DNA of 64,000 bases from Onthophagus taurus (taxonomy: Eukaryota; Arthropoda; Insecta; Coleoptera; Scarabaeidae), in assembly GCF_036711975.1 (NCBI RefSeq), contig NC_091975.1:5830501-5894500 (forward strand). The letters run 5' to 3'. The notes beneath the pieces were generated by a model. The model was not told the DNA's origin, ran no database searches, and saw nothing but the letters and a program-made list of their open reading frames with translations. Of the stretch, positions 1 through 64,000 are shown piece after piece. The translations under genes were made by a program, and so were the position numbers. Each line of letters starts with the position of its first letter. The stretch's first letter is position 1.

Positions 1-2716
1 ATTATATCCCAAAATAGAACACTTTCTTACAGCGTAAGTTTTTTATTTAATTTAGATTTAATTTTATTTATTTTAAATGTATTCGCTCTCCTTAAAAAAA
101 AGTTGTTTTTTGAATCACTTAGTGAAAAATCTGAAGAACCCTTCTGTGATACCTAAAGTGATTTTCGTATCGTGGCCATAAAACGGTCTCCGGTCGAAGT
201 AATAAAAGTTTACTGTCGCGTAACCATAACGTAATTATTTCCAGGCAAAAGAAAGATGGCAAAGCATGTCTGTTAAGGGCACTGTGCGAAGTCAATAGAT
301 ATCCCGAGGGAAAAGGCTCTTTCATACAGGAGATCATAAAAACCATATTCAGGTAATAAAAATATAATCTCGAAAATCAAAGTAACTACTTGAAAAAAAA
401 GGTCTCCTTGTTATTATATATACCATAATAATTTAAACAATCATATCTTCTTTCATTGTAGGAATCATAAAATAATTTATACCTTAAATTAAAGCTGAAA
501 ATGTCTTCTGTAATATAATTTATAAGAAACTGTATGTTTGATGATAAAATTTGGAGAAAGAATTTTTTGAAGAATTTGTCAAAGAAATTGGGTTGTGTTC
601 AAAAAATCATATCTCCTTTAATTGTAGGGACTACAACATGATTTATATATTAAATTAAAGCTTAAATTGTCTTCTTTAAAATGATGTATAAAAAGTTATG
701 TTGGATATAAAAATTTAGGAGAAAATAATTTTTGAAGAAATAGTTCTAAAGAAAAGTTGGGTTGGAGAATTAAATTCAATTCAAAAAAACCATATTTCCT
801 TTAAATGTAGGAGTTATAAAATGATTTATATCTTAAATTAAAGTTTAAATTATCTTCTTTATAATGATATATAAAAAGTTATATGTTTGATATAAAAATT
901 TAGGAGAAAATAAGATTTGAAGAAATAGTTGTAAAGACAAGTTGGGTTGGAGAATTAAATTCAATTCAAAAACCATATTTCCTTTAAATGTAGGAGTTAT
1001 AAAATGATTTATATCTTAAATTAAAGCTTAAATTGTCTTCTTTAAAATGATGTATAAAAAGTTATATGTTTGATATAAAAATTTTTGAGAAAATAATTTC
1101 TGAAGAAATAGTTGTAAAGACAAGTTGGGTAGGAGAATTAAATTCAATTCAAAAAACCATGTTTCCTTTAAATGTAGGAGTTATAAAATGATTTATATCT
1201 TAAATTAAAGCTTAAATTGTCTTCTTTAAAATGATGTATAAAAAGTTATATGTTTGATATAAAAATTTTGGAGAAAATAATTTCTGAAGAAATAGTTGTA
1301 AAGACAAGTTGGGTAGGAGAATTAAATTCAATTCAAAAAACCATATTTCCTTTAAATGTAGGAGTTATAAAATGATTTATATCTTAAATTAAAGCTTAAA
1401 TTGTCTTCTTTAAAATGATGTATAAAAAGTTATATGTTTGATATAAAAATTTTTGAGAAAATAATTTCTGAAGAAATAGTTGTAAAGACAAGTTGGGTAG
1501 GAGAATTAAATTCAATTCAAAAAACCATGTTTCCTTTAAATGTAGGAGTTATAAAATGATTTATATCTTAAATTAAAGCTTAAATTGTCTTCTTTAAAAT
1601 GATGTATAAAAAGTTATATGTTTGATATAAAAATTTTGGAGAAAATAATTTCTGAAGAAATAGTTGTAAAGACAAGTTGGGTAGGAGAATTAAATTCAAT
1701 TCAAAAAACCATATTTCCTTTAAATGTAGGAGTTATAAAATGATTTATATCTTAAATTAAAGTTTAAATTATCTTCTTTAAAATGATATATAAGAAATTA
1801 TATGTTTGATATAAAAATTTAGGAGAAAATAAGATTTGAAGAAATAGTTGTAAAGACAAGTTGGGTTGGAGAATTAAATTCAATTCAAAAAACCATATTT
1901 CCTTTAAATGTAGGAGTTATAAAATGATTTATATCTTAAATTAAAGTTTAAATTGTCTTCTTTAAAATGATGTATAAAAAGTTATATGTTTGATATAAAA
2001 ATTTTGGAGAAAATAATTTTTGAAGAAATAGTTGTAAAGAAAAGTTGGGTTGAAAAATTAAATTGAATTCAAAAAAACATATTTCCTTTAAATGTAGGAA
2101 TTATAAAATGATTTATATATTAAATTAAAGCTTAAATTGTCTTCTTTAAAATGATATATAAGAAATTATATGTTTGATATAAAAATTTAGGAGAAAATAA
2201 GATTTGAAGAAATAGTTGTAAAGACAAGTTGGGTTGGAGAATTAAATTCAATTCAAAAAACCATATTTCCTTTAAATGTAGGAGTTATAAAATGATTTAT
2301 ATCTTAAATTAAAGCTTAAATTGTCTTCTTTAAAATGATGTATAAAAAGTTATATGTTTGATATAACAATTTTGGAGAAAATAATTTTTGAAGAAATAGT
2401 TGTAAAGAAAAGTTGGGTTGAAAAATTAAATTGAATTCAAAAAAACATATTTCCTTTAAATATAGGAATTATAAAATGATTTATATCTTAAATTAAAGCT
2501 TAAATTGTCTTCTTTATAATGATATATAAAAAGTTATGTGTTTGATATAAAAATTTAGGAGAAAATAATTTTGAAGAATTTATTGTAACATATAAACATT
2601 TGTATTTTTTTAGGAATAAACCTAGTCATGTAGATGAAGATATAGACGAATACGATCATGCTACGTTACACGAAGAAGATTGCCGAAAAATGTATCCAAC
2701 TTGTACATACGATTAA
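1..2716 (+). CDS. DM4/DM12 family secreted protein, 3' part (5' end outside window)
   Basis: Three exons are visible: 1-33, 245-352 and 2614-2716 (stop TAA 2714-2716). Reading through the joins is continuous: LYPKIEHFLTA at the window edge, then QKKDGKACLLRALCEVN and GSFIQEIIKTIF, then the C-terminus with EEDCRKMYPTCTYD. This is the typical C-terminal DM4/DM12 domain with four cysteines in two pairs (C-x6-C and C-x5-C). The splice pattern is the same as in the two neighbouring paralogues: a break after the RRDLY-type segment and one after the IFR/VFR motif. The family is insect-specific; members usually carry a signal peptide and are probably secreted, with unknown biochemical role. The last intron (353-2613) is almost wholly tandem repeat. 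Poly(A) signals AATAAA lie at 2715-2720 and about 2736. The upstream exons are missing only because the window begins here. Confidence 0.85.
370..2600. repeat. 184-bp tandem array inside last intron of first DM4/DM12 gene
   Basis: About twelve head-to-tail copies of a 184-bp AT-rich unit. The phase marker GTAGGAGTTATAAAATG recurs at about 990, 1174, 1358, 1542 and 1726, exactly 184 bp apart. Two variants alternate in the middle of the array (CCATGTTTCC versus CCATATTTCC, and TTTTGAGAAA versus TTTTGGAGAAA), which gives a 368-bp dimeric higher-order unit. The outer copies are more diverged. The array has no open reading frame and fills nearly the whole intron, leaving the splice sites intact. 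Confidence 0.93.
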
Positions 2717-3409
2717 TAAAAATTGAAATGTAAAAAATAAAATGTTTCATTCCAAATTCCTGAATATTCTCTAATCAATCATTCAATTTGCAATTTAATC
2801 GAGATCCTCGTCTCGATTCGTTAGGTTTGTATTGGAGTTGGGAATTGATGCGTTACGAGAGTTAGAGTCAAGTGAAAATTGGTGTACGTATTGATTAAAA
2901 CTGGAAATATACGATAGTATCCATCAAGCGAAATGGATTTGGATTTATTTTTCTCTTTTTTTTTGTAATTTTCTTTTTAATTCAATTTTGCGAGGAAAAT
3001 TTTTGTTCGATTGAAAAATGTCGAGATTAACTTGGATTAAGTAAATCTAATTCCGTCCGATATAGGTATGTGCATATATTTTCATTTTGATATGGGAACG
3101 TTAAACTGTATAAATCATAATATAAAATTTATGACTCTCGCCGGTAACGCGTTTCGTTTAACATTTACCCTAAAACTGTTCGCAAATGCGAAACCGGAAA
3201 TTGATCGAAATGGACTCTGATTATTTATTATTATTGCACAACCCAACTTTATATCGCGTGGCTTTACAAGTTATTTAATTACATTTTCCCTCTAAAACTT
3301 ATCCTGTAAATTATCATTAAAATTGTGTTATCTAAAATTATGTTAGAAATTAAATTAAAAAGTCAACGTTTTTTGCGGATTTATTTTTTGCATTCTATAT
3401 TAATCTAAA
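2717..3409. other. Intergenic, no gene seen
   Basis: AT-rich spacer between the convergent 3' ends of the first (+) and second (-) DM4/DM12 genes. It should contain both 3' UTRs; I see no further coding potential. Confidence 0.6.
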
Positions 3410-4447
3410 TCAAATTACTTCCCATATTGAGAAATCGCAGGGATATAATTCCGAACAACTCATTGGATTTTTTGTTGCTTTATCGTAAATATCGTTTTCT
3501 TCGTTATGACTTGGTCCAAACCTGCAATAATTAAAATCAAATAACCAAGAATTCTTTTAATTAAAAACTAATATTTACCTAAAAACTGCTTTTAAAATTT
3601 CTTCTGTAAACGTTCCTTTTCTGTTAGCAACTTCATCGTTAATTTCACAAATTGCTTTTAAAACACAAGATTTTCCATCCTTTTTTTGTCTAAAATTATT
3701 TCATACAATCTCAATTAGCTCAAAAATTAATTAAATACATACGCGTTTAAAAACTTTTCGAGTTTTTTAAACAAATCTCTTCTTGTTCTTCTATGATGAT
3801 GTCCATAAACGGGGTTAATATAAGTCGTAATGGGGCGATTATAACTTTTATTGTTATAAACTCGATTAATTTTTGGGTTATTATTTAAAACGTAATATTT
3901 TCTTCTTAAACTTTGTTGATAAGACGGCGAATTTTTTAAAAAATTGTTATAATAGCCATTGTTAAAATTAAAATTTGGTTTAAATCCCATAAAATTTGGA
4001 ACTTTTGGTCGATTCAACCCCATTGAGTATTTCTCGTACGGCTCATTATGCCAAAATTCGGTGTTATAAGTAGATTTTAATGGGGTAAATTTCGTTTTTT
4101 GGGTATCAATTCGATTACTTGGTACTTTATAAAACTTTTTACTAAAAAACCCGTTCTTAAACTCTTCAATCGTCGATGGTAACATCCAAGCCAAAGCGGC
4201 TGTTGTTGCAAAGACGAATATTGTTTTTGAATAAGAAATTGGAACAGTAAAATCGTAAACTGCCAAAAAAATTAATCATAATAAAATTATAAAGAGAATA
4301 ACCGTTAAAGTACAAACCTAATTGCAAAGAACTTCCCTCTGGAAATAAGAGATACCTTCTTTTTCTCGATAAAACCGTGTCTGTTTGATTTAATCCCAAA
4401 GAAAATCCGTTTAAAACTAACAACATCAACACTGAAACGTTCTTCAT
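3410..4447 (-). CDS. DM4/DM12 family secreted protein, long-linker paralogue
   Basis: Four minus-strand exons: 4318-4447, 3743-4259, 3579-3689 and 3410-3521, giving 289 residues. The start ATG at 4447 opens a hydrophobic signal peptide (MKNVSVLMLLVLNGFSLGL), followed by RKRRYLLFPEGSSLQL, the canonical family N-terminal motif. Exon 2 encodes another hydrophobic stretch (ISYSKTIFVFATTAALAWML), then an unusually long Asn/Tyr/Lys-rich linker of about 110 residues, then HHHRRTRRDLFKKLEKFLNA. Exons 3 and 4 make the C-terminal domain with paired cysteines (GKSCVLKAICE and SCSELYPC). The RKRR and RRTRR stretches are plausible furin-type sites, which is my inference. The gene is convergent with the first paralogue and divergent from the third. 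The molecular function of the family is not established. Confidence 0.87.
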
Positions 4448-7370
4448 ATTTACAACTCAACTAAAAATGATTGTTGTTGGTACAGGATTCTAGTCCAGCG
4501 ATGATGCGGTGTTAATTACCAGAACTGTTAACTCAGCGAAGGAAAAATTTTATATTTTTCCCGCTCCCGATTTGCATTGTTTAATTTGCCTAATTCTTAT
4601 ATATTAATTTGCGCTTAATTAAAAAATATCCGTTATTATTTAAACTAGTTGTTATCGACGAAAAAAAGACCTTCTAAAATTCCAAATTGAATAGGTCAGA
4701 GGATCGCTAATCTAACCAAGAATCTCATTTCGTGTAACGAAATTAGTTACCGAAAGATCCTATCGAAATAAATCTTGAGAAAAGCTCGTTACCGTTCTCT
4801 ATCCAATCGTTTTCCTTTTTATCCTAACGATATCATCTCGATTAAATCAAGTTTATCGGTTAACAAGATCCAAACACAATAATACTATAATTGCAACCGA
4901 GAATTTATTTAAAACCAAATTTACAAAATGATGGATTGAAATGGAGATATGATACGAATAAAAAAAATCGGTTAAAATCTCATTTACCCCCAACGCGCCA
5001 CAAATCTGTTTTAGTCGATTCCACGATATTCTCCCCTTCTAAACAATTTTTCATCGACGAGGAGAAAAAATCGATTCTGCAAACGAAGCAACATTCATAT
5101 TTACAACTTAGATAATAAATTTCATTTTTATCGGCATCCATTATTCTTTAATACGGCATAAATTGCACCACGTGTTATATTTACTATGGGATAAAACGTT
5201 CGGTAATAATGTGAGTATTGAAGTGTAAATGAGAAATTTGAAATATTTTAATGCAGAAGTATGTCAGAAGTGTTAAATTATCTTCAACCAATATCTAATC
5301 AAAGTCAACCCAACCCTAAAGCAACATCTATTCGCCTCTAAGCAATAGATAGTCTTCTGCAAAGAGGAAGTAGTTTTATATTGGCAGGTGCTAGTTTTCC
5401 TAGCAGTATACAGTCATGTTCTAATAATACTTATTCTTCTGCAAGCCGGATTTGCGGATTAAGTAACATCTAATCAGCTGTTTGCAAAACTCTTCTGCAA
5501 GCAGAAAGCAGGCTTCTATTATCTATTAGTAATTTTCTTAGCAGTATCTAATCTTCTGACAACTGTTTATAATCTTCTGCATACATTAACTAAGACTACC
5601 AGCAAAGTTATTCTTTGTATAGTTCCCATAAAAAATGTTGCACCATATTTGTTACTCCTCCAAGATGATCATAAACTTTTTTTTTAAATGACGCTTGCTG
5701 ATAATGATTAATATCGGAAATACGTCGAGTTAATATAAAATAATAGTCACAATTTTTTTGTAATTTCACTAAAAAATATCTACTGTAAATTGCAATGTAT
5801 ACGATGTGAACGAAAAGGAAGCTGAAGATGAAGCTGTACGTCCCGTTTATCTCTCAGCGAAGGCGATATTTTATAATCAGGCGGGCGCCGACTTTCTGTC
5901 TCATTGGTTTATCGACTAGCGGAGACACGTTCACTCGTCTCACTTCCTCTAACTTAAAATATCTCATCCTTTCCATCCCTCGTAGTACCCCACGTTATCA
6001 ACGTCATAGTGGAGCGCCTGCATAAATATATTGGTGACCCGGAAGGACGCGGTTTGCTTTATAAACATGGAAAGTTTGTGTTTCCATCGCATTTTTATAC
6101 ATTTTCGGGATAAAATTTAATTTTAATAACACATCAAATTATGGTTTGGACGTCAATTCAGGTAAATATTGAAGTTAATCATATCAATACATGTAAATAG
6201 GCTATTTCAAAAGTCCGGGTTTTGCTTACCTAAACAATTATTTTAAATGCCAATAACAAAATTTGCGTATAATGACATATATCGATCGTTAGCACATTCA
6301 GCACATTTGATTCGAAATGCTCGGTTTCAACTTTCATTCAAATGAGACCGTCCTCAGGCACCGGATGTCGGTTACTTCCGTAGACGGGCGATATTCTATT
6401 GAAGTAAAGGGGTTGTATAGGGGGGTTGGAGAATTTGCCGGGGAGAAAAAAAAGGATCGAAACGCAGCAAGTTTTCAATGCGACGTGTTCCGATGAAAAA
6501 AAGCGTAGTTTATTAAGAAGAAATGAATAATTTCAAAGACATAATTTATGAAATTTTCTATTTTAGCTTCTTAACATCTCGTACATACAACGAAAACCCA
6601 TACTTTTCGCACGTTTTCAACGATCGATTTCCTGTACGCGCTCGAGATGTATTATGCTAGTAGGTTATGCAGCCGTTACGTACCATTTATCACACATTAT
6701 GCTCTGGTTTTGATGGAAACTCATTCACTTTTTTTTTTGATTTTGAGTGACTCAGTTTTTGGGGTTATACACTTTAAAATAAAATAAATTGCTTTGTTGA
6801 ATAAGATTTAGGTACAATGTAGAATATGTTTTGTATTCAGCTCTTTATTATAACTTGTATGGGAAGAGTAACTCTATGTAAATGAGTTAACAAATTAGAA
6901 ACTTTTAATAGACTTTGGGAGACGTACATAGTTGGAAATGTTCCTAAACCAACCGTGGTTCTAGAAACACTGTACGGGAGCACAAAATAATTGTTAATTG
7001 ATTAGTTCTGCGCTCGGGAGAAGAACTTGTCCCGAACACGGCCGGCAAAGTAATTAAACTGGGGAATTAAAGGCAACGGGTTATAAATGAATTGGTGCCG
7101 GATTGTTTCGGAAAGTTTGCAACTTCCGTTCTGGGTCGACTAAGGTAAAACCGCGGTAATTATTACTTTTACCGTACTTTTCTTTTTTAAGTATTATTCA
7201 AATTAATTAATAAAAGAAACAGTTAAACGTAACACTAATTTTAGAATCCGTTAAACGTTAAATTCTTACTAAGTGAGTTATCAATTTACACCTTGGTGTA
7301 AAGCTTGAGAGGTGTTTAAACTCGGTTATATTTTTTTTTAAATCCAAATATTACACATCGCCCGTTTCAC
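4448..7370. other. Intergenic region between divergent DM4/DM12 genes
   Basis: The outer edges should hold the promoters of both flanking genes; an AT-rich TATATT stretch lies at 7327-7340, before the third paralogue. Around 5300-5620 the sequence is loosely repetitive, with recurring CTTCTGCA and AGCAGTAT words but no clean period. An open frame at 4891-5115 has no recognisable homologue and no Met start. The stretch 6030-6060 contains a possible retroelement primer-binding-like motif (see findings). No convincing gene is present. Confidence 0.5.
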
Positions 7371-8577
7371 ATGGAGAGGATAATATTTATAGTTTTATCG
7401 ATGGGGATTTTTATGACCTTAGGCCTACAGGAAAGGTCTAGAAATAAGGACGACGTCTTGTCTCGTCGTAAAAGATACGTAGTGTTCCCTGAAGGATCCA
7501 CCCTGTCGGTGAGTTATTTAATATCCCTTAATAGATTTCCTTTCGCGTTTTGGCCCTTATCTACAAACGCCAGAAAGCCGCGTACGAGCAAATTTATCCA
7601 GTATCCCGAACTTTAATAATCCCGACTTGAATTAATTTCGACCTTACGGGGTCGATGTTTGAGTTGGCAAAGTTCGTTTGGCTTTCAGGTGGCCATATGC
7701 ATGACTGCGCAAACGATTTTACCAGAGCAAATCTTCACCGAAGGTCTCAACTGGGGTATTTCCTATGAGTTACCGAATGACACCTCATCGATTAAACAAT
7801 TTTTTAAACCAAAACCCGTTTTGCAAAGAAGACATCGAAGAGATTTGTATCAAAAAATGGAGGTTATTATGAACTCGTAAGGAAAAGAAGATTTCTGTAG
7901 AGGTGTCATATTTAACTCGTAGCCTTTTTTAGCATGGGTTTCGATGGTCGTTCTTGTATCTTGAAAGCATTGTGCGAGACTACTAGAAAGCTTATGCCCC
8001 GAGGTAACACCATTGTGGAAGAACTCTTGAGGATCGTTTTCAGGTACAAAAATTTCCCCTTTTGTAATATTGTAATAAATCGAAGCTACTTTAAAAGAGA
8101 CCCTTTGAGTTTAGATAAGGGAATAAGAAGAAGTGGGTTCAAAAAAGGGGGGAATAAGTTAATAAAAATTCTTTAAGTCTCGATATCAATTTGCCGGATA
8201 CGTCTGTGAGAGTTATGAGCCAATCTCGCTGCAAACACGGCCGGGGCGTATCTCTTATAATTTATCAGTGCTATAAGTTCTCGGAGAATTCCGTGATTAA
8301 CTACGCGCTTAAAATAGCTGGCTAAAAACGTTCGAGTTTCGTGGTTGTTCTCTCCCCAAATTTCAACGGGAGTTCTACTCGCATAGTTGGAATTTAATCC
8401 TCACGTTGCAGATTTCCCCAACAGCATCTGCTGAATTCTGAACCCGAGGATCATCGCATCTACCACTGGGCTTATCGAATGGGGAAAGACTCCGCGAAGG
8501 AGTGCACCGACATGTTTCCAGGATGCACCTTTTCTTTGATCGACATGGCACTCGGAGAGTATTCCAGTTACTTTTAG
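7371..8577 (+). CDS. DM4/DM12 family secreted protein
   Basis: Four exons: 7371-7508, 7689-7876, 7933-8043 and 8412-8577, giving 200 residues. The ATG at 7371 starts a signal peptide (MERIIFIVLSMGIFMTLGL), followed by SRRKRYVVFPEGSTLSVAIC. Exon 2 ends with RRHRRDLYQKMEVIMN, exon 3 carries DGRSCILKALCE and LLRIVFR, and exon 4 carries KECTDMFPGC and ends with EYSSYF and TAG. Every landmark of the family is present and the exon boundaries fall at the same places as in the two other copies, so the three are tandem-duplication paralogues. The linker between the N-terminal motif and RRDLY is short here, unlike the minus-strand copy. A poly(A) signal AATAAA follows directly, at about 8583. The role is probably extracellular but unknown. 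Confidence 0.88.
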
Positions 8578-9344
8578 AGACTTAATAAAATTGCTTTAAA
8601 ATAAACTTTTTTATTTCACCCCAAAACAAAGATCCATCACATTCTGTAACATTTTCGTAAAATATTCACCATTTTAAATAATAAATAACCTGAAACATTT
8701 TGACGTACCGAACAGCACTTGAGATCACTTGAGATCACTTGCGATCACTTGAGCTACTTGAAAAGGCCTCGTTTTCTTATTAAATATTAACGGAATGTTG
8801 GTTGCAACTCAAGATGCATTACTTTATCTCAAACTTAAATTTTTGAGTGATACGAATCAACTCGAGACGAATTTATCCAATTTGTGAGGGAAATAGTGTT
8901 TACTTAAAGTGGCTTCTTCGCGTGTGGGTTAAAATCGACCGTTTTCTCGTTATATCGCGCTCGAGCCTGGTTTCCCTTTATAATTTATACTTTATGGTAA
9001 ATAGTCTACCGGAACGGGGTACGAAACGAAATTGGGGCGCAACCTTCGACCTGCAAACCCTAATCTTGCCGCATCCCTCCGGTAAAAGTTTGAAAACACT
9101 AAAGCTTTTATAGCGGGAAGTGTGGAAAAGTTCATTTACGTGTTTGATTATGCATGTGGTAATCGAAAACTATAAAATTATAATTTTATTCGAGGTAAAT
9201 ATTAAATTGAAGTACCTTTAATTTTAATTTTTAATAAATTAATTGTGACACAAATTCGCCACCAAACAAAGGATACATAGATATCTCCGAACACAAACTT
9301 GTACCAACCCGACTAATTTCAACCATGTAAACGTTTCGTTTGTT
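8578..9344. other. Intergenic; one short decamer repeat, otherwise nothing seen
   Basis: Spacer between the third DM4/DM12 gene and the presumed receptor transcription unit. The only structured element is the decamer repeat at 8716-8760. An open frame at 8847-9113 lacks any recognisable motif. Confidence 0.5.
8716..8760. repeat. Decamer microrepeat, about 4.5 copies
   Basis: Four adjacent 10-bp copies of CACTTGAGAT (two exact, one CACTTGCGAT, one CACTTGAGCT) followed by a partial copy. No function is evident. Confidence 0.85.
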
Positions 9345-9651
9345 GTATTAAGAGTGTGGTCCATCCTCAGGGCTTATCACCCCGGAACGGTGTCGGGCGC
9401 AAGGTTTTTCCGCAATGTCCCACCCGAACGTTAGGTATTGACTTTCCAAGTTTCGCCGCGCGATCGTGGCGCCCTCCTCGGCAACGGGAGCGCCAAAAGA
9501 CGGATGCTGCACCCAGTAGCTAGGCATGTTCCAACCTGCGCGGACGCAAGTTCTGCGAACGACCACCGTTCTGTGATACGGTTCAAGCGATGGACGAACA
9601 AGCGGTTTTCTGCTCGATGACGAGACCGCTTTTGACATAAACATGTAACAG
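9345..9651 (+). other. Candidate non-coding 5' exon / promoter-proximal region of the nicotinic receptor gene
   Basis: About 300 bp strikingly richer in G, C and CpG than the surrounding DNA, ending in a consensus splice donor (AACAG|GTGAGT at 9651/9652). A good acceptor (TCGTTGTATTAG at about 12804-12815) lies 19 bp before the receptor start codon. This fits a 5' UTR exon spliced to coding exon 1. Open frames on both strands here (9348-9644 minus, 9438-9620 plus) look like by-products of high GC content. The transcription start cannot be placed from sequence. Confidence 0.4.
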
Positions 9652-12600
9652 GTGAGTCTAATCTTTATATTGAACCGGTTCGAACTTGCATTATTTGGCG
9701 GTTTATGTTAAGTTTTGCCAGAAAATGATCGCGGGTTGGGAAAGGGCGTGCACGTTCCCTTGTTTTTAAACCGTAAACTTAAATAAATTATTATACCATT
9801 TAGAAATTGATAAAATTAAATTTTGTATCAAACTTTTTTTATTTATCAATTTTTGAAATCACCGTTGCTTATTAAATACTCGACACATTCAATCCAGTTA
9901 CAATCAATCTTCTACACTCCGATGATTTTTCACGACAAATATGAAAGATGAGCCACGATCTGTCTCAATAAATTTTATATTTCCCTTAGATTTCTTTTTG
10001 TATATAACATTTAATGTTACACCCTCGGTGGTTGCGTTGTGTTTTACGTCGACCCTTTATATCTCGCTTTATTATTGTAGGGATACCGCTTTATAAACCC
10101 ATAAAAATATTTACGCCCCGTTAATTACTATACATTTTCTGTGATGATTATACTTTTATGTGCGATTTATTTAAAAGTTAAATTCTAAAGCTGTTTGCGC
10201 ATCGAAATTGTTTCATAAATACTTCAAAGAATACAAAACAAAAGTTTTCGTTGGGTTGAAAACCTTATCTAAATATTTAACGATTAATTACAGTCGACCC
10301 CTTGAAAGAAGATAAGAAGTAATATTCATCCAGGCACATTATTCTAGAGACCCCCTCGGGGGGGTTCGAATTAGGTTATAAACTGGTCGCCGTCGGGGGA
10401 GTCAACCCGAAAAAGGCGAAGATGAGAGAAAGCGAAAGAAATCTCCGAAATTTAAATTTTAAATTAACCGACGGACGGTTGTTGTATACGAATACGTTGG
10501 GAGGCGCTCGATAAAATTAAACGGACGTTTGACATTAACCCGGAGCTCTTGTTTAACTTCGAGTGCACTCAGGGGTTGCCGCGATCGTTATTTTAAGGGT
10601 TTCCATCTGTTTGGGCTTAACGTTCGACGTGAAACGAAACGGAGGCGGTAAAATAGAAAAAAGAACCGTCACCGGCGCCTCCACCATTTCTGCTCCGTCA
10701 AATTAACCCAGCGTTTACGGGCGGATGCCACTACCGGATGCCAACCGGGGGGTTCTCGCCGTTCCAAAAGGAAATTGATTCATCACGATACCGTCATCAC
10801 GTCCGTTGATCGGCATTTAACCGGTTCACTTACACCGGATGTTAACACCAACAGGTTGTTTCAAAATAATTACACCTAAATTTAAAATTTCTTCTAATTT
10901 ACATCTACATCTAAATTAACCACTTAATCTTAAACGAGAATACACCAACACCCCTAGGGATCCATATCAGCTCAATTAATAACTAACGAGCTCCAAATAT
11001 ACTATAGATTGAATATTAATTGGCTCCATGTTTAAATTAAACTTTAAAAGCAACTCGGTTTTCGATCGAAAAGGCAACAACGAGAACATTAAATTAAAAC
11101 AAGCTGGGAGAAGGGTTTCTGATTTAAGCCAATTTTTGATTAGGTGTATCTCATCGTTTTTTTTTCTTTGTCTCATTTTTCGTCTTTGCTTTTCGAAGGG
11201 TACCGGATTGAGATCATCGATTTCTTGAACATCCGGCGACGAGAAAAACTACGAAAACTTTGCCCTCCGATATGAACTTGGGGACGGCCGAAAATAACGA
11301 ACCGGGGTTTTGATAATATAAGACTATAAGTTTATGATCTTCCCCAATTGGTTGGAAATCCGCAAAGAAAACAACTCCCCAAAATAAAATAATAGGAGAT
11401 TCGTAAACAATAACATCATATTTCGTTGAAAAAATTTATCGCAGACGCCTTCAACAAACTCCTTTTTCAACACCATCCCGCATCCGTGAAAAATCAATAG
11501 GGAAAAGAAAAAGCCCTCCGCGCCCAACGAGTCCAGTCTTCTTCACGTCCCCTTTGTTTACTCTTAAGGTTACGCTGCGAAACCCCGCCCATCTTCTAAC
11601 GAAACCTAACAGCAACAACGACGAAAAAAAAAGAAAAGGATGCTTTTAGTTCAACGATGTGTACAATGTTTGGAAATTTTTGACACAACCCAATTTAGAT
11701 GAGTAATCAAAACTGATTTTTCAATCAAATATAACTTGAAATATTTAATTTCAAACCTATAAGCTTCTTATTGATTTAAAAGATAAAGCTTAAGATTAAG
11801 CTAAGTAAGCTTTGGTGTTTGTGGTGGTAAAACGAGGTTGGTAAATGCTTTCTCTCATCTCTAAGGGAAAGTGTGTGTAGTCCTAAGTTGTTGTAAATTT
11901 AATGCACTGGATTTCTGTGTTCGGTGATTTAAGCACTTAACCAAATTTCCACCTATGTAAGTGTTGACACAATAAAACATTATAACAAAATAACTAATTT
12001 ATAGCTTTCACAATAATATAGACTTGCTTAGTATAACTGAACAAAGATGAACCGAGCACTGACAGAAACTCACCAGTCTCAAAATTAGGAATGACTCCAA
12101 ATAAGTTCTCAAGGGTCTAAAATAAAGGAACACCATAAACAATCTTAGCCTAGTCTCGACTACTGCTAAGTTCAAAGCTGGATGAGTTTCTTTTATTCCA
12201 GACACCCTATTTCTGAGCAGAAATTTGCGAGCAGATGTATCAGTTAACTGACACCAAGCTTTGAAACGTCTTCTGAAACGAGATATTCCCCTTGGAATAT
12301 CTTGGAATAACTTGGAAGCATTAATAGGGTTGGTAATTATCACCATGCATCTTGGAGATCAACTTTTCAGCAATGGAGACGAAGGTCATTAACAGAAGAG
12401 CCTTTCTTTTTCCATGAACACTTCAGTTTGGTCAGAAACAAAACTGGAAATGTGATCACCATGCAATTTAACCCAAAGTAGCTTTGAATGACAAAACTCG
12501 TCGCTCTGTGTATTGCCTGCCCATATCATACGGAATCTAGTCCTTTAGCCACGCAAAAAAAGTAAAGATGCGCCGAGGGCTGTTTTGACTAATCCAATCG

Positions 12601-12815
12601 GTGTTGGCTTATATGAGGAGAATGTAATATAAAAGTGCCTAAGACAATCGACCCCCTATGAGTAACGGAAGCAGAAAAAGATTTATTTTGAAAATATACT
12701 ATATATAGAATTACAATTCTTGTACCAAGAATATAATTTTAACCAATTTTTGTGTACCTCGTTCATTTTGAAAATGTGGGGAATTAAAATTATATTTTTT
12801 ATGTCGTTGTATTAG
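9652..12815 (+). other. Probable first (5' UTR) intron of the receptor gene; no coding exon seen
   Basis: A 3.2-kb stretch without supported exons. A second CpG-rich patch lies at about 10350-10820 and could be regulatory or an alternative first exon. The 112-codon minus frame at 12008-12346 shows no recognisable domain. If the upstream 5' exon is not real, this is intergenic DNA. Confidence 0.35.
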
Positions 12816-12834
12816 TTGTCTCCTTCCAAATGCG

Positions 12835-15800
12835 ATGGAGCTGATGCTCGCATGGGTCTTAATCGGAGCATGGTTTCCCATGGTGTTCACCAACCCGGAC
12901 GCCAAACGGCTCTACGATGACCTATTGTCAAATTACAATAGGCTTATCCGGCCGGTGGGTAACAATTCTGATCGTCTGACCGTCAAAATGGGTTTGAGAT
13001 TATCACAACTAATAGACGTGGTAAGTTTTTTCTTTATCTCAATTTAAATTAATCAAATAAGCCCCGGTAAAGTTTAAATGAGAATGTTAACTTTTCAGTT
13101 AGTATCTGTAATTTATCCTAAATCCCAATAGAACGAAATTAAAAGACGTTAAGTTAAAAGATTGGTCCCATCGAGATCGTACTACAAGGAAAGTGCATTA
13201 ACTGCAAAGTACCGTCACTTTCCCCATCCTCGTTCAATTAGCGTTCGAAGGAGGAGAATGCAAGGAGTGTTTGGTCATTCTTGGGGCGCTTCTGAGTTTA
13301 GAGTACGACACCTCTTTAGTGTTTCATTAAGCGAGATGATGAACGGCGGTATAAGTTATCTCGTGCTGCCGGGAGTGATGTTGCATCTTTAATAAGCCGA
13401 TTTACTCATTTCTGTCCTTCTCGTGCACGCGTGTATTTGCTGGGTGTTGAGCTGCCAATAGATTAACCGACAACAAATCAATAACTAAGTACATACGCAG
13501 ATGGAAACGTCACAGAATTTGAAATAACGCAGTGAATAATAAAGAAGGTTATAAAGAACCTAAGTTGAATAATTTATACTAAAATTTACCGAGAATATTC
13601 AATGAATGGTTTTGTTAGTCGCTTGGTAATCTAAGGATACCGTCCGTTACATGAATATTTGATGATATATCGGCGCATATTTCTGCATCCATTAAAAGTT
13701 ACTCCAGTTCCGGTACCCGAGGTTCATAATTACACGCAAACTCGAATATCTAGCTTTGTACCCGCAACATCCTAGCATCTGAAGGAACAATGGACGACGC
13801 CTAATTAATCTCCAACCCCGTCCCATGCTAATTAAGGTATTTAATTAAAACTTCTTCGTCCTCGGAGGATGTTCTCTGTAGCGAAAAGCAAAAAAAACAC
13901 AATTGTACTTGAAAATCAAGTAAATTCTTCACTTTTAAACAAGATGACAGAATTTCTCCTACAAAAATAAAACTTTTCTTTTAAATCTTGAATTAGAAAA
14001 ATTTAAACAAAGATTTCTTATTTTCATTTCAGAATTTGAAGAACCAGATCATGACGACGAATGTTTGGGTGGAACAAGTAAGTTAATTAATGAGTATTGA
14101 TATTTTAAATAAAATGTGTGTATTAGGAATGGAACGATTACAAGCTCAAATGGAACCCTGATGATTACGGAGGTGTCGAAACATTGCACGTCCCTTCAGA
14201 ACACATATGGCTTCCGGATATAGTACTGTACAACAAGTAAGTCAGAGTCGCGTTAGAAGTGCAAATTGGGGCGTGGTACATGCTAACTAAACCACCCCTT
14301 GCAAATTAAATCGACAATCAACCCCCCTCGCGTTAACAAGGATTAGAATAACAAACAAGACAACGTTGAATTTAATTATCTCATTAAACCATCAAATATT
14401 ATAATTAATCTAGAAAAAACACAAACTCATACACACTACTTAACCCATCTCTTCGACTTTTTTCGCGACAAAAATCCCCTTTTTGAAAGCTACTTTCCAT
14501 ACGTCCGCCGCTTTCTACCTAATACGTTCCCCGGGGAGTGCTGAAACGCGCTACAAAAGGGCATTTCGAACGTGTACACACACTCACTTGCCTCCCAGTT
14601 TCTATTTTTGAAGAATACTCGGGGAATTGAAGCGATGTAATGTACCAACGACGATTTTACACTATTTACTACAATGGAATTCCTAAAGAAAGAACTTTTT
14701 TGAAAAATGATATACTACATAACATATAAAGGTAGAAATTGGCCAATTAAAAAAAACCTTTTAAAACCAATGCTTCTAGGTGAGGTACAAAAAGAAGAAA
14801 ATAAAATAGTATCCTTAGTTGGAGTTGATTAACTTAACGGGATAAAGTAACCATTGCACATCTTCCGTTGGTGGTCATATCACGTACTCGATTACGTAAT
14901 GGTCCGGTAGTGCAAACCGGACGCTCGAGTGCCGGAGAAATTGCAATTTTAACTCATTCCAGGGAAAATGGAGCGTCACGATCGCTTTAATTGACGGGCG
15001 CTAATCTCGTTCGGACAACGCAGAGTAATTACTGACTCAATAATTAGCGAGTCCATTGTTACATTATAACGAATTCACTCACAATTTTTTTATTATGCGT
15101 TACAAAAAAAATACTTTATAATCCAATTTTAACAAGCTGCCACAACGTGTAAATCAATACACAAATCGATTTGTATCGATTTGTATCGATATTTCTGTGT
15201 GATGTTGAAGTTTCCTGCTAAACTAACGGATAAATCAATTGTTTTCGCGAAACGCTTCCGTCAATTGACAGCCGCTTTAACTCGGGCCATAACGTATCAT
15301 TTCGTTCGGAAAAGCTCATTGGTTCTGTTGGCCGGATCCAACTGGCGGTAGACAGCGAACAAATTGGAAAGTTTCGTGTTGAAGTACGCGGCCCTCCAGA
15401 ACACACCCGAAACATTTAGAAAACTCCAACACAAAACGCGCAACAAAAAAAAATAATTAAAAGTACTTCTTTTTCTTCGGAATTTCTTGCAGCACGTTTT
15501 AATCCCGACTTTTTTTCTTTTCTTCGTCTTCTTCATTTCATCATCTTCATCGTAGCGCCGACGGGAATTACGAGGTGACAATAATGACGAAAGCCATTCT
15601 GCACCACACCGGCAAAGTGGTGTGGAAACCACCAGCCATCTACAAGTCCTTCTGCGAAATAGACGTCGAGTACTTCCCTTTTGACGAACAGACGTGTTTC
15701 ATGAAGTTTGGATCTTGGACTTACGACGGATACATGGTAAGTAAATTCTATTTTCTTTATTTGTTCAAAGATTATTGAATCCAATGGAAAATCTATTTGT

Positions 15801-18800
15801 CGAAGAAATAAAAGAATCACCTTTTTCTCGCAATATAAGTAGTTTCTGGAAATTCGTATTTGTGTCACGTAGAGAATTTCCTAAGGGAAAACTTTAACCA
15901 ACTACGTTTTAGAGATGACGCTATTTGGCGATTGAATCATTTAAAATGTGCCTTAAAATACATTTTATTTATATCATTATTATTTAACGTTAATCATTTC
16001 AAATAGTTTCAAAAAATAAAAATGTTAGAATCGTTTACTTTGTTTCACGGTATTAATTTGAGGTTTTGTCAATTTCACAGAATCCGAGTTAATAATAAAT
16101 GTAGTTTTAAATGCCACTCTAATTTTACAAGGTTTCACTACCTGTCACCAGTAATCCTCTGTGGTATTCAACATATTAAAGTTTTCCATTTCGCTATTCA
16201 ACTGTTTTGTGTGCATAAAACATATTGTAAAAAATAACTATTTTAATCCTCTTTACTGACACAACAATAGATGTTTCTATATAATCCGGCTTTTTTGATT
16301 AATAATCATTTAATATCACTGGAAGGTATCTTTTTGAATATAAGTATTATTTTTTTGCAATTCAAATCTTAATTAAGCATTTCAATCATAATAAAGCGAA
16401 GTTATAGATCGTTGTCAAAAGTCTTGGGTTGATATGACATTAATTATAATCGTTCGCAAGCGACCTCGGCTTAATCAGAAAGAATCATTTCTGATTAAGT
16501 AAAAGAATTGAAGAAAAATTGTGTTGGATAGTGTAATCAGGCACCCGTGCGACAATAGCAACAAACCTCCCAGCAACAAACTTTTACCCGTAATTTCCTA
16601 TTTACTTTGTTAGCTGATATCTTCCTTATAATTAGGGATAGCGAAAAACTAAATGCACCACTTGAAAGCTTGAATCTTTCTCTATCTAAAATCGGGTTTT
16701 CGTCTGCCGATAAGACGAAAACCCGTTGATATTAAGATCAATAAAAAATGAAGAATACCGTGCTGTACTTAAAATAGCTCAAAATTACCAAACTTCAAGG
16801 CCGTGTGCAATTGTTACGAAACCGAATTTTAAAAAACTGTTATCACAGTCAGAAAGGGCGCTCCTTCAGCTATCTTAATCCGGGTTTTCGTCGGTCAATA
16901 TCTATCGGCGTCATGCTTAAATCACCCTTAATTTCCATCCCTACACGCAGAAACGCTTAAGTACTTTTCCTCTAAACAACTTTCTTATATGAGCAGGAGA
17001 AAACTCTAGAACCATATCTATCTTATGGGAAATTTCCTGCTCTTTCTAGTGATGTATAACACGCGGCGATCACGCGCTTGCACACGTACATTTTTTTCCA
17101 AAAACTGCTAAACTCACACGTTTTAGCCATTCTTAAACCCTGTTCGGGTCGATAACTTTCTTATATGAGCAGGAGAAAACTCTAGAACCATATCTATCTT
17201 ATCGAAAATTTCCTGCTCTCTCTAGTGGTGTATAACACGCAACGATCGCGCGCCTGCACAAACACGTTTTGTGCCAAAAACTACTAACTACTCATTTGTG
17301 ACAGAGTCTGTCACGACGACCTGAGTGAAAATCATTATAAACGATTTATGGAAAAATCCCTGAAATCGGTCAAAGATTTAACTTTTATGCAATTTTTTGG
17401 TATAGATTTCAAAATTGTTCCCTCATTTTTAACCCTTTAACGGTTAGCGGCTTTTATAGAGACCACTTGTCAATAAGGTGAAATAGTTGCATTACCATAA
17501 CTAAATCGTTTCTAAAAACGAAAAAATAATTTACCCGTTAAACGGTTTAACGAGTTATGACGCAATCGATTTTTTTCAAATGGCAATCCCCCATTTTTAT
17601 TACGGAATACAAAAGAAGATTTTTTTCTGAATCTATACTCTGTTTTTAAACCAGGAGGAGTATACGCGAAAATCAGATTTACACTAGGAAAAATCACCAG
17701 AAAATATCACTAGATATTTTGGCGGTAAATTTAAATTAATAATTATTATTTATTTATTATTGTATTTATTTTCGTTTGTTATCCTCAACACTAAACATAC
17801 AAATTAACATTGAAGTTATGAGTGTATTTATTTCAAAATATAATAAAGAAGGGTTTAAGAACACAAAATTTACAATAATGACACGAAACTGTCGAATTGT
17901 CAATAACCTAACCTTCAAATTCAAAATCAAAATTCAAAATTGCCTGTGTGTGAACCTTCCTCGCATTCAACCAATCACGTGCAAGGTCAATCTGGTGACA
18001 AATTTAAAATACTCCTCCTGGTTTAAAAACAGAGTATAATTGCCAAAGAAAACTTCAAGGTATAATTAATGTTTGTAAACAAAACTAACCTTACCTAACA
18101 TTCCTTCACGCTATAATTGACATTACAAAAGAAAACTTCACGCTATAATTGCCATTACTAATTTCCAAAGAAAACTTCATGGTATAATTAATGTTTGTAA
18201 ACAAAACTAACCTTACCTAACATTCCTTCACGCTATAATTGACATTACAAAAGAAAACTTCACGCTATAATTGCCATTACTAATTGCCAAAGAAAACTTC
18301 ATGGTATAATTAATGTTTGTAAACAAAACTAACCTTACCTAACATTCAGCGTCTGAAGACACAGGGCTAAACCCGAAACTTAAAAATATACAACTTAGCG
18401 CTGAATAACAATTAAAACTAGAACTAACAGTTGCACTAGAACTATACTCTGTTTTTAAACCAGGAGGAGTAAACGCGAAAGTCAGATTTACACTGGAAAA
18501 AATCACCAGAAAATAGCTTTGTTCGTTGGGACTGCACTACTCTGCACGACATGGCACTCGTATGACGTCATAGTGCAATGAAGTATAAGTCAGTGCAATG
18601 TCATGTCAACTTAGTGCAGCTCAGAAAAGTGTATAAACCGTGGTCGCAACGAACAGATTTTTATAAAAAAAAGTGTATAATATTTGAAATGGACGAACAG
18701 GAGATTGTCAGCGAAATACTCGTGGAAAATGAAATCATTGCAGAATGTTTTATTAGTAGCGATTCATTAATTATTATTATATTATTATTTTTTATTTTTT

Positions 18801-21800
18801 TCAATTATTAGTAACCCTTATTAGTTCTTTCAAAAGTACTACTTAACGTATAAAGAAATCACATGCTAAATTGCACCAACATCGATAAGCAGTACTTGAA
18901 AAAAAAAAAATTTGGGGTGGTAAAGGTAGTTAACCCCAGCCACCCCTAAATGAGAAAAAAAACATAATTAATATTTTTAAATGTACTATAAGTGTATTTA
19001 ATGAAGCTAAAATCGACAGGGTAGTTTTCTACTGCCTCTACTGGGATTGAATATACTGTGTTCTCTAATACAACAAATATTAATTATTATAAGGTTTTAT
19101 TTCTTAATATTTAATATTAATATTAATTATTACAAAACACGTTTTCAAATATTCCGCCATTTTAGTTACACTGCACTTATTGAACTTAATCGAAAGCAGG
19201 TGCAACAAAATCTGCACTAACTTGCACCGGCTGCACTAAATTGCACTGCACCTGGTCCAACGAACAGTATGAGTGCAACTGCACTAAACTGCACTATCCC
19301 CAACAAACACACAACATCTGCACTAAACTGCATAGTGCAAGTGAGTGCAAGTAGTGCAGTCCCAACGAACAAAGCTCTTATCACTAGATATTTTGGCGGT
19401 AAATTTAAATTAATAATTATTATTTATTTATTTACTTATTATTGTATTTATTTTCGTTTGTTATCGTCAACACTATACATACAAATTAACATTGAAGTTA
19501 TGAGTGTATTTATTTCAAAATATAATAAAAAAGGGTTTAAGAACACAAAATATACAATAATGACACGAAACTGTCGAATTATCAATTACCTAACCTTCAA
19601 ATTCAAAATTGCCTGTGTGTGAACCTTCCTCGCATTCAACCAATCACGTGCAAGGTCAATCTGGTGACAAATTTAAAATACTCCTCCTGGTTTAAAAACA
19701 GAGTATAGTACATTCAATATTAATATTGGTTACATAAGAAAATTTTCGTCAAAAACTGATTTAGTAGCTTCTTGAGGTGTGATGGCGCGCCATCTTGTTG
19801 GAATAACTGCCGTTGGAATTGAGTTGGGTCAAAATTAGCGGGATGGTAGCACAGTTTTCAAAAATTTAAACATGTCTTTCCAGTTAAGGTTTCCTCAAAT
19901 CTTTTGCGAATATTGGGTATGCACATTTTAACTAAATTTAAAGTCTACTAGTATGTTTACTAGTAACTCTACTAGTATGGGATGTAATCACAAAGTCTCC
20001 TGATTTTTCAGCATATAATACGGTGGTGAGGGAAAAAAGTAGAGTTGCCATTTAAAAAAATAAACTTTTTGAGATACGGAAATTTGACGCACATTTTTGA
20101 CCATCCCGTATAACTTTAATTAATAATTCTTGTTAAATTAAAGTGTATAATTGTTATTAAAAGACACCATTAGAAAGAGCAGAAAATTTTCAATAAGATA
20201 GATATGGTTCTAGAGTTTTTTCCTGCTCATATAAGAAAGTTATCGACCCGAACAAAGTTTAAGAATGGCTAAAACGTGTGAATTTAGCAGTTTTTGGCCA
20301 AAAATGTACGTGTGCAAGCGCGTGATCGCCGCGTATTATACACCACTAGAAAGAGCAGAAAATTTTCAATAAGATAGATATGTTTCTATAGTTTTCTCCC
20401 TATCAAATAAGAAGGTTGTTTAGAGGAAGAGTATTTAAGCGTTTCTGCGTGTAGGGATGGACATTAAGGGTGATTTAAGCATGACGCCGATAGATATTGA
20501 CCGACGAAAACCCGGATTGAGATAGCTGAAGGAGCGCCCTTTCTGACTGTGATAACAGTTTTTTAAAATTCGGTTTCGTAACAATTGCACAAGGCCTTGA
20601 AGTTAGATAATTTTGAGCTATTTTAAGTACAGCGCGGTGTTCTTCATTTTTTATTGATCTTAATATCAACTTATCGGCAGACGAAAACCCGGTTTTAGAT
20701 AGAGAAAGATTCAAGCTTTCAAGTGGTGCATTTAGTTTTTCGCTATCCCTAATTATAAGGAAGATATCAGCTAAGAAAGTAGATAGGAAATTACTGGTAA
20801 AAGTTTGTTGCTATTGTCGCACGGGTTAATCAGGCGTAGTTATAGCTTAATAGTCCTAAATTAAGTTAAGGTCGCTTGCGGCCGAGGCGCTACAACAAGA
20901 TTATTGTTTAGACTTGGTATAGAAAAGAAATAATTTCCAATAACATGGAGATAACACGATTTTTTCATGGTTATTATTTAAAAGATAAGCATCCAAGCGT
21001 GAGACATACGTCGGTGTTTCCGATCGTTCTTGATTGATGGATGGTTTCCGGTTGGTGACCGATCCAGAAAACTATTTATAACCAAGAATCCGGTCGTTTT
21101 ATCGACAAATTGGACAAAACGTTTCGAATTAGGTTTTGAGTTGAAAATCGAGTACACCGTCCACCAGTGTGTCTCGCTCGAAAATAGAGAAACGTTTTAA
21201 ATTCGAATTAAAGAGAAATCCTCGAGCGTCTGGGCGAAGAGAAATTGCGTTCTAGGACATTAGGTCCTTAAAACAATCCCCCGGCGGACAGTAACTAATG
21301 CGTCCGCGATGTCGAATGACCCAGTTTTTGCGTTAAGAATGGGATGATGTCTTTATCTTGTGCTTCAAAATACCAAAAAACCTTTATAAGTATTCTAGTT
21401 TTAAAAATGGCTTCAAAATGATGTTCTTTCTTTTTATATTTGTGAAATAACCTATAAATACAGGGATTACTTATACGTATTCCGTCAAGATATCTCAAGT
21501 ATGTAGGGTAATACGAAATCGATACTTCTGTATAAATTTTCTCCGACTATTTTGATCCTTTATGGAAAAAGAAGAGCATTCGCTTTTTCAATTTTACAAA
21601 CACGGGAGCAAAAAAATAATGCAATTTTGTTGGGACGCAATATGTGCTGCTAACGCGTTCAAGTACCCAATTCAATTACGAGCTTTGCATCGTACAAACG
21701 CGCTCTGCACTCATCTCCAACATCTCACGATCAAGTGCTACTCTCCCAAAATACAAAAAAAAGCGCTATGCGATTTTAGTTAATTTATAAAATTGACTTA

Positions 21801-23907
21801 CCTATACATAGTATCTTTTTATATTTTTCTTGTTATACTACAGAGATGGTCCATAACTTTGTCGTAAACTTACCCAAAGACTATTTTCTCCCTCTCGATT
21901 CCGAAAGAAAACTTTTACCCCAATAACTTTTTACGAACTCCCGAAAACTCTTCCCTCCTATAGCCGTATTATATTATAACAATCGTTCCAATGCATTAAG
22001 TATATTACTCGTGTAAACATAAATTTAATTTAATCTTCGTCGAGCGTCATTTTGATTATTGAGATTATACCCGGCCGGTCTGTGTATATGTACGTTCGTT
22101 AAATGGAACGCGTTATTAATCAGAATCAGTGCCGCCGGAAACCGGCATAAAGCGAGAGAGAGATCGTTATGATAGCATGAATCTAATGTCAAAGACAATG
22201 GTGAATGCGTGCAATTTGGAAACACAATCGTACGCCAATTAATAATCTCCTGGGAGAGAAGGATTGTGTTCCGGTTATGGTTAACATCAATCCCGTTTTG
22301 TGAATTTTCTATTATATCTATTATAATATTTGAATAGTAATGCTAACAGCAACTACACTAATCCAAATCGCTTCTTGAGCCTTCTTTCTAGATCATCATT
22401 ATCAATGATGATGTCAACATGAGTCTTTCCTCATACACTTGACAAATTTCCTGGGAGTTTAGAAAAGTGTGAACACTAATGTGTCTTGATTAATGTGTTG
22501 GAGGGTTATTCACCACTGATATGGAGACTCTTGATGTAGCTTGACTCTATTTAATCTTATATTCTAGTCCGTGATGATGCAAGATATTTTGTTTAATGAT
22601 GACAACATTCCATCTATATTGTTTAGGATTAAAATTGTTCAATATCAATTTTTATTTTACAATATATTAATTATTTTGTATTTGTTTTTAGGTGGATTTA
22701 AGACATTTATCTCAAGTTCAAGATTCAAATAACATAGACGTAGGTATCGACCTGCAGGACTACTACATATCAGTAGAATGGGACATAATGAGAGTCCCCG
22801 CAGTAAGAAACGAAAAGTTTTACAGTTGCTGCGAAGAACCATACCCGGACATCATCTTCAATATCACCCTAAGAAGAAAAACCCTCTTCTACACCGTAAA
22901 TCTAATCATTCCCTGCGTTGGAATCTCATTTCTTTCGATTCTCGTTTTCTACCTTCCCTCCGATTCCGGTGAAAAAGTTTCTTTGTCCATTTCGATCCTT
23001 TTATCGCTCACCGTTTTCTTCCTTTTACTTGTAGAAATCATTCCGCCAACTTCAATAACGGTCCCTTTACTTGGAAAATATCTTCTTTTCACAATGTTGC
23101 TCTGCACATTATCGGTGGTGATCACGATCGCCGTTTTAAACGTAAATTTTCGATCGCCGGTGACTCACAAATTAGCTCCGTGGGTCCGGGTGATCTTCAT
23201 CGATGTGCTTCCCAAGTTCCTGTTCATCGAGCGCCCAAAAAAAGATGATGACGGCAGTGATGGTAGTAAAAATGGCAACGAAGCGCTCCTCACTGACGTC
23301 ATTCATGTGCCCTCGATGCTCGACAAATGTAAAAGTTCTTTCGATAGTTTCGATTTGTCGTTGCCTCCTCCGTCGAGATTTGATGTTGCGGCTTCAGGAG
23401 GAATGGGGCCGTGTTTTGGTGAAGCTCCATTTCCACCTATGCCTCTCGCCGGAGGAGATGAAGAACTTTACAGTCCTGCCAGTTGTCGAGGAGGCGATGG
23501 AATGGATGCCAGTGGAATGGACAACAGCCCGTCCTTTGAAAAGATAGGGCTTAGCGAGATCGAAAAAACGATCGCCGACTCAAGATTCATTGCTCAACAT
23601 GTTAAGAATAAGGATAAATTTGAAAATGTAAATTTCTTTTTAATTTTTCCCACCCTATTCGTTAATTTATTTATATTGTTATTATTATTAACTTATTTCT
23701 TAGGTGGAGGAGGATTGGAAATATGTAGCTATGGTCCTCGACCGTTTATTCTTGTGGATCTTCACAATAGCTTGCATAACGGGTACAGCCCTCATAATCC
23801 TCAAAGCGCCGTCTTTGTACGACACTACGAAACCGATTGATATATTAATATCGAAGGTCGCGAAGAAAAAAATGGCTCTGCTCAAGATGGACCCCGAGGA
23901 ACTGTAA
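12835..23907 (+). CDS. nAChRalpha1: Nicotinic acetylcholine receptor alpha subunit, insect alpha1 type
   Basis: Six coding exons: 12835-13020, 14033-14077, 14127-14236, 15556-15736, 22692-23627 and 23704-23907, giving 553 residues with all phases consistent. Residues 1-19 are a signal peptide; [16 protein letters not shown] begins the mature chain. The Cys-loop is C147-C161 ([15 protein letters not shown]). The vicinal cysteines C220-C221 in FYSCCEEPY mark an alpha subunit with the principal agonist face. M1 is about 238-262, M2 about 268-291, M3 about 299-324 and M4 about 494-519. The long M3-M4 loop is Gly/Pro/Asp-rich, and the tail [18 protein letters not shown] matches the Drosophila alpha1 style. 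The product is a cation channel subunit of fast cholinergic synapses in the insect CNS. The closely similar alpha2 is the main alternative. Intron 4 (15737-22691) is enlarged by mobile elements. A poly(A) signal candidate lies at about 23975. Confidence 0.93.
13021..14032 (+). other. Receptor intron 1, nothing further seen
   Basis: A 1-kb intron bounded by GTAAGT and a TTTCATTTCAG acceptor. The open frame at 13162-13392 has no receptor similarity. Confidence 0.7.
14237..15555 (+). other. Receptor intron 3, nothing further seen
   Basis: A 1.3-kb intron splitting the conserved VLYNNADGNYEV segment between the two Asn codons. A short TCGATTTGTA-type microrepeat lies at about 15160-15190. Minus-strand open frames at 15218-15868 partly overlap exon 4 and are shadows. 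Confidence 0.7.
16532..17235 (+). repeat. Left arm of long inverted repeat in receptor intron 4
   Basis: About 700 bp that recur in inverted orientation at 20150-20835. Shared words include the segment around CACCACTTGAAAGCTTGAA, the TTTCGTCGGTCAATATCTAT segment, and CTTTCTTATATGAGCAGGAG. Within the arm the last of these recurs about 177 bp apart (about 16980 and 17157), so each arm has an internal two-copy subrepeat. It resembles the terminus of a foldback-type element. No transposase was found between the arms that clearly belongs to it. Confidence 0.8.
17636..18036. mobile_element. TA-flanked MITE with about 27-bp terminal inverted repeats
   Basis: A 401-bp non-coding element. It starts TACTCTGTTTTTAAACCAGG and ends with the reverse complement, both ends flanked by TA, so the target duplication is consistent with a Tc1/mariner-superfamily MITE. 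The right part (from TTTTGGCGGTAAATTTAAAT on) is nearly identical to 19390-19705, the right part of a second copy. It sits between the arms of the large inverted repeat, so it probably inserted into that element. The open frame at 17776-18039 is fortuitous. Confidence 0.8.
18041..18345. repeat. About 122-bp tandem repeat, 2.5 copies
   Basis: Three starts of the same unit at about 18041, 18163 and 18284. Each contains AAAGAAAACTTCA, GTATAATTAATGTTTGTAAA and AACCTTACCTAACATTC; the third copy is partial. It directly abuts the right end of the MITE at 17636-18036. Confidence 0.85.
18445..19705. mobile_element. Second copy of the TA-flanked MITE, interrupted by another transposon
   Basis: The left end (18445 to about 18515) and right end (19381-19705) match the MITE at 17636-18036, with the same terminal inverted repeats and TA flanks. 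The copy is split by an 862-bp element at 18516-19377. The intact copy gives the empty site (AGAAAATATCACTAG), which makes the nesting unambiguous. Both MITE copies lie inside the larger inverted-repeat structure. Confidence 0.85.
18516..19377. mobile_element. Nested non-autonomous DNA transposon, PIF/Harbinger-like (tentative)
   Basis: Perfect terminal inverted repeats of about 25 bp begin GCTTTGTTCGTTGGGACTGC and end with its complement. Many subterminal TGCACTA/TAGTGCA words lie near both ends, as is common for transposase-binding regions. Comparison with the empty site in the intact MITE gives an imperfect 3-bp target duplication (ATA/TTA), which fits PIF/Harbinger better than other superfamilies. 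A short open frame at 18578-18811 includes a possible [14 protein letters not shown] start but no catalytic domain, so the element is a deletion derivative. Superfamily assignment is inference. Confidence 0.7.
19735..19915 (-). pseudogene. Fragment of a Tc1/mariner-superfamily transposase
   Basis: The minus strand reads [14 protein letters not shown], an in-frame stop, [19 protein letters not shown], then [19 protein letters not shown]. The order [F-E-G-T-L-T-G]...[QQDGAPxH] is the signature around the second catalytic aspartate of DDE transposases of the IS630/Tc1/mariner type. Only about 60 residues survive, with a stop, so this is a relic. It lies between the interrupted MITE and the right inverted arm. 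Confidence 0.65.
20150..20835 (-). repeat. Right arm of long inverted repeat in receptor intron 4
   Basis: Reverse complement of the arm at 16532-17235, with scattered differences. It ends near GCTATTGTCGCACGGGTTAA, the complement of the left-arm start. The complete inverted structure spans about 4.3 kb and encloses two MITEs, a nested transposon, a tandem repeat and a transposase fragment. The open frame at 20475-20714 lies within the arm and is not considered a gene. Confidence 0.8.
20836..22691 (+). other. Remainder of receptor intron 4; no exon seen
   Basis: AT-rich intronic DNA up to the acceptor TTTTTAG at 22691. No receptor-like alternative exon was recognised. Open frames at 21295-21498 and 21562-21783 have no recognisable similarity. 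Confidence 0.55.
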
Positions 23908-25583
23908 TATAATCCGTGTGGCAATTTGCGTGTTAATTGTTATACATCATTAACGAAAATAACTTAAAAAATGAAATAAAAAGATAATGAAATTAAACAA
24001 CAAATGAAATTAAAAAATAAACAAAATACTCGACCCGAGGCCGAAAAAATATAAAACAATTTTTAATAACAAGTATCGTAAACAGGAGGAAAACGAAACC
24101 ACCACTACTCAATTGCGATAATCGATGATAATCATTAACATAGAATTGTTTTTGTTATGTACTTGATGAATCAATAATATTGAAAATGTTGAAAATGCTG
24201 TTTCATTTTTAACGGATACCGTAGAATAGTTATATGATAATAATATTATATTGAATAAACTTTTTTCATTATTTAATAATTTTTATTATGGATTTATTTC
24301 TTTATTAACATATCCACTCCTGTCTTTTAAATTTAAGCCTTATTTCCTAACGCCATGCCATCCCGAAGAACGGAAACAGGCGTACAAGTTAGAAAAATAC
24401 TTAACAAAAGTGCTTCTACTATTCAGTACATAATTAAAAAGTTTGTAGATACTGGAAATATTGAAGACGTACGGGCCAAAATTGCATTTTGATTATCGTT
24501 CATTGCAACATTTGGAACTGTACGATTACTTTTGTGAGGTTGCAATGGAACAATTTTGCTATTTTCTCGAGTAATATAACTGTTTAAAATGAATAATTAT
24601 AACTATTTAAAAAAAAAGTTTTATTTACTTTTAGGACAGACTGTATTAGTTGACAGTTTAAAAATTTGACATTTCGTTTAAACGTCACACGTACTCAACT
24701 CAAATTGAAGGCGACTTCCGGTATTTGATTTCAAATATTTATTCTTAATATCATTATTTCGATTAAATAAAGTAGTAAAAAGTAAATAGTAAAAAGTGTG
24801 TAAGCAAAAATTAAAATTTTGAATTAAACTTGTATTACCCCATCTATTAACGATTATAAACACCATATTTATTATCTCCAATCTTGACATTTCACCATAT
24901 ATTATAGAAACCTGTATTTCAACATGTTTCAATATGCAAAAAAAACCTAACCTTGAACACGTCTAAAGTCAATAATAGCATCGAATTACATTTTACTTAA
25001 GGAATTATCTACGCTCCAATAGTAACAACAAATCTGATACGCACAAATACTCACGTAGATGAGATAAGTGGGTTAATTTGCTCGTGGTTGAAATTAAAAT
25101 TAGGTTCAAGGGCTCAAATAAGAAAAAAATGTGGCAGGGATTTTTGATTTGTTAAAAAAGTATCTCGTCACCCTGTGTTATTTAGTGTATTTTGATCAAT
25201 TTTAGTGTATTTGTTGTCGGTGTGACAGGATACAAACGTCAAAAAGTTAATTAATTATCAACAACAGAGAATACAACAAACTCGCCGCCGAAATCGGGAA
25301 GTAATGGTATTGAAAGTTGATTTTTGAGTGTTATCCCCCACTACATAAATGCCTCTGTCTTCGTAGGTATAAGAAATCGCCGGCCCCCAGGTAAACTAAA
25401 TGCGAAAGAAAAAAACTTACCGCGGCATGACTCACCAGACGGTTTCTATACCGCTATTAACCTTTTTTTAACCACCTTTTTGTGTTTATTGTGAAAAAAC
25501 TGGAGCAGATGTGCCTTAGGTATCCTTTGGTGACAAGATGAAGAGAATAATATTAAAGTCATAACATTAATAAGTTATTAATA
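23908..25583. other. Receptor 3' UTR and spacer to Crag
   Basis: Several AATAAA signals follow the receptor stop (23975 and later). The spacer holds a Tc1-like relic at 24355-24493. The last few hundred bases before 25584 should carry the Crag promoter and 5' UTR, which I cannot delimit. Confidence 0.5.
24355..24493 (+). pseudogene. Relic of Tc1-like transposase N-terminal helix-turn-helix
   Basis: The plus strand reads MPSRRTETGVQVRKILNKSA then STIQYIIKKFVDTGNIEDV, the typical second helix-turn-helix of Tc1-type transposases (KxLNxSxSTVxxIIxxFxxTGxxxxxxR). It stops after AKIAF and no catalytic domain follows, so it is an isolated fragment in the presumed receptor 3' UTR or spacer. Confidence 0.6.
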
Positions 25584-28500
25584 ATGGATGAACGAAGAGT
25601 AGCTGATTACTTTGTTATTGCGGGCCTCCCCGATGATCCTGAATTATTGGATGACAGTATACTTTCAGAGTCTGGTAATTTAAAAGATGGACATAATAAG
25701 GCACCTATTACTGACATTGGGATCATTTTCCCCACATTGGGAGAAACTGTACCTGAAAATTATGAAATTATCGAATATACACCAACGGGTCTAAGTGCAG
25801 ATTTAAATCATGGAAGTTTAAGAAGTACAGAGTGTTATGTATGTTTTCGTAGAGGAAGGGATAAACCACCTTTAGTCGATATAGGTATAATTTATAATAT
25901 TTTTATATTAAGAGTTTAATTATTTAACTTTTTTAATAGGTGTAATGTATGAAGGGAAAGAATTTTTAATGTCAGATGCCTCAGTTGTTAAAGAAAGCGT
26001 AGGAAATCGTGTAGCAAATGTAAACAACTCAACAGCAAATACTTTTATAACATACAGAAGGGGTCACGAAACTATGCCCTGTAATGCACTTGTTGTAACA
26101 GATATTTGTGTAGTTATAGCAAGTAAAGGAGAATCACCACCGCACGCTTTTTGCTGTATCAACAAAAATTTAAACAAAGGAATTGTCGGAAGTAATGTAT
26201 ATTTGTGTTATAAAAAATCTATGAACCGAGCCACTCTTATAACATATAAACCTGACGTTTTAAGCAGATATCCGATGATGGATTTACCTCATTTTCCTTT
26301 TCCCGAATCCGTTCCACTTTTCTGCCTTCCAATGGGCGCGAGTCTTGAATTGTGGCCAAAAAAGGCGTCCCAACCAAAACCCGTCTATAGCACGTTCGTT
26401 TTAACAGTTTCTGATGCTAAACACAAAGTGTATGGATCTGCTTTGACTTTTTATGAAAAGTTTCCTGAAAATCGACTCAGTAATGAACAAAAAGATTTAT
26501 TAAAGTTCAATGAACATTTAGAACACGATGTACATGTTATTAAAAGTATTTGTTTGTTGTCTCATTGGCCATTTTCTTATACATTTGAAAAATGGCTCTT
26601 ATTTTTATATGTAAGTATAATTGAAGAGCACTTTTACAAAACTAAGTAAGTCCAAAAAAATCTTCTATGACTGAATGTCTGTAAAAAGTTGAATAGAACA
26701 TATTCAGTAGAAATGTGTTAATATACAGAGTTGCTGATATGTATGGAAACAATTAGTTATTAACTAAAGTAAATAAGCTAGCGAAAAATGTAAAGATACA
26801 AAAGTTTCAGCATTTTTTAAAATCTATTACAATAAAGACAAATTAAGTATACAGGTCAATCAAAAAGTTATGACCCAAGAAAGTTACGTTTTCTTTAATG
26901 GAACACTTGCTATATTATTCCATATTTCAATTCGTCTCGAAATTCTAAACAAAATTCATGTAGCACATCATAGACCTAAACTTAACCGTTTTTCAGATAT
27001 CAAGCTTTTAAAAATTTACGAATTTATCTAATTAGTGACGTAATTTATCTTAGGGCGCAAATTATTCAAACTATTTTGACATGTGTTATGTCACTGGGTT
27101 GCTTTGGAGATGAAAAACATGAGAACAGAACCAGTATAAGTACCTTTTACATGTACTGCTTTTTACCTTTACAATAAGCAAATAGTTTTCGTTTAAAGAA
27201 AGTACTCATTGCAGTTTTATAATCGTTTATATTTCAGTCCTTACCGTTTTGCAGGACTGTTGCATTGTGTGCAAAAATATCATAGTAACCTTCAGAGCTG
27301 GCGATTTCTTCTCGCCTCTTTATCACTTTTTCAGAGTGTCCAAATACACGATCAGCTGGTATGAAGTCCTCATCAATTTCGGTAAAGATACTGTTTTGTA
27401 CATGACACAGAAGCATAAATATAACAGCCAGGTTTTTGTTCTGCCCTGGGCATGAATCTGAGAACAGTTTCAAGGTGCAAGGCTTGTTTGATTCATATTT
27501 TGATTCTAATAATCCAAGAAAATGTTTGAGCGCAGAACAAACCTCGTTTGAACCTTTACCACTTTCGTTTTCGATCCACGTATACGAAAACGTATTTTCC
27601 CTATTCTGATTGGGTTCAATAATCACAAAACAGCCACAACTGTTTCATGTAATAAACCTCTAATGGCCCCTCTTCAATATGGCTCATGATGGACCACTAG
27701 AATGGTCGCCATGATGGCTAGCATGTTTGCTTCTACACAGTGATATAGTCTAGATCAGTGGTCTTCAAACTATTTTGAGGCGCGGAACCCCTTTACAGTT
27801 ATATATATTTCAACGGAACCCTTAAGAAAAAATTAATATCAAATTATTACTTATGTGAATTTTAGAATGTTAAACAAGTAAATTGGTAAAAAATACATAT
27901 TTTCATTGTTCATTATTATAAAAGTGCACAAATGCAAAATTAGATTGCATGCGCTAATGGCTGGGGTGAGCCTGTTTGCCCTTGCATAATATATTAAAAT
28001 CTGGTAAAATATTTGTTATTTGTAGACGCATCTCATTTTCTGCATCGAGCCTATTTCTGTATTTTATTTTCGTTGCTACATATATTGAAAATGAATGTTC
28101 GCATAAATAGGTAGAAACGAAAGGCAGTAATCTAAGAGCGATTAGAATGCTCTTGTTGATATTTCTGGATATTCTGCGTACAATTTTTCTTTTCTGTCAA
28201 ATGCACATTTCAAAACTTCTTTCAGAACTTTCTTTCAACATTAAATTCCCAGATTTATTGTAATATTGAAATGGATCTATAATCCATTCATACGATTCTG
28301 TTGTTTCTGGGAAGTATATTCGTATTGTTCGTTTTAATTGAATAATATGTTCCTCAATCAGTTGTCGAACATCATTATTTATGACTAATTCATTTTCGAT
28401 TAGAAAACTGTTTAACATTTGGAAACATTGCACGTTATTTGATTTAACGTAAGATTCCCATAAATCTAATTTCAGTAGTAATGAATTGATTTTATCATGC

Positions 28501-31500
28501 ATTTTAATAATGTTGATATTAATTCCTTGAAGTGATTGTATTCATGATTGTATTCATTTAAAAAAGAGAATATATCTGCCAAATAGCATACGGTTTGTAA
28601 CCATATTTCACAAATCAATTTTGCTGCATATTTGTGATTATGTTCATTTAAAAATAATCTGACTTCATCTTTCAACTCTACAAACCGAGTTAAAATTTTA
28701 CAACGTGAAAGCCAGCGTACTTCTGCATGCAATAACAAAGTTTTATGCGTACTAGATAGCTCCTCACATAGCAAAGCAAATAATCTGGAATTTAGTTCCT
28801 TCTTTATAAAATTTATAATTTGCACTGTTTCTTCCAACGTATCTTTGAGTTTTTGCAAGATACGTCTTACCGCTAATTGATGCCTATGAAGACAACAATG
28901 GGAATGTTTAATATGGGGAGCTAGTTGAATAATTCGCGATATTGCTCCTTTTTCGCGACCTAATAAGGATTTTGCTCCATCAGTACAAATATGCGCGCAT
29001 AAATTCCAACTTATTTTATGTTTTTCCATGTACAAATTAATCAGTTTAAAAATTTCTTCTCCAGTCGTCCTTCCTACGAGGGGTTTACAGAAGAGCATAT
29101 CTTCTTGCACTGAAAAATTAAAAACATAGCATACCAGTACAATTAACACAGCTCATCCTGCAACATCTGTGGTTTCATCCAACTGCAATGCAAAATTATG
29201 GTTCGACGTTTTCAGACGATTTATTAAATCATTTTCACAAAATAATGCCATTTCTTCAATTCGTCTTGCAATTGTGGTGTCCGATAATGGAATGATGTTC
29301 ACTTCTTCCAGATAAGTCTCTCCAAATTTGCAAGATATTACATCCTTAATGCAGGGTTTTATTAATTTTTCGGCAATTGTGTAAGCCTCTCTTTCTCTTG
29401 CAACGCGATAGCTAATGCGAAATGAAGCTTCAAGTGATTTCGCGTTATCAGAGAGCACACATTTACAAAATGTCTTTGTTTTCTTCTTCAATTCATCATT
29501 TTTTACGTTTGAAATATTCAACACTTTTGTTGCAAAGATTTGCATGGTTTAAAATATTGAATTTTTAAAATTAGTATACTTATTGAATAAGTAGGGGTTG
29601 ACTTATTGATTTATATAAAGAAATATTTGGGCATGGCCCACGGAACCCCAGGGTTCCGCGGAACCTAGTTTGAATACCACTGGTCTAGATGGCCCACCTA
29701 ATGGACCACTGTAAGCAACAGGTGCTGTTGACGACCGAAATGCTTAAGATTCACTGAAAATATGTCACTGCCCATGATGGCGCCCTTTGATGTGTGGTAT
29801 TTTGGAATATAATCTTTTTGGACTTGGATTAGCTTTGAAATAAATCTTTTGGAGTTTTATCGAAATATAAGTTTTATGAAACATAAATATATAGATCAAA
29901 TGCAACCTTTTTGTATTAATGTTAATCGCGATTTTCGATTTTTTGAACTTACTTAGTTTTGGAAAAGACCTCTTCAATTGATTAAATTAATATTATGTTT
30001 ATTTAGGGTTTAGCATCAAGTGATAAACCACAACCGGTCCCAATAGAAAGATTTATTCTTCAACTACTTGATGAAGTACCATTTCCTGGTTCAAGAATGT
30101 TGCTTCAATTGACGCCAGATCAAAAAGATAGAACAATAATGACTCAACCAGAAGATTTACCTTTACCGAGAAGCTCAGCTGGTTTTCGACACTTATTATT
30201 AAATTTGGGTTCAGAAAATTGTCTCACAGTTCTTTTATTAGCTTTAACGGAGCAAAAAATTTTAATTCATTCCTTAAGACCTGATACATTAACAGCTGTT
30301 GCTGAAGCTGTGTCTTCATTATTATTTCCATTTAAATGGCAATGTCCGTACATTCCACTTTGTCCGTTAGGTTTGGTTGAAGTTCTTCACGCTCCATTGC
30401 CATTTTTAATTGGAGTTGACTCAAGATTTTTTGATTTATACGATCCGCCAGCGGATGTGAGTTGTGTTGATTTAGATACGAATATAATCACAGTTTGTGA
30501 AACGCATCGTTCTTTGTTAACCATAAAATTATTACCGAAAAAAGCAGCGAGAATTTTAAAAAATACCCTCGACCAATTACACAAACAATTAAGTAAACAA
30601 AACGTGTCAAGTGTTCATTCGGATCAAGTTGATGATGTTGAAATGGAGTTTCGAAAACGTCGCTCAGATCAAATGCAAGAACTTGAAATTCAAGAAGCTT
30701 TTTTACGATTTATGGCACACACTTTAAAGGGTTATAGATCGTTTCTTTTACCGATTACGAAAGCTCCCACCGTTGGAACAACCGATCCTCAAGCTTTATT
30801 TCAGTTGAATGAGTTTTTAAAATCACGTGATAAAGCTCATCATAAATTTTTCACTCATTTAATGCACACTCAAATGTTTATCCGATTTATAGAAGAACGT
30901 AGTTTTGTGGCAGATGGTGATCAAGGATTAACGTTTTTCGATGAATGTACGGAAAAGTTAAATTATTACGAAGATTCCGATGTAAAACTAATCGAATATG
31001 ATATCACAAATAGGAGTGAAAGAACCGTATTTTTACTTCCCCCTGAACCTCTAACAACCGTAGGCTCCTTTATTTATAACGAATTTAGTTTAGATCCGAA
31101 TTTATTATTAAGCAAAAAACACAATCATATAAAATCACTTTGTCAAAATAATACACCTGGATCGCCGATGGCGCGAAGAACTAAACACGAAATTAAATCA
31201 GCACAAAAATTGGCTAGGAAATGTATACGATCGCCCAAACTTTGGGTTCGATGTCTTAGCGGAACTTGTCACACACTTTATTTTATGGCTTTACCCAGTA
31301 TGTTATCATTAAACGTCGGAAAAGAGCGCACGATTCTTCAACAATCTTACGAATTATTAGTAAGAGCCACTAATCAAAAATTAACATGCGATGAAGTTTG
31401 CTACAGATTAATGATGCAACTTTGCGGCGAATTTTCCCGTCCTTTATTGGCTGTGAAGCTTTTACTTCTCATGGAACGCAATGGTATTCAACCCAACGCC

Positions 31501-34500
31501 TTAACATATGGGTAAAATTAATTTCATTCAATAACACTGTGTTGCAAACTTTAATTTATTTCCTTCCATTTTTTTGTAACACGTCACCTTTCAACCAAGT
31601 TTAAGTGGTGCTATCTGATGAAATTTTTCATCGTGCTTTCCCAAAGTTGTCCAAATGATGGTGGACAAAATGGACTTTTTATGACATTTGCATATTGCAG
31701 TTATCGAAACCTGTCAGCATATCAAAAATAAGGAATCGCCAATTTGCAGACCCAGAAAATGTTCTGTAACAGCTTTAAAGCTGTCCTAGGCAATTTTCCC
31801 ATTCAATATTCCTAAAAATAAATATTTTATGAGCATAAAATAAAATACTAACTTGAGTTTAACAAACCTTTTATTTTAGCTTGACTTAATTTTGGGTAAA
31901 TATATCCAAGACGTTTAAAAGCAATGCTTTCTCTGTCTAGTGATTTCAGAAGATTTTTCACTAAACCAAATTTGATGTGCAAAGGTGGTAGTAAAACGTT
32001 GTTTTGTGGTACAAGAGGGGTGTTCCAATTATTTTGGCAGATTAATTTCCGTGTTATCATATATCCCATAGATATAAAAAACACATATTCTTTGTATATC
32101 TTAATTGTAATCCAGATAATCTTGTGACGTGACGTGTTACAGAAAAATGTTCAACAGTACAAAAATCTTGCAACACAGTTTATAATTAATACAACTAATT
32201 TTTCAAATTTATTTAGATTTTATAATCGCTGTGTTCTTGAAGCTGAATGGCCAGCTCAATCAAGTCCGAGTCAACTCCTTTGGAATAAACTTCGTTACGT
32301 CGTTTTAGCAGCGGGTCATTTTCGATTTGCAGGAAGACGAAGAGCTGCCGGGAAATTATCAGCGTCAACAGAAGGAAATTCAAACCTGCTCGATATAACT
32401 GATAGAGCAGCATCTCGTTCGAGTTTAGATTCGCACGAAGCGACACCTTCCGAAGGATTTTTCGAAAAGTTTCGTCACCAAATTGTAAATATCGTAAAAG
32501 GGAATGTAACGAATGAAGCCGATTCTTCCGAGGTGGACTCTGCTGTGGTGAATCACAGTGTTTTGGAGCAAGAAGATGATTTGGAGAATGTACCGGAAGA
32601 GGAAGAAGAAGAAACGATAAAATTGGTCCAACCAGAAAGTCCGTCGGAGTATTTACGGATGTTATCGCGATCGGAAAGCGCGGGAGATGCTAATATTATT
32701 GATAAACTCCAGCAGAATTCGAAAAAAAATTGTGCTAGGGTTTTACAATTTAACGGAGAAGGGGATCAAAATTGTGATGATTTAAAAGAATCCCCAACGA
32801 AAACTTCTCCAAGAACTGTCGTAACTGAAAATGATCCTTTGGGCGCTTTAGATAAACCCGAAATTGAAGAAGAACCTCCAGTTAATATCGAATCATCTCC
32901 TATTAGTTACTCAAACCCCCCACCATCGGATGATCCCGTTTTATTCCGAAACTCAGTTCAACGATCAGCTACTTTTGAGGGATCTCCTCCTACCCAAAAT
33001 AAATTACAACGATCAGAAACGATTCCCTCAGCTATGGTTACATCTGGTTTTGCAAGTATTGGATCAAGTATAAAAATGTTGAGGTAAGAAACAAGTTTTT
33101 GATCATAAAAAAATATATTTGTTGCTTTTTCTGGAATGTTGCCCCTTAAAAAAATGCATGTAAAAAAGAATTGCAAAATTCACCGCACGTAGCATTTGCC
33201 GGTAGCTAGTCGTTTTCTTTTAGCCGCTATTCAACCGCAAGGCTGTCACTGCGAAAGGCAAATTTGAAGTCCACGCACCAATTCATAGAGGCCGCCATTA
33301 ATAATTTAAGGTAAGAAAACAATGAGTGTTAATTAATTAACTCTTTATTTACCTTAATTTCGCTCGGTATTTTTATTTTCATTAATTTATTGTGTTATTT
33401 CTTCACCAGTCCAAGTAATTTAACTGGGAAAAAATCAAACGAACTTATCCAAGGGGGAATTAGTAGTTTAAAAAGTGCGGCAAATACGGTTGTTAAAAAA
33501 TTAGAAGAAATTAAAGAAACAATTTCGACATCGACTACAAACACGCCGGTTAAAATGCTTGCGGGTGAACGAACTGGTTGCGTTGATGTTGGAGAAGGTG
33601 AAAATGAATCAACCGATGGAAGTGAAGGTGGTGAACGCCATCGGAGGATTTCCGCTGAGTTTGGAAGTTATCGCGGAAGTTATGCGAATTTAAAAGACTT
33701 TGATGATTTACCTGAGAGTTTATTTAACGTTCCGAATGACTCACAAGCAGGTAATTTTGTTTTAAATAAAAAAATATATATAAAAACTTTTTTATTAATT
33801 TAGATAGTGAGATGGACATTGTGTTAACATCATGTTGCCAATGTCACAATTGCTTATCGTTCCTTTATGATGAAGACATAATGACCTGTTGGTCAGCAGA
33901 CGATTCCAATCTAAACACAATCTGCCCATCATGTTCAAAACAAACGGTGCCCCTTTTAACAATTAACATTTCACAAAGAGAAACAGGTTTAAGTGAACCT
34001 TTTAGCGTGCCCTACTTAAATCCATTGGTGCTGCGTAAAGAATTGGAAAATGTTTTAGCACGCGAAGGCGATTTGAGTTTATCTGACGCGAGGTTTGTTG
34101 AAGAACATCCGATTATTTATTGGAATTTAGTATGGGTGTTTGAAAGGATTAATGTACAGAGCCATTTACCCAATTTGTGTTTAAAAAATCGGGCGAATAC
34201 TCGAGCTACGAGTAATAATTTTGATAGGAGCAGCGAAAATTCGGAAAAAGTTAGTAATGATAGCGGGCATGAAATTGAAGATCTTGGAGGAATGCAACCA
34301 GTTGAGGAAGGAGCGGATCCCCTTACACAAGAATTAGCTTCAGTTGGTAAGTAATATTAATTTTGATTTTAATTTATAAATTAAATTTATGTTAAAAAGC
34401 TGCTTGTAAGGAAGAGCGTAAGTTATTGACTTTGATTTAATAAAATTTCTTATTTCTATTTATTATTCATTAGAACATTTAGTAGCTCCTGTGACTGTGA

Positions 34501-35007
34501 AATGTATGTGGGACCATCCAAAGTTATATGGGGACTTCACACCAATGTACACACTTTATCATAAAAGAGCAGCCCTTATTAACAGTGGAATCCCAGAACA
34601 AACTCACATTAATTGGTAAAATAAATTAAAAAGAAAAAACTAAAAATGTTTAAACTAATTTTTTTAGGATGATGAAAACAATAATTGATTCAGTTCATTG
34701 CAATGAACTTTTAGACCCCCTAAAGAAATTGGCTATTGAAAGAAATAAGAAAAAATCGCCTCGTATTCACGAAGAATCAACTCCAATTCATTACATTTCA
34801 GCGTCGATTTACCGCGATATTTTATTTTTGACGTGTAAAGCGGTTGGTCGTGCAAATATGGACTTAAACGCGTTTGATAAAGAGTACGCAGTGGCGTATT
34901 CGCGACTACCCGAGAAACATAAGGGTCTTTATGGGCCTCTTGATGCTCCGTTGACAATCGGGGCGATATATTGTAGGCAATATTTCAAACCACTAAGTCT
35001 ACCGTAA
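25584..35007 (+). CDS. Crag: DENN domain protein, DENND4 family / Crag ortholog
   Basis: Eight exons: 25584-25884, 25940-26610, 30007-31511, 32217-33083, 33410-33750, 33804-34346, 34474-34615 and 34668-35007, all in phase, 1569 residues. The start [18 protein letters not shown] is the family's N-terminus. The MABP/uDENN part spans about 30-320 ([44 protein letters not shown]). The central DENN core is at about 375-470 ([32 protein letters not shown]), followed by dDENN and a PPR-like segment ([18 protein letters not shown]). An acidic, Ser-rich low-complexity region (about 840-1110) and a CxxC-rich stretch at about 1235-1275 precede the conserved C-terminus. Drosophila Crag is a calmodulin-binding exchange factor for Rab10/Rab11 in polarised secretion. 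Mobile elements occupy introns 2 and 3. The stop overlaps a donor-like GTAAGT (see findings). Confidence 0.95.
26611..27233 (+). other. 5' part of Crag intron 2, nothing recognised
   Basis: AT-rich intronic sequence between exon 2 and the antisense relic at 27234. No TIRs or coding segments could be supported. Confidence 0.5.
27234..27640 (-). pseudogene. Unclassified transposon-type ORF fragment ([10 protein letters not shown] family), antisense in Crag intron 2
   Basis: An uninterrupted 130-codon frame (27234-27626) reads [20 protein letters not shown], then [20 protein letters not shown], then [20 protein letters not shown]. The arrangement W-x-E-x6-GSNEV ... LFSDxCxGQNKN ... PxDRxFGxxEKxxxRRE is one I associate with multi-copy, probably transposase-derived uncharacterised proteins in arthropod and cnidarian genomes. 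A stop lies just upstream in frame (about 27643) and there is no plausible initiator, so this is a 5'-truncated copy. The acidic and cysteine positions could belong to a nuclease fold, but that is speculation. It lies just outside the hAT element. Confidence 0.5.
27756..29682 (-). mobile_element. hAT-superfamily transposon with perfect 8-bp target duplication
   Basis: Terminal inverted repeats CAGTGGTCTTCAAACT (left) and AGTTTGAATACCACTG (right), followed inward on both sides by GGAACCC-rich sequence, as in Charlie/Buster-type hAT elements. The flanks are an exact 8-bp duplication GTCTAGAT (27748-27755 and 29683-29690). The 1927-bp body carries a decayed transposase on the minus strand. It is inserted antisense in Crag intron 2. 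The intact target duplication and recognisable transposase suggest a moderately young insertion. Confidence 0.92.
28197..29545 (-). pseudogene. hAT transposase (ZBED5/SCAND3/FAM200-like), inactivated
   Basis: Three collinear minus-strand segments cover the transposase: 29153-29545 ([20 protein letters not shown], then [12 protein letters not shown]), 28472-29149 ([54 protein letters not shown]) and 28197-28502 ([17 protein letters not shown]). [14 protein letters not shown] and the HCxxHRxxL motif are hallmarks of this group. A TGA interrupts the frame at about 29155 and a frameshift lies near 28500. The N-terminal BED zinc finger and the C-terminal dimerisation region are missing or unreadable. 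It is non-functional as it stands. Confidence 0.88.
31536..32179. mobile_element. TIR element carrying a decayed multi-copy ORF, in Crag intron 3
   Basis: Crag intron 3 holds inverted ends: ACTGTGTTGCAA at 31536-31547 matches TTGCAACACAGT at 32168-32179, and an inner pair TGTAACACGTCAC (31575) matches GTGACGTGTTACA (32129). The 644-bp interior holds the relic at 31610-32084. No clear target-site duplication was found, so the exact boundary and superfamily are unresolved. It ends only about 37 bp before the exon 4 acceptor. Confidence 0.6.
31610..32084 (-). pseudogene. Relic of an uncharacterised multi-copy arthropod protein ([11 protein letters not shown] ... CNMxxKVHFxxxHLDxF)
   Basis: The minus strand reads [20 protein letters not shown] and [20 protein letters not shown] (31848-32084). 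In shifted frames with stops come [10 protein letters not shown], then FDNCNMQMS, stop, [16 protein letters not shown] recognise this order of blocks from uncharacterised proteins present in many copies in insect and hydrozoan genomes. Here it is broken by stops and frame changes. Enclosure by inverted repeats supports the idea that this family travels on a DNA transposon. I do not know its biochemical function. Confidence 0.6.
33084..33409 (+). other. Crag intron 4, nothing seen
   Basis: A 326-bp intron from GTAAGA to CTTCACCAG with no repeats or coding potential. Confidence 0.75.
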
Positions 35008-35619
35008 GTTTTTAACGTTGAAAAAGTGAAATGAAAAAGACATGACGTTGAACAAATAATGATAAAAATTAAAAATATCTCGAGGCCTTGTTTTAATTTT
35101 ATTGTTAATTAACTGCTTAATTATTAATAATATATTTCGTATGTGATTGTTTCAATTTTTATATATTAAAAAAATTAATTGTAATTGCTATGATTTTTTT
35201 TGTAATCGCGGTGCGTTGTTGTCAATTTTTTTATAAACATGAAGTAATTTAAATTTAATTGGTCAACTAAAAAAACTAATCGTTTCCCAAAATTATTCTT
35301 GTGAATTAATTAATTTTGGTTTAAAAGTGATTTTAAAATTTTAAATTATTTACATGTTATATTTTCTTTGTATATTTATATTGATTAATTATAATTAGTA
35401 TCGATTGAGTAATTTTTAAGAGTTTGTTCTTTAACTAATTAATTAAACAAAGGTTGACTGAAATAAAATAATTTGTTTTTATACTTTTTATTTTTACCTA
35501 TCATATAAATAATATTAAACATTCTTGGATCTTGATACCTAATTATATAAAAAATTTAGTTTGTGATGCCTAAACTGGTGATTTAAGGGTTAGCTAGCTC
35601 TAACTAAGTTACTTCCACA
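35008..35619. other. Crag 3' UTR and AT-rich spacer
   Basis: Very AT-rich, with no open frames of note. A plausible poly(A) region contains several ATTAAA/AATAAA-like words (for example about 35463). No additional Crag exon was found here. Confidence 0.5.
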
Positions 35620-36175
35620 ACTATTAAATACTATTTGGGATAAATACTGGTGGGCAATCTAAATAAACACTGATCTCGAGTAAAATAGCTGAACGCAGAG
35701 AATGAAATGATTCACAAGATCAGGCGAGTTAAACAAACCGTTGATAAATTTATGCAATAACAACATGTCGGCGGTAGTTCTACGTCTGCGCAGCGTACGA
35801 ACAGTATGGTAAGTTAAATTTGTGAGCTAAATACCGAGCAAATCTTGCATAGGCCATGTATAAAGACCTTATATATTGTAGGTCTAGAGATTATGATGAT
35901 GTAACCTAAAACCCTATTAGCTTTAGAGAATAATTCTTCTGAATGATTGTTGAAAAGCAATTTAGAGTCGAAAACGATGCCGAGATCCTTTACACTAAAA
36001 GTAACTACCAAGAACTCCAATCCAAGTCTGTAGAACGTAATATCTAGCTATGTATTTGCCATAATTTAGATAAAGAAAATTGTTTGTGCAGTCATTTTTC
36101 AAACGATTAATATAATCTTGAAGTTTAACGCAATCAGAAGTTGATTGAACTTTAGTAACTATTTTAGTCAGCAGT
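35620..36175 (-). pseudogene. Jockey-like LINE reverse-transcriptase C-terminal relic
   Basis: The minus strand, with frame changes, reads STSDCVKLQDYINRLKNDCT, then SVKDLGIVFDSKLLFNNHSE and LFSKANRVLGYIII, then LLLHKFINGLFNSPDLV. The DC..LQ.DL..L..WC...N segment, VKDLGVxxDSKLxFxxH and SKANRxLGFIxR are characteristic of the thumb/C-terminal part of jockey-clade LINE polymerases. It is disrupted by stops and frameshifts. It abuts the left end of the 182-bp satellite. Confidence 0.75.
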
Positions 36176-36229
36176 GTAAAGCAAAAATTTACTGTGATGA
36201 AAACTCGTGAATATCGTTAATGTAGGCTA

Positions 36230-39200
36230 TGAACAAAAACTATTAAATAACTAATGATAATATAATTATGATAACTAAGATATTATTTATAGCACAGTCA
36301 AACCAGATTAAATTTCCTATAAAATGCTTCTTATTTCATTCTGACATCTTAATTATTTCTTGAGATACGATTCTTTTAATTCCTGTTATTAAATCTTCCA
36401 CAACTATTAAATATGCAACCTTAATCAAAATATCATAACTACCAGAATTATGATATCAAAAAAATTATTTATGGCAGCATAAAACTAGATTAAATTCCCT
36501 TTAAAATTCTTCTTATTTCATCACTATATCTCAATTATTTCTTGAGATACGATTCTTTTAATTCCTGTTATTACGACTTCCACAACTATTAAATATGCAA
36601 ACTTAATCAAAAAATCGTAACTAATACGATAATGTCAATTAAGATATTGTTTATGGCACAGTCAAACTAGATTAAATAACCTTTAAAATGCTTCTTATTT
36701 CATCTTCATATCTCAATTAGTTCTTGAGATACGATTCTTTTAATTCCTGGTATTAAATCTTCCACAACTATTAAATACGCAACCTTAATCAAAAAATCAT
36801 AACGACCAGAATTATGGTAGCTCAAAAATTATTTATGGCACCATAAAACTAGATTAAATTTCCTTTAATATGCTTCTTATTTCGTCTTAATATCTCAATT
36901 ATTTCCTGAGATACGGTTCTTTTAATTCTTGTTATTAAAAATTCCATAACTATTAAATTTGCAACCTGAATAAAAAAATCGTAATTACTACGATTATGAC
37001 AACTAAGTTATTATTTATGGCACAGTCAAACTAGATTAAATTTCGAATAAAATGATACTAATTTCATTCTGATATCTCAATTACTTCTTGAGATACGATT
37101 CTTTTAATTCCTGTTATTAAATCTTCCACAACTATTAAATAAGCAACCTTAATCAAAAAATCATAACTACCAGAATTATGATATCAAAAAAATTATTTAT
37201 GGCAGCATAAAACTAGATTAAATTCCCTTTAAAATTCTTCTTATTTCATCACTATATCTCAATTATTTCTTGAGATACGATTCTTTTAATTCCTGTTATT
37301 ACGACTTCCACAACTATTAAATATGCAAACTTAATCAAAAAATCGTAACTAATACGATAATGTCAATTAAGATATTGTTTATGGCACAGTCAAACTAGCT
37401 TAAATTTCCTATAAAATGCTTCTTATTTCATCTTGATATCTCAATTAGTTCTTGAGATACGATTCTTTTAATTCCTGGTATTAAATCTTCCACAACTATT
37501 AAATACGCAACCTTAATCAAAAAATCATAACGACCAGAATTATGGTAGCTCAAAAATGATTTAAGGCACCATAAAACTAGATTAAATTTACTTTAAAATG
37601 CTTCTTATTTCGTCTTAATATCTCAATTATTTCCTGAGATACGGTTCTTTTAATTTTTGTTATTAAAAAATTCCATAACTATTAAATTTGCAACCTGAAA
37701 AAAAATCGTAATCTACGATTATGACAACTAAGTTATTATTTATGGCACAGTCAAACTAGATTAAATTTCGAATAAAATGATACTAATTTCATTCTGATAT
37801 CTCAATTACTTCTTGAGATACGATTCTTTTAAATCCTGTTATTAAATCTTCCACAACTATTAAATATGCAACCTTAATCAAAATATCATAACTACCAGAA
37901 TTATGATATCTAAAAAATTATTTATGGCAGCATAAAACTAGATTAAATTTCCTATAAAATGCTTCTTATTTCATCTTGATATCTCAATTAATTCTTGAGA
38001 TACGATTCTTTTAATTCCTGGTATTAAATCTTCCACAACTATTAAATACGCAACCTTAATCAAAAAATCATAACGACCAGAATTATGGTAGCTCAAAAAT
38101 TATTTATGGCACCATAAAACTAGATTAAATTTCCTTTAAAATGCTTCTTATTTCGTCTTAATATCTCAATTATTTCCTGAGATACGGTTCTTTTAATTCT
38201 TGTTATTAAAACTTCCATAACTATTAAATTTGCAACCTGAATAAAAAAATCGTAATTACTACGATTATGACAACTAAGTTATTATTTATGGCACAGTCAA
38301 ACTAGATTAAATTTCGAATAAAATGATACTAATTTCATTCTGATATCTCAATTACTTCTTGAGATACGATTCTTTTAATTCCTGTTATTAAATCTTCCAC
38401 AACTATTAAATAAGCAACCTTAATCAAAAAATCATAACTACCAGAATTATGATATCAAAAAAATTATTTATGGCAGCATAAAACTAGATTAAATTCCCTT
38501 TAAAATTCTTCTTATTTCATCACTATATCTCAATTATTTCTTGAGATACGATTCTTTTAATTCCTGTTATTACGACTTCCACAACTATTAAATATGCAAA
38601 CTTAATCAAAAAATCGTAACTAATACGATAATGTCAATTAAGATATTGTTTATGGCACAGTCAAACTAGCTTAAATTTCCTATAAAATGCTTCTTATTTC
38701 ATCTTGATATCTCAATTAGTTCTTGAGATACGATTCTTTTAATTCCTGGTATTAAATCTTCCACAACTATTAAATACGCAACCTTAATCAAAAAATCATA
38801 ACGACCAGAATTATGGTAGCTCAAAAATTATTTACGGCACCATAAAACTAGATTAAATTTCCTTTAAAATGCTTCTTATTTCGACTTAATATCTCAATTA
38901 TTTCCTGAGATACGGTTCTTTTAATTCTTATTATTAAAACTTCCATAACTATTAAATTTGCAACCTGAATGAAAAAATCATAATTACTGCGATTATGACA
39001 ACTAAGTTATTATTTATGGCACAGTCAAACTAGATTAAATTTCGAATAAAATGATACTAATTTCATTCTGATATCTCAATTACTTCTTGAGATACGATTA
39101 TTTTAATTCCTGTTATTAAATCTTCCACAACTATTAAATATGCAACCTTAATCAAAATATCATAACTACCAGAATTATGATATCTAAAAAATTATTTATG

Positions 39201-41955
39201 GTAGCATAAAACTAGATTAAATTCCCTTTAAAATTCTTCTTATTTCATCACTATATCTCAATTATTTCTTGAGATACGATTCTTTTAATTCCTGTTATTA
39301 CGACTTCCACAACTATTAAATATGCAAACTTAATCAAAAAATCGTAACTAATACGATAATGTCAATTAAGATATTGTTTATGGCACAGTCAAACTAGATT
39401 AAATAACCTTTAAAGCCTTCTTATTTCATCTTGATACCTCAATTAGTTCTTGAGATACGATTCTTTTAATTCCTGGTATTAAATCTTCCACAACTATTAA
39501 ATACGCAACCTTAATCAAAAAATCACAACTACCAGAATTATGATATCTAAAAAATTATTTATGGCACCATAAAACTAGATTAAATTTCCTTTAAAATGCT
39601 TCTTATTTCGTCTTAATATCTCAATTATTTCCTGAGATACGGTTCTTTTAATTCTTGTTATTAAAACTTCCATAACTAACAAATTTGCAACCTGAATAAA
39701 AAATCGTAATTACTACGATTATGACAACTAAGTTATTATTTATGGCACAGTCAAACTAGATTAAATTTCGAATAAAATGATACTAATTTCATTCTGATAT
39801 CTCAATTACTTCTTGAGATACGATTCTTTTAATTCCTGTTATTAAATCTTCCACAACTATTAAATACGCAACCTTAATCAAAATATCATAACTACCAGAA
39901 TTATGATATCTAAAAAATTATTTATGGCAGCATAAAACTAGATTAAATTCCCTTTAAAATTCTTCTTATTTCATCACTATATCTCAATTATTTCTTGAGA
40001 TACGATTCTTTTAATTCCTGTTATTACGACTTCCACAACTATTAAATATGCAAACTTAATCAAAAAATCGTAACTAATACGATAATGTCAATTAAGATAT
40101 TGTTTATGGCACAGTCAAACTAGCTTAAATTTCCTATAAAATGCTTCTTATTTCATCTTGATATCTCAATTAGTTCTTGAGATACGATTCTTTTAATTCC
40201 TGGTATTAAATCTTCCACAACTATTAAATACGCAACCTTAATCAAAAAATCATAACGACCAGAATTATGGTAGCTCAAAAATGATTTAAGGCACCATAAA
40301 ACTAGATTAAATTTACTTTAAAATGCTTCTTATTTCGTCTTAATATCTCAATTATTTCCTGAGATACGGTTCTTTTAATTTTTGTTATTAAAAAATTCCA
40401 TAACTATTAAATTTGCAACCTGAAAAAAAAATCGTAATCTACGATTATGACAACTAAGTTATTATTTATGGCACAGTCAAACTAGATTAAATTTCGAATA
40501 AAATGATACTAATTTCATTCTGATATCTCAATTACTTCTTGAGATACGATTCTTTTAAATCCTGTTATTAAATCTTCCACAACTATTAAATATGCAACCT
40601 TAATCAAAATATCATAACTACCAGAATTATGATATCTAAAAAATTATTTATGGCAGCATAAAACTAGATTAAATTTCCTATAAAATGCTTCTTATTTCAT
40701 CTTGATATCTCAATTAATTCTTGAGATACGATTCTTTTAATTCCTGGTATTAAATCTTCCACAACTATTAAATACGCAACCTTAATCAAAAAATCATAAC
40801 GACCAGAATTATGGTAGCTCAAAAATTATTTATGGCACCATAAAACTAGATTAAATTTCCTTTAAAATGCTTCTTATTTCGTCTTAATATCTCAATTATT
40901 TCCTGAGATACGGTTCTTTTAATTCTTGTTATTAAAACTTCCATAACTATTAAATTTGCAACCTGAATAAAAAAATCGTAATTACTACGATTATGACAAC
41001 TAAGTTATTATTTATGGCACAGTCAAACTAGATTAAATTTCGAATAAAATGATACTAATTTCATTCTGATATCTCAATTACTTCTTGAGATACGATTCTT
41101 TTAATTCCTGGTATTAAATCATCCACAACCATTAAATACGCAACCTTAATCAAAAAATCATAACGACCAGAATTATGGTAGCTCAAAAATTATTTAAGGC
41201 ACCATAAAACTAGATCAAATTTCCTTTGAAATGCTTCTTATTTCATCACTATATCTCAATTATTTCTTGAGATACGATTCTTTTAATTCCTGTTATTACG
41301 ACTTCCACAACTATTAAATATGCAAACTTAATCAAAAAATCGTAACTAATACGATAATGTCAATTAAGATATTGTTTATGGCACAGTCAAACTAGATTAA
41401 ATAACCTTTAAAATGCTTCTTATTTCATCTTGATATCTCAATTATTTTTTGAGATACGATTCTTTTAATTCCTGGTATTAAATCATCCACAACCATTAAA
41501 TACGCAACCTTAATCAAAAAATCATAACGACCAGAATTATGGTAGCTCAAAAATTATTTAAGGCACCATAAAACTAGATCAAATTTCCTTTAAAATGCTT
41601 CTTATTTCATCTTAATATCTCAATTATTTCCTGAGATACCGTTCTTTTAATTCTTGTTATTAAAACTTCCATAACTATTAAATTTGCAACCTGAATAAAA
41701 AAATTATAATTACTACGATTATAACAACTAAGTTATTATTTATGGCACTTAAATTTCGAATAAAATGATACTAATTTCATTCTGATATCTCAATTACTTT
41801 TTGAGATACGATTCTTTTAATTCCTGTTATTAAATCTTCCACAACTATTAAATATGCAACCTTAATCAAAATATCATAACTACCAGAATTATGATATCTC
41901 AAAAATTATTTATGGCAGTTATGATGATATCTCAATTATTTAGTAAGATACGATT
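36230..41955. repeat. 182-bp satellite array with tetrameric (about 728-bp) higher-order structure
   Basis: About 31 monomers. The marker CTTTTAATTCCTG recurs at 36373, 36555, 36737, 36919, 37101, 37283, 37465 and 37647, every 182 bp. Four variants follow each other as A-B-C-D: A has CCAGAATTATGATATC, B has ATTACGACTTCC, C has TTCCTGGTATTAAATC and D has GATACGGTTC or TTGCAACCTGAA. The tetramer repeats through the array, with some three-monomer units in which A and B are fused (near 37826 and 40555). A larger segment starting near 37.1 kb recurs about 2725 bp downstream, for example the rare CAAAAATGATTTAAGGCACC at 37551 and 40276. Edge copies are diverged. No coding capacity. Confidence 0.95.
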
Positions 41956-42224
41956 TTTAGGAGATGGAAGGGAATCCAGAACTGATGCTTGGAAACATAC
42001 AAGAAAGAATGAAATTTGAATAATTAATAATCTTCCTCGTTTTATATCTTCCTTTTTATTTTAATTAACTTCCCATCAATATTATTATAATAGTGCGAAA
42101 CGATAAAGCTTTCTGACGCATTTCGAAATTCGAATGGTGGTGGGGAAAACGGTTTAAAACAAAGTCGCGAATTGCTCGCCCTGCAAGTTTGTGCTGAAAT
42201 CGTGCTGAAACTTGAGTGCTAAAC
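41956..42224 (+). other. Presumed promoter and 5' UTR of the convertase gene
   Basis: Only about 270 bp separate the satellite edge from the convertase start codon. Unless an upstream exon exists, the promoter must lie here or inside the satellite. No TATA box stands out. Confidence 0.35.
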
Positions 42225-45200
42225 ATGAATCTAAAATTGCTCCCGATTTTTTTAATAATTCTTATAGCAGTGGTTTTGATTCGGGGGAGGAGGGTACACG
42301 AAAATGAAATCGTTCTGAAAATTTTAGGTGGAGTTGAAGTCGCCAGGGTTATCGCTGAAGAGATGGGTTATGAATTTTCAGAAGCAGTAAGTGATTTTTT
42401 TGAGGTACCTTGATAGTTTATTTTTTGTGTTGCTTTTATGTTATGATAAAGCACTAGAACATATGTGGGGTAATAAAACTGAAAATCTATTAAAGCGTGT
42501 TGGGTGCGATAACAAAGAATCGAGAGGATTTATCACGTAATCTACCTAATCTACCTACGGCGGACTTTTATCACGTATTTCGATCACAAAAAATAATCAA
42601 CGCCAACTCTTTCGATTTTAGAAAATAATAATGAAAGGAAATCTCGTATTTGAGACGATCTAATCGATTTAATCTATTTTGCATTCTCAATTTATCTTAA
42701 TCGACTCTTGATTTGGTTTAATTTGATTTGTTTCTTGCATCCCAAGGAGATTTGGTTGATTTTTTTTATTGATTGAGTTGACTTTGACGTTTATTAGTTT
42801 GGACAAAGTAACTTTTAAGATAACCCATCAAGTGTTAAGATTATTAATAACTTCTGAATTATTCATGTTGATCTATTAAGAGAAATCGGGGTGGGTTGCT
42901 AAATTCGTCCTTGGACTGACTAAGTAAACAGATAGTTCAAGGATATTTTATCTAGTTTACTTATTTATTTAGTTTATCACTTTTTGCAATTTACAATTTT
43001 ATAAAGTTAATTTTTAATAATTTATTGAATTTTATCAGTTAAAAACTGAATGGGTTATTTTGAAACCTAAATAAGTAATCAACAAGTAGTAGCACGTGGT
43101 ATTAAATGCAACAAGTACTTTTCGGTCGTCGCGATGCTCCCTCGACGTCGTTGTTATCCTCGTCGACGTCGCGACGCCGTCGATCGATTCGCGGACGCCG
43201 GCCCAAAAGGTAGCGCGAAAAGCGACGCTTTCTACCAGGAGAACATAAACGTTGTTCTATATCTAACGGGCACGTGCCACACCCCTAAAAATAGATCACG
43301 CATATCGCACCACCCTCCCGAATTTAATTATAGATCGATTACGTCGGCGGTGACGCCGCTTTCAGTTAACGCAACGAATAAAGACCGAAAATGAAAGAGA
43401 GGGATACCCAGATGGGGGCCACACTATGTTATTCCACGTGTGGGGGACACAATTTGAACCATTTATACTTTATTTATTTTTTGATTAGGTTTTGGGATTC
43501 CCCGATACATACATATTTCTTCCATACGACGATGGAAGAATCTCTTATCAAAAAAGAGGCATGGATCTTTCAAAACGCTTAATAAACGACGATAGGGTAA
43601 CTTGGTTCGAGCACCAACAAGTTAAATCAAGACAAAAACGTGATTTCCTCCCCTTCAAAATCAAAAGAAACCCTCAAAAAAAATCGTTTATTTTTAACGA
43701 TGAGTTATGGGGGCAACAATGGTATCTTCAAGACACCAGGACGAGAATCGAACTTCCAAAACTCGACTTAAACGTCCTCCCAGTTTACAGAGAAGGAATA
43801 ACTGGAAAAGGAATAAGAATCAGTATTTTAGACGATGGCATCGAACACACCCATAAAGATCTCAAAGAAAATTACGTAAATTAATTCCAATCAAAATTTC
43901 TTCTGTTTAATTAATTTTTTTAGGATCCCGACATAAGTTTTGATTGCAACGAAGATGATAACGACCCGTTACCGCGTTATGATCCATCGAGACAAAATAG
44001 CCATGGTACAAGATGCGCCGGGGAGATTGCGATGATTGCTAATAATGGAAAATGTGGTGTTGGAGTCGCTTTTAACGCCAAAATCGGAGGGGTGAAGATT
44101 CTCGATGGGCTGGTTAACGATCGCATCGAAGGTACCGCTTTGGGATACGCCCAGCATCTCGTTGATATTTACAGTGCTTCCTGGGGACCGAACGATGATG
44201 GGAAAACCGTAGATGGTCCCGGAAGATTGGCCAAAGAAGCTATGGAAAGAGGAATTAGAGAGGTTAAAATTTATATTTTTTTAAACATTAAATCATTTTT
44301 TAATCCCAACTTTTTATCTGTTGTCACTGTTATTCTTATTTTATATACAAGCTGCTCTAAAATTCACCTTTCAAGCTTCTAAGACTTCTAAAATAATCAC
44401 GTTGAAGATAACCCATGCGCGTGTAATGGATATTACTCCCAGCAGCGTCTGAAATGTTCTGGTTGAACAAAAATTGTAGCTCGGAAACTAGCGTTTCTGG
44501 ACATGGGTTGCAAATAAACGTATTATCTACTCAATACCTTCTATAAGTCCTAGTTACCTTCTACAAATTGGTAAAGGGAATTTTAAAGCATACACACGTT
44601 TATCTTGTTATTCTACGGGCACTTTTCCTACTCATGTTCAACCTTCCATGTTATAGTAGAAGTAGTATAAAGTATGATGTCTTTACATCTGCGAGAGCCC
44701 TAATCTTTATTCCATATGAAGTAAAAAGATTGAGGAAGCTTAGTTTTGTTTACAAATGTCAATCTGAAATCCGAAACAATTATTTCAAGAAGAAATTAAG
44801 AAAGGAGAAAAGTGTCCAGTGTTGGTTACTCATTGCAAGGACAAGAGATTGGTGGGTATGATATCAACAATGCATAGACACCGAATGCTAGAAGCAACAA
44901 ATAGAAAAGAAAAAGAAGTAACAAAACCTCTCCTACAATAAATACATGTCCATACAACTCATCACCAAGGAAAACCATAAGATGGCACAGAAAAGTGTTG
45001 TTTTATCTTATAGATACTGCAATGTGGAATACTTATTACATATACGAAGGAAATATATTAAGAAGGAAAGAGATACAACCAAAATTGACCTTTTGAGGTT
45101 CAGAGAAAAAGTTATAAAGGATATGCTACAGCCCAACCCAACCCAACCATAGACCAACGATCAGAATTCCATTATCTGGAGACAGTTCCCTCCACACAAA

Positions 45201-48200
45201 AGTCGCCACTGTAGCAGAGGTGGAGTTTACAAGAAATTCAAATACAACTGCCCAATATGTCCAGAAAACACTGATTTATGTGTAGATCCATACTTAAGAA
45301 TCTGGCACAGTGCACAATAATTATGTTTTGTAATATTTTGGGGTAACCGTAGTATTCATTTCGGTTTGCATAGCACATTACGTTGTATTTAGGAAAAGAA
45401 AATAGAGACTTTGAAGAAATTCTTAAACTTAGAAATTCAAAGTCCAGTACCGACGACGTCCAGTAACTGGACTAGGTCTTTTTTTAGAAAAATTTGGCGA
45501 AAACGTCATATACAATAAACCAACATATAAATAACCCAAACGCATTGGATGCCGCAATTCCCAAATAACTAATAAATAATGACCATCTTCCAGTAGTTCT
45601 GCGACAACTGTATTCTCGAATGAGTTTGTCCAAGATCTTTGTTATATTCCAAGACATTCTTTGCATAGATGATAAATGAGATGGGGGGCCAACTTATATA
45701 GGGTGTCCAGTTAAGCGTACTGTATCTCAACAACGGTAAGGCCTAGAGGTTTGGGAAAAAAATCCTTATAAGCAAAGTGGGCAAGAGAAATAGCTGGAAA
45801 TTCGTTTGAAGTTCGTAATTCGACCGCTAGGGGGCGTAACTGCCATTGAGAAACATAAAATTCCCGCTATCTCAGAAAGTTAGACGATGAGCTATAACGT
45901 TGACAACATCATTTAGTAGCTTGGATAATACCGCATTGCTTTTGTTTTGCGATATTTCTCATATCTGTCATAATAAGGGAGGGGGAGACTAATGCGTTTT
46001 CAAATGTTTACATTTTAATATCTCCTGGACCATTCAACCGATTTGAATATTTTTGGTCTTGTTTGAAAGAGCATTTCATGCTCTTTTAAAAGATATTTTC
46101 AGTCAGACCGTCTGCTTTAAAACAACTGAGCTAGAGGACGTTATCTGCAGCGATTACATATTTTAGTGATTTTTGAAGAAAAGTTAAATAGAACGATACT
46201 ATTTACTTCACAGACCCTTAGTCACCTTAAAATTTGCTAAATTTAAGTGAAAACCGCATCTCGATATCGCCACCCGTTCTCGAGTTATAGAAGAAAATGT
46301 TAAAAACTCGAGTGCCATCAATCGGATCCAGTTACCTCATTGAGAAAACCAAATCACATAACCATGGTAACTGTAAACATGTCATTTACTAACGCAGAAG
46401 CGTGTGATAGAGCGTATGATGACTTATTTTCAATGTTTCGAATACGATGCAACTGCATGGCAAAAATGGGCAATGCAATTACGACAAAGAAAGACATTTT
46501 TCTCTAGAAGTGTTTTTAAGATTGACTTTGCGATTACGGAAAACTGGCAACGTGTAGCCCATTCAGACATCTCTATGAATTCGTAAATCACATTGGTGCG
46601 CAATGTAATCCCACATAATCTGAGAACTCCGAAAACAATTGTCCACAAGAGTTCTCAAGAGAATAATATCTCCACCACGTTGTTTTACATCAGGCCTTAA
46701 CAGATACCGATTATGATAACAGACTGAACTATTACCATTGACTTTTAAATATGATTTGTGCAAATCCAAACCTTTGGTCACAAATGCTATGGATGCATGA
46801 AGCATCTGTCCACAAGCTGATGTAAACTTGCATAATATGCATTCTTGGTTCGAGCAAAATCCACATTGCTTTCACCCCTTTATCTATTGGGTAGACTAAA
46901 CGAGACCTGAGTTTTCAAGAAAAACCAATAAACAAGGAAAATATGACAAAACACTAAATACCAGTAAAAACGTGTCCAGGGCCGAGACTTAAGCAGCACT
47001 TTTTTTCGTCGAAACTAGATTAAATAAATGCATCGAGGTTTATGGAAGGCATTTCGCTCATTAGTGAGTTATTTTTGCCAAAAATTTAAGTTATTCTAAG
47101 TGTGTTGGTTTATTTTGTTTTATTATAATTATCATTGTTAATGTTTCATTGATCCGTTGGCTTTTCAACATGCCTCAAAAGTTTTAGTTTTAGTTTTGAA
47201 GCAGTTCTAAGCTTGGATCTTGAAGCTTGGAGCTTAACGGGACACTCTGTATATAAAAGATATAAGATATACAGGGTGATTTATAACATACGGAGCAGAC
47301 TAAAAGGGTAGGTACTAGGAGCCAAATTGAAGATATTTTTCTAATAAAATTTTGACCACAACTCAATAATCACAAAGATATAGAACGTTAAAGTTGAAGT
47401 AATGGCCGAGCATTTCTTACCATATACGGTATTACACTACGCTTAAATTCAAACTGCGAATATTTCGGGGTTACTTAAACAATGCATAATTAATAAAAAT
47501 AATAAAATCTTTATAACATAGCAGTTACGGCTATTTAAAAATTTGTTAAAACGCTCAAACGGTGGTGTTTGTTTATTGAGAACCGCTGATACCATGTTTT
47601 TATTGCTGCCAATCCAGTTGATTTGGTTACTTAGCAACGGACAAGTATTTTAATTATTCTTTACTGAATATCAGCGGTTCTCAAAAATGGACGTTATAGT
47701 TATTTATATTACAAGTGTCGAGTCGTGTAATCACACGAGTACTGTAATTATGTTCTAGCCCACGTGTGATATACAGCATTTTATCTACGACTGCTAAAAA
47801 TTACTAAAAAATCAATTTTTTTAGAAAAGTCTATTTGACATTTATAAAAATATTTTGAAATGATTGTTGACAATTTTGAATTGTCAGTTTTAACAACATG
47901 TTTATTCATCTGGAATAAGTGTTTGGAAATGTAAAAACATAACAATTAATGTTTATAATAAATAGTATTGTTTCTCTGTAAGTAGATAGCACTTTTTCTT
48001 TTGTATTGTTGCTCGTTTCAATAAATTAAGTCTGTTCTGATTAGGCTAAAAATGCGTTACGTAATGAAACCAGTGCGGTAATGAACTTCATTACGTAACT
48101 CAAATCACCTCAAATGAGTGCGGTAATGATGACTTATCCAAGTAGTCGTAGATAAAATTATTTAAAAAATTAACATGCGATATCTATGTAACTATTAAGT

Positions 48201-49818
48201 TTTTAACAAAACATTATTAAGAAAATCTCTTCAGTTTTACCTCTTTTAGTCTGCTTCGTATGTTATAAATCACCCTGTATAAAAGTATGTAATTGCATAT
48301 CGCATGAGAACAATAATACTAGAGAACATATGAAAGGGCAACAACATTAAAGTTTGATTTCGTATGCTATGCAAAAAAATTACTGTTTTCGGGTCATTAG
48401 TGACCCAGTTTTGGTCGTACAGTAAAAAGAAATACAACAAGGAAGAAGTTGAGAAATGTAAGAAAGATGATGATCATAGAGAAGATTTTTAGATAACTTA
48501 GGTTTGAAGCAATGCGGAAATATCTAAAATAGTATTTTTAAATAAATAGGATTTAATGACTTCATTTTCAAAATCTCTGATCTTTATAAACTCCATCAAA
48601 CACAATAAATAGACTTCAAATTACAACTTTATAAGATTATTTTTTGTGATTATTTAAGATTTATGATTTTTTTTAGGGACGAAATGGAAAAGGAACAATT
48701 TTTGTTTGGGCATCAGGGAACGGTGGAAGTTTAGGTGATAATTGTAATTGCGACGGTTATTTAGCTAGTCCTTACACAATTTCAATTGGAAGTGCTTCTC
48801 AAAAAGGAGAGTTTCCATGGTACGGAGAAGCGTGCGCTTCAACTTTAGCAGTAACATATTCATCGGGAGCTTATCAAGATCAAATGATCGTTACAACCGA
48901 TCTTCACAATGAATGTACAATAAAACATACCGGAACATCAGCTTCCGCACCTTTAGCAGCGGGAATTATAGCTCTAGCTTTAGAAGTGAAGTAATTTTTT
49001 TTATGAAATAAATTAATTTTATTACTTTTTTAATAACAATTTTTTTAGTCCTAATCTTACTTGGAGAGACGTGCAACATTTAATTGTTTGGACATCGGAA
49101 TTAGCCCCCGTGGCTGAAAACCCCGGTTGGCAAATGAACGCAGCCGGATTATGGTTCAACACGAGATTCGGTTTTGGTTTAATGAACGCTTTTGGCTTAG
49201 TTAAAGCAGCCGCTAATTGGACTGAAGTGCCCCCAAGAAAAATGTGCACAACATCAGCACCAGGAAATAACGATTTCGGCTTCGATGCCCCAATAACAAT
49301 CGAAATTCATACCGATAGTTGTCGCGGGACAAAAGACGAAGTTAATTATTTAGAACACGTTGAAATACGAACAACAATTCTATATTCAATAAGAGGAGCT
49401 TTAGAAGCATATCTCATTAGCCCGAGCGGAACGAAGGTTCAACTTTTAGCTTCTAGGAAGTTGGATAAATCTAAGCTAGGATTTATAAATTGGTCGTTTA
49501 TGTCGGTAATGACTTGGGGGGAAGATGCCGCGGGGAAATGGACTTTTATAGTCGAGGATAAAGTAAGAAAAAAATCGTAATAAGAAAAGTTTAATAAGAA
49601 TACATTTAAAGTTAAAATTTTTGTTTTAGAATGGCCCGTTTACAAACAACGGAAGTATTAGTAACACTAATTTAAATCTTTATGGTACGAAAGAACTTCC
49701 TGAACATATGAAATACGGAGCGAGAGTTTATAATCACAATTACAACCGAGTACATAACAGATTGGATGTTATTAATTGGTATAAAAATAACGTTGAGGAT
49801 TATTTAAATTCGATTTAA
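42225..49818 (+). CDS. Proprotein convertase, PC1/3-like (subtilisin/kexin S8 family)
   Basis: Six exons: 42225-42386, 43489-43875, 43924-44262, 48677-48990, 49049-49562 and 49630-49818, 634 residues, in phase. Residues 1-21 are a signal peptide. The prodomain includes [20 protein letters not shown] and ends at the autoprocessing site RQKR (102-105). The catalytic triad is D169 ([10 protein letters not shown]), H210 ([10 protein letters not shown]) and S384 ([13 protein letters not shown]). The oxyanion residue is N311 (WASGNGG), which excludes PC2, where it is Asp. The P domain follows from about 430. [26 protein letters not shown] and [12 protein letters not shown] resemble vertebrate PC1/3 more than furin, and there is no transmembrane anchor or Cys-rich domain. 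The enzyme would cleave prohormones at dibasic sites in the regulated secretory pathway. The usual P-domain RGD is RGA here. Furin-like is the alternative. Confidence 0.9.
42387..43488 (+). other. Convertase intron 1 with a CpG-dense patch
   Basis: Mostly AT-rich, but about 43120-43250 is exceptionally CpG-dense, with runs such as CGTCGACGTCGCGACGCCGT. This could be an internal promoter or alternative first exon for the convertase. The open frame at 43134-43394 shows no conserved motif. Confidence 0.4.
44263..44659 (+). other. Convertase intron 3, 5' end, nothing recognised
   Basis: Starts with the GTTAAA donor after ERGIRE. No repeats or coding segments were seen before the piggyBac relic. 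Confidence 0.5.
44660..45320 (+). pseudogene. piggyBac-type transposase, C-terminal half, decayed
   Basis: The plus strand with frame changes reads YDVFTSAR, then [33 protein letters not shown] and [20 protein letters not shown], then [22 protein letters not shown] and finally [20 protein letters not shown] before WHSAQ and TAA. The order (KLKKGE, KWKDKRDVxMLST, KPxxVxxYNKYMxGVD, Cys-rich CPxCPxxxxLCxxPCFRxxH end) is that of piggyBac transposases. Stops and frameshifts abolish the frame. No TTAA-flanked termini could be located. Confidence 0.8.
45321..45696 (+). other. Convertase intron 3, between relics
   Basis: No recognisable element. The minus frame at 45484-45666 has no known motif. Confidence 0.4.
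45697..47254. mobile_element. Candidate TIR element with GGGTGTCC/GGACAC ends
   Basis: The left end TATAGGGTGTCCAGTTAAGC and the right end GCTTAACGGGACACTCTGTA are imperfect inverted repeats flanked by TATA-type sequence. The 1.56-kb interior has no transposase; it contains open frames (46404-46586 and others) without recognisable domains. It is a non-autonomous element in convertase intron 3, ending about 15 bp before the next element. The boundary call is moderate because the TIRs are short and imperfect. Confidence 0.5.
47270..48279. mobile_element. TA-flanked TIR element (about 1.0 kb) in convertase intron 3
   Basis: The ends are nearly perfect inverted repeats of about 40 bp: TACAGGGTGATTTATAACAT on the left, mirrored on the right up to ACCCTGTA, with TA on each outer side. 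A second inner block (AGCAGACTAAAAG / CTTTTAGTCTGCT) extends the match. No transposase frame is present, so it is non-autonomous, compatible with a Tc1/mariner-type MITE-like element. It lies immediately after the element ending at 47254. Confidence 0.82.
48280..48676 (+). other. 3' end of convertase intron 3, nothing seen
   Basis: AT-rich DNA up to the acceptor TTTTTTTAG at 48676. No features recognised. Confidence 0.55.
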
Positions 49819-50136
49819 TTCGATTTATTAGAATAAAAGCTAAAATCGTTAAAATGTTTTTGAGTAATTTGTTTCCATTTAATAGATTAAAAACCGTTCT
49901 TGGAATGAATAATAATAAATCGGAGTTTTCTTCTATATTAAGAGGTACCTTATTTGGTCAGGTTTTTCCTAGATATGTAGGTCATAAGAATCAAAATTTG
50001 TGTTAAATGTAATCACGTTAAATTACATTGCGAGCAAGTTTTTTTCCGCCCTTTTCGAAGTTCTTCGTTTTCTTGATCGACTTTTCTTCGTAGATTATCT
50101 AAAATTAATTAGTAAGTAATGAAAAATTCGATTTTT
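49819..50136. other. Convergent 3' ends of the convertase (+) and ankyrin (-) genes
   Basis: Only 318 bp separate the two stop codons, so the 3' UTRs must be short or overlap. AATAAA-type words occur on the plus strand just after 49818 (AGAATAAAAGC at about 49830). Confidence 0.6.
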
Positions 50137-53100
50137 TTATTTTTTTTTACCGGCAACGCTTCTTTTACCAATCGCTGTTAAACTTTCATAAAGTTCTTTC
50201 ATTGGATTAACATCCCCTGGTAAACCATGCGCCCAAATTAACATAACCCGAAATCCGTGTTCTTTAAAACTTGAAGGGCCCGTGTATTGATGTTCAACGG
50301 CTCTAATTTGTTCTTCGGTGAACGCCCAATGTTGAGCCAACTTTTTCCACTCCCCCGGGCCTAGTTGTTTGTAAGATAATTTATAAAGAATCTCTTTGAA
50401 TCTCTCGCTATCTTTTCCTTTTAATTCTTCTTTTGTGTTTCTCCATTTCCGACTTCCCGGGTTTAATCCCGGTTTGAAGCTGTTTTTTCGTTGCGCGTTA
50501 CTTTCTTGTTCTTCATTCGCGGGATAATCTAATCTCGCCGTTTTAATTATCATATCAACTATCGCTGTGAAACTACCCCTAGCTGCGATGTATAAAGGGG
50601 TTCTTCCACCTTGCTCTCGTTGTTCTATGTTAGCCCCCGCCACTAATAACAATTTACAAATGTTTGTGTAACCCATCTCAGCTGCTATATGAATTGGAGA
50701 TTGTAATCTCTAAAATAATAAATTATAATAAAACAAATTTGGATTAATTTAACTTACTGCGTTTAAGCTGTTTAAATCAGCCCCCCTATTAATTAGAATT
50801 TCAACGGTGTCCACTTCATTCGCTTGACTCGCTAAATGTAACGGTGTATTACCGGCCTACAAAGAGAATAACCAAAGTAAAATGTTAATTAAAACAAAGT
50901 TTAAGGTTTACTTTGTTTTGTTTATTTAGGAGGGCACCGTGTTGTAACAACAGTTCCAAAATACCTTTACTCCCGAGGCTACACGCTATATGAAGGGCCG
51001 TAGATCCTTTCTAAAGAACAAAGAGAAATAATTAACATAAATTAATTTAATTTACTTCTTTTTTTACGGAATTTTCAGCGTCCGGGTCGGCGCCGGCATC
51101 TAATAAAATTTGGGTTAATTTCGTTTGTTGGTTTTGCGCCGCTAAATGTAACGGAGTATTTCCTCCATTATCCCTTGCTTCCATATCGGATTCATGAGCC
51201 AATAAACACTCGGCTACCTCTGGATGGCCCTTTTCGCATGCCACATGCAGTGCAGTTTGCGATTGCTGGAACGAGATAGACAGGTTAATCAAACTCAATA
51301 GTTCGGCTTCAAAATCCGTTAGATGTTTGTTTGTTAGTGGCAGGATTAATTACGAGAATCAAAAAGTACAAACCAAATAAAAATAACCTTATTTCGTTTA
51401 TCCAAAGCAGCTCCGATTTCGATTAATTTTTTAACGATTTTTGCATGACCTCCCATGGCAGCGTGGAATAAAGCCGTTTGCCCTTCGATATCCACAGCAT
51501 CAACATTGATATCTTCGAGAGTTTCCAATAAAAAATCAACCACATCTTTCCGATCGTTTTTAGCGGCGCATATCAACAAAGAATATTGTTTCTACAACGC
51601 CAAAAAAAATATGTTAATTTTTAATTCAATACAAAAAGTTCGTGCTTATCTGTAAACTACATCAAAATGAAATTATTGATTTTTTTCATCTCTCGAGGGC
51701 GTTTCATAAATTACCGTTTTGTTTTAAAACAAACACAAACGTTTACGTTTCAGCATTAACCCCTTTGAGTCGAATAAATCTTGATTTAAATTTAACAAGA
51801 ACGGATGGACTCTTACTGTTGGAGTTTTCCTCTTTACAAACCTTATTCGTTGATTTTGTACCGGCTCCCATGTTGATAAGAAGTTGGACGGCTTCGCGAT
51901 GACCGTGCCAAGCTGCCATCAATATCGGTCTCATTCCGTACTAAAATATATTTTTATTTAATAAAGAAAATGCTACTTGCGAAATTCCAACCTTATCTTT
52001 TGCTTCTAAGTCGCAATTAGACGATAAAAGCATTTCCATGATTTCTAAATTTCCTCGCGATGATGCCCAATGCATTGGAGATCTACCATACTACGATGTT
52101 ATAAGATAAAAAGAACTTTTTTAATTATTTTTAATTTAAAGTATAAAATTTGAATATAAAGTTTAGGACTAAACCAGCGGAAATCAAAAAAAGTATCTCT
52201 TCTATATAACGATTCATTAATTGCTATGCTAAACCAACTAATTTTGCAGCTTTTCCAGTTTATCCAATGAGTTTTAAACAGCAATGAGGAAGTATAACAA
52301 AATGGTGACACCTAGATTATCTGTTCTGTGACTAAACCAAGGCTAGGTTGATGCCCAAACACGAATCAGGTTTATTTCCAACTGTGTGTTAGGTTGATAT
52401 CTAAAGACAAATCAGGTTTATGCCTAAACCAGGGTTAGATTGATGCCCAAAACACAATCGGGTTTATTTCCAACCCCAGATTAGATTGATGTCCAAAGCC
52501 AAGTCAGATTTATCTCTAAACCAAGATCACGTTCCATGATTTCTAAATTTCCGTGCGATGGTGCCCAATGCCTTGGAGATCTACTATACTACGATAAAAA
52601 GAACTTGAATTTTTTCAATTATTTTTAATTTAAAGTATAAAATTTGAATATAAAGTTTGCTAGTTTGAGAATCTTTAGGACTAAACCAGCGGAAATTAAA
52701 AAAAGTATCTCTTCTACATAACGATTCATTAATTTCTATGCTAAACCAACTAATTTTGCAGCTTTTCCAGTTTATCTAATGAGTTTTAAACAACAATGAG
52801 GAAGTATAACAAAATGGTGACACCTAGATTATCTGCTTTATGGCTAAACCAAGGTTAGGTTGATGCCCAAACACGAGTCAGGTTTATTTTCAACTGTGTG
52901 TTAGGTTGATGTCTAAAGACAAGTCAGATTTATGCCTAAACCAGGGTTAGGTTGATGCCCAAAACACAATCGGGTTTATTTCCAACCCCAGATTAGATTG
53001 ATGTCCAAAGCCATGTCAGATTTATCTCTAAACCAAGATCACGTTCCATGATTTCTAAATATCCGTGCGATGGTGCCCAATGCCTTGGAGATCTACCATA

Positions 53101-56100
53101 CTACGATAAAAAGAACTTGAATTTTTTCAATTATTTTTAATTTAAAGTATAAAATTTGAATATAAAGTTTACCAGTTTGTGAATCTTTAGGACTAAACCA
53201 GCGGAAATTAAAAAAAGTGTCTCTTCTACATAACGATTCATTAATTTCTATGCAAAACCAACAAATTTGGCAGCTTTTCCAGTTTATCCAATGAGTTTTA
53301 AACAACAATGAGGAAGTATAACAAAATGGTGACACCTAGATTATCTGCTTTATGGCTAAACCAAGGTTAGGTTGATGCCCAAAACACGAGTCAGGTTTAT
53401 TTCCAACTATGTGTTAGATTGATGTCTAAAGACAAGTCAGATTTATGCCTAAACCAGGGTTAGGTTGATGCCCAAAACACGAGTCAGGTTTATTTCCAAC
53501 TATGTGTTAGGTTGATGTCTAAAAACAAGTTATATTTATGCCTAAACCAGGGTTAGATTGATGCCCAAAACATAATCGGGTTTATTTCCAACCCCAGATT
53601 AGATTAATGTCCAAAGCCAAGTCAGATTTATCTCTAAACCAAGATCACGTTCCATGATTTCTAAATTTCCGTGCGATGGTGCCCAATGCCTTGGAAGTCT
53701 ACCATACTACGCTAAAAAGAACTTGAATTTTTTCAATTATTTTTAATTTAAAGTATAAAATTTGAATATAAAGTTTTCCAGTTTGGGAATCTTTAGGACT
53801 AAACCAGCGGAAATTAAAAAAAGTGTCTCTTCTATATAACGATTCATTAATTTCTATGCTAAACCAACAAATTTTGCAGCTTTTCCAGTTTATCCAATGA
53901 GTTTTAAACAACAATGAGGAAGTATAACAAAATGGTGACACCTAGATTATCTGCTTTATGGCTAAACCAAGGTTAGGTTGATGCCCAAACACGAGTCAGG
54001 TTTATTTTCAACTGTGTGTTAGGTTGATGTCTAAAGACAAGTCAGATTTATGCCTAAACCAGGGTTAGGTTGATGCCCAAAACACGAGTTAGGTTTATTT
54101 CCAACTATGTGTTAGGTTGATGTCTAAAGACAAGTTATATTTATGCCTAAACCAGGATTAGATTGATGCCCAAAACACAATCGGGTTTATTTCCAACACC
54201 AGATTTGATTGATGTCCAAAGCCAAGTCAGATTTATCTCTAAACCAAGATCACGTTCCATGATTTCTAAATTTCCGTGCGATGGTGCCCAATGCCTTGGA
54301 GATCTACCATACTACGATAAAAAGAACTTGAATTTTTTCAATTATTTTTAATTTAAAGTATAAAATTTGAATATAAAGTTTGCCAGTTTGAGAATCTTTA
54401 GGACTAAACCAGCGGATATTAAAAAAAGTATCTCTTCTACATAACGATTCATTAATTTCTATGCTAAACCAACAAATTTTGCGGCTTTTCCAGTTTATCC
54501 AATGAGTTTTAAACAACAATGAGGAAGTATAACAAAATGGTGACACCTAGATTATCTGCTTTATGGCTAAACCAAGGTTAGGTTGATGCCCAAACACGAA
54601 TCAGGTTTATTTTGAACTGTGTTAGGTTGATATCTAAAGACAAATCAGATTTATGCCTAAACCAGGGTTAGGTTGATGCCCAAAACACGAGTTAGGTTTA
54701 TTTCCAACTATGTGTTAGGTTGATGTCTAAAGACAAGTCAGATTTATGCCTAAACCAGGGTTAGATTGATGCCCAAAACATAATCGGGTTTATTTCCAAC
54801 CCCAGATTAGATTGATGTCCAAAGCCAAGTCAGATTTATCTCTAAACCAAGATCACGTTCCATGATTTCTAAATTTCCGTGCGATAGTGCCCAATGCCTT
54901 GGAGATCTACCATACTACGATAAAAAGAACTTGAATTTTTTCAATTATTTTTAATTTAAAGTATAAAATTTGAATATAAAGTTTTCCAGTTTGGGAATCT
55001 TTAGGACTAAACCAGCGGATATTAAAAAAAGTGTCTCTTCTACATAACGATTCATTAATTTCTATGCTAAACCAACTAATTTTGCAGCTTTTCCAGTTTA
55101 TCCAATGAGTTTTAAACAACAATGAGGAAGTATAACAAAATGGTGACACCTAGATTATCTGCTTTATAACTAAACCAAGGTTAGGTTGATGCCCAAACAC
55201 GAGTCAGGTTTATTTTGAACTGTGTGTTAGGTTGATATCTAAAGAAAATCAGGTTTATGTCTAAACCAGAGTTAGGTTGATGCCCAAAACACGAGTTAGG
55301 TTTATTTCCAACTATGTGTTAGGTTGATGTCTAAAGACAAGTCATATTTATGCCTAAACCAGGGTTAGATTGATGCCCAAAACACAATCGGGTTTATTTC
55401 CAACCCCAGATTAGATTGATGTCCAAAGCCAAGTCAGATTTATCTCTAAACTAAGATCACGTTCCATGATTTCTAAATTTCCGTGCGATGGTGCTCAATG
55501 CCTTGGAGATCTACCATACTACGATAAAAAGATCTTGAATTTTTTCAATTATTCTTAATTTAAAGTATAAAATTTGAATATAAAGTTTTCCAGTTTGGGA
55601 ATCTTTAGGACTAAACCAGCGGAAATTAAAAAAAGTGTCTCTTCTATATAACGATTCATTAATTTCTATGCTAAATCAACTAATTTTGCAGCTTTTCCAG
55701 TTTATCCAATGAGTTTTAAACAACAATAAGGAAGTATAACAAAATGGTGACACCTAGATTATCTGCTTTATGACTAAACCAAGGTTAGGCTGATGCCCAA
55801 ACACGAGTCAGGTTTATTTTGAACTGTGTGTTAGGTTGATATCTAAAGAAAATCAGGTTTATGCCTAAACCAGAGTTAGGTTGACGCCCAAAACACGAGT
55901 TAGGTTTTTTTCCAACTATGTGTTAGGTTGATGTCTAAAGACAAGTCATATTTATGCCTAAACCAGGGTTAGATTGATGCCCAGAACACAATCGGGTTTA
56001 TTTCCAACCCCAGATTAGATTGATGTCCAAAGCCAAGTCAGATTTATCTCTAAACCAAGATCACGTTCCATGATTTCTAAATTTCCGTGCGATGGTGCCC

Positions 56101-58763
56101 AATGCCTTGGAGATCTACTATACTACGATAAAAAGAACTTGAATTTTTTCAATTATTTTTAATTTAAAGTATAAAATTTGAATATAAAGTTTTCCAGTTT
56201 GGGAATCTTTAGGACTAAACCAGCGGATATTAAAAAAAGTATCTCTTCTACATAACGATTCATTAATTTCTATGCTAAACCAACTAATTTTGCAGCTTTT
56301 CCAGTTTATCTAATGAGTTTTAAACAACAATGAGGAAGTATAACAAAATGGTGACACTTAGATTATCTGCTTTATGGCTAGACCAAGGTTAGGTTGATGC
56401 CCAAACACGAGTCAGGTTTATTTTGAACTGTGTGTTAGGTTGATATCTAAAGACAAATCAGATTTATGCCTAAACCAGGGTTAGGTTGATGCCCAAAACA
56501 CAAGTCAGGTTTATTTCCAACTATGTGTTAGGTTGATGTCTAAAGACAAGTCATATTTATGCCTAAACCAGGGTTGGATTGATGCCCAAAACATAATCGG
56601 GTTTCTTTCCAACCCCAGATTAGATTGATGTCCAAAGCCAAGTCAGATTTATCTCTAAACCAAGATCAGGTTCCATGATTTCTAAATTTCCGTGCGATGG
56701 TGCCCAATGCCTTGGAGATTTTGAATTATTTCCAAATTTGAAGTATAAAATTTGAATATAAAGCTTTCTAGTTTGGGAATCTTTAGGACTAAACCAGCGG
56801 ATATTATCATGTTGCAAAAAGTATCTCTTGCACATAACGATTCAAAGAGTTAATTTCTATGCTAACTCACTTTGTGGCGAATCAAATAAGATATCAAATA
56901 TTAATTGGAATTATATATACGTGTAAGTAACATATTTATTTATTTATTTATTTGAAAATAATTGATGCTAATTTTTCCTTTCTATTATTCCTGTCTTTAA
57001 CGTGTGAATGGTAAAAATCCATACTTCTGGTTGTTTGTTTACAAATAGGATATGGTACAAATTTTGCAGCTTTTCCAGTTTATCCAATGAGTTTTGAACA
57101 AGAATGAGGGAGTATAACAAAATGGTGACACCTAGATTACCTGCTTTGACTAAACCAAGGTTAGGTTGATGCCCAAACACGAGTCACATTTATTTCCAAC
57201 TATGTGTTAGGTTGATGTCTAAAAACAAGTCAGATTTATGCCTAAACCAGGGTTAGGTTGATGCCCAAATCCGAGTTAGGATTATATCCTAACCCGAATC
57301 AGATTGATGTTCAAAGCCAAATCAGATTCAACCTAGACATGAATCATTAAAGTAATATTAGGAACATATCCCGTATTATTATATCTGGGACCTCCATCAA
57401 TTACAACCAATATCATGTTTCTCATCTTACCAAACATTGGTGAAGCATATAAGAAGCCCTTAAACTTTATGAATTAATTCTTTATTCGACACTTCAGCAC
57501 TTACAGAGATTCAGTAAAGCCGTTTAGCAGATCCACTAAAGATACCAACTTTAGTCAGCAAGACTCCGATAATTTGAACTCTGTAAATGTGCATGGATGG
57601 GACAATCAAACTAAACAGTGCTGGTGCTCATCAGCACTGTATCAGAATTTATAGGCCAAAGCGCTATAATTAAAGAAGTTAGATCACATAATTCTCCAAT
57701 GCATAATAGAACATTTGGGTTGCCTCGACAACAATCAAGCAGATATATTTGCCAAAAGAGCCACTGATTGAAATCTTTTAAGATATCTCATGACAGAAAC
57801 TGCTTGCGATTGGTTCTTGTGTGTCTAAATGCTGCGTACTGTTGAGCATCAATGCCTCTTACTTAGATAGACCTAAAGCACAAGATGCTGTTCTTTATTT
57901 TTTTGCAATGTATATAATGCCTAAAATGAAAAATTTCAACCATAGTTGAAATTATGGATAACTTGCAATTATGGAGACTTTGAGATGCAACTCATTAAAA
58001 TTAAAAATTTTTATTTAATGTTTCCAAGACATCATTATCACGTTTCAAAATCAATTTCACAAGTATAAAAATGTCTCGTAATTGATTTTCGACACCTTCG
58101 AAAACATTTCAGTCAAACAATCCATTATCGTGAGATCATTTTACGCGATTTCTTCATTAATTTTTTTCCCTTGACAAATTGTTTAGGTTTACTTTCAAAA
58201 CGGCGGGTTAAAGATGGTTTGTTTAAAGTATGAATTGTTAATAAGTTCGGGTTTAATTTACCGAAAGTACATAAATAGAACGAGCGGTTCGTGTAATTAC
58301 TAATTGGTCGTGGTTTATCAAATAAACGGAAACAATTTCAATGGAAATTCAATTTTGTAATCTCGTTAACTGTCGATTGAGGAACGTTGTACTCTTTCCC
58401 CCATCCCTTTGGGAAATCGGGCCGAATGAGATAACTTTCAGCTTTTATCCCCTTTATTTTCCAAACCAAAATAAATATCGAAGAAAAGATTGAATTAATG
58501 ATGGGTTAAATCGTTTTTCGATTAGTTAATTATTTGAAGCGGAAAACATCAATTATTTAAAACGTAAATCAACTCACGTTGTTTCTGCAGTTTATATCGA
58601 CTGGTTCTCTTAGAATCTTCCTGACGGTGTCCACGTCATTTTTGATGACTGCTTCGTGTAAAATTAGATCGTTTCTTTGAATTATCGCCCGCCTTTCCAA
58701 TTCTTCTGGTGTTGATGTTGGGGAGGAATTAACAACGGGTCGCATGCTAGTTTTACGTTCCAT
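50137..58763 (-). CDS. ANKDD1A: Ankyrin-repeat and death-domain protein, ANKDD1A-like
   Basis: Eight minus-strand exons: 58578-58763, 51992-52090, 51842-51940, 51388-51591, 51056-51265, 50912-51010, 50758-50856 and 50137-50709. All junctions are phase 0; the total is 522 residues. Four internal exons are exactly 99 nt, one ankyrin repeat each. About ten to eleven ankyrin repeats span 30-390 (for example TALHVACEKGHPEVAECLLA, NTPLHLASQANEVDTVEILI). A basic linker follows, then a death domain at about 433-513 (RFKEILYKLSYKQLGPGEWK, KLAQHWAFTEEQIRAVE). It is probably a cytoplasmic adaptor; partners are unknown. The Met at 58763 (MERKTSMRPVV) is the first in frame. The frame stays open upstream and an AG directly precedes the ATG, so an extra 5' exon is possible. 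Intron 1 is 6.5 kb, mostly tandem array. Confidence 0.9.
52091..57340. repeat. About 604-bp tandem array in intron 1 of the ankyrin/death-domain gene
   Basis: Eight or nine units in one orientation. Marker positions 53044, 53650, 54255, 54858, 55462, 56066 and 56671 are spaced 603-606 bp; the first spacing (52532 to 53044) is 512 bp. Each unit holds a decayed 57-bp exon piece with its splice acceptor, about 200 bp of AT-rich intron, and a segment built of smaller subrepeats around GGTTAGGTTGATGCCCAAA. The last unit is diverged and contains an insertion near 56850-57060. The array begins right at the acceptor of the functional second exon (51992-52090). Confidence 0.93.
52532..56720 (-). pseudogene. 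Eight tandem decayed copies of the 5' part of ankyrin exon 2
   Basis: Copies at 52532-52588, 53044-53100, 53650-53706, 54255-54311, 54858-54914, 55462-55518, 56066-56122 and 56671 to about 56720 (truncated) match the first 57 nt of the functional exon at 52034-52090. Read on the minus strand they encode YGRSPRHWAPSHGNLEIME instead of YGRSPMHWASSRGNLEIME. They share the same substitutions (M to R, S to P, R to H), so they descend from one ancestral duplicate. After the 19th residue the sequence departs from the exon and no donor follows. The acceptor (TTTTTATCGTAG) is kept in most copies. Confidence 0.9.
57341..58577 (-). other. 5' part of ankyrin intron 1, nothing recognised
   Basis: Non-repetitive intronic DNA between the array and the first coding exon, ending at the donor GTGAGT (58577-58572 on the minus strand). 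No exons or elements could be supported. Confidence 0.5.
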
Positions 58764-60094
58764 CTCTAGTTTAAAACTGAAATTAGAATTATTTTTTGTT
58801 ATCGCGTCTTCGTATCCGGTTGGTGTTTTTCTATTAATATATTTCAAAGTTGAAAATAAAAAGAATAATTCTCTTTGTATCAATTTTTTTGTTGTTGTGT
58901 TGATAGAGTTTAAAAGAATTATATAGTAACGATGTATCTAATGATATCTACCTACTTGTACGTACAATTACAAATCAATATAACAAAATTACAGCCGACC
59001 TTAATGGTAAGGCGAATAAATGTTGAGTATTACATTATCCCGGATCGTTTGGATCGATATCTTGAACGATTTTATCGGGGTTGAATGGATATTAAATCTA
59101 CCACCAAGCTAGATTGTACGTAATTTCAACTTTGGTGGGCGTTAATTAGACATCAACGTCTTTAAATGACCCCTATAATGGGAAAATCATAACGTACCTA
59201 AGAACGTTAGTGATGAAATTATTTTTAAAAAAATTTTTAAACATCCTCCAACATTGTAAAATGGCCCAGAAGGTTTATTGTAACGAGAACAAACCCAGTT
59301 TTGTTTACCCGGACTATATTTAGTATCCAAAAAAAATATTTTTCTTTGTAGCAAACAAGAAGTGCGATAAAAAAATCGTTATTCACAAAAAAATCGCGTT
59401 AAAAACACGGCAAGATTATATAGGCCCATAAATATTATGTAGATTTTTACATTAAAACCTTTTCTTTATTACGGATCTTTACAATCACTTTTACTACTTT
59501 TAATAGAGCTTTAACAACCAAATTTAAACTAAACCACTTTTAGTTGATAAATAAGTAAAGTTGTTTAAAATTTGATTAAAAACTAGTTTAAATTTTCTTT
59601 TCTTGAATCGATAACGCAGAGGGGAAAAGTTAATTTAAAATTTCTAGAGACGAGGATGTTTCGAAAACTGTAATTAATTGGGTTTCGGAAAGAAAAAGAA
59701 AATTGGTTTGTAAGTTTAAAAAAAATACTTTAAATGATTCATTTACTGGCAAATTGCCGCGAAAGCGATTCAAGGTGCGAATTTACGCAGATGATACACG
59801 ATGATAATTTTATGATACCGAAACGATCATATAACTTTATTATGCCGAGAGTAGCACTGACTTGTGAGTGAAAAATACACACTTTGAACGCCAGACAATA
59901 CAATAAATATCTATATTTTTAAAAAAGGGTTATTTTTAAAACGAAAAACGACGCAGAAATGTTTTTTTTTCTTTTGATTCCAACAAAAGCAACATCGCAA
60001 AAAAGAATTTTATCTTTTGAAATGTTATACTTAATTTAATTTCAAAATAAACACATCAAAATAAGTATTTTCAATAAACATTGTAAATTTTAAT
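58764..60094. other. Upstream region of the ankyrin gene, no gene seen
   Basis: Should contain the 5' UTR and promoter of the minus-strand ankyrin gene. AT-rich with no recognisable coding or repeat element before the satellite begins near 60.1 kb. Confidence 0.45.
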
Positions 60095-63000
60095 GAGTAA
60101 AAATCAAAAAAATCATAACGTCTTTAAAAATTGAAGTGGAATCATGAAATTGTTAATAAATACTCTAAAAAGGATGTAGATTTCAATGAGAAATTCGAAA
60201 TTGTTGTTAAATTCTTAATAAAAAAATTATATCTTGTTTAATAAGAAAGTGAGCGAAATTGTCATGAAATGTGATTTTTGAGATTAAAAAATTCGTAACT
60301 TTTTTCAAAATCGATTTGGAATTATGAAATTTTCTATGATTACATTAAAAAGGATTTAGATTTTAGTAAAATATGCGAAATGTTTGTTAAAATCGGTATT
60401 AAAAAGTTCTGAGTGGTGAAATGAAAATTATTTAAAAATGGGAAAAATCGTTGTATGTAATAAATTTAAAAAATCTTAACTTCTTTAAAAATCGAGGTGG
60501 AATCATGAAATTTTTGGTAAATATTCCAAAAAAGATTTATATTTCGATGAGGACTTCGAAATTGTTGTTAAATTCTTTATAACAAAGTTATATGTTGTTT
60601 AATTACACAGTGAGCGAAATCTTCATGAAATATCATTTTTGAGAATAAAAAAATTCGTAACTTTTTTAAAAATCGATTTGGAATTATAAAATTTTTATGA
60701 TTAAATTAAAAGAGATGTAGATTTTAGTAAAATGTGCGAAATGTTTGTTAAAATCCGTATTAAAAAGTTTTGAGTGGTGAAATGAAAATTATTCGAAAAT
60801 GGGAAAAATTGTTTTGTAATAAATTTAAAAAATCTTAACTCCTTTAAAAATCGAAGTGGAATCATGAAATTGTTAGTAAATACTCTAAAAAGGATGTAGA
60901 TTTCAATGAGAAATTCGAAATTGTTGTTAAATTCTTAATAAAAAAATTATATCTTGTTTAATAAGAAAGTGAGCGAAATTGTCATGAAATGTGATTTTTG
61001 AGATTAAAAAATTCGTAACTTTTTTCAAAATAGATTTGGAATTATGAAATTTTCTATAATTACATTAAAAAGGATGTAGATTTTAGTAAAATGTGTGAAA
61101 TGTTTGTTAAAATCGGTATTAAAAAGTTCGGAGTGGTGAAATCAAAATTATTTAAAAATGGGAAAAATCGTTGTTTGTAATAAATTTAAAAAATCTTAAC
61201 TCCTTTGAAAATCGAGGTGGAATCATGAAATTTTTGGTAAATATTCCAAAAAGGATTTATATTTCGATGAGGACTTCGAAATTGTTGTTAAATTCTTTAT
61301 AACAAAGTTATATGTTGTTTAATTAGACAATGAGCGAAATTGTCATGAAATGTGATTTTTTAGATTAAAAAAATACGTAACTTTTTTAAAAATCGATTTG
61401 GAATTGTAAAAATTTTTATGGTTAAATTAAAAGGGATGTAGATTTTAGTAAAATGTGCGAAATGTTTGTTAAAATCCGTATTAAAAAGTTTTGAGTGGTA
61501 AAATTAAAAGTATTCAAAAATGGGCAAAATTATTGTTAGTAATAAATTAAAAAAATCTTAACTCCTTTAAAAATTGAAGTGGAATCATGAAATTGTTAGT
61601 AAATACTCTAAAAATGCTGTAGATTTCAATGAGAAATTCGAAATTGTTGTTAAATTCTTAATAAAAAAATTATATCTTGTTTAATAAGAAAGTGAGCGAA
61701 ATCGTCATGAAATGTGATTTTTGAGATTAAAAAATTCGTAACTTTTTTCAAAATCGATTTGGAATTATGAAATTTTCTATGATTACATTAAAAAGGATTT
61801 AGATTTTAGTAAAATATGCGAAATGTTTGTTAAAATCGGTATTAAAAAGTTCGGAGTGGTGAAATCAAAATTATTTAAAAATGGGAAAAATCGTTGTTTG
61901 TAATAAATTTAAAAAATCATAACTCCTTTGAAAATCGAGGTGGAATCATGAAATTTTTGGTAAATATTCCAAAAAGGATTTATATTTCGATGAGGCCTTC
62001 GAAATTGTTGTTAAATTCTTTATAACAAAGTTATATGTTGTTTAATTAGACAAGGAGCGAAATCGTTATGAAATGTCATTTTTGAGATTAAAAAAATTCG
62101 TAACTTTTTTAAAAATCTATTTGGAATTATAAAATTTTATGATTAAATTAAAAGAGATGTAGATTTTAGTAAAATGTGCGAAATGTTTGTTAAAAATCGG
62201 TAATAAAAAGTTCTGAGTGGTAAAATTAAAATTATTCAAAAATGGGCAAAATTATTGTTGGTAATAAATTAAAAAAATCTTAACTCCTTTAAAAATCGAA
62301 GTGGAATCATGAAATTGTTAGTAAATACTCTAAAAAGGATGCAGATTTCAATGAGAAATTCGAAATTGTTGTTAAATTCTTAATAAAAAAGTTATATCTT
62401 GTTTAATAAGAAAGTGGGCGAAATCGTCATGAAATATGATTTTTGAGATTAAAAAATTCGTAACTTTTTTCAAAATCGATTTGGAATTATAAAATTTTCT
62501 ATTATTACATTAAAAAGGATTTAGATTTTAGTAAAATGTGTGGAATGTTTGTTAAAATTGGTATTAAAAAGTTCTGAGTGGTGAAATGAAAATTATTTAA
62601 AAATGGGAAAAATCGTTGTTTGTAATAAATTTAAAAAATCATAACTCCTTTGAAAATCGAGGTGGAATCATGAAATTTTTGGTAAATATTCCAAAAAGGA
62701 TTTATATTTCGATGAGGACTTCGAAATTATTGTTAAATTCTTTATAACAAAGTTATATGTTGTTTAATAAGAAAGTGAGCGAAATCGTCATGAAATGTGA
62801 TTTTTGAGATTAAAAAATTCGTAACTTTTTTCAAAATCGATTTGGAATTATGAAATTTTTTATGATTACATTAAAAAGGATATAGATTTTAGTGAAATGT
62901 TTGTTAAAATCGGTATTAAAAAGTTCTGAGTGGTGAAATGAAAATTATTTTAAAATGGGAAAAATCGTTGTTTTGTAATAAATTTAAAAAATCTTAACTC

Positions 63001-64000
63001 CTTTGAAAATCGAGGTGGAATCATGAAATTTTTGGTAAATATTCCAAAAAGGATTTATATTTCGATGAGGACTTCGAAATTGTTGTTAAATTCTTTATAA
63101 CAAAGTTATATGTTGTTTAATTAGACAATGAGCGAAATTGTCATGAATTGTGACTTTTGAGATTAAAAAATTCGTAAGTTTTCTAAAAATCGATTTGGAA
63201 TTATGAAATTTTTTATGATTACATTAAAAAGGATATAGATTTTAGTGAAATGTGCGAAATGTTTGTTAAAATCCGTATTAAAAAGTTTTGAGTGGTAAAA
63301 TTAAAAGTATTCAAAAATGGGCTAAATTGTTGTTGGTAATAAATTAAAAAAATCTTAACTCCTTTAAAAATTGAAGTGGAATCATGAAATTGTTAGTAAA
63401 TACTCTAAAAAGGATGTAGATTTCAATGAGAAATTCGAAATTGTTGCTAAATTCTTAATAAAAAAATTATATCTTGTTTAATAAGAAAGTGAGCGAAATT
63501 GTCATGAAATGTGATTTTTGAGATTAAAAAATTCGTAACTTTTTTCAAAATCGATTTGGAATTATGAAATTTTCTATGATTACATTAAAAAGGATTTAGA
63601 TTTTCGTAAAATGTGTGGAATGTTTGTTAAAATCGGTATTAAAAAGTTCTGAGTGGTGAAATGAAAATTATTTAAAAATGGGAAAAATCGTTGTTTGTAA
63701 TAAATTTAAAAAATCATAACTCCTTTGAAAATCGAGGTGGAATCATGAAATTTTTGGTAAATATTCCAAAAAGGATTTATATTTCAATGAGGACTTCGAA
63801 ATTGTTGTTAAATTCTTTATAACAAAGTTATATGTTGTTTAATTAGACAAGGAGCGAAATCGTCATGAAATGTGATTTTTGAGATTAAAAAAATTCGTAA
63901 CTTTTTTAAAAATCGATTTGGAATTGTAAAAATTTTTATGGTTAAATTAAAAGGGATGTAGATTTTAGTAAAATGTGCGAAATGTTTGTTAAAAACCGTA
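60095..64000. repeat. Satellite array, about 360-bp units (two about 180-bp halves) in a 720-bp higher-order pattern; runs off window
   Basis: Unit starts, scored at GTGGAATCATGAAATT, alternate between type A (next bases GTTAGTAAATACTC) at 60136, 60856, 61579, 62301 and 63376 and type B (TTTGGTAAATATTCC) at 60497, 61217, 61940, 62662, 63015 and 63737. The order is ABABABABBAB with a period of about 720 bp. Each unit's second half (TTGGAATTATGAAATT...) is a diverged version of the first, so the basic monomer is about 180 bp. No coding capacity. Confidence 0.94.

Follow-up and report, generated by a model that had tools for sequence, protein, structure and literature searches.

Tandem repetition of an exon-intron boundary in an ankyrin-repeat gene of Onthophagus taurus

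In the first intron of an ankyrin-repeat gene of the beetle Onthophagus taurus, pieces of the second coding exon stand in a tandem array next to the functional exon. The question raised by this locus is how the beginning of a coding exon came to be multiplied within the adjoining intron and how the exon itself has fared at the edge of the array. The sequence analysed, referred to here as the window, is a stretch of 64,000 nucleotides of contig NC_091975.1 (assembly GCF_036711975.1), and all coordinates are window positions.

The gene and the plan of the array

The gene lies on the minus strand and, with splice sites called by hand, comprises eight coding exons, the length of each being divisible by three. 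Exon 1 runs from the ATG over 58578-58763 and ends at the donor AAC/GTGAGT; it is followed by exons 2 (51992-52090), 3 (51842-51940), 4 (51388-51591), 5 (51056-51265), 6 (50912-51010), 7 (50758-50856) and 8 (50137-50709). The predicted protein has 522 residues and contains ankyrin repeats according to a family search. A search of solved structures returned 242 sequences, and the best 60 of the 242 were ankyrin-repeat proteins of many kinds, with no particular relative. The death domain was absent from the family listing for the whole 522-residue protein at E values up to 0.001, and was matched by the C-terminal 137 residues alone with 21.9 bits (E 0.00019), the curated cut-off being 22.6.

Exon 2 (99 nt) encodes 33 residues, which is exactly one ankyrin repeat (Pfam Ank, 36.0 bits), and its hand-called splice sites are an AG acceptor before 52090 and the donor AAG/GTTGGA after 51992. 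A clean duplication of the whole exon could have added one repeat to the protein; the duplication that appears to have taken place cut exon 2. Donors of the GTT type account for three of the seven donors of the gene (GTTGGA, GTTTGT and GTTATT, within 51388-52090). Intron 1 is 6,487 bp long and approximately 81 % of it is occupied by the array.

The exon piece occurs nine times in the window, once in functional exon 2 (52034-52090, in unit 1) and eight times in the array (units 2 to 9). The original prediction gave the same eight pieces; the unit length of 604 bp that it proposed holds to within 2 bp for only six of the nine units. It also placed the start of the array at the 5′ boundary of exon 2, given as 51992. 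This position is in fact the 3′ (donor) end of the exon, whose 5′ boundary lies at 52090; the first position of the repeated block, 52034, falls within the exon.

In the nine-unit alignment, all units being on the minus strand, unit 1 (52034-52531, 498 bp) comprises the first 57 nt of functional exon 2, the acceptor, intron sequence and a short minisatellite (52332-52525, no strand assigned), to which a homologous stretch corresponds in each unit, e.g. 53349-53641. The functional exon is in this way part of the first unit, and the intron and minisatellite next to it can be aligned with those of the array. The same plan is followed by unit 2 (52532-53043, 512 bp, also with a short minisatellite), unit 3 (53044-53649, 606 bp), unit 4 (53650-54254, 605 bp), unit 5 (54255-54857, 603 bp), unit 6 (54858-55461, 604 bp), unit 7 (55462-56065, 604 bp) and unit 8 (56066-56670, 605 bp). 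The respective exon pieces are at 52532-52588, 53044-53100, 53650-53706, 54255-54311, 54858-54914, 55462-55518 (in which a W codon has become an in-frame stop), and 56066-56122. The intron part is 241 bp long in unit 1 and 255 bp in units 2-8, and the minisatellite has periods of 23, 46 and 93 bp; a 93-bp step present in units 3-8 is missing from units 1 and 2.

The edge unit 9 (56671-57340, 670 bp including an insertion of 191 bp) is decayed, with a diverged minisatellite. The predicted content of each unit, namely the first 57 nt of the exon with its acceptor and adjoining intron, is found in units 2-8; in unit 9 the exon piece, which starts at 56671, is cut to about 49 nt and the acceptor is lost. 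The insertion contains a dispersed short repeat (56870-57062; 54/55 matches elsewhere in the assembly), two parts of which match side by side in opposite orientation at several places, like a small inverted-repeat element. Beside the array, at 57700-57770 in intron 1, there is a short reading frame, which by eye we take to resemble the end of a LINE RNase H domain.

With unit 3 as the query, E values were 1.6e-290 to 4.7e-273 for units 4-8, 5.7e-221 for unit 2, 1.4e-168 for unit 1, and 6.3e-91 and 9.4e-40 for two parts of unit 9; judged from such alignments, the likeness between the units is not a matter of chance. The exon piece joins the minisatellite at the identical place in all eight extra pieces. 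The junction between units 8 and 9 reads CAGG, like the TCAGG motif of the minisatellite, and the seven other junctions read CACG.

Searches of the assembly

Three queries were run against the assembly to which the window belongs (290,825,966 bases in 33 contigs): exon 2 together with unit 1 and a part of unit 2; unit 3; and the array's right edge. Only this locus was matched in these DNA searches, which scored the best candidates only, so that a missing match is no proof of rarity. A pattern of the exon piece allowing up to three mismatches was found nine times genome-wide, each time at this locus. For the minisatellite pattern, with up to two mismatches allowed, 24 of the 25 matches were located here and the other one contained two mismatches; the same pattern read backwards, used as a control, gave two matches. 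A TCAGG telomere pattern, sought as a clue to the lineage, had no matches.

Other tandem arrays are present in the window. One of them, with units of 361/181 bp, starts about 1.3 kb upstream of the first coding exon of the ankyrin gene and runs past the end of the window (60102-64000); related arrays with approximately 65-71 % identity were detected on several contigs (at least 218 matches). Another, at 36264-41917, comprises 31 copies of a unit of about 182 bp and has relatives on many contigs (at least 245 matches), the identity being about 71-75 % outside the array and 85-97 % within it. The absence of dispersed copies of the ~604-bp unit carries weight because the same search found the dispersed families of these neighbouring arrays. 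A further array, at 598-2578, comprises 10.8 copies of a 184-bp unit (94 % matches). On the plus strand, convergent with the ankyrin gene, 43924-44280 and 48677-48994 match the subtilase family (Pfam Peptidase_S8); these pieces are presumably exons of a proprotein convertase, which they resemble.

An origin from a dispersed satellite was ruled out, only this locus having been matched apart from the one weak match to the minisatellite pattern. The scattered copies that would have contradicted the original prediction were likewise not found in the assembly searches. Satellite DNA families form long arrays or several arrays in a genome, and here one locus was found; the word satellite, used in that prediction, is too strong for what is a single-locus intronic tandem repeat with a long unit.

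The result also bears on a transposable element as the source, which would have captured the exon piece and been amplified in place. Many elements carry internal minisatellites, and a dispersed short repeat is indeed inserted in unit 9. That element is present in the edge unit only, however, no copy of the unit or of the minisatellite was found elsewhere in the assembly, and the repeated block runs colinearly with the exon-intron boundary of the gene itself. This origin is largely refuted by the single-locus result and is scarcely credible.

Derivation of the pieces from a close paralogue was ruled out as well: the first 196 residues, used as a protein query, retrieved no close paralogue, and the ankyrin repeats outside the locus showed at most 43 % identity among the 105 matches listed.

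Decay of the copies and exchange between units

As predicted, all eight extra pieces have substitutions in common that are absent from the real exon. There are four of them, in three codons, by which M is replaced by R, S by P and R by H; the M to R site is a position of the ankyrin TPLH motif that, read by eye, is hydrophobic in this protein's own repeats. A chimera of the 19 residues of the array and the last 14 of the real exon scored 26.9 bits as Pfam Ank in comparison to 36.0 for the real exon, and the open translation of the piece in unit 5 matched no family at E values up to 10. On these grounds the real exon looks ancestral and the array copies derived, the polarity being taken from the ankyrin family consensus and not from an orthologue. 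The further altered codons in units 2-8 all change the amino acid, one of them to a stop (unit 7), so no coding constraint is visible in the copies. Of random changes 79 % are expected to be nonsynonymous or to create a stop, and the observed pattern is compatible with neutral decay. Coding repeats that lengthen the protein were ruled out, the pieces ending at 57 of the 99 nt and one holding a stop.

Units 2-8 differ pairwise by 2.8-4.1 %, depending on the segment. Outside the minisatellite, 8 of the 21 pairs of informative sites in these units conflicted in the four-gamete test, a result that exchange between units would produce. The unequal exchange among the copies that had been proposed is supported by these conflicts together with the decayed edges of the array.

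The same differences bear on an assembly artefact, in which one or two real units would have been over-expanded by the assembler. Tandem arrays are error-prone in assembly. Units 2-8 nevertheless differ from each other, carry private changes and vary in length, and the edge unit is distinct; an expansion error would not create such features, and we regard this explanation as very improbable. The exact copy number, read from one assembly, may be wrong.

Between unit 1 and units 2-8 the difference amounts to 8.8 % for the exon piece, 6.1 % for the distal intron and 5.6 % for the minisatellite; the 12.0 % obtained for the proximal intron is inflated by alignment across indels. When unit 1 was scanned with 50-mers, 4-11 edits to the nearest array sequence were counted over the first six windows at the exon/acceptor end, then 3 and 1 in the middle of the intron; the count rose again to 4-5 ahead of the minisatellite, to reach 0 at the far end. 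The core units 2-8 showed 0-3 edits per 50 to their nearest relatives throughout, and unit 9 up to 20, partly from its insertion. The rank correlation for unit 1 was -0.78 (Spearman, p 0.013, nine non-overlapping windows). Fisher's test of fixed versus polymorphic changes, in which four hand-counted indel events replaced eight mismatch columns in the proximal intron, gave p 0.12 for exon plus proximal intron against the rest and p 0.045 against the minisatellite alone. A position test gave p 0.0065, with indels placed by hand and three gap-dependent minisatellite differences left out.

This gradient is a modest one, and it is not monotonic. Divergence of unit 1 from the array peaks near the exon and acceptor and is lowest at the far, minisatellite end, a pattern suggesting that an exchange extending into the coding exon does not persist. 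The distal intron of unit 1 likewise shows differences from the array (6 fixed sites among 167, counted with eight of the nine units), and a recent exchange involving unit 1 is therefore unproven.

In an unrooted tree, built with no outgroup, unit 1 was on the longest branch and its attachment among the copies was poorly supported (values of 4-57). The exon piece alone (49 nt) contained almost no signal, and the tree of exon plus intron was weakly supported.

Origin, splice signals and known counterparts

The best explanation, and a highly probable one, is a single tandem duplication of part of the exon, with breakpoints inside exon 2 and in the intronic minisatellite, followed by unequal exchange. 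Such a duplication had been predicted and is supported by the single junction, the four common substitutions and the absence of copies found elsewhere. The starting point would have been a small minisatellite in intron 1, upstream of exon 2 in the sense of the gene. One breakpoint of the tandem duplication would lie 57 nt into exon 2 and the other within this minisatellite, and the block copied would have consisted of the start of exon 2, the acceptor, intron and minisatellite. The seed envisaged in the original prediction was the exon; its start is included, and the seed would be the exon-intron boundary fused to the minisatellite and not the exon alone.

Because the breakpoint cut the exon, the copy would have retained the acceptor without the 3′ part of the exon or its donor, and would have been released from coding constraint and decayed. 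The decayed copy would then have been multiplied by unequal exchange, with the functional exon remaining fixed at the edge of the array, within unit 1. Removal by selection of exchanges that bring array sequence into the exon would be the simplest account of the gradient in unit 1.

The splice signals kept by the copies allow a different, functional reading, that of an array of poison exons. The acceptors of the copies would capture exon 1 and be spliced to a cryptic donor in the minisatellite, an early stop would follow, and the copy number would tune the output of the gene. An AG with a pyrimidine tract much like the real one is present in seven of the eight pieces (units 2-8), and a donor-like GGG/GTTGGA is found 114 nt downstream in seven of the eight. 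Both occur together in six of the eight, with an in-frame stop between them in all six.

In a crude matrix the donor-like site scores 4.4, and the gene's own seven donors score 2.9-7.3; since it falls within the range of the real donors, cryptic poison exons in the array copies are possible, as a prediction from sequence. The matrix is a generic one, however, and the site lies inside the minisatellite. Unit 4 has gained an extra AG just upstream, unit 5 lacks the donor-like site, and no constraint is visible in the copies beyond the short splice signals. Data on comparable arrays of amphioxus suggest no interference with regular splicing (PMC3087553). A regulatory array of this type is considered very unlikely, and the array, apparently multiplied by unequal exchange from one partial duplication, is probably without function.

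The amphioxus arrays, named mirages, are tandem repeats across exon-intron boundaries, described for BflGb6 and also for TnC and PGBD5 (PMC3087553; PMC3902484). In these arrays the tandem copies adjoin the authentic boundary, as they do here, and in BflGb6 the 3′ end of an intron and the 5′ part of exon 2 are repeated, as in the present array (PMC3087553). In the hand-called gene model a genuine exon-intron boundary is likewise included in the beetle unit, and it is located at one end of the array. Many amphioxus copies keep splice-like signals (PMC3087553), and here the acceptor AG and tract are kept in seven of the eight pieces. Amphioxus mirages are homogenised within the cluster, its boundaries being left out (PMC3087553; PMC3902484); the corresponding values here are 0-3 edits for units 2-8, up to 11 for unit 1 and up to 20 for unit 9. 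Differences in copy number between haplotypes and RT-PCR data on splicing are also reported for amphioxus (PMC3087553).

The two cases differ in unit size, the amphioxus units being 10-160 bp long (a range found in the described mirages and not a stated definition), whereas those of the beetle measure 498-606 bp and contain a nested minisatellite. They also differ in the host, a cephalochordate in one case and an insect in the other. The array is probably a member of the mirage kind, distinguished by its longer unit and the minisatellite nested in it. The original description of a rare visible case is fair, although the kind had already been named in amphioxus.

As a representative of a kind of repeat that is known but seldom reported, the locus is a clean one, instructive and not revolutionary. 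It illustrates a route from a coding exon to a tandem array, in which a copy is freed from selection and then homogenised by exchange, and the functional exon appears to limit this homogenisation. If so, the balance of unequal exchange and purifying selection would be measurable base by base. A literature search that was not aimed at insects and did not include subscription journals returned no insect exon-boundary array like this one; exon-boundary arrays, found described mainly in amphioxus, would thereby be known from an insect too, in a form whose unit is several times longer.

Two other systems are less close. Internal tandem repeats in human segmental-duplication genes have units of 30 bp on average and four repeats, and half of them are in coding sequence. 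Some stand at an exon-intron boundary, as here, where new introns or the activation of cryptic splice sites may result; the part of the report seen describes no decayed exon pieces in a long-unit array (PMC2812944). In the Drosophila simulans clade the duplications are Y-linked and comprise several exons, and the available text describes no intronic array of a cut exon boundary (PMC8794474). The likeness is that a subset of exons is duplicated there, often beside the presumed functional copy, and template switching and unequal crossing-over are named as sources of the tandem repeats (PMC8794474).
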